A DNA stretch of 49,987 nt, taken from a virus. Of the stretch, positions 1 to 49,987 are shown piece after piece. The stretch lies in the IMG/VR virus record IMGVR_UViG_3300032294_000420, positions 1 through 49,987 of that record; one strand, 5' to 3'. The translations under genes were made by a program, and so were the position numbers. The notes under the pieces were generated by a model. It saw nothing but the letters and a program-made list of their open reading frames with translations, had not been told where the DNA came from and searched no databases. Each line of letters starts with the position of its first letter. Position 1 is the stretch's first letter.

Positions 1-466
1 TGCCGGAGCAACGGGTCCTACAGGTCCAGCAGGTGCTGCTGGAACTAATGGTGCTAATGGCGCCACCGGTCCTACAGGTGCTGCTGGTGTTGCAGGAACT
101 CGTGGCAGCAAAATTTTTACAGGAAATCCAACCCCAGAGGCTGCTGGACTCACAAACGTCCTTGAAGGAGATAACTACTTCAGAGTCTCAAATGGAGATT
201 ATTTTGCTTACAGTGTTTCTTCTGGATGGGTTATTCAGGGAAACATTAAAGGAGCAAATGGTGCTACAGGACCAACAGGTTCTGCTGGCCCAGTAGGACC
301 AACAGGCCCTGCGGGAACAACTGGCGACACAAACCGTATCAATATCATTGAAATGAATCAATTGTTGAATCTCGGCCTGTTTGGTGCCACAACTTCAAGC
401 ACAACCACTAATATTACCAACGTAGGTCTAACGACGAGCGGCGTTCTTGCGCTGGCTCTTCTATAA
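1..466 (+). CDS. Collagen-like tail fibre protein, 3' part only
   Basis: The reading frame is open from base 2 to a TAA at 464-466 and gives about 154 C-terminal residues; the start lies outside the window. Two blocks of Gly-X-Y triplets (GATGPTG, GPAGAAG, GPVGPTGPAG types) flank a non-repetitive stretch of about 50 residues containing NYFRVSNGDYFAYSVSSGWV, which looks like a small beta domain. Collagen-like triplets in phages form trimeric stalks of tail fibres, so a fibre or adhesin role is likely. The C terminus ends in a Thr/Ser-rich then hydrophobic tail. The next gene follows after 17 bases with a GAGG-type ribosome site, so it is the upstream member of the plus-strand fibre operon. The function is inferred from composition and context only. 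Confidence 0.8.
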   Translation, partial: AGATGPTGPAGAAGTNGANGATGPTGAAGVAGTRGSKIFTGNPTPEAAGLTNVLEGDNYFRVSNGDYFAYSVSSGWVIQGNIKGANGATGPTGSAGPVGPTGPAGTTGDTNRINIIEMNQLLNLGLFGATTSSTTTNITNVGLTTSGVLALALL

Positions 467-483
467 CGAGGCGAGGAAAACTA

Positions 484-3400
484 ATGGCTAGACGAGTAAT
501 TAGAGGTACGGACTACACATTTAGTCCATCAACAAGAACAGTAGTTCTTCCTGCCTTTATTCTTGAAGAGCGTTTGCTGCTTATTACAAACGTGACAACT
601 GGAACAGTAATTTATAACTTTGCTGACCCTAATCTTGGATTTACTGGTTGGTCATATATTGGAGACCCTACTAATCCTAGAACACAAATTGTTCTTGAAT
701 ACAACACTGCATCAATGAACTCAACTGACCTTTTACAGGTTTTTGTTGATGATTTTAACGAGCAAATTACTTATTCTGATACTTTGCTTGATGCTGTAGA
801 AAAAGTCCGTACCGCATCTCCTCAGTCATTGATGGATACAGACTTTGAATATTCTGTTCAGCCAGCAAAATGGGAAGCACTTTTCCTTGCGTGTAACTAC
901 CCAACATTTTTTGCTAAAACATCTGGAGGTAACTCTTTCGATGTTGCATTAGTTCAAGGAAACGGTGCTGGTCCTCGTTCTTTAGTTACAGTTACAACAA
1001 ATACTCTTCATAATTTACAGGCTGGAAATATCATCAGCGTTCAAGATACTTTGAATTTCCGTGCTGAAGGAACGTTTACTGTTACCTCTGTTACTCCATT
1101 TACATTTACATATTTTGCTCGTGGATTAGTTGATGGAGTTGTGAACATTGCGAACAACACCGTTATTTATGGTGGAGACGTATTTGATAATGCTCACATT
1201 CCTGGTGGAAACCCAACAACTGGAACTTTGGTTGGTTTCTCTGCTGCTAGTGATGGTGCAAATCCAACAACTATTACTATTACTACTCCAACTCCTCATG
1301 GACTTTATCCTGGTATTCCAATTATGATTAACAATACTGGAGGAATCAACGGAAACTGGATTATTAAGGACGTTCTAACTCCTTTATCATTTACATTCCA
1401 AATTTTAGATACAGTAGTTACATCGCCATCTGTATCAAACAACTCTGTTCTTTATACAAAACCAGAAGGATATATCCAGCATCGTCCATTAGACGGTGGA
1501 GTATCTCTCACTACTCTTGGAAATGCGATTGGTCTTCAGACAATTCGTCAGACTCGTCGTTACTTCCGCTATCAATCAGGTAAAGCAATTCAATTCTCTA
1601 CTGGTGCAAAATTTACTCCAACATATGACCTTGTGAGCATTAGTTCTTCAAATGTAACAACAACTGGAACAAAAGTTGTCACAGTAAGAACTTTACAAGA
1701 CCACGGTATTCAACCAGGAGCAACAGTTTTAATTGAAGGAACTACTCTTTCAACAGGAGCAGTCAGTCCATACAATGGAACTTTTACAGTCGCAACAGTT
1801 AGCGACTCTAACATCTTTACATACAACATAACTCTAAATACTCCTTTGGCGGCTCAGGATGCTACTCCTGGTGGAGTAAACCTTTTTGCTACAGTAACTA
1901 AGTGGAAAGGCGCTGCTACTCGTACAGGAATGTATGACGAGCAGAATGGTTTCTACTTTGAATATGACGGAGAGTGGATGTATGCCGTTCGTCGCTTCTC
2001 AAATAAAGAAATTTCTGGAACTATCAACGTAACAGCAAACAGCGGCCTTATTACTGGAAATAACACTCAGTTTAGACGTCAACTTCTTATTGGAGACAAG
2101 ATTGTAGTTCGTGGACAGTCTTATCAAATTGCTGCTATTGATAGCGATACAGTTATGTATGTATCACCTTCATATCGTGGAGCCACTGCTTCATTTGTTA
2201 GATGCTGTAAGACTCAGGAAATTCGTATTCGCCAAGATGACTGGAACCAAGACAAGATGGATGGTCGCGGTCCTGGAGGCTACCTTCTAGATACAAACAA
2301 GATGCAGATGGTCTACATTGACTACACTTGGTATGGAGCAGGTTATATCCGTTGGGGATTCCGTGCTATCAAGGGTGACATTGTCTACGTTCACCGTATG
2401 GCAAATAACAACATCAACACATCTGCCTATCAGCGTTCAGGAAACCTTCCTGCCCGTTATGAAGTAATTAATGAGCCAAAGCGTGCTCGTCTTGTCGGTG
2501 GAGCATCTGTAGTCTACGGTTCAACACTTCAACCAAACGACACAACTCTATACGTTGATGATGCTAGAGAGTGGCCAACAAGTGGTTATTTGTTGATTCG
2601 CAATAGTACTTCAAATGAAGTTGCTCAATACACTGCTATTGGTGCCTATAACTCAACTATGAAAGGCTTCCCAATAACAATTGTTCGTCGTCAAAACTAT
2701 CCAATCTTTTTCCCAGGACAAGTAGTTGTTCTTGGTGGAGGAAACACTGGAACAACAGCATTTAGCCCAGATGTGACCTTGGGTGGCTCTGGAGTTTCAC
2801 AAACTGCCATCATTGCGATTACTCAGACTTGTGCTCCACAAATTAGCCACTGGGGTTCATCTGTAATTATGGATGGTCGTTTTGATTCAGATGCTGAAAA
2901 TATCTTTACCGCTGGTATGACTAAGCGTCTATCAATTCCTCAGGGTGTTACTAGACCTTTGATGGCAGTTCGTCTTGCTCCTTCAGTAGATAACGCTGTA
3001 GCAAGAAACTTTGGTATTCGTGAACTTATCAACCGTATGCAGATGCGTCTTGTGTCTGTTGGTGTAACTACTAACGGTCAGTTCTTGGTTTCTGGATTCT
3101 TGAATCCAAATACAATTACTTACACAAACCACGGAACTACAACAATGAACGTAACTAGAAATGCCAGCATGGGTGCTGGTTCTTCTACTTTGACTCTTCA
3201 GAACGCTGGAGATGTTCAGAACCTTGCAGTTGGTATGAGTATTGCTGCTGGCTCCGCTAACGGACCAGTTGGAGCAATTATTTTGAACATTTCTGGCAGC
3301 ACACTTACCCTTTCTGGTGCAGCGGGTGGAGCCTTTACCAACGCAGCAGTTACCTTTGGTGGAGTCCGTGCTTATGCTGGAATTCCAACAGACTGGGACC

Positions 3401-3747
3401 GTGAGCGTGTTGGTGCTGGTTCTCTATCTCAGGTGCTTTATTTTGACAATACTGGACCTATTGGAGGAGTCGTTCCTTCTGGTAGTCCAACAGGTAACTT
3501 CACTGGTGGAGATAGCGTGTTCTCGTTCTACTCTGAAAACGGTGGTGGTGGTAACAACTTCAACGTTACCTCTTTCGACTTGAAGGCAGTTCGTGAACTT
3601 GGAAACTCAATCCTCAGTGGTAACGGAAATACTTCAAGCCCGTCATATCCAAACGGTCCAGATATTCTTGTTATCACAGCAACAAATATCGGAACCGCAT
3701 CATCAGACATTGCTGCTCGTATCTCGTGGACCGAGGCACAGGCGTAA
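484..3747 (+). CDS. Large virion structural/tail fibre protein, cyanophage-like
   Basis: 1087 residues with no transmembrane or signal segment. The middle contains RYFRYQSGK, GMYDEQNGFYFEYDG and DDWNQDKMDGRGPGGYLLD followed by MQMVYIDYTWYGAGYIRWGF. I recognise this signature from virion structural proteins of T4-like cyanophages and relatives (from memory, not a search). The N-terminal half carries three repeats of a beta module whose core is H-N/G-L/I-x-x-G near bases 1009, 1291 and 1699; near the C terminus there is a second module type ending in SGSTLTLSG. Both module types recur in other virion proteins here. It is probably a fibre or baseplate-periphery protein of the plus-strand fibre operon. 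Finding it in an actinophage with a siphovirus tail module suggests exchange between aquatic phages. Confidence 0.8.
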   Translation: MARRVIRGTDYTFSPSTRTVVLPAFILEERLLLITNVTTGTVIYNFADPNLGFTGWSYIGDPTNPRTQIVLEYNTASMNSTDLLQVFVDDFNEQITYSDTLLDAVEKVRTASPQSLMDTDFEYSVQPAKWEALFLACNYPTFFAKTSGGNSFDVALVQGNGAGPRSLVTVTTNTLHNLQAGNIISVQDTLNFRAEGTFTVTSVTPFTFTYFARGLVDGVVNIANNTVIYGGDVFDNAHIPGGNPTTGTLVGFSAASDGANPTTITITTPTPHGLYPGIPIMINNTGGINGNWIIKDVLTPLSFTFQILDTVVTSPSVSNNSVLYTKPEGYIQHRPLDGGVSLTTLGNAIGLQTIRQTRRYFRYQSGKAIQFSTGAKFTPTYDLVSISSSNVTTTGTKVVTVRTLQDHGIQPGATVLIEGTTLSTGAVSPYNGTFTVATVSDSNIFTYNITLNTPLAAQDATPGGVNLFATVTKWKGAATRTGMYDEQNGFYFEYDGEWMYAVRRFSNKEISGTINVTANSGLITGNNTQFRRQLLIGDKIVVRGQSYQIAAIDSDTVMYVSPSYRGATASFVRCCKTQEIRIRQDDWNQDKMDGRGPGGYLLDTNKMQMVYIDYTWYGAGYIRWGFRAIKGDIVYVHRMANNNINTSAYQRSGNLPARYEVINEPKRARLVGGASVVYGSTLQPNDTTLYVDDAREWPTSGYLLIRNSTSNEVAQYTAIGAYNSTMKGFPITIVRRQNYPIFFPGQVVVLGGGNTGTTAFSPDVTLGGSGVSQTAIIAITQTCAPQISHWGSSVIMDGRFDSDAENIFTAGMTKRLSIPQGVTRPLMAVRLAPSVDNAVARNFGIRELINRMQMRLVSVGVTTNGQFLVSGFLNPNTITYTNHGTTTMNVTRNASMGAGSSTLTLQNAGDVQNLAVGMSIAAGSANGPVGAIILNISGSTLTLSGAAGGAFTNAAVTFGGVRAYAGIPTDWDRERVGAGSLSQVLYFDNTGPIGGVVPSGSPTGNFTGGDSVFSFYSENGGGGNNFNVTSFDLKAVRELGNSILSGNGNTSSPSYPNGPDILVITATNIGTASSDIAARISWTEAQA

Positions 3748-3815
3748 TGCGTAGTATGGAAGAAATCCTCTTTACAAAAAATGATAGAATTTACACTCAA
3801 GGAACGGAGCAATAA
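3747..3815 (+). CDS. Putative 22-residue micro-ORF bridging two fibre genes
   Basis: An ATG overlaps the previous stop codon by one base (TAATG), and this frame ends in a TAA whose last base is the A of the next gene's ATG (again TAATG). The peptide begins MRSMEEILFTKNDR and is hydrophilic. It fills the whole gap between two structural genes with one-base overlaps at both ends, the arrangement this phage also uses at 4153, 30201 and 35025. It could be a real tiny protein, or a translational relay that carries ribosomes to the next gene. No family is recognised, and a 22-codon open frame can arise by chance. Confidence 0.4.
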   Translation: MRSMEEILFTKNDRIYTQGTEQ

Positions 3816-4153
3816 TGCCTAGTTATGATAGCCTAAATACGCAAATTGATGCGGTAAAGGCAGAAATTACCGCTAGCCTCAACGCTAGCACCTATACTGC
3901 CCAAGACTTGGTTTTCGTTTCTAAGGCATTAGAAACTCTAGGAAGCCTTCTCGGGGTAAATGACATTGTGGCAGCAACTGCTGCTCAGGTGTCTTCAATA
4001 ACTTCTGCTGGAACCACTCAGGTATCGGCAGTAAACAGCGCTGGGGCTACACAGGTTGCGGCAGTAACCTCGGCTGGTAATACAAGAATCGCAACAATCA
4101 GCGCACTCGCGACTGATTTAGAAATCAACTCATACATGGGAGTGTTAGCATAA
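3815..4153 (+). CDS. Small repetitive fibre-associated protein
   Basis: 112 residues. The N-terminal half (LNTQIDAVKAEITASLNAST) is predicted helical. The second half has about three imperfect repeats of the form SAGxTQVxAV, with a period of about 11 residues. Such short Ala/Ser/Thr repeats are typical of trimeric fibre stalks or coiled coils. It is preceded by a GGAG ribosome site and overlaps the next gene by one base, so translational coupling within the fibre operon is likely. No specific family is recognised. Confidence 0.65.
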   Translation: MPSYDSLNTQIDAVKAEITASLNASTYTAQDLVFVSKALETLGSLLGVNDIVAATAAQVSSITSAGTTQVSAVNSAGATQVAAVTSAGNTRIATISALATDLEINSYMGVLA

Positions 4154-4488
4154 TGCCAACAACAGCAGCAAGGCTCTTCAGAGGTGCGGCGACCACAGCA
4201 GGAGTAACTGCTTACAACTCCGTACCAGCCGGTGGACAGACAATTGTTACTAACATTGTCGCAGCAAACAAAACCGCAAACGTGGTTACATTAACTATTC
4301 AGTTTGGAACAGGCGGATTCAACTCTGGAACCGCTTTCAATTTCTGTAATGGTCTACAAATTCCAGCAAATGGAACAGTTAACTTTGACATTCGTCAGGT
4401 TATGACAGGTTCAGATGCACTTTACGTTGGAGCATCATCAAACAGTGCTATTGACGTAATGGTTTCTGGCGTAGAAGTTACAGCGTAG
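4153..4488 (+). CDS. Small beta-rich virion protein
   Basis: 111 residues, beginning MPTTAARLFRG and rich in Val, Thr, Asn and Gly with alternating hydrophobic residues (TIVTNIVAANKTANVVTLTI), as expected of an all-beta sandwich. The conserved-looking core NGLQIPANGTVNFDIRQVM resembles small decoration or fibre-cap proteins of marine and freshwater phages. Its start codon overlaps the upstream stop by one base. It sits between a repetitive stalk-like protein and the glycine-rich adhesin, so a structural role at the fibre is inferred. No catalytic motif is seen. Confidence 0.65.
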   Translation: MPTTAARLFRGAATTAGVTAYNSVPAGGQTIVTNIVAANKTANVVTLTIQFGTGGFNSGTAFNFCNGLQIPANGTVNFDIRQVMTGSDALYVGASSNSAIDVMVSGVEVTA

Positions 4489-4518
4489 TAGGACAAGAGA
4501 GCGAGAGGCTAAAGAACA

Positions 4519-7500
4519 ATGGCTATTTCAGGTAGCAAAGACTTAATTGTATTTCCTAACGACAACTCTGGACGCTTCTCAATCAAAGAAGTCCAGTACA
4601 CAGCGAATGGAACTTTCACTGTGCCAACTGGCGTCACTGCTGTAGAAGTAGTTGCAGTAGGTGGCGGCGGAGGCGGTGGCGGTGGAAACCGTACTGCTGC
4701 TGGTGGCGGTGGAGGTGGCGGACAAGTAGTTCGTCGTAACGTAAACGTAACTCCAGGGCTCTCATATAGCGTTCAAATCGGTGCAGGTGGTCATGGTGGA
4801 CAAGGTTCCATTATTTCAGCCACTGACGATGTAAATACTCAGCCAGGTGGTGTTGGAGGAACTACTACATTTGGTGGTTCTGCTCCAGTAAACCTATTGA
4901 TGAATCCAAGTTACAACAAGGGCGTCACTCTCTGGGAAGCAAACAATATTCAGCAAGTCCAAAAGGGTGCTACTGGCACTGGAGGACAGACACAGATTAT
5001 TGTTACACCAGATAACACTGGTATTCAGCAAGGTATGGCAGTAACTGGAACTGGTATTGGAGCAAGCGCAGTTGTTGCTTCTATTTCAGGTACAACAATT
5101 ACCCTTACTGTTGCTAACTCAGCAACTGTATCTGGAACAATCACATTCCTTTTACAGTCAAGCCGTGTAACTACAACATCTATTATTTACAACGACAACA
5201 TTGCTCTCTCAGCGTCACTTGGAGCAACTCAGTCAAATAACGTTATTCAAAATCAGTATGCACAGATGGAAGACCTACAACTAAGCGGTGGTTCTTTCTT
5301 TGCTCTAGATAACCTAGGAAACATCTCAGCGGCGGTTCTTTCAAACCCATACGCTAAGTTACCTGAAATGGTTTCTCCTCTAGAAATTTCTGGAAGTACT
5401 GTTGGCGCTAACGCTCTACAGTGCGTAAACTCATCTGCTGGTGCTCGTCTAGTTGGTCTTACAACCTCTGGTGCTGGTGCTCTTAGCGGTGGTTCTACAG
5501 GATTCCCATACGACCCTAACACTTCTTATACTGTTTCGGCATATGTCTACCATACCAACCCAACTCCTCAGAACCTTATTATGCAGTTGCGTATTGGTGA
5601 TGGTTCTAACTTCCCAACAAACAACCAGGGAACATCAAACGGAACTGGAACTCTTTACTCAGCAGTTACTCCATCTTCTGGTGGATATTTTGTTGCTCAG
5701 CAGACAGTTACTGTTCCACTTGCTGGTTACGGCGGGTCTGTAACTAAGACTATCTCTGGAACAAGCGGACAGACATTTATTACTGTTGATAACGCCGATG
5801 GTCTCTTCTTTGGCCAAACAGTGTCTGGAACTGGTGTAGCAGTTGGTGCAACAATTACCAGCATCTCTGGAACTACAGTAAACCTAAGCCTCGCTAACAG
5901 CGGAGCAGTTTCAGGAACTGGAACATTTGTTCACTCTGGAATTTTCTCTGGAGCATGGCGCCGCGTTTCTGCAACATTTACAGGTCTACCAACATACGCT
6001 GTTGGTCTAACTGCTAAGTGGGCATACGTTGGATTCCTAATCCCAGCGAACACAACAATGCATATTGATAACGTTCAAGTTGAGGCAAACCCAACTGCCA
6101 CAGCATGGCGTCCACCAACATATGAAACTGGTATCGGTCTGCGCTTGATGTCAACTGATACAACTTCAGAAAATATGGAAGTTTCACATGACTTTGTTAA
6201 CGCAGTGCCTGGAACTCAATACACAGGCTCTGTCTATGCATGGTCATGGAAGGAATACCGCACATCTTCTGCTTACATTGAGTTCTATGATGCTGACTAC
6301 AATCTAATCGGCTCACGAACAAATGGAACAACAATTTTTGTTCCTGTAACAGCAAACAAGATGGCTGGTACAACAAACCTCAATGCTACTGCCGGAAAGC
6401 GTCTTAGCGCAACAGCAACTGCACCTGGAACTGCTCGTTTTATGCGTTTTGGAGTTCAATTCAATAACGCTGCTAACAACGCAACTGGTGGTCAGGAACC
6501 TGAGTTCTATCTTGCTTACGCACAGTTAGAAGTTGGCTCTGCTCCAACCTTCTACAAGGATGGAAACACAGCAGGATTTACATGGGCTGGTGAGTCACAC
6601 TACTCAGCAACCATTACCACTCCTCTACTTGCTGCTAAAGGCGGTGGAGGTGGAGGTGCTTTCAACTCTAACTTCACATTCTGGCGTTATGGTCTTCCTG
6701 GTGCAAACTATGGTGGACACGCTATCAATAACTCTGATACTGCTCCTACCTATGCAGGTGGCGGTGGTGGTGCAGGTTCTGTTGGTGGAAACGCTATTTC
6801 TTACTCAGCAGTTGAAGGTGCTTCAGGAACAACAACTGGATACAGTTCAACTGGTTCCGTACAACTTCAATACCATCCACAAAACGGAAATGCTGGTGGA
6901 TATGGAATTGCTACAAGCAACGTAAACATTCCTAACTACGGTGGAGACGGCGGCCTTGGCGTTGATGTCAATGGAGCAGGAACTCTTGAGCATCACTATA
7001 TTGGCGGTGGCGGTGGAGGTGGCGGATGGAATACATTCGCTCAGGCTGGTTTCAATAACCCAGGTCGTGGAAACGGCGGCGGTGGTAAGGGTGGTCATAC
7101 ATACCTTGCTTACCTATCTGGTATTGAATCTGGTTCTCTAATTACTGACCTTTATTGCCGTGGATTTGACGCAACTCCAAACACTGGAGGAGGCGGTGGT
7201 GGCGGTGGTTCCAACGGAAACAACGCTCCAACAGCACTTGCTACACACAGCGCGTCACAGTTCATTACCTTTGAAAACAACTCATTGTCTGAACTTAACC
7301 GCTGGAATCCAGAATACAACGCAACAATTTCAATTGGTTCAGCAAGCCCTGCGTTTGGTACTTTCTTCCTACGTTGCCGTGTTCAAGATGCAGGTAACGT
7401 AAGAGTTAAGACTGCATGGACCGACTTCCCTATCCTTCCAAGAACACAACTCTTCTTCTCAGGGTATGCGTTCCGAATGGATGCTGCTAACACCAACCCA

Positions 7501-7836
7501 GGGACTCCAAACATTGGAACCAAGGTTGCACGTCCAGTAGTCATCTGGTTGGACATCAACAAGCGCGTTATCCGCGAAGACCGTCCTTCAGTAAACAGCA
7601 CTTTACCAGTCGGCGGTGCTTGGACTAACGCAAGCGTTGCTCAGGTTTGGCAGCCACCATTGGCTCCAGCAAATGCTGCTTACTTCCAAGTAGCAGCAGA
7701 AGCGTTGTTTATGTCTGCTGGAGATACTCTTGATATTGACTTCGCAACACTTCAGTACTACCCACACGTCACTAACGGTGGAAATGGTGCTGATGGGGCT
7801 GTTATTATCCGTTATGCCGAGAAGTTCACAGCGTAA
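4519..7836 (+). CDS. Glycine-rich multi-domain tail adhesin
   Basis: 1105 residues. An N-terminal glycine-rich domain carries runs such as GGGGGGGGG and GGGGGGGQVV (about residues 50-75). The central region has carbohydrate-binding-like beta domains: segments of the type HIDNVQVEANPTATAWRPP and EFYLAYAQLEVGSAPTFY are the familiar ends of lectin or CBM-like jelly rolls. More poly-glycine segments occur at about 715, 745, 830 and 895. Two copies of a roughly 60-residue module (GTxIGAxxVVASISGTTITLTVANS type) lie near 165-215 and 425-475. Glycine-rich polyglycine-sandwich tips are known phage receptor-binding elements, as in T4-like gp38 adhesins. It is the largest product of the plus-strand operon and the best candidate for receptor binding from this locus. 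Confidence 0.75.
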   Translation: MAISGSKDLIVFPNDNSGRFSIKEVQYTANGTFTVPTGVTAVEVVAVGGGGGGGGGNRTAAGGGGGGGQVVRRNVNVTPGLSYSVQIGAGGHGGQGSIISATDDVNTQPGGVGGTTTFGGSAPVNLLMNPSYNKGVTLWEANNIQQVQKGATGTGGQTQIIVTPDNTGIQQGMAVTGTGIGASAVVASISGTTITLTVANSATVSGTITFLLQSSRVTTTSIIYNDNIALSASLGATQSNNVIQNQYAQMEDLQLSGGSFFALDNLGNISAAVLSNPYAKLPEMVSPLEISGSTVGANALQCVNSSAGARLVGLTTSGAGALSGGSTGFPYDPNTSYTVSAYVYHTNPTPQNLIMQLRIGDGSNFPTNNQGTSNGTGTLYSAVTPSSGGYFVAQQTVTVPLAGYGGSVTKTISGTSGQTFITVDNADGLFFGQTVSGTGVAVGATITSISGTTVNLSLANSGAVSGTGTFVHSGIFSGAWRRVSATFTGLPTYAVGLTAKWAYVGFLIPANTTMHIDNVQVEANPTATAWRPPTYETGIGLRLMSTDTTSENMEVSHDFVNAVPGTQYTGSVYAWSWKEYRTSSAYIEFYDADYNLIGSRTNGTTIFVPVTANKMAGTTNLNATAGKRLSATATAPGTARFMRFGVQFNNAANNATGGQEPEFYLAYAQLEVGSAPTFYKDGNTAGFTWAGESHYSATITTPLLAAKGGGGGGAFNSNFTFWRYGLPGANYGGHAINNSDTAPTYAGGGGGAGSVGGNAISYSAVEGASGTTTGYSSTGSVQLQYHPQNGNAGGYGIATSNVNIPNYGGDGGLGVDVNGAGTLEHHYIGGGGGGGGWNTFAQAGFNNPGRGNGGGGKGGHTYLAYLSGIESGSLITDLYCRGFDATPNTGGGGGGGGSNGNNAPTALATHSASQFITFENNSLSELNRWNPEYNATISIGSASPAFGTFFLRCRVQDAGNVRVKTAWTDFPILPRTQLFFSGYAFRMDAANTNPGTPNIGTKVARPVVIWLDINKRVIREDRPSVNSTLPVGGAWTNASVAQVWQPPLAPANAAYFQVAAEALFMSAGDTLDIDFATLQYYPHVTNGGNGADGAVIIRYAEKFTA

Positions 7837-7860
7837 TAGAGAATAGGAGAACATAACACT

Positions 7861-8166
7861 ATGAAAAAGTTTGCTCTTGTAGGTGGAGGAAAGGTTGTCA
7901 ATGTTGTTGTCGCTGAAGACGCTTCACAAATTGGTCCAGCCGCACTTGCTCTAACCGCTATTGACATCACTGATATGGTTTCTGCTCCTTCTGTAGGTTC
8001 GTCTTATGACCGACTTACTAAGAAGTTCTCAGTTGCTGTTTCAGATAGTCTAAAAGGTTTACTAACTGGTGATGAGTTGGTCTTTACACCAGAGACACCA
8101 GCAGCACCAGCAAAGTCTTCTTCTAAGAAGAAATCTTCTACAGAAGAAACATCAGAAGAGGAGTAA
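7861..8166 (+). CDS. Small protein with charged Ser/Lys/Glu tail, fibre operon
   Basis: 101 residues. The first 75 form a compact alpha/beta-looking domain (KKFALVGGGKVVNVVVAED). The last 25 are low complexity: a Pro/Ala hinge, then SSSKKKSS, then an acidic end (TEETSEEE). Size and position directly after a large adhesin resemble fibre-assembly or fibre-cap proteins of other phages, but no family is recognised. It has a clear AGGAGA ribosome site and is followed after two bases by the next gene. Confidence 0.6.
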   Translation: MKKFALVGGGKVVNVVVAEDASQIGPAALALTAIDITDMVSAPSVGSSYDRLTKKFSVAVSDSLKGLLTGDELVFTPETPAAPAKSSSKKKSSTEETSEEE

Positions 8167-8168
8167 TA

Positions 8169-8558
8169 ATGCCAATCACAATGTCGCCTCAGGTGCTTAC
8201 AGCATCTCAGGACGCTTACATCACTCAGGGAGTGACTGCTAGAGTAAGAACTCTATCTGGAGCAAATGCCAGTGGTGCTCTTACTATCAGCATTATTGAC
8301 TTCCCAGTAACAGTGTTATCTGGTCAAACTGGCAGTTCAACAATCACATTCTCAAATGTTCCAGACAACTCTGCGAATACTTGGTGGGTAGAGATTGCTG
8401 GACGTGGCTCAAACACTGTAACATTTACTGGTGTCACATGGGATGGCGGTTCTGCCCCATCTTTTGCATCAGGAACAGCAAAAAGCGTAGTAGAGTTTTA
8501 CAGCCGTGATGGTGGAGCAACCATCTATGGAGCACTTCGTTTTGCTAACGTTGCCTAG
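8169..8558 (+). CDS. Small beta-sandwich virion protein, last gene of fibre operon
   Basis: 129 residues. Alternating Thr/Val/Ser beta strands (STITFSNVPDNSANTWWVEI, TVTFTGVTWDGG) and a C terminus (TIYGALRFANVA) resemble C-terminal domains of phage fibre or lectin-like proteins that close with a YGALRF-type strand. It starts two bases after the preceding stop codon and is followed by the intrinsic terminator. A decoration or fibre-tip role is inferred from fold-like composition and context. Confidence 0.6.
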   Translation: MPITMSPQVLTASQDAYITQGVTARVRTLSGANASGALTISIIDFPVTVLSGQTGSSTITFSNVPDNSANTWWVEIAGRGSNTVTFTGVTWDGGSAPSFASGTAKSVVEFYSRDGGATIYGALRFANVA

Positions 8559-8569
8559 TTAGTTCTAGT

Positions 8570-8601
8570 AAAAAGCCCCCGTGTCAAAGCGGGGGTTTTT
8601 T
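8570..8601 (+). terminator. Strong intrinsic terminator of the fibre operon
   Basis: A perfect six-base stem CCCCCG/CGGGGG (8576-8581 with 8590-8595) has an eight-base loop and is followed by six T residues. It is preceded by five A residues that extend the pairing and could let it act in both directions. It lies 12 bases after the last fibre gene's stop codon. Confidence 0.9.
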
Positions 8602-8624
8602 ATTTATTAGGGTAGGATGGCAAC

Positions 8625-9698
8625 ATGAAAGTATGCGTATACACAATAGCCCTAAATGAAGAGCAGTTTGTCGAGCGTTGGTATAACTCAGTTAAAGACG
8701 AAGCAGACTATCTTTTAATCGTTGATACAGGCTCAACCGATAAAACAGTTGAGGTAGCAAAATCACTAGGCATACACACCGCTGAGATATGCGTAAAGCC
8801 TTGGAGATTTGATACTGGAAGAAATGCATCCCTTGCGTTAGTACCTGCTGATATGGACTACTGCATACCGCTAGATATGGATGAAATTATGCTTCCAGGG
8901 TGGCGTGCTGAACTACAAAAAGCATTTGATGCTGGAGCAACTAGACCACGATACAAATATATTTGGAATTGGAACTCTGATGGAACTCCAGGTCTTACCT
9001 TTGGTGGAGATAAAATCCATAAAAGACATGGGTATAGATGGAAACACCCAGTCCATGAAGTGCTTACCCCAGACCGCATGGTGGAAGTTCCATACTGGAC
9101 TGAAGCAGTAATGGAACATCATGCTGATAATTCAAAATCTCGCTCTCAATATCTTCCTCTTCTCAAGCAATCCACTGAAGAAGACCCAAGCGATGATAGA
9201 AATGCTTTCTACTATGCCAGAGAACTTTTCTTTTATAGTAAGTTTGCTGAGGCTTCGCAAGAATTTAGACGACACTTATCTCTTCCTACAGCAACATGGA
9301 AAGCAGAGAGGGCTGCCTCTTACAGGTATTTATCTAAGTTACATGTGTCAGAAGCAGAAATTTGGCTTACCTTGGCACACGAAGAAGACCCAAGAAGAAG
9401 AGAAGCATCTGTTGATTTAGCAAAACTCTACTACCGTCAAAGTCGTTGGCAAGATTGCTATGACGCTGCTAATAGAGCATTAGCAATAAAAGAAAGAGAT
9501 ATGGCTTATCTAAATGAAGCCGAAGCCTGGGGATACACTCCGCACGATATGGCTTCTATTGCTTGCTATCAACTAGGAAAATATGAAGAAGCAGTCTTTC
9601 ATGCCAAAAACGCTCTTGAGTTAGGTCCAGAAGAAGAAAAAGAGCGACTAACTGCAAATCTAAAATTTAGTGAGGATAAACTAAATGAATCCAGATAA
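8625..9698 (+). CDS. Family 2 glycosyltransferase with TPR-like C terminus
   Basis: 357 residues. The N-terminal half is a GT-A fold glycosyltransferase: the MKVCVYTIALNEE start, DTGSTD at 34-39 (nucleotide-sugar binding) and LDMDE at 83-87 (the DxD-type metal site), then HPVHEV at 141-146 as in GT2 proteins of this subtype. From about residue 155 it is helical, with repeated patterns (RNAFYYARELFFYSKFAEAS, ASIACYQLGKYEEAVFHAKN) like tetratricopeptide repeats. It would transfer a sugar to a protein, lipid or cell-wall acceptor; the acceptor cannot be read from sequence. It lies directly after the fibre-operon terminator, so it probably has its own promoter or depends on readthrough, and it overlaps the methyltransferase gene by 14 bases. 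Confidence 0.85.
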   Translation: MKVCVYTIALNEEQFVERWYNSVKDEADYLLIVDTGSTDKTVEVAKSLGIHTAEICVKPWRFDTGRNASLALVPADMDYCIPLDMDEIMLPGWRAELQKAFDAGATRPRYKYIWNWNSDGTPGLTFGGDKIHKRHGYRWKHPVHEVLTPDRMVEVPYWTEAVMEHHADNSKSRSQYLPLLKQSTEEDPSDDRNAFYYARELFFYSKFAEASQEFRRHLSLPTATWKAERAASYRYLSKLHVSEAEIWLTLAHEEDPRRREASVDLAKLYYRQSRWQDCYDAANRALAIKERDMAYLNEAEAWGYTPHDMASIACYQLGKYEEAVFHAKNALELGPEEEKERLTANLKFSEDKLNESR

Positions 9699-10269
9699 AT
9701 ACCCTAATTGGTTTGCTCAGGTAGCAGAAGGTAACTTCTCTAAGCATCTAAACCTGTTCAAAGATAAAGAAATTAATTGTCTACAAATTGGCACTTATAC
9801 TGGAGATGCCACAATGTGGCTTTTCAACAACATTCTTACTAATACCCAATCAACTATAACAGATGTTGATACTTGGGGTGGTTCTGATGAAGAAGTCCAT
9901 AAAAAGATGGATTGGAACGAAGTCGAGGAACTGTATGACTCTAGAACAGAACAACTTAGGGAAGATGGACGTTTAGTAAAAGTAAAAAATACTAGCGATA
10001 ATTTTTTTCTAGAAAATCATAGAGTTTTTGATTTTATCTATGTTGACGGAGACCATACCGCTATGGCAACTCTTAAAGATGGACTAAACGCTTTTAAGGT
10101 TCTAAAACCAGGAGGAATACTAGCCTTCGATGACTACACATGGTCATCAGGAACAGGCGACATAATGAAAGACCCTAAACCAGGAATAGATGCTTTTCTT
10201 CTTTTTCACAAGAAAAATATTTCTGTTATTGAAATCAATTGGCAGGTTTGGGTAATGAAGAACGCTTAG
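9685..10269 (+). CDS. Class I SAM-dependent methyltransferase
   Basis: 194 residues matching the Methyltransf_24 style: motif I LQIGTYTGDA (33-42) for AdoMet, an acidic residue after strand 2 (TDVDTWGG), VDGDH at 120-124, and KPGGILAFDDY at 141-151. This family often methylates sugars or small molecules and frequently accompanies glycosyltransferases. The 14-base overlap with the glycosyltransferase gene argues that both act on the same glycan, which is inference. Its 3' end overlaps the convergent WhiB gene by 35 bases. Confidence 0.8.
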   Translation: MNPDKYPNWFAQVAEGNFSKHLNLFKDKEINCLQIGTYTGDATMWLFNNILTNTQSTITDVDTWGGSDEEVHKKMDWNEVEELYDSRTEQLREDGRLVKVKNTSDNFFLENHRVFDFIYVDGDHTAMATLKDGLNAFKVLKPGGILAFDDYTWSSGTGDIMKDPKPGIDAFLLFHKKNISVIEINWQVWVMKNA

Positions 10270-10801
10270 AGTTTTTTCTAAGTTTTGCTTTTTCTTTTTC
10301 TTTAGCCTTCTTTTGCTTTTCTCTGTCCCTACGCTGACGCTCCATGCGTTCAGCACGGTCAACTTTGTAGGCTTCTACAGCATTAGCACTTGTTCTACTC
10401 TTCCAAGCAAAACCACATTCCAAACATGTAACAACTTTTGCTGTATTCCAACGACCAGAACTATCAAGTTGAACTATTGCTGTTTCAAGTTTGTTTGGTC
10501 TGGCTGTGCAGTAAGGGCAGTTTGGATAACGACGTCTGCGTGTTTCTTCTCCTAGATACGAAACTGATAGCGCTCTACGAATATCTACTTCATCTCTACC
10601 GCCCCATACACCCCATATTTGACGGTGTTCTAAAGCCCACTGTAAGCAGGTTTTGCGAACAGGACACTGAAAGCAAAGATTCTTTGCCGCATATTTTTGT
10701 TCAAACTCTGAAGAGAAAAACCAGTCTATTGTTTCACGATTTGCTGGTTTAGCACATAGTGCTTCTGATTGCCAATTTAGGCTGTCCGCTGGTTTCCACA
10801 C
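10235..10801 (-). CDS. WhiB-family regulator fused to a zinc ribbon and basic tail
   Basis: 188 residues, GTG start. Residues 1-80 are a WhiB domain: Cys16, Cys43, Cys46 and Cys52 are the four [4Fe-4S] ligands, and GVWGG is at 64-68. WhiB proteins sense redox or NO through the cluster and bind the principal sigma factor to modulate transcription. Unusually, a second cysteine set follows (Cys95, Cys98, Cys126, Cys129), spaced as a zinc ribbon with an ECGFAW end, and then a highly basic, charged helix (about 148-180). Most WhiB proteins are 80-130 residues and end soon after the GVWGG region. It is the last gene of the minus-strand regulatory cluster. No good ribosome site is seen, which fits a leaderless transcript. 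Confidence 0.9.
   Translation of the reverse strand: MWKPADSLNWQSEALCAKPANRETIDWFFSSEFEQKYAAKNLCFQCPVRKTCLQWALEHRQIWGVWGGRDEVDIRRALSVSYLGEETRRRRYPNCPYCTARPNKLETAIVQLDSSGRWNTAKVVTCLECGFAWKSRTSANAVEAYKVDRAERMERQRRDREKQKKAKEKEKAKLRKNSKRSSLPKPAN
10265..10286 (+). terminator. Possible intrinsic terminator after the methyltransferase
   Basis: CTTAGA at 10265-10270 pairs with TCTAAG at 10277-10282, and TTTT plus further T-rich sequence follows. The stem overlaps the methyltransferase stop codon and lies inside the convergent WhiB gene, whose lysine-rich 3' end supplies the T-rich plus strand. The stem is short and AT-rich, so termination may be weak. Confidence 0.4.
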
Positions 10802-10813
10802 ATGTGTTAATCT

Positions 10814-10843
10814 ACACTATTCAAGTATAAAAGTATGTTTCAA
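10814..10843 (-). promoter_or_regulatory. Possible promoter of the WhiB/zinc-ribbon gene
   Basis: On the minus strand, TTGAAA (10843-10838) and TAGTGT (10819-10814) are separated by 18 bases, close to a sigma-70 style promoter. Transcription would begin a few bases before the GTG at 10801, giving a leaderless or near-leaderless mRNA. That agrees with the absence of a ribosome site and is common in Actinobacteria. Confidence 0.3.
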
Positions 10844-10856
10844 CACGCCTATCAAT

Positions 10857-11192
10857 CTATATTTCTATCAAAGTAATTTCTAATGGTTCTGTGACAAAAT
10901 CACCATAACGAGTCTCGCCATCTGGACTACAAACAATATAGAGATGTTCGCCTTCAAGAAGACCGCAGTGCGTGTATTCAACTACGGAATCTTCTAACAA
11001 CTTAAAGCCATGACCTAAAGAAAAAGCCACACCATCACGTTGAAGTGCTGATGCAAGAGCCCTACGAACTATTTCGTTAGTAGTATCTACTGATTCAAAA
11101 GTATAATAGATTGTGGAGTCTTCTTTGATGGGATTATATTCGTGGCCATCCCACTCCATCCAAAGGCTTTCCCCTGGTCTTTTGTCTTTCAC
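10857..11192 (-). CDS. Hypothetical protein in the WhiB cluster
   Basis: 111 residues, GTG start with an upstream AGG at suitable spacing. The N terminus has KDKRPGESLWMEWDGHEYNP. A helix follows (TTNEIVRRALASALQRDGV), then a beta-rich end with CGLLEGEHLYIVCSPDG. There are only two cysteines, no metal-site pattern and no membrane segment. It is not recognised. It lies between the two WhiB genes with short gaps and is probably co-transcribed with the small regulatory genes upstream. Confidence 0.6.
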   Translation of the reverse strand: MKDKRPGESLWMEWDGHEYNPIKEDSTIYYTFESVDTTNEIVRRALASALQRDGVAFSLGHGFKLLEDSVVEYTHCGLLEGEHLYIVCSPDGETRYGDFVTEPLEITLIEI

Positions 11193-11209
11193 TTTTTCTA
11201 CCTAACTAC

Positions 11210-11509
11210 TTATTCTTCGTCAAGTATACTAAAATCAAACTCAAATCTGTTAAATGAATCGCTGTCTTCCCCAACAAAATACACCTTCGTTGGGTCTAGC
11301 ATTTCATAAATACCCGCAATAGTTATTTGACCGCACATGCAGCAAACATCAACACATCCTAAAGTTATGTGTTCTGGTGTGTCAACACCCACTAACTTCA
11401 TTGTGATGTTGCCGCCTTCGTCCATACTCTGGGGTTCCCAGTTTGTATGGTTCTCAAGCCAGCACTGCTCACAAAGGGCTAGTGGCTTCAATACATGTTC
11501 TGTTGCCAT
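11210..11509 (-). CDS. Small zinc-ribbon-like protein
   Basis: 99 residues. CEQC (13-16) and C-C-x-C (56, 57, 59, preceded by Cys52) are two cysteine knuckles about 40 residues apart, as in zinc ribbons. The C-terminal third is acidic and Phe-rich (SFNRFEFDFSILDEE). It is placed between two WhiB-type genes, so a nucleic-acid or protein-binding regulatory role is possible, but this rests only on the cysteine pattern and location. Confidence 0.6.
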   Translation of the reverse strand: MATEHVLKPLALCEQCWLENHTNWEPQSMDEGGNITMKLVGVDTPEHITLGCVDVCCMCGQITIAGIYEMLDPTKVYFVGEDSDSFNRFEFDFSILDEE

Positions 11510-11531
11510 AGCACAATTTTAGTCCTAATAC

Positions 11532-11816
11532 TTATCCTAGAGTCTTTAATTCGCCATCAATAATTATGTTTCTTTGGCGCCTTATGACTCTTCTTTGCTG
11601 GGGTGTAGTTCCTCCCCAAATACCAAACAATTCGTGCTTTATTGCCCACTCAGCGCACTCTGAGACGTGCTCACATAAAGAGCATACCTTTATTGCCGAT
11701 TTATAGTCTTCTCTTGATGTCTCTTTGTTATTTACTTTTTCAGAATCTTCAAAAAATGTTTCTACACCAATTTGCGAACATAGTGGATTTGCAAAACTCC
11801 ATGGCTCATTAGCCAT
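11532..11816 (-). CDS. WhiB-family transcriptional regulator
   Basis: 94 residues, the usual WhiB length. Ligand cysteines are Cys13, Cys45, Cys48 and Cys54 (CSLC then EC), and GIWGG is at 65-69, followed by a basic helix (RRVIRRQR) that would contact DNA. The spacing of 31 residues between the first and second cysteine is within the family range. Phage WhiB proteins such as mycobacteriophage TM4 WhiBTM4 interfere with host WhiB function (established), so takeover of host transcription or superinfection control is plausible. It has a clear AGGAAGAGG ribosome site. Confidence 0.92.
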   Translation of the reverse strand: MANEPWSFANPLCSQIGVETFFEDSEKVNNKETSREDYKSAIKVCSLCEHVSECAEWAIKHELFGIWGGTTPQQRRVIRRQRNIIIDGELKTLG

Positions 11817-11840
11817 ATCTTCCTCTTCCTAAACACTTAG

Positions 11841-12164
11841 TTATTGTTGGGTTTTTTGATTCTCCAGATAACCAACTTCATAACCGCATCCAGCATAGCC
11901 AGCAATATCAACCCATGTATCTGGTTGATAGCCAGACTTTGATGCGTAACGAGCAACCTTAAGTCCTACCATCATCATGGCTACATCTTCATTGCTAATC
12001 GGGACTCCAAGGATTACAGACCAAATCTGTGCTGTTCTTTCAAAGTTATCTTCAGGAGCACCGTATTGTTTATTTCTATCGCCAGAAATAATTTTTGCTG
12101 CTTCCCGTAAGGCTTCAACACGAATAGGGGTTTCTTGCGTTTGCGGTGTTTCGTTAGTATCCAT
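11841..12164 (-). CDS. DUF6378-like phage protein
   Basis: 107 residues, mostly helical. The segment RNKQYGAPEDNFERTAQIWS followed by NEDVAMMMVGLKVARYAS and DTWVDIAGYAGCGYE matches a small family common in phages that I know as DUF6378. The helical layout with acidic residues is reminiscent of MazG-like nucleotide pyrophosphohydrolases, so a nucleotide-pool role is conceivable but unproven. The start overlaps the preceding gene by 11 bases. Confidence 0.75.
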   Translation of the reverse strand: MDTNETPQTQETPIRVEALREAAKIISGDRNKQYGAPEDNFERTAQIWSVILGVPISNEDVAMMMVGLKVARYASKSGYQPDTWVDIAGYAGCGYEVGYLENQKTQQ

Positions 12165-12366
12165 TTCTCACCTTCGCTATTACCTGAGCAGTGTAGAGGG
12201 AAGACCTCTGCTCGTCAATATCTTTTTCAATAATAATTTCATAATTTACTTTTTTACTAATATCTTCTTCTGTGTCAAGATATTTTGAAAGTTCTTTTTC
12301 AGTCTTTGAAACTATTTCCTTGTGGTTTTCACCCATTACGGAAAACTTCATAGTTGTTGTGTTCAT
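12154..12366 (-). CDS. Small charged hypothetical protein
   Basis: 70 residues with many Lys and Glu: a predicted helix (NHKEIVSKTEKELSKYLD) and then two strands (NYEIIIEKDIDEQ, LYTAQVIAKVRN). No family is recognised. It starts with an ATGA overlap on the preceding gene and overlaps the next one by 11 bases, so it is translated as part of a tightly packed cluster, which supports it being real. Confidence 0.6.
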   Translation of the reverse strand: MNTTTMKFSVMGENHKEIVSKTEKELSKYLDTEEDISKKVNYEIIIEKDIDEQRSSLYTAQVIAKVRNGY

Positions 12367-12788
12367 ACCAACTTTTCCAAGTTTTCTGGTCTGAAGTGGA
12401 CACCATCTAGAGGAGGAGTTTTCCCATCATCACTCTTTATAACAATATCTCCATAACGAACACCAACAACTTTTCCACGACGTCCATTTAGAAAATATCT
12501 TCCACTTCCTTCATCAAAAGCGTCGAACTTTACCCTAACTACATCAGTTACCTTAATTGCTCCAGGCTGGGCAGGAATCCAATTTTCATTCTTATCTTCT
12601 TTAACTAAAGCGTGACCTAAAGCCAACTTAGAAAATAGTTCAACTACTTCTTTTGAAATATCGGTCTTGGGAGGTTTTTTGACATTCTTCCAAGCATCAA
12701 GTAACTCAAGGACAGCGTCCCCAGTCATCTTTCTTGTTTTATTTTGGGTAAGTTGTTCTTTTACCCAATCCATATTTATCTCTGACAT
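12363..12788 (-). CDS. Hypothetical protein with SH3/KOW-like C terminus
   Basis: 141 residues. The N terminus is helical (MDWVKEQLTQNKTRKMTGDA). From about residue 80 there is a small beta barrel: VTDVVRVKFDAFDEG, then NGRRGKVVGVRYGDIVIKSD, which has the Gly-Arg-x-Gly-x-Val turn seen in KOW or SH3-like domains. It starts downstream of a GC-rich hairpin and has a clear AAGGAGAG ribosome site. A role beside the ssDNA-binding gene upstream is possible but not shown. Confidence 0.6.
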   Translation of the reverse strand: MSEINMDWVKEQLTQNKTRKMTGDAVLELLDAWKNVKKPPKTDISKEVVELFSKLALGHALVKEDKNENWIPAQPGAIKVTDVVRVKFDAFDEGSGRYFLNGRRGKVVGVRYGDIVIKSDDGKTPPLDGVHFRPENLEKLV

Positions 12789-12809
12789 GTCTCTCCTTAT
12801 TTAGTATTT

Positions 12810-12835
12810 GGTTGCCGCCCTTGCGAGCGGCAACC
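12810..12835 (-). other. Perfect 9-bp GC-rich hairpin without a U tract
   Basis: GGTTGCCGC (12810-12818) and GCGGCAACC (12827-12835) are perfect inverted repeats around an eight-base loop, in the 67-base gap after the ssDNA-binding gene. The minus-strand transcript reads AAATACT after the stem, not a U tract. It could be an actinobacterial-type terminator lacking a U tract, an attenuator or an mRNA-end stabiliser. Confidence 0.6.
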
Positions 12836-12855
12836 TCAACTATCTCTAATTTAGA

Positions 12856-13383
12856 TTAGAACGGTGCCGCTGGGGCTGAAGCAACCGGCTGTGGAGCAGG
12901 TGCTGGTGCAGGTGCAGGTGCTGGCGCTGCGGCAGCAGGTGCCGCTGGGGCTGAAGACGCCGCTGCTGCTGCTAAGGCAGCGTAACGACGAATTTCATTG
13001 CGCTTGTTGCCGTTATAAACACGGCTACCGACAGTTCCACGGAACTTACGACCAACCAATACACTTTCAATCTGCGCATTAGTTGGAGCAGGAACTGTTG
13101 TGAAGAACTGCTGGGTGATTCCCATAGCGTGCATCTTTCCAAAGAAGATTGAAAGAGCATTCTTGTTTTCTGGAGATACAGTCAGGTTATCCCAAACAAA
13201 ACGCTTGTTGTAGGCTCCGCCTTCAACCTGAGTCTTGATGGAGAACATTGTCTTTCCAGTTGCTGTGACTTTTGCTGTTGCTTCAATAACAGTTAGGTCA
13301 TATTCGCCATCTGGTAGTGGCTCGTAACTGCTGCTGATTTCACCAGCATCTTTGATTAGGTCTCCCCAATTGAGTGTTGACAC
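12856..13383 (-). CDS. DUF669-like single-stranded DNA-binding protein
   Basis: 175 residues, GTG start overlapping the ATPase stop codon by one base. Residues 20-130 follow the DUF669 pattern: PLPDGEYDLTVIEAT, then GGAYNKRFVWDNLTVSPENK, then a Gly-x-x-x-Arg-x-x-Val strand (GRKFRGTVG). This family behaves as an OB-fold ssDNA-binding partner of phage recombinases or polymerases. The tail from about 137 is Ala/Pro repeats (APAPAPAPAP) ending in Pro-Phe, like the tip of bacterial SSB that docks partners, but without the usual acidic residues. Coupling to the Sak4-like ATPase supports a recombination and replication role. Confidence 0.75.
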   Translation of the reverse strand: MSTLNWGDLIKDAGEISSSYEPLPDGEYDLTVIEATAKVTATGKTMFSIKTQVEGGAYNKRFVWDNLTVSPENKNALSIFFGKMHAMGITQQFFTTVPAPTNAQIESVLVGRKFRGTVGSRVYNGNKRNEIRRYAALAAAAASSAPAAPAAAAPAPAPAPAPAPQPVASAPAAPF

Positions 13384-14147
13384 TATTCGCTCGCTTTCGT
13401 TTCAGTAGTTTGTCTTGGTCCAAACACTTGGTCAAGCATCTTTTCCAAGTGAAGGGTTTCTTGCTCAATGACTTTGCCTAGTCGTCCTTGAACTCGTTCT
13501 CCAGCCTCATAGTTGTTAGTTCTCTCCACATACATGCGTCGAGTCTTAAGGTTTGGCTGGGTTGGGTCTGGATTCATTCTCTCCTCAACGGTGAGAGCGC
13601 CCAGAATGTCGTAGAAGTATGGTGCTTGGATTGCTAACTGGCCTTGTAGGTAAGGACGGTATCTTCCGTCACGGTCCTGCTTAGCCATAGCAGTAAGAAC
13701 CACTGCCTCTAACGGATTTGTAGCATGCATTGTTAAGTCGCGTAGGTCGCGCAATAGCGCACCCATGTGACGCAACAATTCTCCCCACTGCTGCTGTGTC
13801 ATTTGATTGACACCAGCAATGTTTTCCAAGCATTTAACTTGGAGTTCTGATACAGAGTCAATAATGAGACTCTTGAAGTGGTGCTTACCTAACTGCAACC
13901 ACTGATATGTTTTGAGAACAGTGTCGTAATCACGAACTGTGACTACGCAAGTATCCCAAGTTCCATCCGCCAATGGCGGTTCCTCACGCAATGGGTCCCA
14001 ATACTTGACAATGATAGGTAGGAATCTATGTCCACCCTCAACGTCGAGCATTAGGCGAGGATATGGTGCTGTGACAGCAAAACTGGATTTACCAACTTTA
14101 CTTTCCCCATACACCATGACTGTAAGAGACCGTTGAATTTGGCTCAT
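13383..14147 (-). CDS. Sak4-like RecA-fold ATPase
   Basis: 254 residues from the preferred ATG, one base after the upstream stop and preceded by AAGGAAG. A longer in-frame start at 14186 would overlap the nuclease gene by 38 bases and is less likely. The Walker A motif GESKVGKSS is at 14-22, DVEGG follows, and Walker B is the hydrophobic strand ending SLIIDSVSEL. This is the AAA_24/Sak4 arrangement of phage single-strand annealing ATPases, which work with a phage SSB on ssDNA. The next gene is a DUF669-type SSB joined by a one-base overlap, a known pairing. The fold is clear; the annealing activity is inferred from family. Confidence 0.85.
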   Translation of the reverse strand: MSQIQRSLTVMVYGESKVGKSSFAVTAPYPRLMLDVEGGHRFLPIIVKYWDPLREEPPLADGTWDTCVVTVRDYDTVLKTYQWLQLGKHHFKSLIIDSVSELQVKCLENIAGVNQMTQQQWGELLRHMGALLRDLRDLTMHATNPLEAVVLTAMAKQDRDGRYRPYLQGQLAIQAPYFYDILGALTVEERMNPDPTQPNLKTRRMYVERTNNYEAGERVQGRLGKVIEQETLHLEKMLDQVFGPRQTTETKASE

Positions 14148-14148
14148 G

Positions 14149-15090
14149 TCACTCGCTTCCTTTTTTCTCTGTTTCATAGTATGCATAAGGGTCTGCTTCC
14201 TTATACAAATCGCTAATTACCTCTTCAACGGCTTCACCGTTATCGAACATAGGACAAATAGCGAAAAATTGGCACTTCCATTTACAGTCACGAGTTGTAG
14301 GTCGTGGATACGCAACGAAGTGGTGTGGCTCTCCAGCATCAAGAGCAGTTCTTGTTCTCATCATGTCTGAAAGAACTCCGTGAATTCGCAGCCAGAAATT
14401 TCTTAGCGCAAATGTGTTGTGGCGAACTTCAATTTGCTTGTAGTAAGGAGGCTTTGATGCTGCTGTCCTCTTTACCTTTTTTAGCATTGTAAAAATTCCA
14501 CCTTCGGTGCGCTGTTCTTGCTCACCCTCTTTTAGTTTTTCTAAAATCATATATGTAAGGATTTGCTCGTTCATGTTTGCTGTTCCAGCAAACTCGTCTA
14601 GAGAACCTCCTACAGTTTTGAAGTCACGGAAAAGTTTTACTCCATCAGCCTTGCGCCTTACACGCATATCAATCTTGCCTTGAAGTTCTACTTCCCCATT
14701 AAACATTGGGACAACAATTTTTTCTTCAGTAGATACCATTTCTAGTTCGGCATCAATTCCTTCTTCAGATACCCACTGCTCATAACCCTCAAGCATGATG
14801 CGACCCATCTCTGCCTCTGATTCTAGGTTTGAGGTATCTTCAAAGTTTTCTAATAGAATTTTTTTGTCAGCATCTACTAACTCAGCGTGTGCTTGAAGTA
14901 GAGGAACATTCTGTGAGTAGTGAGTGTCTAGTGCGGCGTGAATACGACTACCAAAAGCAAGCGCACCTGTAAATTCTTGAAACTTTGGTTGTAACCCACG
15001 GTAGTAGGTAAGCCACCAACGTCTGCGGCAATCCTTGAAAGTTTGTATCTCTGAGTTAGAGATACGAACTACTTTATTATTTTCTGTCAT
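14149..15090 (-). CDS. PD-(D/E)XK nuclease, Cas4/RecB-like, with Fe-S cysteines
   Basis: 313 residues. Nuclease motifs appear in order: GSRIHAALD (His51), GKIDMRV (Asp141), FRDFKTV (Asp156, Lys158) and the QILTY motif (Gln176, Tyr180). Cys21 plus Cys269, Cys273 and Cys279 match the four-cysteine [4Fe-4S] clasp of AddB and Cas4-type exonucleases. It should degrade or resect DNA ends from a single-stranded terminus during recombination-dependent replication. It overlaps the helicase gene by four bases (ATGA) and is followed by the Sak4-like ATPase, giving a helicase-nuclease-annealing set. Confidence 0.88.
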   Translation of the reverse strand: MTENNKVVRISNSEIQTFKDCRRRWWLTYYRGLQPKFQEFTGALAFGSRIHAALDTHYSQNVPLLQAHAELVDADKKILLENFEDTSNLESEAEMGRIMLEGYEQWVSEEGIDAELEMVSTEEKIVVPMFNGEVELQGKIDMRVRRKADGVKLFRDFKTVGGSLDEFAGTANMNEQILTYMILEKLKEGEQEQRTEGGIFTMLKKVKRTAASKPPYYKQIEVRHNTFALRNFWLRIHGVLSDMMRTRTALDAGEPHHFVAYPRPTTRDCKWKCQFFAICPMFDNGEAVEEVISDLYKEADPYAYYETEKKGSE

Positions 15091-16889
15091 AGTCTTCCGC
15101 TCTTGTCGTCTTGTAGTAGTCGCAATAGTTGGTCCTTATCACGAACAATCTGCTCAAAGTTATCAGCCTTTGTTTCAAGAACGTGGATGACACGCTCCTC
15201 AATAGTTCCTTCTGTAACATAATCGGTGATAACAATTGAATCGTGAATCTCGCTTCCAATGCGGTGAACTCGGTCTAATACTTGTTTGTAATCAACTAAT
15301 GACCAAGGACGCTGAAGCATAACTAGACGACGGGCTGTAGTCAAGGTAATTCCTACGCCACCAGCCTGTGCTGTAAAAAGAATCCACTTAGTAATTCCAG
15401 CCTGAAAATCATCAATGGCTTTTTGACGCTCATCTTCGTCTTGGTCGCCAGTGATTAGCCCGTGTGGTATTTTCTTTTTGGTAAGTTCAGCGCTAAGCAG
15501 GTTGATAAGTTGTTTGGAGACAGCACTAACAGCAACAGAATCGTCACCAAAGTCTCCGTTTTCAATATCATCCATCAAGGCTTCTACCTTACAAGAAGGC
15601 ATGTCTAAGATAGCCTTTGTTTCACCCGTATTCTCGTCTACTTCTAATGTTGCACTTGCGCTCGCAAACTGTAGAAGACGGATTGTCTGAGTAAGAATAC
15701 TTGGAGCAGAAAGAATGTCTCCAGAAGAAAGTTCGGCAATCATGGTGTCACGCATTTGCGCATATGCCTTTGCTTGCTTTGTAGACATCTCAACATCTCT
15801 ACGCTCTGTCATTACCGGTGGAAGGTGAGGAAGAACTACCTTCTTGAGCATACGGCGCATGTATGGATTTACACTCTTATAAAACTCGTCTGTCATCGTT
15901 GGTTTGACACCGAGAACCATCATTCCACCAAACGCATTGAGCATTACATCAATCATGCGGTCAATCCATTTAGTTTTTGAAGGCCAGTCTTTTGGAGATA
16001 ACCAGTGAAGAATTGCCCAGAGGTCAACAACATTGTTAGCAATGGGTGTTCCAGTTAGTGCAAAACGAATTTCAGCATTTCCACTAGCAGACCAGAGCGC
16101 TCTACTTTGCTTACTCTTAGGGTCTTTAGAGCGGTGAATTTCATCAGCAATGACAGCCTTGAAATCTATGTTGTTGAGTTCCCTCAGGTGAACTTCGCAG
16201 CGGCTTTCGCTAACTTTTTCATCTTGCCCACCACAAGCCTTACATCTAGTTAAGGCAATAGAGCCGTAAGAAACTAGCCGTGAGTGGGAGCGTAATGACT
16301 CCCAGTTGATAATAAATACTTGTGCTGGCTCTTCAAATTGTTTTTTGCGTTGTACAGCAGAGCCTTTGATTATTTGAGTGACTACAGAATCAGGCCACCA
16401 TCGTTGGAACTCTCTAGCCCAGTTCTTTTTTAGAGTGTTAGGGCAAACAACAAGAATAGGAAAAACATCTTCGCCCTTATCGTGAAGCGCTTTGAGCGCC
16501 CTGATTGCCTGAGCAGTCTTACCTAAACCTGGCTCATCGGCTAACAAAGCCCTCTTAGCGGTGCTTAGGAAGGCTACACCAGCCCTCTGGTGAGGAAATA
16601 GGGCTTCGTCACCTTCATAGGTATCTAACTCTCGTAGAGCCAGCGCAGGATTGATTCTTGTGTTGAGGTGGTCTGTAGCCCACTCAGCAAGTTTAGGTTG
16701 AATTTCTAGTTGGTCTTTGAATGTGGACCTTAGGGCTAAACAAGTTGTCCAACTTAGCGGAACTCTCCAGACCCCCTCAGAAACGTTCCAGGAAGCCCCT
16801 GGAAGGCTCTTACAGAGTTCTTTTAGCCTCCAGTCAGCACTTATTACTATGTGTTCGCCCGAGGCGTCTATATCCACTGAAATTGGCAC
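15087..16889 (-). CDS. SNF2-family DEAD/H-box helicase
   Basis: 600 residues, GTG start with AAGGAA upstream. Motif I is DEPGLGKT (118-125), motif II DEIH (249-252) and motif III LTGTPI (278-283). Near the C terminus, GGVGITLT and QVLDRVHRIGS are motifs V and VI of SNF2 ATPases. A small cysteine/histidine insert (Cys216, Cys219, Cys231, His234) lies just before motif II and may bind zinc. SNF2 proteins translocate on duplex DNA and remodel protein-DNA or branched structures; in phages they sit in replication and recombination modules as here. The upstream gap holds an A/T tract but no obvious terminator. Confidence 0.92.
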   Translation of the reverse strand: MPISVDIDASGEHIVISADWRLKELCKSLPGASWNVSEGVWRVPLSWTTCLALRSTFKDQLEIQPKLAEWATDHLNTRINPALALRELDTYEGDEALFPHQRAGVAFLSTAKRALLADEPGLGKTAQAIRALKALHDKGEDVFPILVVCPNTLKKNWAREFQRWWPDSVVTQIIKGSAVQRKKQFEEPAQVFIINWESLRSHSRLVSYGSIALTRCKACGGQDEKVSESRCEVHLRELNNIDFKAVIADEIHRSKDPKSKQSRALWSASGNAEIRFALTGTPIANNVVDLWAILHWLSPKDWPSKTKWIDRMIDVMLNAFGGMMVLGVKPTMTDEFYKSVNPYMRRMLKKVVLPHLPPVMTERRDVEMSTKQAKAYAQMRDTMIAELSSGDILSAPSILTQTIRLLQFASASATLEVDENTGETKAILDMPSCKVEALMDDIENGDFGDDSVAVSAVSKQLINLLSAELTKKKIPHGLITGDQDEDERQKAIDDFQAGITKWILFTAQAGGVGITLTTARRLVMLQRPWSLVDYKQVLDRVHRIGSEIHDSIVITDYVTEGTIEERVIHVLETKADNFEQIVRDKDQLLRLLQDDKSGRL

Positions 16890-16958
16890 TAGTGGTTCCT
16901 TTCGTCACTAAGAAAAAAAATTTTTTATTGCGGCTTGAAATATTTTTTCTTCTATTTG

Positions 16959-17426
16959 TTAGTCTAGCAGGATTTTTGGTTTCCAACCAACTCTGGTCAT
17001 TTTCAATAGAGCGTGTCGGGCAGCATCTAAAGCGTGCCCTCCACCTCCAACATGCCAGACCCCTATCTTCTTCAAGGCTGGGTTTGGAAACATATTTTTG
17101 GCATCTACAGGGGCCTGAAAGGAGATTTCGTCAGGGTTGTAGCCACTTACTCTGCATAGGTGCTTGAGAACGCCTATTTGCTCAAGGCTGTAGGGCGCCT
17201 GAGAGTTTCTAACAGTTTGCGCATTTATTATAAATCTTTCACATACTACATAAAAACTATCATATGTGTGCTTATTTGCCAAGATTGGTTCAATTACTGA
17301 AGCAAAAGACTTTTGGTCTGGTTCGCTAGATACGACTTTTGTCGGTAGTTGTTCTTGGTTTTGGTCCCACTGGAGAAAAACAACTCCAGTAGTCTGACCA
17401 GGGTCAACGGCTAATACACCAATCAT
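16959..17426 (-). CDS. RuvC-like Holliday junction resolvase
   Basis: 155 residues. RNase H-fold acidic residues are visible: Asp8 in GVLAVDPGQTTGV, Glu63 in YVVCERFI and Asp134 in HALDAARHA, with His138 close by, as in RuvC-type resolvases. It should cut four-way junctions or branched DNA before packaging. It begins two bases after the end of the polymerase gene's stop codon, so the two are co-translated. The length fits the family. Confidence 0.85.
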   Translation of the reverse strand: MIGVLAVDPGQTTGVVFLQWDQNQEQLPTKVVSSEPDQKSFASVIEPILANKHTYDSFYVVCERFIINAQTVRNSQAPYSLEQIGVLKHLCRVSGYNPDEISFQAPVDAKNMFPNPALKKIGVWHVGGGGHALDAARHALLKMTRVGWKPKILLD

Positions 17427-17427
17427 T

Positions 17428-19248
17428 TTAGTATTTGTCTCCCCAAGTCTCTAGTGGGCCATCAACATCTGCTGTCAATGGAACATCCCATCCATCATTT
17501 GTAGTCATACATTGCTGAACAATTCTTTTTATTTCTTCAGCATCTTCTCGTGGAGCCTGTAACACAATTTCATCGTGAACAGGAACGATAAGAAGTTCAG
17601 TCAAATCTGCTTGGTCTAGTTTTACAAGATTACTTTTGAAAACCTCAGCGGCTCCACCTTGAATCAAATAATTAACCAAAGTGTAGACACGACCTTGGTC
17701 GCATGGAATTCTACGACCAGTCCAAGTGTGAACAAACCCTTGACCAGTATCTCGCTCTCGCATCATTCCAACGTGTTCAATCTCTTTTTGAAAACGAATC
17801 ATTCCTGGATAGCGAATATCAAAAGCATCTGAAACAGCACGCATTTGTTCTTCAGCAACTCCCGCCGTGATTGCTTGCTTTGCGACACCAGCACCATAGA
17901 GACGGCCATAAACCATTCCCTTGATAAGAGTTCTACGCTTGTCAGACTTCTGCATCTCTGGTTCTTGATACACCTCACGGCCAATCTCTGTGAACGGGTC
18001 AGAACCAATTTGGTCAGCACGATTGAATAGTCGTATCAGGTTAGGGTCCCGAGATAAAGATGCGAACATACGGAACTCAACTTGGTCGAGGTCAGAAGTG
18101 ATGATGACATGGTTTTCATCTTTAGGAATAAATGCTCGGCGCACAGTCTCGTCTCCTTTAGGGAGAGTCTGTAGCGCTGGGTCAGTAATAGACATACGCG
18201 ATGTCCGTGCGCCGAGCGTCTTGACGGATGGATGAAGAACCCCATCAATATTTTTATCAATGAAGTTCAAAAAATAAGTGTTGGCTAGTTTTTCTGCTTT
18301 ACGAAGTTGAACAACAGTCTCTGCAAGATTTTTTACTTCAGAGTTGCCATCTCGTATAAGAAGTTTTAGTTGGTCCTTCGTGCATGCCTTTTGTCCACTA
18401 GGAGTGAGTTCTGTAATCTCCCCACCTAGTTTCTCAAAAAGACGAACAAGTTGAATGTTGCTTGTAAGACTTGTTCCAGAGTAGGTATTTGCTCCCCACT
18501 CTTTTACGCTGCTTGTGTAGTCAATAAGTTCTTGATACTTCTTCCTAGAGTAGTCAAGGTCAACACGAGCGCCATTGATTTCCATGCGTGTAACAATTTT
18601 GCGAGTAGCCATTTCAAGTTCATATGCTTTGTGGTATGGCTTACCAGGGCCACATTTTTCATAAAACTTTTCCCACAAACGCATAGTAAGAATTGGGTCA
18701 AGAGCACCGTATGCCCAGTAAGGCTCAAAGTTGATTGGAACAGTTCCCCAAGTCCAACCATTCTCAACAAGACCTTCATCTAATTTTTGTTGTAGATATG
18801 CTCCACGAGGGTCAATAAGATTTTCAGAAAGAGGTTTTAGACCGCCAGGACCAAGAGGGTCAATGAGGTGAGCCATAATCATTGTGTCGTGTGCACGATG
18901 CCATGGGATTTCCCAGCGAGATTTAATTGCAAACCATCTTGCCTCAAAAGCAATGTTGTGACAAACAAGTGGTCCATCAAACTTATCCATTGCTTCGTAA
19001 AATAAACCAGACCATTCATTCCAAGGAATAGCCCAACCTTTTTGTGAGTCACCAACTTGAACAAGTCGCAAGTCTCCATGCCATGGAGATAACGCATCGC
19101 TTCTTGGTCTTCCTGGTCTTTCACCAGTCTCAGTGTCAATTGCAATAGCGTTGTATGGACGACGTTCACCTAGCCAGTGGATAAAGTCCGAGGCTTTTTC
19201 TGCGCTATCTACTAGCGTTACTTCTATTCCTTCTAATCCTTGCGTCAT
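17428..19248 (-). CDS. polA: PolA-type DNA polymerase with 3'-5' exonuclease domain
   Basis: 606 residues; there is no 5'-3' exonuclease domain, as usual in phage PolA. The proofreading domain has exo I IDTETG (Asp38, Glu40), exo II HNIAFEARW and exo III YGALD (180-184). Polymerase motif A is DLDQVEFR (386-393), motif B is R439-TLI-K443-GMV-Y447-GRLYG, and motif C is VHDE (557-560). Two points stand out: Tyr447 sits where E. coli Pol I has Phe762, the T7-like state linked to poor discrimination against dideoxynucleotides, and exo II has Glu102 where Asp is usual. This is the replicative polymerase of the phage, coupled to RuvC. Confidence 0.95.
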   Translation of the reverse strand: MTQGLEGIEVTLVDSAEKASDFIHWLGERRPYNAIAIDTETGERPGRPRSDALSPWHGDLRLVQVGDSQKGWAIPWNEWSGLFYEAMDKFDGPLVCHNIAFEARWFAIKSRWEIPWHRAHDTMIMAHLIDPLGPGGLKPLSENLIDPRGAYLQQKLDEGLVENGWTWGTVPINFEPYWAYGALDPILTMRLWEKFYEKCGPGKPYHKAYELEMATRKIVTRMEINGARVDLDYSRKKYQELIDYTSSVKEWGANTYSGTSLTSNIQLVRLFEKLGGEITELTPSGQKACTKDQLKLLIRDGNSEVKNLAETVVQLRKAEKLANTYFLNFIDKNIDGVLHPSVKTLGARTSRMSITDPALQTLPKGDETVRRAFIPKDENHVIITSDLDQVEFRMFASLSRDPNLIRLFNRADQIGSDPFTEIGREVYQEPEMQKSDKRRTLIKGMVYGRLYGAGVAKQAITAGVAEEQMRAVSDAFDIRYPGMIRFQKEIEHVGMMRERDTGQGFVHTWTGRRIPCDQGRVYTLVNYLIQGGAAEVFKSNLVKLDQADLTELLIVPVHDEIVLQAPREDAEEIKRIVQQCMTTNDGWDVPLTADVDGPLETWGDKY

Positions 19249-19278
19249 TTGTCCTTCTTACTAGCGGTTGTTGTAATA

Positions 19279-19749
19279 CTACGGAATCATCTCTATTCTG
19301 TAAATACTATCTACTCTTTCATCATTTTCTGCTGCCTCTTCAAGAAGCCTCTGTGCTACATTAGTTAGATAGCGAGCACCGTTTTGGTCATACTTATATA
19401 AAGCATCAAGAACAGGCTTAGGGTCTTCGCTTACCTGTGCCCAATAACGATATTTTTCTGGAAAAACAAACGGAATATCTTTTGTCGGATTACACTCTTC
19501 ACACGGAATAGCATCTCGCTCTAACTCTTCAGGACTTGCCTCTACTAAACCATATCTAGTTATTAGGGGACAAGCAGCACCATGAAAAACTAAAGAAACA
19601 CCAATTCGTGACAAAACATAAGAACCGTTTTCAGTTCTATAAAGGGCAAACTCAATCCATCGAGTTGACCCCCTGCGCCAAGAAGAAGAGTCGGCAAGCA
19701 AACGTCCTTTGAACTGCAAGGTTCTAGAGCCGTCTTTTACCTCAAACAT
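19279..19749 (-). CDS. Hypothetical protein of actinophage replication modules
   Basis: 156 residues. The N-terminal beta-rich region has LQFKGRLLADSSSWRRGSTR followed by WIEFALYRTENGSYVLSRIG, which resembles a protein often seen in actinobacteriophages and their host plasmids (recognition from memory). A CEEC pair lies in the middle and a helical C terminus follows. It is directly upstream of the polymerase gene in transcription order and probably in its operon. No enzymatic motif can be assigned. Confidence 0.65.
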   Translation of the reverse strand: MFEVKDGSRTLQFKGRLLADSSSWRRGSTRWIEFALYRTENGSYVLSRIGVSLVFHGAACPLITRYGLVEASPEELERDAIPCEECNPTKDIPFVFPEKYRYWAQVSEDPKPVLDALYKYDQNGARYLTNVAQRLLEEAAENDERVDSIYRIEMIP

Positions 19750-19750
19750 T

Positions 19751-19999
19751 TTAGTCTTTCTTCTTAGCGTCAGCAGGGTTAAATTTTGTCACAGGTTGAA
19801 ACGGGTTATTTTCTGTTTTTTCATCTGACGTAACTAGAGTCTGGTCAGCAAGGACCTTAGATAAGTGGTCAGATTCTTCTTTTAATTTAGTATAGGCAGC
19901 CCTAATAACAGCAATCTCTGTTTCATAGGCAGAGACCAATTCTCCAATTCTCTGCCTTAGAGCGGCAATAACTAAATCTTTTTCATTAGACTCAGTCAT
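19751..19999 (-). CDS. Small coiled-coil protein
   Basis: 82 residues. Residues 5-60 form a long amphipathic helix with regular leucine/valine/isoleucine spacing (LVIAALRQRIGELVSAYETE, AAYTKLKEESDHLSKVLADQ), so an oligomer-forming coiled coil is likely. The tail is charged. It is packed one base upstream of the next gene. The function is unknown. Confidence 0.6.
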   Translation of the reverse strand: MTESNEKDLVIAALRQRIGELVSAYETEIAVIRAAYTKLKEESDHLSKVLADQTLVTSDEKTENNPFQPVTKFNPADAKKKD

Positions 20000-20004
20000 T
20001 GTAG

Positions 20005-20229
20005 TTATTCAGCAATCAAGAGTGCTTTCAACTCTGCAATTCTTGTCTGACCATCAGAAATTTCTTGGTCTAGTTGTGTCAAAAGTTGCTGGTCTTTTGT
20101 TGTTGCTGAGTTAGCAACAACTTTTTGAATCTCAAGGTTGTATAGGTTATATTCAACACTACGGATGTGATTGATAACAATGTTGTTTTTATCAGCATCG
20201 TTGAGGTATTCGTATTCTATGTTAGCCAT
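20005..20229 (-). CDS. Small helical protein
   Basis: 74 residues, acidic and helical (YNLYNLEIQKVVANSATTKD, then DGQTRIAELKALLIAE), with two helices that could form a hairpin. It has a strong AAGGAGA ribosome site and is the first gene after a 70-base gap that holds a possible promoter, so it may lead the replication operon. No family is recognised. Confidence 0.6.
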   Translation of the reverse strand: MANIEYEYLNDADKNNIVINHIRSVEYNLYNLEIQKVVANSATTKDQQLLTQLDQEISDGQTRIAELKALLIAE

Positions 20230-20255
20230 CGTTTTCTCCTTATGTCGGTTGTCGG

Positions 20256-20264
20256 ACTATAATA
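20256..20264 (-). promoter_or_regulatory. Possible -10 element before the replication block
   Basis: The minus strand reads CTATTATTATAGT here, offering TATTAT or TATAGT as a -10 element about 30 bases before the start codon at 20229. No convincing -35 is seen. The place makes sense because it lies near the border between virion and replication modules. Confidence 0.25.
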
Positions 20265-20299
20265 ATAGCACCATCGCAGAAAGCCACAGGAAACACGCT

Positions 20300-20515
20300 C
20301 TAAATCGCGTCTCTATGTGAGTTTAGTGTTTCTATGATTTTAGTGTAGTCCTCTATTAGGTCCTGGGTCATAGTAATTTTATCTGGTCTATTATATGATT
20401 GAATTTCTTCCATTCTATCAAGTAATATTTGTCTTTGTTCCAGATAAAAAGTTATTACGTTGTCTACAACAGACAACTTATCTTCTTTTGTTATTTCTGT
20501 ATATGTATAGTTCAT
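20300..20515 (-). CDS. Small helical hypothetical protein
   Basis: 71 residues, helical with charged residues (LSVVDNVITFYLEQRQILLD, then DLIEDYTKIIETLNSH). It starts only a few bases after the end of the large fibre gene, so it may be carried on the virion transcript. No family is recognised. Small helical proteins at this position in other phages vary widely. Confidence 0.5.
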   Translation of the reverse strand: MNYTYTEITKEDKLSVVDNVITFYLEQRQILLDRMEEIQSYNRPDKITMTQDLIEDYTKIIETLNSHRDAI

Positions 20516-20519
20516 AGCA

Positions 20520-23500
20520 TTAACTCATAAACGTGGATGTACTTGCAACCGCGCTGTCTCCCCCTCCGTTTCTAGCCGAGACAAAAATTGAATAAGTTCC
20601 ACTAGGAAATGGTGGAGGAACTATATTTCCATCATACCCAGGTCTAAATGATGTTCCAAAATAAGTATACTGGTTGCTTGTAGTAAACACAGTTCCATTA
20701 GGTCCCGAGCAAAAAACAGAATACGAAGTCGGAGAGTTTGTAAAGGACCAAGAGAAAGTTCCTCCATATTGAAGAGAGTTGTTTCCAGTTATACTAACAA
20801 GAACTGGCGCTGGAGTACCAGCAGACACAGTAAATGATTGAGGAGCACTCCAAGCACTAATAGTTGAAGAAGGGCCGCTTCCAGTATTTGACGGGCTGCT
20901 TACAGAGCGAACTGCAACGTTCCAGGTTCCTGCTCCAGGACCACTAGCGTCAGTGACTGGAGAACTTGAGCCAGATGCATCAAACCCCGTTACGCCAGAG
21001 AAGTCCGCTCCACTTTGCCACCATATTTGATAGAACGGACCAGAACCACCAGCAAAAGAAACTGACAAAGAGCCGTTTGGTGATGATTGGCTTACACTAG
21101 TAATAAATGGAGCGGATAGGTTATTCCCCTGAGTAGAGAATGTGCCACCAGAACCATTTACAGATAAAAACCCTTCATTATTTCCACCAAACAAAAGAAG
21201 AGTATAAGGAGTTCCTGCTGCAAGACCGCTAAAGGTAGTTACTGCTGGACCAGAAGCAGGAGGAGTAATAAAATCAATCTGAGAACCATCTCTAAATCTG
21301 TAAATTCTTTGAGCAGCGTATCCAGTGTAATTTAGAGTAATACTATTCTGAGTAGCGCTACTAAAACTTACTCCTGGAGGTGGGGCATATACCGCCCTAA
21401 AAATAACTGGACTGTAAAAATCAACAGTAGAGCCGTCTGTCCCAGTTACCCTATCTCTCCATCTATACATATTTGCTGAACTAGAAGCAGCAGTGTCGCC
21501 GACTGAAACAGTTGTTCCAAAAACCCCTGCGCCAGTCCAGTTGCTATCGGCTCCCGTATATGAGTTGCTTAATATGGTAAGCAGTCCAGAAGAAATACTT
21601 TGCTGATTATTGTAAGTTCCAGCACTACCAGAAACTGAACCACCAGATTGAATTCTTCTAACAATCCCAGAACCATCTGCTGTTCCAGTAGCAGAGATAG
21701 ATGGCGCTACCACCTGAGATGGAGGAGAGCCGGCCAAAGCCTGTCCTTGAACAACAACGTTGGTAGCATTTTCAAAACCAAATCTTGTTTTAATAACTGT
21801 TACGTCAGCAAATTGACTGGAAGTTAGTCCAGTAACAGTAACTAATCCAGTAGATGCATTTATGGATACTGCTGCTGGCGATGGGCGGTTTATTGTTACA
21901 GTATAAGTTGCCGCAGACTCAAAGGTACCATCTGCAACGTTTGTGACGTTAAAGGTAAAGCCTCCAGCAGTTCTTGTTACGGCGCTTGCTTGGTGTTGTC
22001 TTGCAGGTGCTATAACTGTAAAAGAAACAATACCATCATCGTTAGTTCCAGTGGTTACGCTTCTTGAAGTCCAGCCAGAAGTTCCTTGGTTTATTGTAAA
22101 ATTACTTTGGTCTGACGAAGAACTGGCCCAGGTGCTCTGCTGAGTTCCGCTAATAAAATATGCAAGGTTTGCCCGATAATCAGTTAAACCGTTTTCTATA
22201 AAAAGAACATAAACACTTCCACCAAATGTTAAATATGCTTGATACTCTAAGAAAGGGCCACCAGGGGTGTTAAATCTGTAACCTCTATAACGAATCCAAG
22301 TTCCACCACTGTCAACTCTTGTAAAACAAGAAACCATTACTAAATCTTGTGCTGCAATGTTAAGAAATGCTCCAGGTGAAGGTAGGGTGCCAGTTAGGTA
22401 ATTATTTGTTGGCATAGTGGCATTTCCAAAATAACCATTAGTTGAAATAAATAAAGTGCTTCCAGCACCAACGGAAGGAGCGGTTAGTAAAAACCTTCTT
22501 GAGCCCGTGTCTTGTGGTGATGGGCTTATTGTTTGTTGAACAACTGCTGATGTCTTAGAGTTAAAGGCTACACTTCCCTGATTTGTTGGGTAAATAATCG
22601 TCTTATATGTTCTAGCAAATAAAGTTACAGTAACTGAACCAGCAAAACCTTGAGGACTACTCCATGTTCCACCAATGGCTGTTTCTCCAATAGTTCCACT
22701 ACCAAAAGTCCCACTATAACTTCCAAAGTAGTGAGTTGCTCCAGTAGCAGATACGTTGGTAACAGAAAATGTTCTATTTCCATTATCATTGACAGTAAAT
22801 GAAACTGGTGCTCCAGGAAATACAGTTCCATCAGCATCATTTGTTGAGTCAAATCTTGACCCGAAACTTTGACCTTTATATGTTGATGCAACTTCTACAT
22901 CAATCACATCTCCAATATACGAAGAGTTACTTGGTATAGTAAGAGTTGGAGATGTTGCTCCAGATATAGTTCCAAAATTTACGCTTCCACTTCTATACCA
23001 CTGATATGTGTGGGTCCACCCTGCACTGCTAAATAAAGGACTCCACCCTGTAGTTCCTGTTGATGGTCTAGTTCCAGTAACAGAAAGAACACCTGATGGT
23101 TCAAATGTTCCAGTAATGTATATAAAACTTGCTGTAGGACTTTCTAACGTTAAGTTATCTGTTTTTGATGCTTGTCTTGTTCCAATGACATTACACGCAC
23201 TCCAGGTTGTTGTGCCATCAGCACCAAATTCATTGAATGGAGGAGTGGTTCCAACTGTTGATACTCCAGTTTGCCCTGGTCCATTATATGCAATTACTGA
23301 TGATACAAATACTGTTTGACCATTTGACCATGCACCATTGGCAGCATAGTCGTGCTCAATATCAACAAAATTTACATCTTCAACATTGATAACTCTGGTC
23401 CAATCAACACTTCCACCAGTTGCAGCCGAATAAGCATTTATATTGATTCTATAACTTACAGCACTTGTTGATGCTGGTTTTGTCCACGAGATTCTTACAT

Positions 23501-25028
23501 AGTTTTTTCTATTGTTATTTGCAGTAACAGTCTCTGTATGGTTTCCGCTGCTTGTAATAATCCAAAAATCTGTTGGACTTGAAACTGTAGTGGTGGATGT
23601 TCCTCCGCTAGGTCTAGTTAGTGTGCTTGTCCAGTTATTCATAGATGTTACGTTGAAAGACCCAACTTTTGCATATGCTGGACCAGTAATAGTTGATGTT
23701 GTCCAGTTCCAGTCCCAACGGTTGATTACAGTAGAACTTAAAGTAGGAGCACTAACAGTAAATAGCGAAGGTCTATAAGTTTCTGTGTTTGTAACATTTT
23801 GAATTGTTACGTTGAAGGCTGCTGGTGCTTTGAGTTCAAAGACATTTGAGAATCCAGAAGTTACGTTAGGGTTTCCAGTCTGAGCAGCCGTTACATAGAA
23901 CCTATAATTACCAGCGATTGTCTGCGAACTTGAAAATGTCTGAGTAGTTGTATTTCCAGAAGCAACCTGAGTATAAGCACCACCAGTACTACGCTCAAGG
24001 AACCAAGTGTAGGTAATTGTTGTGTCATTTCCTCCACCAGCAGGGTCCCAAGTTCCAATTAGATTTAGACCAGAATATTGAAGAATAAGGTTTGTTGGAG
24101 CAGTAAGACTTCCATCCGAAACGTCTCGTGTAGCAATAGTTATATCGCCAGTTCCAGCACCATTTGTATTTATTGCTCGTAAATTACAAACAATTGGTCC
24201 ATTAAGGTCAGAATTTTGAACTGTATATGAACGACTGTTTACAGGGTTTCTTGGATTTGCCGGGTCGCTAAGAATAGAGTTTCTAAGATTTGGTCCACTA
24301 TTTGAGTCAAAACTAAACCAGTAATAATCTGGTCTTGTATCGTTTGTGAGTGTAGTGGTGTTTTGAAAACTTGGCTCCCAAAAAATAGTATCGCCAACAA
24401 ATGGTTGTCTATCTGTTGCGGGATTTCCAGTTAATGTATAAACAATTCCACTAGATGCTCTCCTAAGACGTAGGAGGGTTCCAGAGTTTATTGCTTGACG
24501 CTTTTGAATTCTTACGATGTTTGAAAACTGAGTTTCACCAGATTTGATTACTCTTGCTCTTATATATGCTTGTTTTGATACTTGAAGTCTATAAGTATCT
24601 ACATCATCTAAAATTCCAATGTTATTTCCAGAATAAGCAATTGCTTCTAATGATGATAAATACGAAGAATCTGTTGTAAAGGATGCTGTTGTTGTAGCCC
24701 CAGTTAGTGTTACAGAGTTTCCTGTAATAGTTTCATTTGTCCAACTTGATGTAGTTCCTATAGCAAATTGGAATTGATACGCATAACTTCCAGCAGCAGT
24801 GGACCCTCTAAATAATTCAATTGCAAGACCAACGCTTCGTGCAGTAGCAGGAGTTGTTTGCCCAGGAAGTCTAAGAATTGGAGCAAATGTTCCGCTACTA
24901 AATACTTGAGACCAACTACTTCCAACCCAAGTCCATGCACTATTAACATTACGCCAACTACTACCATCCCAGGTCCAAATGGAGTTTATAGTTCTCCAAG
25001 AACTACCATCCCAGTGGTATGTAGGCAT
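20520..25028 (-). CDS. Giant modular tail fibre protein with Ig/FN3-like domains
   Basis: 1502 residues from the ATG, preferred over a TTG two codons upstream; AAAGGA lies at good spacing for the ATG. The first 45 residues are three 14-residue repeats of the W-x-W-x-G-S-S-W type. The rest is a chain of all-beta modules with Ig or fibronectin III features, for example LTAPTNLILQYSGLNLIGTW and GVSFSSATQNSITLNYTGYA followed by PASGPAVTTFSGLAAGTPYT. Phage FN3-type domains bind host-surface sugars or act as spacers. It is the last large gene of the minus-strand tail module, where receptor-binding fibres are usually encoded. Length and modularity suggest a long side or central fibre. Confidence 0.8.
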   Translation of the reverse strand: MPTYHWDGSSWRTINSIWTWDGSSWRNVNSAWTWVGSSWSQVFSSGTFAPILRLPGQTTPATARSVGLAIELFRGSTAAGSYAYQFQFAIGTTSSWTNETITGNSVTLTGATTTASFTTDSSYLSSLEAIAYSGNNIGILDDVDTYRLQVSKQAYIRARVIKSGETQFSNIVRIQKRQAINSGTLLRLRRASSGIVYTLTGNPATDRQPFVGDTIFWEPSFQNTTTLTNDTRPDYYWFSFDSNSGPNLRNSILSDPANPRNPVNSRSYTVQNSDLNGPIVCNLRAINTNGAGTGDITIATRDVSDGSLTAPTNLILQYSGLNLIGTWDPAGGGNDTTITYTWFLERSTGGAYTQVASGNTTTQTFSSSQTIAGNYRFYVTAAQTGNPNVTSGFSNVFELKAPAAFNVTIQNVTNTETYRPSLFTVSAPTLSSTVINRWDWNWTTSTITGPAYAKVGSFNVTSMNNWTSTLTRPSGGTSTTTVSSPTDFWIITSSGNHTETVTANNNRKNYVRISWTKPASTSAVSYRININAYSAATGGSVDWTRVINVEDVNFVDIEHDYAANGAWSNGQTVFVSSVIAYNGPGQTGVSTVGTTPPFNEFGADGTTTWSACNVIGTRQASKTDNLTLESPTASFIYITGTFEPSGVLSVTGTRPSTGTTGWSPLFSSAGWTHTYQWYRSGSVNFGTISGATSPTLTIPSNSSYIGDVIDVEVASTYKGQSFGSRFDSTNDADGTVFPGAPVSFTVNDNGNRTFSVTNVSATGATHYFGSYSGTFGSGTIGETAIGGTWSSPQGFAGSVTVTLFARTYKTIIYPTNQGSVAFNSKTSAVVQQTISPSPQDTGSRRFLLTAPSVGAGSTLFISTNGYFGNATMPTNNYLTGTLPSPGAFLNIAAQDLVMVSCFTRVDSGGTWIRYRGYRFNTPGGPFLEYQAYLTFGGSVYVLFIENGLTDYRANLAYFISGTQQSTWASSSSDQSNFTINQGTSGWTSRSVTTGTNDDGIVSFTVIAPARQHQASAVTRTAGGFTFNVTNVADGTFESAATYTVTINRPSPAAVSINASTGLVTVTGLTSSQFADVTVIKTRFGFENATNVVVQGQALAGSPPSQVVAPSISATGTADGSGIVRRIQSGGSVSGSAGTYNNQQSISSGLLTILSNSYTGADSNWTGAGVFGTTVSVGDTAASSSANMYRWRDRVTGTDGSTVDFYSPVIFRAVYAPPPGVSFSSATQNSITLNYTGYAAQRIYRFRDGSQIDFITPPASGPAVTTFSGLAAGTPYTLLLFGGNNEGFLSVNGSGGTFSTQGNNLSAPFITSVSQSSPNGSLSVSFAGGSGPFYQIWWQSGADFSGVTGFDASGSSSPVTDASGPGAGTWNVAVRSVSSPSNTGSGPSSTISAWSAPQSFTVSAGTPAPVLVSITGNNSLQYGGTFSWSFTNSPTSYSVFCSGPNGTVFTTSNQYTYFGTSFRPGYDGNIVPPPFPSGTYSIFVSARNGGGDSAVASTSTFMS
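24894..25019 (-). repeat. Three 14-residue W-rich tandem repeats in the fibre N terminus
   Basis: Residues 4-17, 18-31 and 32-45 read YHWDGSSWRTINSI, WTWDGSSWRNVNSA and WTWVGSSWSQVFSS. Such repeats are seen at the attachment ends of phage fibres and may form a compact virion-anchoring stack. Confidence 0.85.
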
Positions 25029-25064
25029 TGTCAATCAGTCCTTTTGTATTTATCGTTATTAATC

Positions 25065-26369
25065 TTAAGTGTATCTAAAAATTACTGCGCCTATGTTAAA
25101 TGACGCCTCTTGTCCTGTATAATTTGCTGGAGCACCGCTTCCTTGCTCAACATTGCTAAAAAACTTTACTATTCCAGCCAGATTGATTCTATCCGCCAGT
25201 AGACTAATAGAGCCAGAATCAGTATAATCTGTTCCTATTAATATACTGTCTTTTCCTCCTCCTCCAGAAGTCCAAGCGCCAATATCTATACCTTCGGGAC
25301 CAGCAATCATTTGTATAGAACCAACACTAGAAGTAGAGCCTCCTGCAACTATAAATATTCTACCTTCGTCTGAAGTATTATCGCTTAGTGATATTGATGG
25401 AGAGCCTACAAGACCACTTCCTGACAGGTAGATACTTTTATTTAACCCATCATTGTATGCATGAACAATAGGAGAGTTAAACGCATCTGAACCACCAAAA
25501 AGCATAAGACCTTGATTACCACTTCCAAAATCAAATGGCCCTACAGTTCCTATTCTTGACCCTGCTTCATTAAAAAATTGAAGTTCATCGGTGTTAGTCA
25601 TAGCAATTCGGTTGCCAGCACCTGATGTTTGGATAGTAATACCGCTTAATGTTCCAGCAGTAATATTTGTTGCGTTTAGTTGTGTCGTTGTTAGTCTTGC
25701 TGATGCAATATTTCCAGCAGTAATATTTCCAGCATTGATATTTGAAACAGTAATCACATTGGCATCAATAGTTCCAGCAGTTAGTTTATTTGCTGATATA
25801 GAGGCTATAGCGTTATTTCCCAGTTGGACAGCAGTTCCCCAAGACCCGCTGGTGTAGCGATAGATTCTGTTGTCATCATCTGTATCAAACCAAAGGTCTC
25901 CTTCTGCAAAAGGGCCAGTCGTAGGTTGACTTGTTTGACGATAAACTTTATTTTTTCCATCGGCTGTTGTTTGAGCAGCCTGAGCATTGGCAGCAGCCAG
26001 AGCAGCAGCACTTGCGGCAGCGTCGGCAGAAACCTGAGCAACTGGGTCAGAAACATCATAGTAAGTTTCCTGGGTCTCAGAGTAGATTTGAGACTCTCCA
26101 GTTGAGGCATCAACTACTAAAAACCCCTCTTTAGGATTTTCAATAGTAGATTTAACATCTTCAATATCCTCACCAGGAGGAACAACTACCGATGTTCCGA
26201 ACTCTGCCTCATCTGCCGATACAGAGTTTGGGGCAATCGCGGCACGGGTAACAACACGATTTGCTAGTTTTGTTCTTACAGGACGACGCTCTAGGAAGCG
26301 TAAACGGCGCTGAACATCAGCAAGATTATTGCTAAGGTTTTTAGAGCGAGAACGGCGTCTACTTGGCAT
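25065..26369 (-). CDS. Minor tail/fibre-tip protein with coiled-coil and beta-helix-like region
   Basis: 434 residues. The N terminus is highly basic (MPSRRRSRSKNLSNNLADVQ). An alanine-rich helix (VSADAAASAAALAAANAQAA) follows, then GDLWFDTDDDNRIYRYTSGSW, a motif common in tail-tip and fibre proteins. Next come repeated short units of the type NKLTAGTIDANVITVSNINA with recurring NITAGN, as in J-like tail-tip C termini and trimeric beta structures. It overlaps the hub gene by 11 bases and has an AAGGAGG ribosome site inside that gene. It probably links the tail hub to the giant fibre encoded next. Confidence 0.75.
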   Translation of the reverse strand: MPSRRRSRSKNLSNNLADVQRRLRFLERRPVRTKLANRVVTRAAIAPNSVSADEAEFGTSVVVPPGEDIEDVKSTIENPKEGFLVVDASTGESQIYSETQETYYDVSDPVAQVSADAAASAAALAAANAQAAQTTADGKNKVYRQTSQPTTGPFAEGDLWFDTDDDNRIYRYTSGSWGTAVQLGNNAIASISANKLTAGTIDANVITVSNINAGNITAGNIASARLTTTQLNATNITAGTLSGITIQTSGAGNRIAMTNTDELQFFNEAGSRIGTVGPFDFGSGNQGLMLFGGSDAFNSPIVHAYNDGLNKSIYLSGSGLVGSPSISLSDNTSDEGRIFIVAGGSTSSVGSIQMIAGPEGIDIGAWTSGGGGKDSILIGTDYTDSGSISLLADRINLAGIVKFFSNVEQGSGAPANYTGQEASFNIGAVIFRYT

Positions 26370-29019
26370 TCTTCCTATCCTCCTTATATTCAGAGATTAA
26401 TTCTAAATCAACTTTTTCTGGGAAGGTTGGAGTATCAGGAACAGAAACTTTAATAGATGTAATTTTTCGGACAATAACTTCTGCTCTAGGCTCTAAATCA
26501 CTAGCCAATCTAGCCCTAACAAAATCATCATCAACAATAATCGAGCACCAATCTCCTGGAAGATAGTCTCCTACCTGAGGGTCAATAGAGCCATTCACTG
26601 AAAGACTAAATGAGCCCTCTGGTGGTCTTGCTTCATCAAGAAAATCTTTAGCGTAGGTATACAAAGACTCTTTGCCATAAGCAGTAGTTTGAGCATCTGT
26701 TTTTTCTTCTACTTGGTCAAGAATTGGCCATCCACGAGCCAATAAATCTGTTGCTGATGCAGCAGCGTATGGGTTAGATGCGCTTCCATCAACACCATCT
26801 GTGTTCCCACCGACCCACATTCTAGTAGCAGAGTTTTCTGCGTTTTCTACAAAACTAAAATCTGTAATATTTCCTGGATACTCAAACACCACAGCATCAG
26901 CACCAAGAACACTAATCGGGTGAACTAGCCCAATAAAACCGCCAGAGACTGCCGTTGAAGGAACATTGTTGAATCCATAAGAATAATATCTAAATGTTGT
27001 AGTTGTTGGAGCATCTATGACTTCTACTTCTCCATCAAAAGAAACACCAACTCCAGATACTGTAACTGACCTACCAGAAGTTAACCCATGGGCTGTTGCA
27101 GTGGTAAGGGTAGCAATGTTAGATGTAAGTTGTTTATTAGTTACAGAGATAGGAATAGGTGGTTCAATAAAGGGAACAAATGTGAATGTTTTATAAAACT
27201 GTCCACCAGTAAAGTCGCAGTCAATTCTATATTCAAAGCCATTTACATCTTTAGAAAACTCTTCTAAAATTTCTCCAAACATTCGTAGGTCAGAGCCTCT
27301 AAAGAGTTGCTGCTCTCCGCTACCGATAACTTTAGTTGTTGTGCTTGAATCAACTTCTAGACCTATATCAGAGTTTCCAGAAAAAGAACCAAAGGTAGAG
27401 GCAACTGCTCTAGCACCTACTTTTATAATTCCACCAAACACACCCTCTGTTGCTTTATTAAGAGAGTTGAATACGTTATAACTTACTGAGTTGGACTGAG
27501 TTGTTGTTACTGTTTTTACTCCGTTGTAATCAGAGTCCACATTTTCAACCACAATAGTGGTTCCAGCAGAGATTCCATGGGCAGTTGCAGTTCCTAAGGT
27601 TGCTACTTTATAGGCAGCAAGTCCTCCAGTTACAGGTGCAGTTGCCGCATCGAAAGTATCAATTACATACCTAAAACTTGTTGGAGATACTACTTCACTT
27701 ACTTGCCAAGTTCCATTTAAGGTAGAACCCTGAGTATAAGAAACTCCTGCATTTGATAAAGCCGCTGTTGTTGCTTTATCAATAGTAACTGTTGTTCCAG
27801 AGATAGAAACAATTTTTGTTCCTGGATTGAACCCGCTGGTGTGAGTAACCAACTGACCAGGCTTTAAGTTTGTAGTATTTGAAACTGTTAGCGATGTAGA
27901 GTTTGCCGAGGCTGTTGTAGAGGCAGAATATGTGATGCTATTGTCAATTTTAGAGACGCTAACATAGTCATCTACAGCAAGACCGTGAGCGGTAGATGTG
28001 ACAAGAGTTGCTATATTTGATGAAACTTGCTTAGACACAACTGAAAGTTCTACAGTATTTATTTGTTTTGAAACTACATCTAATGTTCTTAGGGAGGGAA
28101 CAGCGACGGTATTGATAACAAAAGAGCCAGGGACTCTTACTGCTATAGATGTTGCTGTAGGAATACTTTCAATCACTCGATAGCCATTTACGTTGCTATC
28201 AACATCTACAATTTCAATCTCTTGACCAGCAATAAAATCGTGAACATTTGCTGTAGTAAGAGTGAATCGAGACTCTACGGGACTAGTTCCAGATATAGTA
28301 GAAGATTGCTTATTGGTTATTGAATATTCAAGTTCCGTTGCTGGTGTGCTCTCATCATTTTCAAACCCAAGTCCAGCAAAATCCTCACCAAGCCATCCAA
28401 GGATTTGTCTAGTGGTTTCATACGAATCCAAAACTACTTGACAAATACCGCTTGTTATATTTGCTAAAGGAAGTGTGGCATCGCTGGCAAAAGAAAAAGA
28501 AGAGTCTGTTTTTGTTATGATTACTTTGTCTCCATTTATTGCAGGATTTACACCCACAATTCTTACTGTTTCTCCTACCTCGAAACCATGAGGAGTTCCA
28601 GTAAATATACGTCCAAAGCCAAAACCTGCTGAATATTTAGTTGGGTAGATAACATCACTTCCATAATACAAAGTTTGCCAAACTGCCCTATGGTAGAAAT
28701 AACTTATCCACTCTGCCCCATCAATCTGAAGTTGTTTATTTGTAGGCGAATACTGTCGGCTCCAAATAACTCCTCCCCAGACGCAAACTCCATTACGAAG
28801 AACATATAGAGCGGTTTTTCCTGGCATGGTTGACTCATATAGGTCTAAAGCAACAGTGGCATCAATAACAGGAATGGTTCCAGAAAAAGAACCTGCTTTG
28901 CTTAGAGCGCGTTCATAAGATACGTTTGTAAACGGAATTTCAGCAATGGTTTGGTTGGTAAGAATGTCAACCAAAAAATACCGATAGTCCGCTGGGGTTA
29001 TCTCGTTGTTTATCGCCAT
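26359..29019 (-). CDS. Tail hub / minor tail protein with inserted HGL modules
   Basis: 886 residues. The N terminus (DYRYFLVDILTNQTIAEIPF, then SFSGTIPVIDA and VCVWGGVIWSRQYSP) matches the hub-type minor tail proteins of actinophage siphoviruses (gp27/Gp37-like hub fold). The C terminus (GDYLPGDWCSIIVDDDF) fits the same proteins. Between them are about five copies of a 45-residue beta module with core AHGL (bases near 28587, 28237, 27986, 27576 and 27088) plus one SGTTVTI-type module. The hub would close the tail tube and hold the fibre. The inserted modules are decorative or receptor-facing by inference. Confidence 0.8.
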   Translation of the reverse strand: MAINNEITPADYRYFLVDILTNQTIAEIPFTNVSYERALSKAGSFSGTIPVIDATVALDLYESTMPGKTALYVLRNGVCVWGGVIWSRQYSPTNKQLQIDGAEWISYFYHRAVWQTLYYGSDVIYPTKYSAGFGFGRIFTGTPHGFEVGETVRIVGVNPAINGDKVIITKTDSSFSFASDATLPLANITSGICQVVLDSYETTRQILGWLGEDFAGLGFENDESTPATELEYSITNKQSSTISGTSPVESRFTLTTANVHDFIAGQEIEIVDVDSNVNGYRVIESIPTATSIAVRVPGSFVINTVAVPSLRTLDVVSKQINTVELSVVSKQVSSNIATLVTSTAHGLAVDDYVSVSKIDNSITYSASTTASANSTSLTVSNTTNLKPGQLVTHTSGFNPGTKIVSISGTTVTIDKATTAALSNAGVSYTQGSTLNGTWQVSEVVSPTSFRYVIDTFDAATAPVTGGLAAYKVATLGTATAHGISAGTTIVVENVDSDYNGVKTVTTTQSNSVSYNVFNSLNKATEGVFGGIIKVGARAVASTFGSFSGNSDIGLEVDSSTTTKVIGSGEQQLFRGSDLRMFGEILEEFSKDVNGFEYRIDCDFTGGQFYKTFTFVPFIEPPIPISVTNKQLTSNIATLTTATAHGLTSGRSVTVSGVGVSFDGEVEVIDAPTTTTFRYYSYGFNNVPSTAVSGGFIGLVHPISVLGADAVVFEYPGNITDFSFVENAENSATRMWVGGNTDGVDGSASNPYAAASATDLLARGWPILDQVEEKTDAQTTAYGKESLYTYAKDFLDEARPPEGSFSLSVNGSIDPQVGDYLPGDWCSIIVDDDFVRARLASDLEPRAEVIVRKITSIKVSVPDTPTFPEKVDLELISEYKEDRKNAK

Positions 29020-29040
29020 TTCGTCTCTCTTGTCCTTTTA

Positions 29041-30201
29041 CTACGCTAACCAAGCAGACCGATACTCTATCGTCAACTTTGCAGCAGAATTTGAAGGAGC
29101 GCCGCTATCACTAAATGTTATTGAATTATTTCCTGGAGCCAAAGATACCCATTCGTTGTAGGTGTCTAGTTTGCTTCGTGCTCCAGAGTATTGCCCGTTG
29201 AGATATACCTGTCGGTTGTAGGTGTCAATCTCAAGAACATCTGGTCCATAAGATAAAGTTCCAGAAACCCCACCATTTGCTTGATTAGCACCAAATGCTT
29301 CAACTCTAAAAGAAGTTGATATGGATGGAGTCCCTACTACATCAATAACAAGTTTTGTTGCTCCATCATAAGGAGAACCTAGTCCAGAAATAGTAACAAT
29401 ATCTCCTACAACAAGCCCGTGAGCAGCAGATGTTGTTATGGTAGCAACGTTGTCACTTAGACCACGCTGAGTAATGTTTCTTGTTGTCTGTGCTCTTAGA
29501 CTTCCACTAATTGTTATTGTTTCCGAGTTTGTCGTGTTGTCAATAAAAGCAGGTCCAACAATAGGACCCTGAACAGTCAACCACGGCTGAGTCTTATAGT
29601 TTCCAATATTGTTTATTGTTCCAATTCCAGTTCTTACTGGAGAAGCACTCTTACAAAGGATTTCTGTGCTTCTATAGCCCTCTTCGTTTATCTCATTCCA
29701 TTCATACTTTAGAGGGTCAGCAGCACGAAGCCCGATGGAAAAATCAGTTCTACCGCGAGCATTAACTGTTTCGATGTTGACTTCTCCGCTAAGTCGAACA
29801 TACGATGCCTTAGTTGGGTTTTCATTAGTTTTTAGCCATCCTCCAGAGTAGACAAGGTTTGCTGCCTGTACAAGTCTATTACGAGCCGCTGCCACTAAAG
29901 AAGGGTCAGGACACAAGAAAGAGCCCTCTATCGTCAAATCACGGGCGTTAAATCTACCTTTTACGTCGTAAGAGCCATCTCCCCAGCCGCGTCTTAGGTC
30001 TGGTATTTCTGGAGTTGGGAGGGTCCACCACCCAGCAATCTCTGTAATTACCCAGACAACGCCAAACTCATCAATACGATTGAAGACAAAATCGTTGAGC
30101 GATATATCTTCCTGGAGTTTCATTCCAGTTAGATGAGGCTGTGGAAGTGGAGTTAAGCCTGTATTTGCATAGTAATTTTCTTGACCTTGGTTCAGTGGCA
30201 T
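29041..30201 (-). CDS. Distal tail (Dit-like) protein
   Basis: 386 residues. The first 200 (FVFNRIDEFGVVWVITEIAG, then DLTIEGSFLCPDP and a C-terminal DPLKYEWNE of the first domain) match the N-terminal ring-forming domain of siphovirus Dit-like minor tail proteins. A single AHGL beta module is inserted near base 29426, followed by a jelly-roll-like end (GNNSITFSDSGAPSNSAAKL). It lies between tape measure and hub, the standard Dit place, and overlaps the tape-measure stop by one base. It forms the ring between tail tube and hub. Confidence 0.82.
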   Translation of the reverse strand: MPLNQGQENYYANTGLTPLPQPHLTGMKLQEDISLNDFVFNRIDEFGVVWVITEIAGWWTLPTPEIPDLRRGWGDGSYDVKGRFNARDLTIEGSFLCPDPSLVAAARNRLVQAANLVYSGGWLKTNENPTKASYVRLSGEVNIETVNARGRTDFSIGLRAADPLKYEWNEINEEGYRSTEILCKSASPVRTGIGTINNIGNYKTQPWLTVQGPIVGPAFIDNTTNSETITISGSLRAQTTRNITQRGLSDNVATITTSAAHGLVVGDIVTISGLGSPYDGATKLVIDVVGTPSISTSFRVEAFGANQANGGVSGTLSYGPDVLEIDTYNRQVYLNGQYSGARSKLDTYNEWVSLAPGNNSITFSDSGAPSNSAAKLTIEYRSAWLA

Positions 30202-33200
30202 TATGCGGCTCCCTTACGAAGGCTGTAAGAAATTTGACGAGAAACAATCGCAGCCAATTCTCTTTCATCCATTCCAGCAGATGGATATACGTTTACAGTT
30301 ATACCTTTTCCAGGACCAGCAAGCATGTCAATCATTGCTTTATCACGCTTAGATAGTCCGTCTGGGTCAAGAGGTTCGATACGCTCTGGGCGACCTGCTT
30401 CACCAATAATACCTAGTGTTCCTTTTGCTGAAGGCTGAACAATTCCTCCCATAGCAAATGTAGGTATCTGAGGAACTCTAAGTGTTGCACCACCTACTGT
30501 TTTTCCAAATGCGGTAATACTTGGAAGTGTGAAAGATAGGCTGTTCCACCTACCAATAATCCAGTTTAGAGCGCCTCTAAATGCTTCTCTAATTCCATTA
30601 AACAAACCGCTTGCCGCGGTAGCAACTCTTCCTGGAAGACCTCTTATCCAATCAATAAGACCGTTGAATAGTCCTTTTGCCTTATCAATAACTTCTGTAA
30701 GTTTAGTTGAGACCCAGTCCCAAATCTTTCCACCAAATTCTAATAACTTAGCAGGAACTCCCTTGACAAAATCAAAAATTCTTGTCCACCCTGCAATTTG
30801 TCTATCAACAACTTTTGTAAATACATCAACAATCCAGTCCCAAATCTTGCCGCCAATTTCTAATAACTTAGAGCCTAGATTTTTGATGAAAGTAAAAATT
30901 GCTTCCCAAGCGGCAATATAAAGTTCAACAGCATTTTTGAATGTATCTACGACCCAGTCCCAAATCTTTGAGCCGATTTCTAGTAGTTTTCCACCTAGTC
31001 CCTTAATGAAGTCAAAGATTGTGCTCCAGTAGGCAATGTAAAGGTCAACTGCCTTCTTGAAAGTATCTACAACCCAATCCCAAATCTTCGCGCCAACTTC
31101 TGCTAACTTAGCGCCGATTCCTTGGATAAATTCAATAATCTTGTCCCAGTTTTTTACTACAGCAAGAACCAAAAGACCAAATGGTCCAGTAAGAACAGCC
31201 AAAATAAGAGGCCAATTTTCCTTAAGCCATCCTATGACATTTCCTACCCACTCTTTGATTTTGTCCCATGCCTTCGGCAACGCTTCAGTAATTGCGTCCC
31301 AGACTTTAGAAAATATCTCGCCAATCTTTGCTGGAAGACCTTTGAAGAATGCAACAATCTTGTCCCAATTTTCAATAATAAGAGGAAGCAGCAAAAGTAA
31401 TATTCCAATAGGACCGCCAATAAGAGCAAACGCTCTTCCAAATGACTTCAAGCCACCACTAGCCACTCTAGCGGCAACTCCACCCTTACTTATAAGAGGA
31501 GTAGCGGTTGCAGATGCAACTCCTGCTGACCTAATACCTGCTGCTGCTTGCTGCCCGCTTATATAAATCCCCTTCATAGCGGCTTGTTTCTGTTTATCAA
31601 CAATCATCTGCTTTTGAAGTTCTACGCGAGTAAGGGCGGAGCCTTTTCTCACTCCAATAAATGGGTCGCCAGCCTTCAGCGCTGCCATTTTTGCACCTAA
31701 ACTTTTGAAGCCACCAACGACTCTTGATATGTTTCCAATAACAACCTTAAAGAAGAATCCCGCTGCTATTTGAATAGCACCAAATGCCGCTGCAACTGGA
31801 AGAATAAAGGATGAAAGTTTGATAAGGGCTTGTCCTATAGGACTTGCAAAAAATTTATTTAGTATCTCAAGAACTTTACTCAACACATTGAAGAATATAG
31901 TTATAGAACCAGCCTCGGTAAACTTTTCAATAAGTAGAGAAAACTGAATCAAGAATCTTCCAAAGGCAGGTAGGCTGTCGGTTAGATTCTCTCCGATTCT
32001 TTGAAAAATGTCTGTGACAGTGCTAAGTTGTCCAAAAAATACGCCAAGTTCTGGATTATCAGCAAGTGTAATAAATCCACCAACAATATTACCTATAAGG
32101 TCAAATAGTGCTGTTCCATTTTTAGCAGCGTCAGCAAAAAACGTTTTTAGAGGCTTTCCATCTATCTGCTCTAAGTTCTTAAACTTCTCGCTAGCCTTTT
32201 CAAAGTAATCTAAAAATATTTGACCGCCGCTACCAGGCCCTACGTTAGCATCAAATAATTTTCCAATTCCATCAAATACGTTGCTAAAAATTCTTCCTAA
32301 TTGTTTTATAGCAAGTCTTGCTATGTCAAATCTTTCAGCAAGTTTTCCAGTTTTTTCATCTAAAAGAAGTGTCTCTTTCCATCCACCTGTAAGAGTGACT
32401 AACCATTTACCAAACTCATCAATTAATGGTTCAGCAGCGTTGAGAAGAATTAAAAATACTTCGTAAAGATTACTTGCAGCATCACCTAAATTAGTAATAA
32501 ATCTATCGTTTGTCTTCCAAATTTTTTCTAATCTTTTTAGGTTTTCGGCTTTAGTTATGGTTTCTGATAACTTAATCGCAACATCACCAAGAACTCCACC
32601 AGTTCCCTCAAGTAAAGGTATAAGAGCAGGAAACAGTTTTGTTCTTAAATTTTCAAGCGCTGTCTCAAGTTTAGGAAATAAATTCTTTCCAGCAGCATCT
32701 CTAAGTGCTTTTATAGCAGGAAGGAAAGTTTTAACCATATACTCAACAAATTTTCTTGCTTCTGGAGATAGGTCGGCAAGGGCATCTTTGTAAGCATCTG
32801 TTGCGCCAGCAGCGTCATCTTGACTATTTTTTAATTCTTTTAGGTCATAAGCGGCTCGTCTTGCTGCCTCTTTATTATCCCTAATTAGTTTTGTTTGGTC
32901 CTCGACGGCATCAGATGCTTCTTTAGCAGCATCAATTACCGATTGCTGTCCTTTTGCCTGAGACTCAACGTCTGGACCAAGTTTTGCGTTTTCTGCTTCT
33001 TTTTCTTTTAGGTCATTGTTAGCATCAATAGCACGACGATAGTTGAGGTCTGCCTCAGCAAAAGCAAGTTCTGCTTCTTTACGAGCACGAGAGTTTGGTG
33101 GAAGGTCAGATACACGAGCCAATGCTTCTCGTGCTTTTTCTAACTCAAGGGCGGCTTTCTGTTCACTAATTGCAGCATCTTCTGAGTCAAAAGCAAGTTG

Positions 33201-33845
33201 TTGTAACTCTTCTTTTGCTTCTCTTAATGACTCTACATATTTCTTATTTGCGTTGGTTACACGCTCTCTAGCATCTTCTTCTGCTTCAGCGTTATCCTCA
33301 AGAAGTCTTGCATAGTCAACTTGAGCCCTACGAATTCTTTCTCGTAAATCTTTTTCTTTTTTAGCAGCAGCAACTCCACCCTTCTGGGCTTTAGTTCCTG
33401 CTTGGATTGCTTTTCCTACGCCCTGAAAAGCCAACCTAGCAGTTATTGCTGCTTGCCCTAAGGCAGTAAAAGCACCTGCCAAAGTAACTAAGGCTGGTAA
33501 AGCGGCAGAACCAATTACGCTGACTAAACTTATAAGGCTAGTTCCAAGAACTCCAATAGCACCGGCAACAGCAGTAACTGCTGGCTGTAAGAAATAAAGT
33601 CTACGAGTAATGCTTGAGAAAGACCTAGCAGCATCTTCTGCTGACCTTAAATACTTAGCACTAAACAGCCCTCCGCCGCCGCCACCTGACCTTTGGAATC
33701 CTCTTTGGAAACCACTACCAACTCTACTTCCAGCATCTTCACCGACTTTATCTACATTGTTGAAAGCGTTTGCAATATCTTTTTCAACACCGGCTGTGAT
33801 AGCGCGTACAACTACATATGCATCACCTACTATGTTTGCTGCCAT
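30201..33845 (-). CDS. Tail tape measure protein
   Basis: 1214 residues behind an excellent ribosome site (GGAGGTGAT). The layout is typical: an N-terminal amphipathic region, hydrophobic segments at about 85-140, a long charged coiled coil (about 165-350), further hydrophobic stretches (FALIGGPIGILLLLLPLII), then tryptophan-rich repeats near the C terminus. The protein sets tail length and enters the host membrane on infection. Using the usual rule of about 0.15 nm per residue, a tail of roughly 180 nm is expected. It sits directly after the frameshifted chaperone genes, as in most siphoviruses. Confidence 0.93.
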   Translation of the reverse strand: MAANIVGDAYVVVRAITAGVEKDIANAFNNVDKVGEDAGSRVGSGFQRGFQRSGGGGGGLFSAKYLRSAEDAARSFSSITRRLYFLQPAVTAVAGAIGVLGTSLISLVSVIGSAALPALVTLAGAFTALGQAAITARLAFQGVGKAIQAGTKAQKGGVAAAKKEKDLRERIRRAQVDYARLLEDNAEAEEDARERVTNANKKYVESLREAKEELQQLAFDSEDAAISEQKAALELEKAREALARVSDLPPNSRARKEAELAFAEADLNYRRAIDANNDLKEKEAENAKLGPDVESQAKGQQSVIDAAKEASDAVEDQTKLIRDNKEAARRAAYDLKELKNSQDDAAGATDAYKDALADLSPEARKFVEYMVKTFLPAIKALRDAAGKNLFPKLETALENLRTKLFPALIPLLEGTGGVLGDVAIKLSETITKAENLKRLEKIWKTNDRFITNLGDAASNLYEVFLILLNAAEPLIDEFGKWLVTLTGGWKETLLLDEKTGKLAERFDIARLAIKQLGRIFSNVFDGIGKLFDANVGPGSGGQIFLDYFEKASEKFKNLEQIDGKPLKTFFADAAKNGTALFDLIGNIVGGFITLADNPELGVFFGQLSTVTDIFQRIGENLTDSLPAFGRFLIQFSLLIEKFTEAGSITIFFNVLSKVLEILNKFFASPIGQALIKLSSFILPVAAAFGAIQIAAGFFFKVVIGNISRVVGGFKSLGAKMAALKAGDPFIGVRKGSALTRVELQKQMIVDKQKQAAMKGIYISGQQAAAGIRSAGVASATATPLISKGGVAARVASGGLKSFGRAFALIGGPIGILLLLLPLIIENWDKIVAFFKGLPAKIGEIFSKVWDAITEALPKAWDKIKEWVGNVIGWLKENWPLILAVLTGPFGLLVLAVVKNWDKIIEFIQGIGAKLAEVGAKIWDWVVDTFKKAVDLYIAYWSTIFDFIKGLGGKLLEIGSKIWDWVVDTFKNAVELYIAAWEAIFTFIKNLGSKLLEIGGKIWDWIVDVFTKVVDRQIAGWTRIFDFVKGVPAKLLEFGGKIWDWVSTKLTEVIDKAKGLFNGLIDWIRGLPGRVATAASGLFNGIREAFRGALNWIIGRWNSLSFTLPSITAFGKTVGGATLRVPQIPTFAMGGIVQPSAKGTLGIIGEAGRPERIEPLDPDGLSKRDKAMIDMLAGPGKGITVNVYPSAGMDERELAAIVSRQISYSLRKGAA
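30657..31136 (-). repeat. Four exact-period 40-residue repeats in the tape measure
   Basis: Four tandem units of exactly 120 bases each encode F-I-K-x-L-G-x-K-L-L-E-I-G-x-K-I-W-D-W-V-V-D-T-F. The KIWDWV core recurs near 31080, 30960, 30840 and 30720 with no indel between copies. The copies differ in sequence but keep register. Confidence 0.95.
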
Positions 33846-33869
33846 GCGCTATCACCTCCAATATGCTTC

Positions 33870-34264
33870 TTAGCCGAGTGGCTCATCTAGGACTTTGCCA
33901 AAAGGCTTTGCCGATTCTTCGTCAAAGTCAGTTGGTGGAAAGTATGGTTTTGTTTCTTGTTTTCTAAGGTCGAAAGGTTGTATTTCTTCATCCAAAGGAA
34001 GGTCAATGTCAGCAAAGTCATTACCTCTAGACTTGCTAGAAAGTATAAACTTTTTGTCATAGAACTCTCTGTAAAAAAGAGTTCTTACCTTGTCCTTGGC
34101 GTCAATGTGTTCGCCACTCTGAGCCGATGTGATGTCATCTTCAAGAATGACATGCATAACGTCTAACATGTCGCTTGTATCCATTCCTGAAAGTTGTAGG
34201 CCACTCATAAGTGCTTTTCCATTGACATAAGGCCAGAGTTCTACTGCCCACTCTGCGATTGCTC
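33870..34264 (-). CDS. Tail assembly chaperone, frameshift (T) half
   Basis: This frame holds 112 residues from an ATG at 34208, but it stays open upstream through the end of the first chaperone gene (encoding ARAIAEWAVELWPYVNGKAL) until a stop about 35 bases before the proposed slip site. It is therefore best read as the C-terminal half of a fusion made by -1 frameshifting, giving a product of about 240 residues. The half is acidic (DDITSAQSGEHIDAKDK, PPTDFDEESAKPF), as in gpT-type chaperone tails that recruit the tape measure. Independent initiation at 34208 is possible but has only a weak ribosome site. It lies just before the tape measure gene. Confidence 0.75.
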
Positions 34265-34591
34265 TGGCCCCGGCATAGGGCGGCCTGAGTACTGCTCAAC
34301 AATCCAACCAGTAATTTCTCCAAGAGTTTCTACAGAAACAATCTTGTCTGGTGTATCTAGAAGAGCATTGAACGCAGTCCAACTCTCTGGGATTAGCACT
34401 GCCTCAAAGAAGTCCATAACAACTTTTGTTGCTGCTGCTTGGTCATTTGACGATGCAGTAGCAACCATGTCTAGAAGAACTTTTCCTTGCATTGCTGGCT
34501 TACAATGGAAATCCTGCCCATGTAATTTGAAAAACAGCGGTTCAGTAATGGCGACTCCGCCACTACCAAAGTCCTTGAATCTCGGTGTCAT
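34241..34591 (-). CDS. Tail assembly chaperone (G-like)
   Basis: 116 residues. The N terminus (PRFKDFGSGGVAITEPLFFK, then LHGQDFHCKPAMQG) and helices (LLDMVATASSNDQAAATKVV and AFNALLDTPDKIVSVETLGE) follow the G-type tail assembly chaperone pattern of actinophages (length, helical content, position two genes before the tape measure). It would coat the tape measure during tail assembly. Most ribosomes should stop at the TAG; a fraction would shift to -1 near codons 107-109 to make the longer form. Confidence 0.8.
   Translation of the reverse strand: MTPRFKDFGSGGVAITEPLFFKLHGQDFHCKPAMQGKVLLDMVATASSNDQAAATKVVMDFFEAVLIPESWTAFNALLDTPDKIVSVETLGEITGWIVEQYSGRPMPGPEQSQSGQ
34265..34271 (-). other. Candidate -1 ribosomal frameshift site
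   Basis: The transcript reads G-GGG-CCA in the G frame. The GGG codon can re-pair after a one-base backward shift, moving the ribosome into the open -1 frame. The A-site codon (CCA to GCC) re-pairs poorly, so this is not a canonical X-XXY-YYZ heptamer. It is the best slip site in the short overlap window between the -1 frame stop upstream and the G stop downstream. Confidence 0.5.
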
Positions 34592-34638
34592 ATCGTTTTC
34601 CTTATCTTTTGTCTTTTACTACTTTTGTAGTAAATATT

Positions 34639-35025
34639 TTACCTGACTAATCTAAGGTTATTTGTTAGATAACGGTTAGGCTTAGTCCCTGGATGCATTA
34701 CGGAATGTGCATAAACAACCGTAGTGCCTTTTGTAAAACGCAAAACCTGTGCCCTATTTGGTGTAATAAGGTGCGGTCTTGTTCCTTCGTGATGCGCTAA
34801 TGCGTAATCTAAAGGAGAACCAATTCTTACAAATTGACCTCTAGAATCACGCAGGTGTCTCATATGAAGTGATGCACGGAGTGCTCCGCTTCTTACTCCA
34901 ACTTGCGACTTAGCAGCAGCAAGTACGAGACGACCTTTTCTTGCTAAATACCTGCCAACAGGGCCAGCAGGGTTTTTTAGTAAGAAATCCATTTCCGCTC
35001 TACGCGGCACAAATACGGCTGGCAT
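34639..35025 (-). CDS. HK97 gp10-like neck/tail completion protein
   Basis: 128 residues, basic, with GPVGRYLARKGRLVLAAAKS, then QVGVRSGALRASLHMRH, a loop, and YALAHHEGTRPHLITP. This is the pattern of HK97 gp10-like proteins (PF04883), which help complete the head-tail junction. It overlaps the tail terminator gene by one base (TAATG). The length fits the family. Confidence 0.82.
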   Translation of the reverse strand: MPAVFVPRRAEMDFLLKNPAGPVGRYLARKGRLVLAAAKSQVGVRSGALRASLHMRHLRDSRGQFVRIGSPLDYALAHHEGTRPHLITPNRAQVLRFTKGTTVVYAHSVMHPGTKPNRYLTNNLRLVR

Positions 35026-35531
35026 TATGGAATCGCCGTAGTTACTGTTAATACTGTAGATTGAAGTCCGCCTTCAGCAGTTCTACTTTCTACTGTTGCA
35101 ATTACTCCCATACCAAAACCAGAATTTTCCCACTGGTCAATTTGAGCAGCGCTATCTAAAAGAATATAAGCATCGTAAGCAATAATTTCAGAAGCAGATT
35201 GAATTGTTTCTGCTGATGGAGGACGACCATTTTGTCCGACTACTGGAATTGAACGAGTGACAATAACATTTAGTGTGGCGCTCCGTGGGTCATTACATCT
35301 GCGAGGTTGGTTTGCTTCATCCCCTGGTGAACCAACATACGATTGAAGAAAAGAAACTACTAGTTGTTCGCAGTCAAGCGCGGGCTCACCCATTGTGTAA
35401 TAGCGGCGAGCAGGAAGTGGCATGTTGTAAGAAGCGTAAGAACTAACAACTTGCTCTAAAACATTCTCTAGCAGTTCTGCCAAATTTTTGGCACCAGCCG
35501 AGACACTAGATTTATTTATTGCAGTATTCAT
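35025..35531 (-). CDS. Tail terminator protein
   Basis: 168 residues. The long first helix (NLAELLENVLEQVVSSYASY), the segment PALDCEQLVVSFLQSYVGSP and a beta-rich end (FGMGVIATVESRTAEGGLQS) fit actinophage tail terminators related to lambda gpU. The ring caps the tail tube and stops its growth. It lies between the adaptor and the gp10-like gene. Confidence 0.7.
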   Translation of the reverse strand: MNTAINKSSVSAGAKNLAELLENVLEQVVSSYASYNMPLPARRYYTMGEPALDCEQLVVSFLQSYVGSPGDEANQPRRCNDPRSATLNVIVTRSIPVVGQNGRPPSAETIQSASEIIAYDAYILLDSAAQIDQWENSGFGMGVIATVESRTAEGGLQSTVLTVTTAIP

Positions 35532-35554
35532 TCGTCTCTCCTCTCAAGCCAACT

Positions 35555-36694
35555 CTACAGGGTGTAGATAGGTTCAACCCTAGTTCCAAGTTGAAACGAC
35601 ACGTTTGCTGTAAGTAGATTGATAACCTCATCTACTGCTGGATTTCCAAGACTTGGTCTTGTGCAGTAAATGTCATATTGGCCTGGCTCTCTTGGGCCAA
35701 TAATCGAAAGGATTTGGTCGTAAGTGACTGTAAGTGTTATTTTTTGTGTTGCTCTATTGAGAACAGCAGCGCCAGTTAGCGTTTGTGTTTTAGTATTTGT
35801 ATAGTCAGAAACAGTCATAGATACTGTCCACGCATTATCGTTAAGTAAGAAATCTCCACTTACTTCGTCAAGATAAATTACAACACTTCCTCCTGTAGAC
35901 AAGACCTTTAGGTCAAGGGCTGTCTCAGTGAAAAGGTAAGGCTTAGGAGTGATGCGTCGAGCCTTTGGAACATCTGGGCTAAATACTTTAGAACGAAGAC
36001 GAGCATTGTCTGGGTTTGCTGTTTTCAAAAATAAATCTACTGCGTATAGTCCTGTTCGTCCTTCAGCAATAAAATCTTGGTTGTCAAGAATTGTGTAAGA
36101 AACTCCTTGGCGAGAAACTGAAGTTACACGCTGAGGTAGAGCGCAGGAATCGTCTCCCTCGTAGAGTTTGATAAGTTCAATAGCAAGAATACGAGCAGCA
36201 GCCTGTCCAGCAATTGGTGGCTCTGTTCCATAAGAATAAGTAATTTCAACATTTGATGGTGTCCAGTTTGCTCCTGGAGTAGCCAACAAAGTCGAGTGCT
36301 CGACCAAATAGTATTTGGTTGGGTCAATAATTGTTCCGTCAATATCTCTAACAGTATGGACTTTTATTACCTTACGACCACGAAGTCTTACACGGGTGCT
36401 CGCTGAAGTTCCATCGCCTAAATAATCATCTGGACCATAAGGTCCAGCACCACCAACACGAATGTTTTTTACTTCTCCATCAATAAGAGTTGGAGAGTAG
36501 GTAAGAGCAGATGCCCCTGTGCGTAGGTAAGGGTCAAATGAAGAAACGTAGCGCTCTGTAACAGTTGTTGTGCCGTTATATTTACGACCAGACATAGCCC
36601 ATAGTAAATAGGAAGCAGTTTTTACAGCATCGTAGGCGTAGTCAGAATTAGCATATGCGCCTAAATCTTCTACGTTAGTCCATAGATTGCTCAT
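35555..36694 (-). CDS. Head-tail adaptor with extra C-terminal beta domain
   Basis: 379 residues behind a GGGGAGG ribosome site. The first 240 look like the helical gp6-type adaptor with a beta insertion (DLGAYANSDYAYDAVKTASY at the start; AARILAIELIKLYEGDDSCA; QRVTSVSRQGVSYTILDNQD), as in actinophage head-to-tail adaptors. The last 130 residues form an additional all-beta domain (GGSVVIYLDEVSGDFLLNDN, then ITLTVTYDQILSIIGP). It bridges portal and tail. Its place downstream of the major tail protein instead of upstream is unusual. Confidence 0.75.
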   Translation of the reverse strand: MSNLWTNVEDLGAYANSDYAYDAVKTASYLLWAMSGRKYNGTTTVTERYVSSFDPYLRTGASALTYSPTLIDGEVKNIRVGGAGPYGPDDYLGDGTSASTRVRLRGRKVIKVHTVRDIDGTIIDPTKYYLVEHSTLLATPGANWTPSNVEITYSYGTEPPIAGQAAARILAIELIKLYEGDDSCALPQRVTSVSRQGVSYTILDNQDFIAEGRTGLYAVDLFLKTANPDNARLRSKVFSPDVPKARRITPKPYLFTETALDLKVLSTGGSVVIYLDEVSGDFLLNDNAWTVSMTVSDYTNTKTQTLTGAAVLNRATQKITLTVTYDQILSIIGPREPGQYDIYCTRPSLGNPAVDEVINLLTANVSFQLGTRVEPIYTL

Positions 36695-36714
36695 TTAAGC
36701 CTCCCCAAGAAATG

Positions 36715-36765
36715 AAAAAGCGGACGACGACCATGTGCTTGCGACACGGCTGGCACGTCGTCCGC
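36715..36765 (-). terminator. Intrinsic terminator after the major tail protein gene
   Basis: On the minus strand, GCGGACGACG (36765-36756) pairs perfectly with CGTCGTCCGC (36729-36720) around a 26-base loop, followed by TTTTT (36719-36715). It begins 15 bases after the major tail protein stop. It probably limits transcription of the low-copy connector genes while leaving the highly expressed capsid and tail-tube genes upstream unaffected. Confidence 0.8.
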
Positions 36766-36780
36766 CTCCTATTTAATTAT

Positions 36781-37827
36781 TTACGCTACTGGGTCCTGAT
36801 TTGAAGCAATGATGATGTCAATTGCTTGGTCAGCGTTATAGTTTTCGTTTCCAGGAACGTTATATGTGGTTGTAGAGCCCTGAGAAGTGAAATCAGAAAC
36901 TGCTGAGTATCCACGTTGACGCACTGCGGTTCCTGTTGGAGAAACTGCTGCTGAAGCAACGTTTGTTGCTCCTGGCTTTGCGTATGTGAATGTGTTAGAA
37001 GTTACGCTTGAAATTGTGTAAGTTCCATTGAATGTAGAATCCACACCAGTAACAACAACAGACTGTCCCTGTGAGAAGCCGTGTGCTGTTGTAGTTGTAA
37101 GTGTTGCAACTTCTGATGTAAGAGCCTTGTTGTTTACAACTCTAGAAGAGTTATCAAACCATGTGTAGAAGCCCTTGAGACCAGTTGGTGCCCATGAAGA
37201 ACGAGCGTATGAGTATGGACGCTGTGCTGCGACTGGATACTCCCAACGGCCATCTAGTCCTACGTTGAAGAAATCGTTTCCAAGTCCATAACCTTCAAAT
37301 GTGTTAGCAAGCAAACCGTTTTCAATTACACGGTCACCTGATTGACGCAACTTGACATATGGGAATACCCAGTAGAAGTATGGAAGGGTAGCAGCACGCT
37401 TTCCATCCTTTACTGCGAATGACCAAACTTCTAGAGCAACACCGTTTCCTGCTGGGTCATCGCCAACGGCTGGTGCAGACCAACCAATGCTCTGACGGTC
37501 TGGTGCTTGAAGTGTTCCAAAGTTCTTACGAAGCAATAAGCCTCCAGACAAGAGCGCGGTCAATTCTGAGTCTGGTTCGCAAATTGCAAGTTCCATAGTA
37601 ATTCTCTTCAGCGTGTCAGGCGCCTTGTATGAAACACATACTGTGCCGTCTGCTGATTTTTCTGTAATTTCGTCACCCTCTTCATATTCAGGGGTGAATG
37701 AAGCACGGAGGAACGCCGAGGTGGTGTAACTGTCACCAGGATTGTTTAACAAATTTCCCGCAGCATCCAGTCTGGTGACACGGATTGCTACACCTTGGAC
37801 GCTGGCCGCGTAGTCCTGAGTGGGCAT
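36781..37827 (-). CDS. Major tail protein (tail tube)
   Basis: 348 residues behind AAGGAGAAAA. The first 200 residues (AIRVTRLDAAGNLLNNPGDS, RASFTPEYEEGDEITEKSAD, APDTLKRITMELAICEPDSE, then GNDFFNVGLDGRWEYPVA) match actinophage tail-tube proteins. Then comes one AHGF beta module (near base 37080) very similar to those in the hub and Dit, and a short unique end. The tube domain polymerises along the tape measure; the module is probably displayed on the outside of the tail. It is flanked by hairpins on both sides. Confidence 0.85.
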   Translation of the reverse strand: MPTQDYAASVQGVAIRVTRLDAAGNLLNNPGDSYTTSAFLRASFTPEYEEGDEITEKSADGTVCVSYKAPDTLKRITMELAICEPDSELTALLSGGLLLRKNFGTLQAPDRQSIGWSAPAVGDDPAGNGVALEVWSFAVKDGKRAATLPYFYWVFPYVKLRQSGDRVIENGLLANTFEGYGLGNDFFNVGLDGRWEYPVAAQRPYSYARSSWAPTGLKGFYTWFDNSSRVVNNKALTSEVATLTTTTAHGFSQGQSVVVTGVDSTFNGTYTISSVTSNTFTYAKPGATNVASAAVSPTGTAVRQRGYSAVSDFTSQGSTTTYNVPGNENYNADQAIDIIIASNQDPVA

Positions 37828-37851
37828 TCTATTTTCTCCTTATTTTCTAAT

Positions 37852-37871
37852 TGTATAGAAAACTCTATACA
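37852..37871 (-). other. Perfect 7-bp AT-rich hairpin at a gene end
   Basis: TGTATAG (37852-37858) and CTATACA (37865-37871) are perfect inverted repeats around a six-base loop. The structure overlaps the stop codon of the upstream gene and lies before the major tail protein's ribosome site. There is no U tract. It could be an mRNA processing or stability element, or an operator-like dyad. Confidence 0.5.
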
Positions 37872-38731
37872 GTTAAGTCTACTCTCACTGCAAAATGAAT
37901 AGTTGGGTCAAAGTATACCGCAGCAGGGCGGATTGCTTTTAGACGCATATCATTTTGGTTACCTGATACATCATAGCCTTGAGCCAAAGTATCGGTTACG
38001 ACATCAACATCGCCAAGGACCACCTTGACTGTGCCAGTGCCGTACATCCATTTGTTTGTCGCTGACGCTGTAGCGCCTGTTTGTCCATCAGGACCTGTTC
38101 CGGTGTATCCCGAGCCAATAATAATTTTAGTTCCACTAATTGTTTGAAGGTGTCCATCAATTGCGGTGTGAGAAATCATATAACTTGAAGATAAAAGTCC
38201 AGCAATATCTTTTGTCATATGGATAACTCCACCCTCTCCGCTAGCGGAGCCGGCTGCCATTGAAAAATCTAGTAGAGCAAGGGCTCTAGTCGCTGATAAA
38301 GCGGTTGTTCCATTTACTAAAGTGGCAGTAGAGGAAGAAAGTGCCTTATTTGCGTGAGACTCTCCCTTTCTAATTACTCCATCCCAAAGTTCTGTTTCTA
38401 GAGCCTTCTGTGTGGCTCCTTCTAACTGGCGCTTGACCCTGTCAATATAGTCATAACCAGGAAGTCCTAAAGTCGAACGTAAATCTTCTGCTTCAATAAA
38501 GAAAGGATTAATCTCTGTATATCTAATAGGGGTAGAGTTTGAAACAATACTGTCGGAAGTTGTATCTGTGTCATCGTAATTTACAAGACTACGGATACCT
38601 GTATCCCATTCCTGCGAAAAGCCTCTTACCCACTGGTCTTCATTTGAAGGTGTTTCAGGTTTTGCAACGGAAAACAAACCAAATTCCGAAGGATTAATCT
38701 TCGGTGCTTCAAATATCCCTGTGAAAGCCAT
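37865..38731 (-). CDS. Capsid-region virion protein, possibly HK97-fold related
   Basis: 288 residues directly after the major capsid gene. The central helix (YIDRVKRQLEGATQKALETE) followed by LWDG resembles the spine-helix region of HK97-type capsid-like proteins in actinophages, and the end AAVYFDPTIHFAVRVDLTV resembles their closing strands. It has no N-terminal scaffold. It may be a second capsid subunit (for example a pentamer or minor capsid form) or a capsid-stabilising protein. Which one cannot be decided from sequence. Confidence 0.65.
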   Translation of the reverse strand: MAFTGIFEAPKINPSEFGLFSVAKPETPSNEDQWVRGFSQEWDTGIRSLVNYDDTDTTSDSIVSNSTPIRYTEINPFFIEAEDLRSTLGLPGYDYIDRVKRQLEGATQKALETELWDGVIRKGESHANKALSSSTATLVNGTTALSATRALALLDFSMAAGSASGEGGVIHMTKDIAGLLSSSYMISHTAIDGHLQTISGTKIIIGSGYTGTGPDGQTGATASATNKWMYGTGTVKVVLGDVDVVTDTLAQGYDVSGNQNDMRLKAIRPAAVYFDPTIHFAVRVDLTV

Positions 38732-38776
38732 TAGTTTTCTTTCCTAACTTTTGTTTTATTTATGTTGTTTTGTATC

Positions 38777-38802
38777 GGAGGGGTCCGTTTCCGAACCCCT
38801 CC
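38777..38802 (-). other. Perfect 8-bp GC-rich hairpin after the capsid gene
   Basis: GGAGGGGT (38777-38784) and ACCCCTCC (38795-38802) are perfect inverted repeats around a ten-base loop, in the 96-base gap downstream of the major capsid gene. The minus-strand transcript continues GATACAAAAC with no U tract. It is a likely attenuator, 3'-end stabiliser or U-tract-less terminator for the most highly expressed gene. Confidence 0.6.
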
Positions 38803-38827
38803 TCAACAAATACTGTGCTATTTACTC

Positions 38828-40936
38828 TTAGTACTCAATAGCCGCAGCGGTTGCTCCACCAGTTGTGTCGCGGAGGGCAGCAGCCACACCGTTGACAGAA
38901 ATGGTTGAAGTAACTTGTAGTGACTCTACGCCAACGCGTGCAACACCTTCGAAGGTTTCAACGAACATCTTGTAGTCGTTGGTTCCAACTAGTGAAGAGT
39001 CACGGATAATTCCTAGGTCCAAAGTTCCGCCATCGAGGAACAAGAATGTTCCTTCAGCGAAGATGTACCAAACGAATGTATCTGCAAACTCGTTCATTGC
39101 ACCTGTGCTCTGTGCTCCATCAAATGAATCAATGTGCCATGTGATGTTGATACCACGAGAAGCAATGAATCCTTCGATTTCTGCATAAGCGTTAAGGGTG
39201 CTATCACCAGGCATTGATAGAGTGAGGTCTGCTGCCATTGCATCCTTGACCCATACTGGGGCAATAACGCGAAGTGGAGCATCTGCCTCTAGGCGATGAC
39301 GGCCACGGTAGTTAGCAGCAGCACGACCTAGTTGAACTAGGAAGTCGCGTGCAACACCGATAAGTGAAGTAGAAGTCACTGCTGTTGAAAGAGTGCTTAG
39401 ACGAGAAAGAATCTGTCCTTCTGCTTCACGAGCGTGCTGAATCAGACCCAACTCGTTGTGACGAGCGATGAGTTCTGGGTAAGCACGAGTCATCAAGTTA
39501 CCGAACTGTAGTTGCAAGGTTACTGCGTCAGTTGCAACAGTTGTTTCTGATGCTGCTGAGACTGTAAGACTTGTCTTAACGTCAGTTCCTGGGTTTGTAT
39601 CAGTTGCGTTTGTCCAAACACCAACAGCATTTCCATAAGATGAAAGAACTGGTGGGACAACGAAGCGGATACCGCCACGGTCAGCCTGGAACTTAGGTAG
39701 CGCATCCTTTAGAGGACGAGCAGTTGTTCCAAGTCCGAAAATGTCGTACTTGACTTCGAATGGTGCTGAGTGGCCACCTGAAGCAACAAGTGCTTCTGGA
39801 CCAGTTACAGCCTGTACTTTTGCCCAGTTTGATTCTGGGTCTGTTGTTAGTGTGCGCTCTTCTGGATATACAGTAGATACAGAAGCAACAATGTGCTGCT
39901 CTCCATCTCCACCGTTTACACGACGTAGTGCGTGTAGACGCTTGCTCATTGCCTCAGCAACGGCGTTCATATCTGAAAGTGGGCTACCAGCCGTATAACC
40001 TGGAATATCTGCGCCCGCTGTGATTGCCACAGGTGCGGCAGAAGTCCGAGATGTTGGACGGCGGTCAGCCGGTACCTCAATGTTGAGGTTGTCTGCGTTG
40101 TCAGCAGCGGCGGTCACGGGTGCCTCCATAGTTTCTTGAACCACTGTTGGTTCACTTGCTTCGGTTACTGTTTCTTGAATAGATGCTTCTGCTCCTTCAG
40201 CAACTTCAGTTGTAGTTTCTGCTGATGCAGCAACTACTTCTGGTGTCTCGACTGCTGGCGCTTCCGCGGTTTCGGCTGTTGGAGCCTCTGTTGTTGCTTC
40301 GGTAGAAGCAACTACTGTTTCTTCTGCAACAGCAGCGACTGGTGTCTCTACTGTTTCAGTTGTTGCTGGGATTGTTTCTGGGGTTGAGAACTCTGAGTTC
40401 TTATCCGCATCTGTTGATGCTTCCATGGTTTCTTTCTCCTCGTCTTCTTTCTTGTCCTTTTCCATGTCAACAGGAGATTTTTCTTCTTCTGCTGCTGGAG
40501 TTTCTGCTGGAGCCGCTGGCATATCTGCTGCTGCTTCAGGCTTCTTCTCCTCTTCCATGGCTGGGGCAGGAGTTTCGACTGGTGCTTCTTCTACAGGTGC
40601 TTCAGCAGCAGGAGCGGCAGGAGCCTCTTCCATTTGCTTGTCATCTGTTGGTGATGCATCCATGTTTTCCTCTTTGTCGCCATCTTGACCGTAAACGCGG
40701 TTAGCGGCCTCGGTGGCTCGCTTTGCAAGTTCTACAACCGCGGCCTCGCGGCGCTTGACTTCGTTACGAACTCCATCAAGCATATCGGCAAGCGACGTCA
40801 TAGCATCAACTGTCTGCGGAGTAGGGTCTTCTTTCTCAACCGATTCAAATTCACTGAGGATTGCTGATTGAAGTTCAGTGACTTGTTCGTCACCGAGTTC
40901 ACTCAGTTGGTCCATCATTCCTTTAATACGGTCCAC
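38828..40936 (-). CDS. Major capsid protein with fused scaffold and acidic linker
   Basis: 702 residues, GTG start with GGAGG ideally placed. Residues 1-83 are helical (IKGMMDQLSELGDEQVTELQ and VRNEVKRREAAVVELAKRAT), like an HK97-type delta/scaffold domain. Residues 84-285 are low complexity, rich in Glu, Ala, Pro and Thr. From about 290 an HK97-fold capsid domain follows (SDMNAVAEAMSKRLHALRR, IFGLGTTARPLKDALPKF, REAEGQILSRLSTLS, then FEGVARVGVESLQVTSTISV). The protease encoded in the upstream polyprotein probably removes the N-terminal part during maturation. The 200-residue acidic linker is long compared with typical delta domains. Confidence 0.88.
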   Translation of the reverse strand: MDRIKGMMDQLSELGDEQVTELQSAILSEFESVEKEDPTPQTVDAMTSLADMLDGVRNEVKRREAAVVELAKRATEAANRVYGQDGDKEENMDASPTDDKQMEEAPAAPAAEAPVEEAPVETPAPAMEEEKKPEAAADMPAAPAETPAAEEEKSPVDMEKDKKEDEEKETMEASTDADKNSEFSTPETIPATTETVETPVAAVAEETVVASTEATTEAPTAETAEAPAVETPEVVAASAETTTEVAEGAEASIQETVTEASEPTVVQETMEAPVTAAADNADNLNIEVPADRRPTSRTSAAPVAITAGADIPGYTAGSPLSDMNAVAEAMSKRLHALRRVNGGDGEQHIVASVSTVYPEERTLTTDPESNWAKVQAVTGPEALVASGGHSAPFEVKYDIFGLGTTARPLKDALPKFQADRGGIRFVVPPVLSSYGNAVGVWTNATDTNPGTDVKTSLTVSAASETTVATDAVTLQLQFGNLMTRAYPELIARHNELGLIQHAREAEGQILSRLSTLSTAVTSTSLIGVARDFLVQLGRAAANYRGRHRLEADAPLRVIAPVWVKDAMAADLTLSMPGDSTLNAYAEIEGFIASRGINITWHIDSFDGAQSTGAMNEFADTFVWYIFAEGTFLFLDGGTLDLGIIRDSSLVGTNDYKMFVETFEGVARVGVESLQVTSTISVNGVAAALRDTTGGATAAAIEY

Positions 40937-40962
40937 TACTGTCCCTCCTCCGGGCCAGTCAC

Positions 40963-41031
40963 GACAGGTGAATTCCTGTCTCGCTTATCAATAGAGGCCG
41001 AGGGACTCCAGAAAGCATTAAATGCTTGGAG
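40963..41031 (-). promoter_or_regulatory. Structured leader of the capsid gene
   Basis: The 168-base gap before the capsid gene holds two dyads: GACAGG/CCTGTC (40963-40968 with 40975-40980) and AAGCATT-A-AATGCTT (41013-41027). The second can be extended by CTCC/GGAG (41006-41009 with 41028-41031) across a three-base bulge. No U tract follows either, and no convincing promoter is seen. They may stabilise or regulate the capsid mRNA. Confidence 0.5.
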
Positions 41032-41104
41032 GCACTCCACCTAGTATTGAATATTACATTATGTTTTTTAGGGTGATTTGGCTGTTGTACGATTTTTTCA
41101 CTAC

Positions 41105-44100
41105 TTAGGTAAGTAAGCGAAGTAGTTTAGACATCTGGCTAGAGATTTCGGACTGGTTGTAATAGTCGCCTCCAGACATGAAAGACTTCAGGTCCTTGGT
41201 GGCTATGGCAGCGTCTTCTTTGCCAATCTTATCTTCTACTCTTTTTATCATATCTTCCATCAGGCTCTTGAGAGCAGGTGGAATATCGCTGAAACGAATC
41301 TTTTCAGCATCAGCGCCGAAGGCAAATGGCAAGTTAGCAATAACTTTTCCAAGTTCTCCAGCGCTGTTTCTGACGTTTTCTAAACTTTCAGGATTCAACG
41401 CTTTAGTGTCCAATCTGTCAATAATGCTAATCAAATCGCCAGCAGCCTTGGCTGCTCCAGCGTAATTTCCAGCATCATCTAGATTTTCTGCTTCTTCGAT
41501 TTTCTGAATTACTCCTTGTGCACCAGACACACCTAAATCAGTTTTCAGCCGAGCGAGCACTTGCCGAAACTTGCCAGAGGCATCTCTAGGTTGTGTCTTT
41601 CCTGGTACATATTTTGCTCTATCGTTTTGCTCGCTCTTATCGGCTTTTTTTAGTAAATCCAATTCTTCTGGAGACAGACCTTCTAAGTCTGCTTCAGCAA
41701 AATCAAATGCCGAGAATTCGGAGTAAGACGCTTCATCTAAATCATTTCCATCAACTAACAGAATAATGATTTCCTCTTCAGGCTCCCAGTTTCCGTCGTG
41801 TAGATTGTCTGGTTCAGAAGCAATCTCATTGACATCTTTTGCCATATCTTCCTCAGTAACCTGAGTAATAAAAGTGCCCAAAAGTTCATCAATTTCCGCA
41901 AAAGATTTACGTTGTTTATGCATCTTTGCGTGTGTTGCTGTATAGAAACCAAGTGCTTCTTTGTGGCGTAGTTGGCAATATCCCTTAGAACGAGGTCCAA
42001 GATATTTTGACAAATACTTTACGCAGCGCTTCCAGTCTCCTGGTGCACCCCAGCGAATCTTCGCTGCTCCTTCGCCTCTTGTCCAGTAGCGACGAAGTCT
42101 TTCAGCATTTCCACGGTTGCGGTCTAAACCACCAGCAGCAGTTTGAGACTCAATAATTTCAGCAGCACCAGCAGATGCAGTGCGACCTGCTTCTAGCCAA
42201 TTCTCTGGAATCAAATCATCGCGTTCTAACTTGCGAGCCATCTTCATAATGTGACGACGAACTAGTCCACGCTTTCCTGGCTTTGAACGACCATATGCGT
42301 GAACAGCATTTTTCAAATCACCAACATTGCGAAGTGGGAAAGAACCATCTTTGAGAGCCTTTCCTTCTTGAGCAAGTTTTTCACGAACTCTGCGTGTTAC
42401 TACAGCAAGTTCTCCTTCAATACTAAATTCTTGAAGTAGATACTCGGTATCTTCATCACGCATCTTTCTTACTTTTGATGCAAGTTCTTCTGCTTTTATC
42501 GCTGCTGTCATAGCAGTCATACGAGACTTAGCATCTTCAGCAGCAGCAACTAGTGGCGCTTCTAGTTTCTCTACTCTGTTGTTAAGTTCACGCAGAGGGT
42601 CGTGCTTTAGTTGTGCAAGAACACTTGCACCTGCTGCAACAAGAGCCATTACCTGACCTGAAGCAACGCGAGCACGAGCAATTGGGAATCCTGGAACGTT
42701 TACTTGGCAGACAGCAACAAGTTCCAAAGAGCCCTTAATTGGTCTCCAGTCTCCTGAAGGGGCAGAGGCACGAAGTGCACGAATTTGCTCCGGTGTTGTG
42801 CCAGGACGAAGTGCTCCAGCAACCCAAATTCCGTAAGCATCTTCTCCAGCATGAACATCTGCTACAGCAGAAGCGGTGTCGTCATAGTGACGAACTGCTT
42901 CAGAAGCGGATGCTTCTAGCGATGCATGTCCTCCAGCCAAAGTTAGTTGTCCAACTGGCATATCAGCACCTTCTTCGGTGCGAACAACTCCAGTGTGGAA
43001 ATAAGCATATTTGCTCTTACTGCGTGGCGGCTTAGTTCCAAATGCCATACCAATATGGTCAACGTTCCAAGCAGCAATGTGCCCGAAAACCTGTCCATCA
43101 TCTGTCACCGTTAGACCAGTTGGTTTGTTTAGTTTAGGATTATCAAACCACTGCTTAGGCGGAGCAACTGGGATTGCCCCAGCAACGATTCCGCACGCCA
43201 CGAGTGCAGATGCATCTAGCGGATTAACGCCATCCACATACACTCCATCTTGTATCACTTGCTTTTCCTCCTGGTCTGCCACTTGGTCATCAAGAACAAT
43301 CTTGCATTCCTGAAAAGCGGGCTTAGGTACAAGAGTTACTGCCATAACTCTTGCTTTTGTTATGTTCATTTTACCGCCTCCGACTTTGCTGTCAGAGTCG
43401 CTTTCTGAAGCCTGTTCTTCTTTGGCCTCAAACATATCCATGTCTGCCGAAACACCACGGATAAATCCACCGCGAACTAGTCGCTCTGCTTCCTTGCCAT
43501 ACTCGCCTGTATCAAAGAAACCACGAGCATTTCCAATACCACCATCAACTCGTTCCATTTCGATTATCTTTCCGATAACCACGGAACCGCTGTGGCCTTC
43601 ACCAGTCTTTATCTGCCACAAAAGAGGGAGAGGAAGTTCTCTCATAGTGATAGAACCACCCTCAAACTTTCTACCATCTCCAGACTCGATTCCTTCAGGA
43701 ATAACTAGAGGAATAGAAAACGCTGCTCCGTTAGATGTCTCTTCCGAACCATCAGCAGTGATTCCATAAACCCTTGCTCTGGCATCAGCAAGTTGAGCCT
43801 TGATAATTGATTGAGCAATAACAGCATTTGAAGGGATAATAAAATCTGTTGAGAAGGCATCTGCTTTCATGCCCTTCTTTCCAAACTTTTGACGATGCTC
43901 TTTATCTCCAGTCCATAGACCAGTTGCTTCCTTATGACGAAGAGCGCAATATCCTTTAGAGCGAGGACCCATGTATTTAGATAGTTGACGAACGCAACGT
44001 GTCCAATCGCCTGGAGTATTCCAACGAATCTTTGCTGCACCACGACCATAAAGCCAATAGCGGCGAAGTTCTTCAGCATTTCCTCTGTTCTTATCAACCC

Positions 44101-46342
44101 CACCAGCAGCCATCAAAGCAAGAACTGATTCTTCAAACGTATATCCAGATGCTGTTGTTGCAGAATCAATTTGAGACATAACTGCTGTCAACATATTGTC
44201 ATCAAGAACAACCATTGGTGGAGGAGTTGGACTCTTGATGTCAGTAAGAATTGCTTCGTCTCTCTCCCACATTCCAGGCTTACGAATATATGTCATAGGC
44301 TCGTTTGATTCTGAAGATGCAGGAACTAGAGATACTAAATCCATAACTGCCTGAGGGTCATCTGGTGAAACAATTGCCATATAAATTGGAGGAACATCAG
44401 ATGTTGCTGGAGTAAGTTCTACTGCTCCAGCAGCAACAAAACCTGAAGACCTAACTGGAGGAGCCCAAGGAGCGTTAGGTTTTTTATTTAGCCAACTTGG
44501 GTCTTTGCTCTCATCCCATGATTTAGCATCTGGCTTCTTGCCATATTTTTCAATCATATTTGGGTCTTTAAGACTTGGCATAAAGAATCTAGCGTTTGGA
44601 GAATAAGTGCTTCCGTCTGGACGAGTCACTGTTTTCTCTAGAAAATCACGAAGCAGCGGGTCGTTGTAAGCATTTTTACTCTTATATGTAGCAAGTTCTG
44701 CTGCTGTTTTTTGGAATGCTGCACTCTCTACTTTTTGCACATATGGATTTACTGGTGGCTTAGCCGAAGGTGTAGGAGCAGGAGCATTGGTAGGTGGAGT
44801 TGTTAGATTTGAAGCACGAAGGTTTTGAGTCCAAGCGCTGTAATCTTCTCCTATAATTTTTACTTTATCGTTTCCAATTTGTGGAAGACGGTCAGGCATT
44901 GTTGCGAAAGGTCTGTCAATAGGAACTCTAGGTTCTCCCAGAATACCTTGGGTTAGGTTTCTTGGTGTTCTTTCGCTCTTCATTGGTATCGGCTTGAAAG
45001 TATCTGCTGATTCAGTTGTATTGGCTGGAACATCAACAGAGTTTCCGTTAGGGAACTTTACTTTTACTGTTTGATTAGTTGGGTTGATAGATTGAATTGT
45101 TCCTGTGTATTCAGGATTACCACCAACAACAACTTTTCCACCAGCCTGAGCAAACTTTCCAGACTTATCTCTTACTTGAGAAGAAGCCTTTTTAGAACGC
45201 TCTTCTGGTGTGTAGTTTCCATCTTGATTTGTTGGTGCAGCAGGTTTAGTTGAATCTAAACCTCCTTCTCCAGCAGCAGTTACTGTGTTCTCTGAAAAAT
45301 CCATCCACTCTGCGTATTTTGGATATTCGTCTGTGTAGTCATAAGAAATATCGTCAATCAAATCCCAATCAACGCCATGCATTTCATCTAAGAAAAGTTT
45401 TGACTCTTCTGGGTTTATTTTTTCAACAGAAATGGTTTTTTCTGGGTCAGCATCAATAAGTCCAGATACAGCAATAGCAGTGTCAACATCTACAGGGATG
45501 TGCATTTTTGGACAAGTATCGTATGGCTCATCAAGTGAACGGTCATATGTTTCAAAATCGTTATTGATGTTGCCTAGGTCTTCCCACATAGCGTCGTCCC
45601 AAACATAGACGCTACCGTCAACATTCATTTTGTATAGACGGTCAATTCCAGTTCCATCTAAACGAATTCTTACAAAAAATTGAGGAGCAAGAGTTTCTGG
45701 TAGAGATAGTGCTTCAATAAAAGATGAAAGTTGTGCTTGCTCTGGGTTCTCATACTCAGACATAACAAAGTTGTAGGAAGCAGTAATAGAGTTTGCTTGC
45801 GCTTTTCTATTTTCACGATTTACGATTGCTGTAGCCCAAGACTTAGCTGCATCTCCTCCCCAGAGTGCCCAGGCGATGCGCCCATTACTTGGATATTCTG
45901 CTACTCCAGGCTTGTAGCCTTTTCCCTTTTTATCTACTTCGTGACGTGGGAAGTATTTAGCGATGTGACGAATTTTGCGAATACCGATTTGCCCACCACG
46001 AGCAAGAGTCCTAGCAGTATTGAGTCCTACAGAAGTCCCCCCGCGGTTTTCTTCTTTGCGCCACTCAAGACCGCGCTTTGCTTCAGCCTGAACTGATTTT
46101 GGAATTGTATAAAGACGGTCATTATTTGAAAAAACTTTTATATCTAAATCAGTAGCCGCTGAAACAGCAAGTTCGTATGGAACTGATTCTGGGTTTGTTT
46201 GGTCGCCTTCAGGAGTGAAGGAAGCAATTAGTGGCTCAGCCTGGTCTACAGCCAAAACAATCTTTTTTGTTTCGTCAATAAGTACAGCCTTATCTTCAAT
46301 GCTGAACAAGACCTTATTACCGCTACGACCAATGAATTGCAT
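41105..46342 (-). CDS. Giant head-maturation polyprotein with prohead protease
   Basis: 1745 residues. The start is taken at 46342 because GAGGA lies eight bases upstream; an in-frame ATG at 46369 would overlap the preceding gene by 23 bases. In order: an N-terminal part; RDKSGKFAQAGG with a KOW-like barrel (about 390-440); a linker; a Cys-containing domain (748-820); a prohead serine protease (about 870-1015, His917 in GEGHSGSVVIGK and Ser965 in GGFIRGVSADMD); a conserved actinophage domain (LTVTDDGQVFGHIAAWN, YAYFHTGVV, HAGEDAYGIWVAGALRPG); a helical region (DLKNAVHAYGRSKPGKRGL); a second copy of the Cys domain (1404-1475); and a C terminus with KTQPRDASGKFRQVLARLK. The protease should process the capsid, and perhaps this protein itself. 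Confidence 0.85.
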   Translation of the reverse strand: MQFIGRSGNKVLFSIEDKAVLIDETKKIVLAVDQAEPLIASFTPEGDQTNPESVPYELAVSAATDLDIKVFSNNDRLYTIPKSVQAEAKRGLEWRKEENRGGTSVGLNTARTLARGGQIGIRKIRHIAKYFPRHEVDKKGKGYKPGVAEYPSNGRIAWALWGGDAAKSWATAIVNRENRKAQANSITASYNFVMSEYENPEQAQLSSFIEALSLPETLAPQFFVRIRLDGTGIDRLYKMNVDGSVYVWDDAMWEDLGNINNDFETYDRSLDEPYDTCPKMHIPVDVDTAIAVSGLIDADPEKTISVEKINPEESKLFLDEMHGVDWDLIDDISYDYTDEYPKYAEWMDFSENTVTAAGEGGLDSTKPAAPTNQDGNYTPEERSKKASSQVRDKSGKFAQAGGKVVVGGNPEYTGTIQSINPTNQTVKVKFPNGNSVDVPANTTESADTFKPIPMKSERTPRNLTQGILGEPRVPIDRPFATMPDRLPQIGNDKVKIIGEDYSAWTQNLRASNLTTPPTNAPAPTPSAKPPVNPYVQKVESAAFQKTAAELATYKSKNAYNDPLLRDFLEKTVTRPDGSTYSPNARFFMPSLKDPNMIEKYGKKPDAKSWDESKDPSWLNKKPNAPWAPPVRSSGFVAAGAVELTPATSDVPPIYMAIVSPDDPQAVMDLVSLVPASSESNEPMTYIRKPGMWERDEAILTDIKSPTPPPMVVLDDNMLTAVMSQIDSATTASGYTFEESVLALMAAGGVDKNRGNAEELRRYWLYGRGAAKIRWNTPGDWTRCVRQLSKYMGPRSKGYCALRHKEATGLWTGDKEHRQKFGKKGMKADAFSTDFIIPSNAVIAQSIIKAQLADARARVYGITADGSEETSNGAAFSIPLVIPEGIESGDGRKFEGGSITMRELPLPLLWQIKTGEGHSGSVVIGKIIEMERVDGGIGNARGFFDTGEYGKEAERLVRGGFIRGVSADMDMFEAKEEQASESDSDSKVGGGKMNITKARVMAVTLVPKPAFQECKIVLDDQVADQEEKQVIQDGVYVDGVNPLDASALVACGIVAGAIPVAPPKQWFDNPKLNKPTGLTVTDDGQVFGHIAAWNVDHIGMAFGTKPPRSKSKYAYFHTGVVRTEEGADMPVGQLTLAGGHASLEASASEAVRHYDDTASAVADVHAGEDAYGIWVAGALRPGTTPEQIRALRASAPSGDWRPIKGSLELVAVCQVNVPGFPIARARVASGQVMALVAAGASVLAQLKHDPLRELNNRVEKLEAPLVAAAEDAKSRMTAMTAAIKAEELASKVRKMRDEDTEYLLQEFSIEGELAVVTRRVREKLAQEGKALKDGSFPLRNVGDLKNAVHAYGRSKPGKRGLVRRHIMKMARKLERDDLIPENWLEAGRTASAGAAEIIESQTAAGGLDRNRGNAERLRRYWTRGEGAAKIRWGAPGDWKRCVKYLSKYLGPRSKGYCQLRHKEALGFYTATHAKMHKQRKSFAEIDELLGTFITQVTEEDMAKDVNEIASEPDNLHDGNWEPEEEIIILLVDGNDLDEASYSEFSAFDFAEADLEGLSPEELDLLKKADKSEQNDRAKYVPGKTQPRDASGKFRQVLARLKTDLGVSGAQGVIQKIEEAENLDDAGNYAGAAKAAGDLISIIDRLDTKALNPESLENVRNSAGELGKVIANLPFAFGADAEKIRFSDIPPALKSLMEDMIKRVEDKIGKEDAAIATKDLKSFMSGGDYYNQSEISSQMSKLLRLLT
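41912..42136 (-). repeat. Duplicated domain in the polyprotein, second copy
   Basis: About 75 residues starting GGLDRNRGNAERLRRYWTRG and containing KYLGPRSKGYCQLRHKEA. It is the partner of the copy at 43880-44104. Identity is high over the first 60 residues and then drops. Confidence 0.9.
43880..44104 (-). repeat. Duplicated domain in the polyprotein, first copy
   Basis: About 75 residues starting GGVDKNRGNAEELRRYWLYG and containing KYMGPRSKGYCALRHKEA. The two copies flank the protease and the conserved domain after it. Confidence 0.9.
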
Positions 46343-46346
46343 GGCT

Positions 46347-46664
46347 TTATTCCTCGTCTTCCAAGTCATCTATATCAACAGATTTGTATTCCAAAACTTC
46401 TGATACAGGGATGATTTCATCTAGTTCTTCAGCCTCGTCGTATACTTCTATAAAATCTGGAGTTACATAGACCAATGATAAATCATCTAAATCTACCTCA
46501 TAGTCATCTTCTGGGCCAAGCATCTCTCGCCATTCTTTTTGATAGCGATAGAAAAGACCTTCATCTCCAGCATCATAAATAAAAATAACTATTTCATCTG
46601 CTTCAATGTTACAAAAAACCATCAAGTCATCAAGACTATCTGGCTTGTTTGGTGAGAATGCCAT
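46347..46664 (-). CDS. Acidic small protein before the polyprotein
   Basis: 105 residues, extremely acidic (PEDDYEVDLDDLSLVYV, VDIDDLEDEE), with a beta-rich core (DEIVIFIYDAGDEGLFYRYQ). It starts two bases after the stop codon of the Cys-cluster gene, and the polyprotein's preferred ATG follows five bases after its stop. It may be a DNA-mimic-like, scaffolding or chaperone protein of head assembly. No family is recognised. Confidence 0.6.
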   Translation of the reverse strand: MAFSPNKPDSLDDLMVFCNIEADEIVIFIYDAGDEGLFYRYQKEWREMLGPEDDYEVDLDDLSLVYVTPDFIEVYDEAEELDEIIPVSEVLEYKSVDIDDLEDEE

Positions 46665-46666
46665 AA

Positions 46667-47479
46667 CTACTCCTTTACCTTACTGTCGTCTATTGGACCA
46701 CCTGTCACCCAAGCGCGACAGGTCCTAGATGCTGCACACTTAAAATCAAATGCTTCGCAGTATCCAAGTTCAGCAGTTCCGATGGCATCCCACGCATCGG
46801 ATTCGGAAGAACCTCCCTGCTCAATTCCTTGAGCAATACAGTTCTTCATATCGGTAGTTACGACAAATACGGCGCAGTTCCCACAGCGTTGTTTCTTTGC
46901 TGTTTCTGTATCAACTTTCCATTCGGAGGCTATACCCTGCCAATATTCTTCGTTTGGCTCTTCTGGGTTTAGCGGTCCATACATGGCAGTGTCAATTGCG
47001 TTCTTGCGGTTTTTTAGATTAAGAGCAATGTCTTGCGTTGCTGGCGGGCATGTTTGCTCTCCAGCGGCTGTCATTGCTTTATCTTTTGGCTTTACTGGTT
47101 TATAAGATTTTGGCTTAAAATCTTCAGACGAGTAGTCGTCAATAAGTTCTTCTTTGGCAGCAGATAGTGCATCATCAAAAGAAGGATAAGACTCCATACC
47201 TTCTTCATCTGTATAAAAATGAACTGGCATGTTGTATGTGACAACCTCAAGAATTTCTGTAGCAGCAGTTTCTGTATCAGTTACAGTATCTACACCTTCA
47301 ATGGCAGCAAGTCGTGCTCCAATGCCTTGAGAAATGGTTTCAATAGTATTCTCTGTTGCAGTTTCTGGGAATAGAATTTCTGTTCTATCTCCATCTGTGA
47401 CGATAACAAAAGCAATGCTTTGGTTTTCTTCTTCTTCTTGATAATTAGAGAAGTAGTAGGTTCTGTAGTAATTACTCAT
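46667..47479 (-). CDS. Head-region protein with C-terminal cysteine cluster
   Basis: 270 residues. The first 130 are acidic and variable. From Cys144 (EQTCPPATQDIALNLKNRKN) the protein enters a domain I recognise from many phage head operons: KKQRCGNCAVF with Cys199 and Cys202, Cys214 (MKNCIAQG), Cys241, Cys248 and Cys254 (GYCEAFDFKCAASRTCRAWV), then TGGPI. The pattern recalls small high-potential iron-sulphur proteins, so metal or cluster binding in a head protein is likely, although its role is unknown. It is tightly packed between the kinase-domain gene and the acidic gene. Confidence 0.75.
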   Translation of the reverse strand: MSNYYRTYYFSNYQEEEENQSIAFVIVTDGDRTEILFPETATENTIETISQGIGARLAAIEGVDTVTDTETAATEILEVVTYNMPVHFYTDEEGMESYPSFDDALSAAKEELIDDYSSEDFKPKSYKPVKPKDKAMTAAGEQTCPPATQDIALNLKNRKNAIDTAMYGPLNPEEPNEEYWQGIASEWKVDTETAKKQRCGNCAVFVVTTDMKNCIAQGIEQGGSSESDAWDAIGTAELGYCEAFDFKCAASRTCRAWVTGGPIDDSKVKE

Positions 47480-47481
47480 TA

Positions 47482-49987
47482 TTAATAACCCTTCTCTATT
47501 TTTGTAGCAAGTTTTCTTGCGTTTTTGATAATGTATTCTGCTCTAGCATCAAGATACGCGGAGGCTCTGGCATCAATGAACTGCATAGCAGCAGCACGCT
47601 CACGCATACGAGTAGCAAACTCTACTATCTGACTTTCGGCAGCATCAATACCAATATCTCTGACGTGTTGCTTAGCAAGAGGAATGACTGCGTTCTTATT
47701 TCCATGCCCACCATTACCAAAAACTACATCTATCGGGTCTAAATGAAGTGGGTTGTCTTCGTTTTTATCTGCTTCTCCAAAAGCACCATTGAACAAAGCA
47801 AGACCATTATCAACAGGAACAAGTCTTGCTTGACCAGCAGCGTCTCGTCCCCACATAAAGTTTCCACCATGTCTATCAGAGTTCCCAATGATTGCGTTAG
47901 CAACAATGAAATCTAACAGTTCACCTCTAAACTCAGGAATTATCTGACTAATGTCGTTTACATTTGTTTCGCCATTGTTCTTGATGTTTTGTAGGCCAAA
48001 AAACCCTGGTCCAGCAAACTCCATAACACCAAGTCCTCCGACCTCCATTTGTGGAGAGTCTGGGTTGACTGCCTTGGCAGCAGGAGAAGCAAATCCTAGA
48101 GCCTTGTAGAGTTGAGCAACCATTTCTTCTGCTTTAATTCCATTACCTTTGAACTTTGGTTTATTGTTGTATTTATCTTTGTCATACTTGATGATAACTA
48201 CTTCTTTAGTAACAGAATTTTCAAGGAGGATAAGTCCGTTTATTCCTGCTGTGAGGTTAGACTTAAATTTCCAATCTCCCCAAACAACATCACCTCTTCT
48301 AAGTTTGAAGTTACCGTTACTATCCCAGAAAACATCAGCACTCATACCTTCAAATTCTCTAGCGACCTTAGCCACAAACTGATTTGCTGTATCAGAGCCA
48401 ACCTGAGGTACAGGAAGTTTAGGTAGTTCTCCAATGCCTTGGAATCCGGCCTTAACTCTTTGAAGTCTTTCAATAAGTGGAGCAGCCTCGTCCTCCGGGA
48501 GTCTTGCTTTAGCAATTTGAATCAACTCGTCAATATTTCCCGGTGCGCCAATAACTGCATTTCTAAATATAGGATTGAAAGGGTCAGGGTAAATAACTGC
48601 GTTGTCGAAGTTCTTTCTAAGAATTTTTCTTCTATCGTTAGCCATCCACCCAAGTTTTGCTTCTATATCTTTATTCAAAGCATACATTTCAGGGAACAAC
48701 TCTTCTATAGCAGCAACTTTTGCCTCAAACTCGGCATCCATCTTTCGTAAAGGTATTTCTTTTTGAAGACCGGCTAGAGCATCTAACTCTTTTGCTACAT
48801 CAAACCATCCAATACCTCTTGCGTATGTAGCAGCCCGCTTCATATCTGCTCCAAAGCGTGCACCTTGACGTCTATCAATGTCATCTGTGCCTAGAAGTTC
48901 TGCAAGTCTTTTCTTTCTATACTCTAAGTTTTCTTGTAACTTAGTGTCATCCCAGCCATCAGGTTTTTGGACATCAACAAACTCTTTATCAACAAGTGCT
49001 GCTTTTATCTCTCTAGCGCGAACCTTAGCGCTCTTCAAATCAAGAGCCTGTTTTGCTGGAAGTGGTGGAACTACAGCAGTATCACGAGTAAGAACTGGTT
49101 GAACTTCTGGTTCTGGAATTCCTGCGTAAGCACGAAGAACTTTGTTTCCATCTTCAGCATCTACAACATCTTCAATGAATCTGTTTACGACGGCTTGAAC
49201 ATCTGCAAGCATTCTTGCCTTAGCAATGACCTCTCCTCTTTGGCCACCATCTTTAGGGAACGCTGCTGCTTCATATTCGTCACCAATTTTTACAATACTA
49301 ATGTCGAATTGTTTGTTCTTTTTGTCAGCAACATTTCCAGTAAAGATTTTACGAGGAGCATCTTCTCTTGGTTCTGGTTGTTCTGGCTTTTCCATAAGTG
49401 CTGGAGCAGAAGGCTCAGCAGCCGGTGCTTCTGGAGTTTTCTTTGAAACAGGGCCTTGAGGATTATTTCTACCACCTCTATTGTTTGGCTTTGCTACGCC
49501 ACCCTTCCAGTTTTTCTTCTTTAGATTTTCTATAACTTCGTTAGGGTCATCATTTACAACATGAAGGTTGTTAGCAACAATTAAACGAGCACCATCATTT
49601 TCTATGGCGTTAGCGACCTCTTCGTTTTCCCATTGAACCCAAACAAAGTCCAAACGTGCCTTACCGTCTCTAGCAAGAGCGCCAATCTTCTTTCCTTCAT
49701 CTACTTGGTCTCCAACACGACGCTTAACAATTCCTCTTCCAAGTTTTGCTGCTTTCACAGGGTCGGCATGGACAACAATGTCTCCCTTTAGAACAGGCTC
49801 TCCGTCTGCTCCATTGAAGAATCCTCTATTTTCTTTAATATCAATAGCAGGAGCAACTCGTCCTTCACGAATCTTTACTTGCTCTAGTGGGTCTTCTTGA
49901 CGACGAATATCAGGTCGCTTTGCTCTTCCACGAGCCTTTCCTACAGGTAACTTAGGTGCTGGACCTTCTCCCTCAATACGACGGACA
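47482..49987 (-). CDS. Head-module fusion protein with kinase-like domain, 5' part missing
   Basis: The frame stays open from the stop to the right window edge, so the GTG at 49758 is internal and the true start lies outside (at least 834 residues present). Visible order: a basic segment; a small beta domain (KRRVGDQVDEGKKIGALAR); a Pro-rich linker; a domain with VKIGDEYEAAAFPKDGGQRG; a helical region; then a kinase-like fold from about 48300 to 47500. Kinase signatures are EVVIIKYD (ATP lysine), KAEEMVAQLYKALGF (paired Glu), NSDRHGGNFMW (catalytic Asp and metal Asn) and VPVDNGLALF (DFG-like Asp). This pattern matches HipA/PI3-4 kinase-like families. Its position upstream of the protease is where portal or MuF genes usually lie. 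Confidence 0.8.
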   Translation of the reverse strand, partial: VRRIEGEGPAPKLPVGKARGRAKRPDIRRQEDPLEQVKIREGRVAPAIDIKENRGFFNGADGEPVLKGDIVVHADPVKAAKLGRGIVKRRVGDQVDEGKKIGALARDGKARLDFVWVQWENEEVANAIENDGARLIVANNLHVVNDDPNEVIENLKKKNWKGGVAKPNNRGGRNNPQGPVSKKTPEAPAAEPSAPALMEKPEQPEPREDAPRKIFTGNVADKKNKQFDISIVKIGDEYEAAAFPKDGGQRGEVIAKARMLADVQAVVNRFIEDVVDAEDGNKVLRAYAGIPEPEVQPVLTRDTAVVPPLPAKQALDLKSAKVRAREIKAALVDKEFVDVQKPDGWDDTKLQENLEYRKKRLAELLGTDDIDRRQGARFGADMKRAATYARGIGWFDVAKELDALAGLQKEIPLRKMDAEFEAKVAAIEELFPEMYALNKDIEAKLGWMANDRRKILRKNFDNAVIYPDPFNPIFRNAVIGAPGNIDELIQIAKARLPEDEAAPLIERLQRVKAGFQGIGELPKLPVPQVGSDTANQFVAKVAREFEGMSADVFWDSNGNFKLRRGDVVWGDWKFKSNLTAGINGLILLENSVTKEVVIIKYDKDKYNNKPKFKGNGIKAEEMVAQLYKALGFASPAAKAVNPDSPQMEVGGLGVMEFAGPGFFGLQNIKNNGETNVNDISQIIPEFRGELLDFIVANAIIGNSDRHGGNFMWGRDAAGQARLVPVDNGLALFNGAFGEADKNEDNPLHLDPIDVVFGNGGHGNKNAVIPLAKQHVRDIGIDAAESQIVEFATRMRERAAAMQFIDARASAYLDARAEYIIKNARKLATKIEKGY

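Follow-up and report, generated by a model that had tools for sequence, protein, structure and literature searches.

The window analysed here, a linear fragment from IMG/VR (IMGVR_UViG_3300032294_000420), comprises 49,987 bases of viral DNA. At its right end lie, all on the minus strand and in this order, a partial open reading frame, the genes for a Cys-cluster protein and a 105-aa protein, a protease ORF, the major capsid protein (MCP) gene and tail genes. The partial ORF (47482..49986) is open at the window edge, and its visible 834 aa represent the C-terminal third of a giant head-cluster protein. The last 305 aa (47482..48399) form a kinase-fold domain of the PI3/4K-HipA-CtkA group with intact catalytic motifs, recognised by Pfam, profile matches, alignments and an AF2 model searched with Foldseek. 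Immediately N-terminal of the kinase, alignment and AF2 modelling place a predicted all-helical region (48400..49059) that is kept across the giant-protein family; the helices were modelled with moderate confidence, and the model as a whole, longer than that of the kinase domain, was weak (pTM 0.40).

The kinase gene stands, as an earlier note on this DNA had claimed, immediately upstream of the Cys-cluster and protease genes, all again on the minus strand. The Cys-cluster protein (270 aa; 46667..47479) is encoded by the next gene of the head operon and occupies the same place in the relatives L002-L004. Between it and the protease gene lies an acidic protein of 105 aa (46347..46664), identified from the ORF list and from L003. 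The 1754-aa ORF that follows (41105..46369) contains an S78-type prohead protease region (residues ~955-1025) together with accessory regions. Its Pfam match to Peptidase_S78 is weak (0.046), and that of the relative L012 reaches 20.9 bits against a cut-off of 21; the window ORF also matches PHROG head maturation protease families. A region of ~70 aa with the pattern K/RNRGNAE..LRRYW..G.GAAKIRW and conserved Cys residues is duplicated within this ORF (residues ~760 and ~1417) and matches PHROG_6439, whose function is unassigned. The MCP (702 aa; 38828..40936) has a long Glu/Ala-rich N-terminal extension and matches the PHROG_777 major head protein at 3.9e-78. Judged by the portal of L003, the nearest isolated phages, DSL-LC01 (74%) and Microbacterium phage Pumpernickel (62%), infect Actinomycetota.

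Four kinase motifs had been proposed in the earlier note for positions 47500-48300, and all four are present there in the order given. By alignment, EVVIIKYD (48181..48204) supplies the ATP-binding Lys on a beta strand (domain residue 71) and KAEEMVAQLYK (48103..48135) the alpha-C Glu. In an alignment of 18 sequences, NSDRHGGN (N-x-DRHGGN; 47860..47883) forms the catalytic loop and VDNGLAL (47794..47814) carries the invariant metal-binding Asp, equivalent to that of DFG. The domain thus has the succession of N-lobe Lys, alpha-C Glu, DRHxxN loop and metal-binding Asp that marks the PI3/4K-HipA-CtkA group. Residues N173, D175, R176, H177, N180 and D197 (domain numbering) were invariant among the 18 sequences, and relatives at 94, 81, 62, 56 and ~15-25% identity retain solely the catalytic residues. 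Upon realignment, the Lys and the alpha-C Glu proved to be kept in nearly all relatives; one distant member, L031, has no clear Lys in the alignment. That member, and the fact that activity is here a prediction from sequence, would be compatible with a pseudokinase or an ATP-binding structural module devoid of phosphotransfer. We consider this very improbable, since invariance of the catalytic residues alone at 15-25% identity is the pattern of selection for catalysis.

Taken singly, the window protein matched Pfam PI3_PI4_kinase with E=5.7e-5 and 23.6 bits against a gathering score of 27.1, and nine relatives (L018, L020, L024, L025, L033, L034, L070, L071 and L072) scored above the cut-off. 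A kinase profile made from the 18 sequences matched Pumpernickel gp82 (E=1.2e-13), Micromonospora phage pMLP1 (6.2e-12) and halovirus HSTV-2 gp16 (2.8e-11), none of which was among the sequences used to build it. When compared with the PDB, the same profile matched PI4K2, FAM20B, PI3K, CtkA and HipA with E values from 9e-5 to 0.04. A tblastn search of 50,697 phage records with the window protein gave no match at E 0.01, and no isolate was matched when the distant L033 and L025 kinases served as tblastn queries. No relative was confirmed by a scan of genome contigs restricted to exact peptide patterns, a result that does not imply absence from cells.

The structure prediction and fold search for which the earlier note had called returned a kinase fold. 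The AF2 model of the domain (pLDDT 73.8, pTM 0.79) includes C-terminal helices at residues 239-303, and its best solved match in Foldseek was CtkA of Helicobacter pylori (3akk, E=5.9e-5, prob 1.00), followed by PknB and CotH kinases; among viral models, the best match was a phage protein already named PI3/4-kinase. CtkA (PDB 3akj/3akk) shares the catalytic loop, although it is a bacterial rather than a phage protein and only 14% identical. Sequence comparison and predicted structure together confirm that the window domain belongs to the PI3/4K-HipA-CtkA kinase group and that its active site is intact. Two narrower identities were rejected: that of a CotH kinase, for which the Foldseek and Pfam matches were weaker than those to CtkA and PI3/4K, and that of the HipA toxin of HipBA, as HipA_C stayed below the Pfam cut-off (E=0.056) and no HipB-like gene was seen beside the kinase in the window or L003, the neighbours being head genes. 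Identity as a phosphatidylinositol kinase would rest on similarity to PI4K2. The pointers to substrate class are split, the nearest solved sequences being lipid (PI4K2) and sugar (FAM20B) kinases and the nearest fold a protein kinase (CtkA), and the substrate may be a protein, a lipid or another small molecule.

The gene is complete in L003 (L003:2984-11101), where it encodes 2705 aa and sits between two groups of genes: the portal gene with a 329-aa gene, and the genes for the Cys-cluster protein, protease and MCP. The window ORF is collinear with L003 residues 1916-2704 at 64% identity. Because L003 and other relatives show the whole gene, the window protein can be read as the C-terminal third of a protein of ~2700 aa whose N-terminus lies beyond the contig. 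The L003 protein carries a DEDDh exonuclease mid-chain (RNase_T 7.4e-12; FDWET and HAADAD motifs) and the kinase at its end. Both are also present in L012 (2969 aa), so that two unrelated enzymatic domains occur per chain in these two proteins; the window shows the kinase end only. In L013 (2446 aa) and L015 (2927 aa), the N-terminus (~350-700 residues) and the kinase are retained but the exonuclease is missing.

The description of this product as a head-morphogenesis protein, also made in the earlier note, holds in part. It agrees with the order portal, giant protein, protease, MCP in L003 and with a sequence tag common to the giant protein and the protease ORF. The visible part of the protein, however, lacks a recognised head domain; none was found with Pfam or PHROG in the window or L003 protein, no Phage_Mu_F domain is present in either, and the PHROGs contain no family for the giant protein. 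Cleavage by the prohead protease has a candidate site, [ILMVQ]TA[AST], whose positions are conserved between relatives and which is over-represented (17 vs 3) in the head ORFs of the window and L003; enrichment in DSL-LC01 was not significant (p=0.17). The strongest support for association with the head comes from other viruses, in which the same kinase domain is C-terminal on MuF, min_cap2, Portal_Mu and Nep1 proteins.

Isolated phages with homologous portals show what else may occupy the slot between portal and protease. Pumpernickel gp82 (2235 aa) ends with the same kinase. Mimi gp77 (2709 aa) has a UvrD helicase, Atuin gp71 (3113 aa) a UvrD helicase and an ADP-ribosyltransferase domain, and Forza gp80 and Sixama gp75 are ADP-ribosyltransferases. 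In DSL-LC01 the slot is filled by a DUF3626 protein and a 3289-aa protein, and in Zooman, Cece and Phendrix by large proteins with no Pfam match. The kinase profile had no match in DSL-LC01, Zooman, Mimi, Forza or GMA2. Its absence from relatives with homologous portals argues that the kinase is optional cargo and not a core assembly factor. In the Arthrobacter phages Mimi (L008:10984-16285) and Atuin (L044:5608-11537), genes of NAD-salvage type, for a phosphoribosyl transferase and a nicotinate ribosyltransferase, lie near an ADP-ribosyltransferase gene, before the portal.

Although these slot proteins are otherwise unrelated, an all-against-all comparison showed that they have a single short N-terminal segment in common. 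Six-frame translation of 18 stretches (1.1 million residues) contained 34 sites of this tag, written as the pattern Q.R[DN]..G[RKEQ][FW], against a mean of 0.14 (maximum 1) in shuffles; the sites are not independent events, because many of the phages are related. Cece, A3Wally and Atuin, uninspected for the tag before the pattern was fixed, are among the positives, and the Gordonia phages in this set lack the tag. Each site falls near the N-terminus of a slot protein, in the protease ORF (mid-chain or at the C-terminal end), in the neighbour of that ORF, or in the DUF3626 protein of DSL-LC01. In the window, pattern search placed one copy, QVRDKSGKF(A), inside the protease ORF (45152..45178, minus strand) and another, QPRDASGKF(RQVLARLK), near its C-terminus (41567..41593, minus strand). 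The DUF3626 protein of DSL-LC01 (466 aa; L005:19683-21083) follows directly after the portal and has, at its N-terminus, the tag of the giant protein. The tag is retained while the enzymes behind it change, and we read it as a putative prohead-docking or scaffold-binding motif.

A tag common with the protease ORF and a gene within the head operon would also suit a kinase that acts inside the prohead, phosphorylating scaffold, protease or capsid protein and thereby timing maturation. We regard this as unlikely. In close relatives that share these head genes, the slot contains a helicase, an ADP-ribosyltransferase or no recognisable domain, which means that the kinase is dispensable for assembly; moreover, the supply of ATP within a prohead would be doubtful.

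Among ORFs from our viral contig scans, the kinase motif lies a median of 153 aa from the C-terminus. In several viruses, both the head domain and the C-terminal kinase exceed their Pfam cut-offs: Phage_min_cap2 with the kinase in L071 (5.4e-97/6.9e-11) and Micromonospora phage pMLP1 (1.7e-75/7.7e-7), Phage_Mu_F with the kinase in L072 (1.5e-15/5.6e-8), and Portal_Mu with the kinase in L020 (1.4e-30/2.1e-6). The kinase ORF of L070 has a weaker portal match, L021 has a kinase ORF between portal and MCP, and L018 has two after the portal. In Mincapvirus haloviruses, whose host is archaeal, the kinase is fused to the neck protein Nep1; the first ~130 aa of Nep1 are common to 43 Hafunaviridae-type records, and full-length matches with the kinase occur in only 8 of the 43. 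Judged from these sequences, the best explanation for repeated joining to head proteins of different kinds is that the kinase has been selected to be present in the head.

These fusions bear on another explanation, that of a late-expressed cytoplasmic kinase which alters the host envelope so that superinfection is blocked, the role suggested for the 'Gratiaviridae' HipA-family kinase (PMC8008677). The gene position is the same, and the operon is late. Such a kinase would leave unexplained both the shared tag and the presence of the domain at the C-terminal end of MuF, minor capsid, portal and neck proteins, and we find it quite improbable for the window protein.

Independent N-terminal modules, repeated on adjacent ORFs with different bodies of which some end in kinases, were found in L031 and in L016, L019 and L033. 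In L031 (8696-19768), a tag of ~35 residues, NSWGS..EFN..HEPAGSP.GGQFA, stands at the start of or within at least six neighbouring ORFs and is followed by different bodies, one of which ends in the kinase. In L016, L019 and L033, a ~135-aa module (WDPSLSIPGTNRRGGWRCPVGTRYGGQ) sits near the N-terminus of two to three adjacent large ORFs whose C-termini differ, several being kinases; in L019, an MCP gene lies downstream. The haloviral Nep1 genes of L038 and L040 keep ~130 N-terminal residues, the remaining several hundred differing between virus genera, with some C-termini other than kinases. In L025, L026 and L027, a 2H phosphoesterase (2_5_RNA_ligase2, 6.9e-12) opens the kinase ORF, which also matches a HAD hydrolase weakly and may encode another multi-enzyme cargo protein. 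An 883-aa ORF upstream of the portal in L018 (L018:2816-5467) contains an intein splicing domain (1.9e-13), possibly in a terminase gene.

Of known systems, the phage polyvalent proteins (Iyer et al. 2017, PMC5512222) resemble the window protein in being giant and multidomain, encoded in a late or virion gene block, with unrelated enzymes in one chain and proposed packaging and delivery with the DNA; the giant gene indeed stands beside portal, protease and MCP genes. The kinases of polyvalent proteins form one Ser/Thr/Tyr-kinase clade without a C-lobe, mainly from Verrucomicrobia-Chlamydia and Bacteroidetes (pro)phages, and the text makes no mention of HipA or DnaQ (PMC5512222). That clade also has an insert between the catalytic His and Asp, whereas in the window kinase DRH is contiguous and C-terminal helices are predicted. 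MuF polymorphic toxins (Jamet et al. 2017, PMC5576092) likewise place a variable C-terminal effector on a head protein, as does the MuF-kinase fusion of L072. The window protein, in contrast, has no MuF domain, and the domains described for the toxins are nuclease, peptidase, ART and RelA-like, without kinases in the main text (PMC5576092). The 'Gratiaviridae' kinase (Benler et al. 2021, PMC8008677), a HipA-like kinase encoded between portal and MCP, is likened to ours by description and gene position alone; it is a separate late gene of Bacteroidetes phages, for which fusion or packaging was not considered. The haloviral 'phosphatidylinositol kinase' (HRTV-2 gp16, HSTV-2 gp16) matches the same kinase profile (E=2.8e-11) and is C-terminal on a neck protein, but has an archaeal host and a different N-terminal module; its name is a database annotation that the genome paper does not discuss. 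We found no published description of a phage kinase fused to a head protein in the accessible literature, which was mostly without subscription papers and preprints, and rejected 'HipA' in PMC12419801 as a precedent, it being a list item and not a fusion. Packaged multi-enzyme proteins are already known in concept as polyvalent proteins, and MuF toxins apply the same idea to one head protein; the kinase-head fusion appears new, though it may have been described elsewhere.

Our study establishes the kinase family and its intact active site, the fixed place between portal and protease, the shared tag, the exchangeability of the enzymes and the repeated fusion to known head proteins. We infer, each in its turn, presence in the virion, injection, activity and substrate. 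The kinase is probably the C-terminal effector of a giant (~2700 aa) cargo protein that is packaged in the head and likely ejected with the DNA; the kinase would then phosphorylate a host target as infection begins, and we favour injection over a role in assembly. The N-terminal part (conserved over residues ~1-700, with the tag Q-x-R-D-x-x-G-R/K-F/W) would anchor the chain inside the prohead, next to protease and scaffold. Behind it, the middle and C-terminal parts carry enzymes that can be exchanged: in this protein an exonuclease and the kinase, in relatives a helicase or an ADP-ribosyltransferase. The head would close around the packaged protein, whose chain the prohead protease might cut at the candidate site; the enzymes would exit with the DNA, and the kinase would modify a host molecule early in infection. 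Against this reading count the size of the protein, 2700 aa being very large for passage through a tail unless cut, the lack of a recognised head domain in the giant protein, the lack of the tag in the Gordonia phages, and the split pointers to substrate class. T4 Alt would be a parallel, as a head-internal enzyme that is processed, injected and modifies host proteins; it is an ADP-ribosyltransferase with a different targeting sequence. A broader proposition is possible but doubtful: that tailed viruses share a modular cargo system of short head-targeting tags and interchangeable enzymes, including a broadly spread HipA/PI4K-like kinase, in which the tag (Q-x-R-D-x-x-G-R/K-F/W in this actinophage group, others elsewhere) would alone direct proteins into the prohead through the protease/scaffold protein bearing the same motif.

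The phage kinases that have been characterised (T7-type, 933W) are synthesised inside the infected cell (PMC8008677). If the cargo reading is true, viruses of both bacteria and archaea would possess a class of kinase that enters together with the DNA and acts ahead of all viral gene expression; Microbacterium phage Pumpernickel gp82 and halovirus HSTV-2 gp16 would be clear candidates in cultured viruses. Furthermore, the tag would offer a handle for finding other cargo enzymes among what are now 'hypothetical proteins', and for learning how giant cargo enters proheads.
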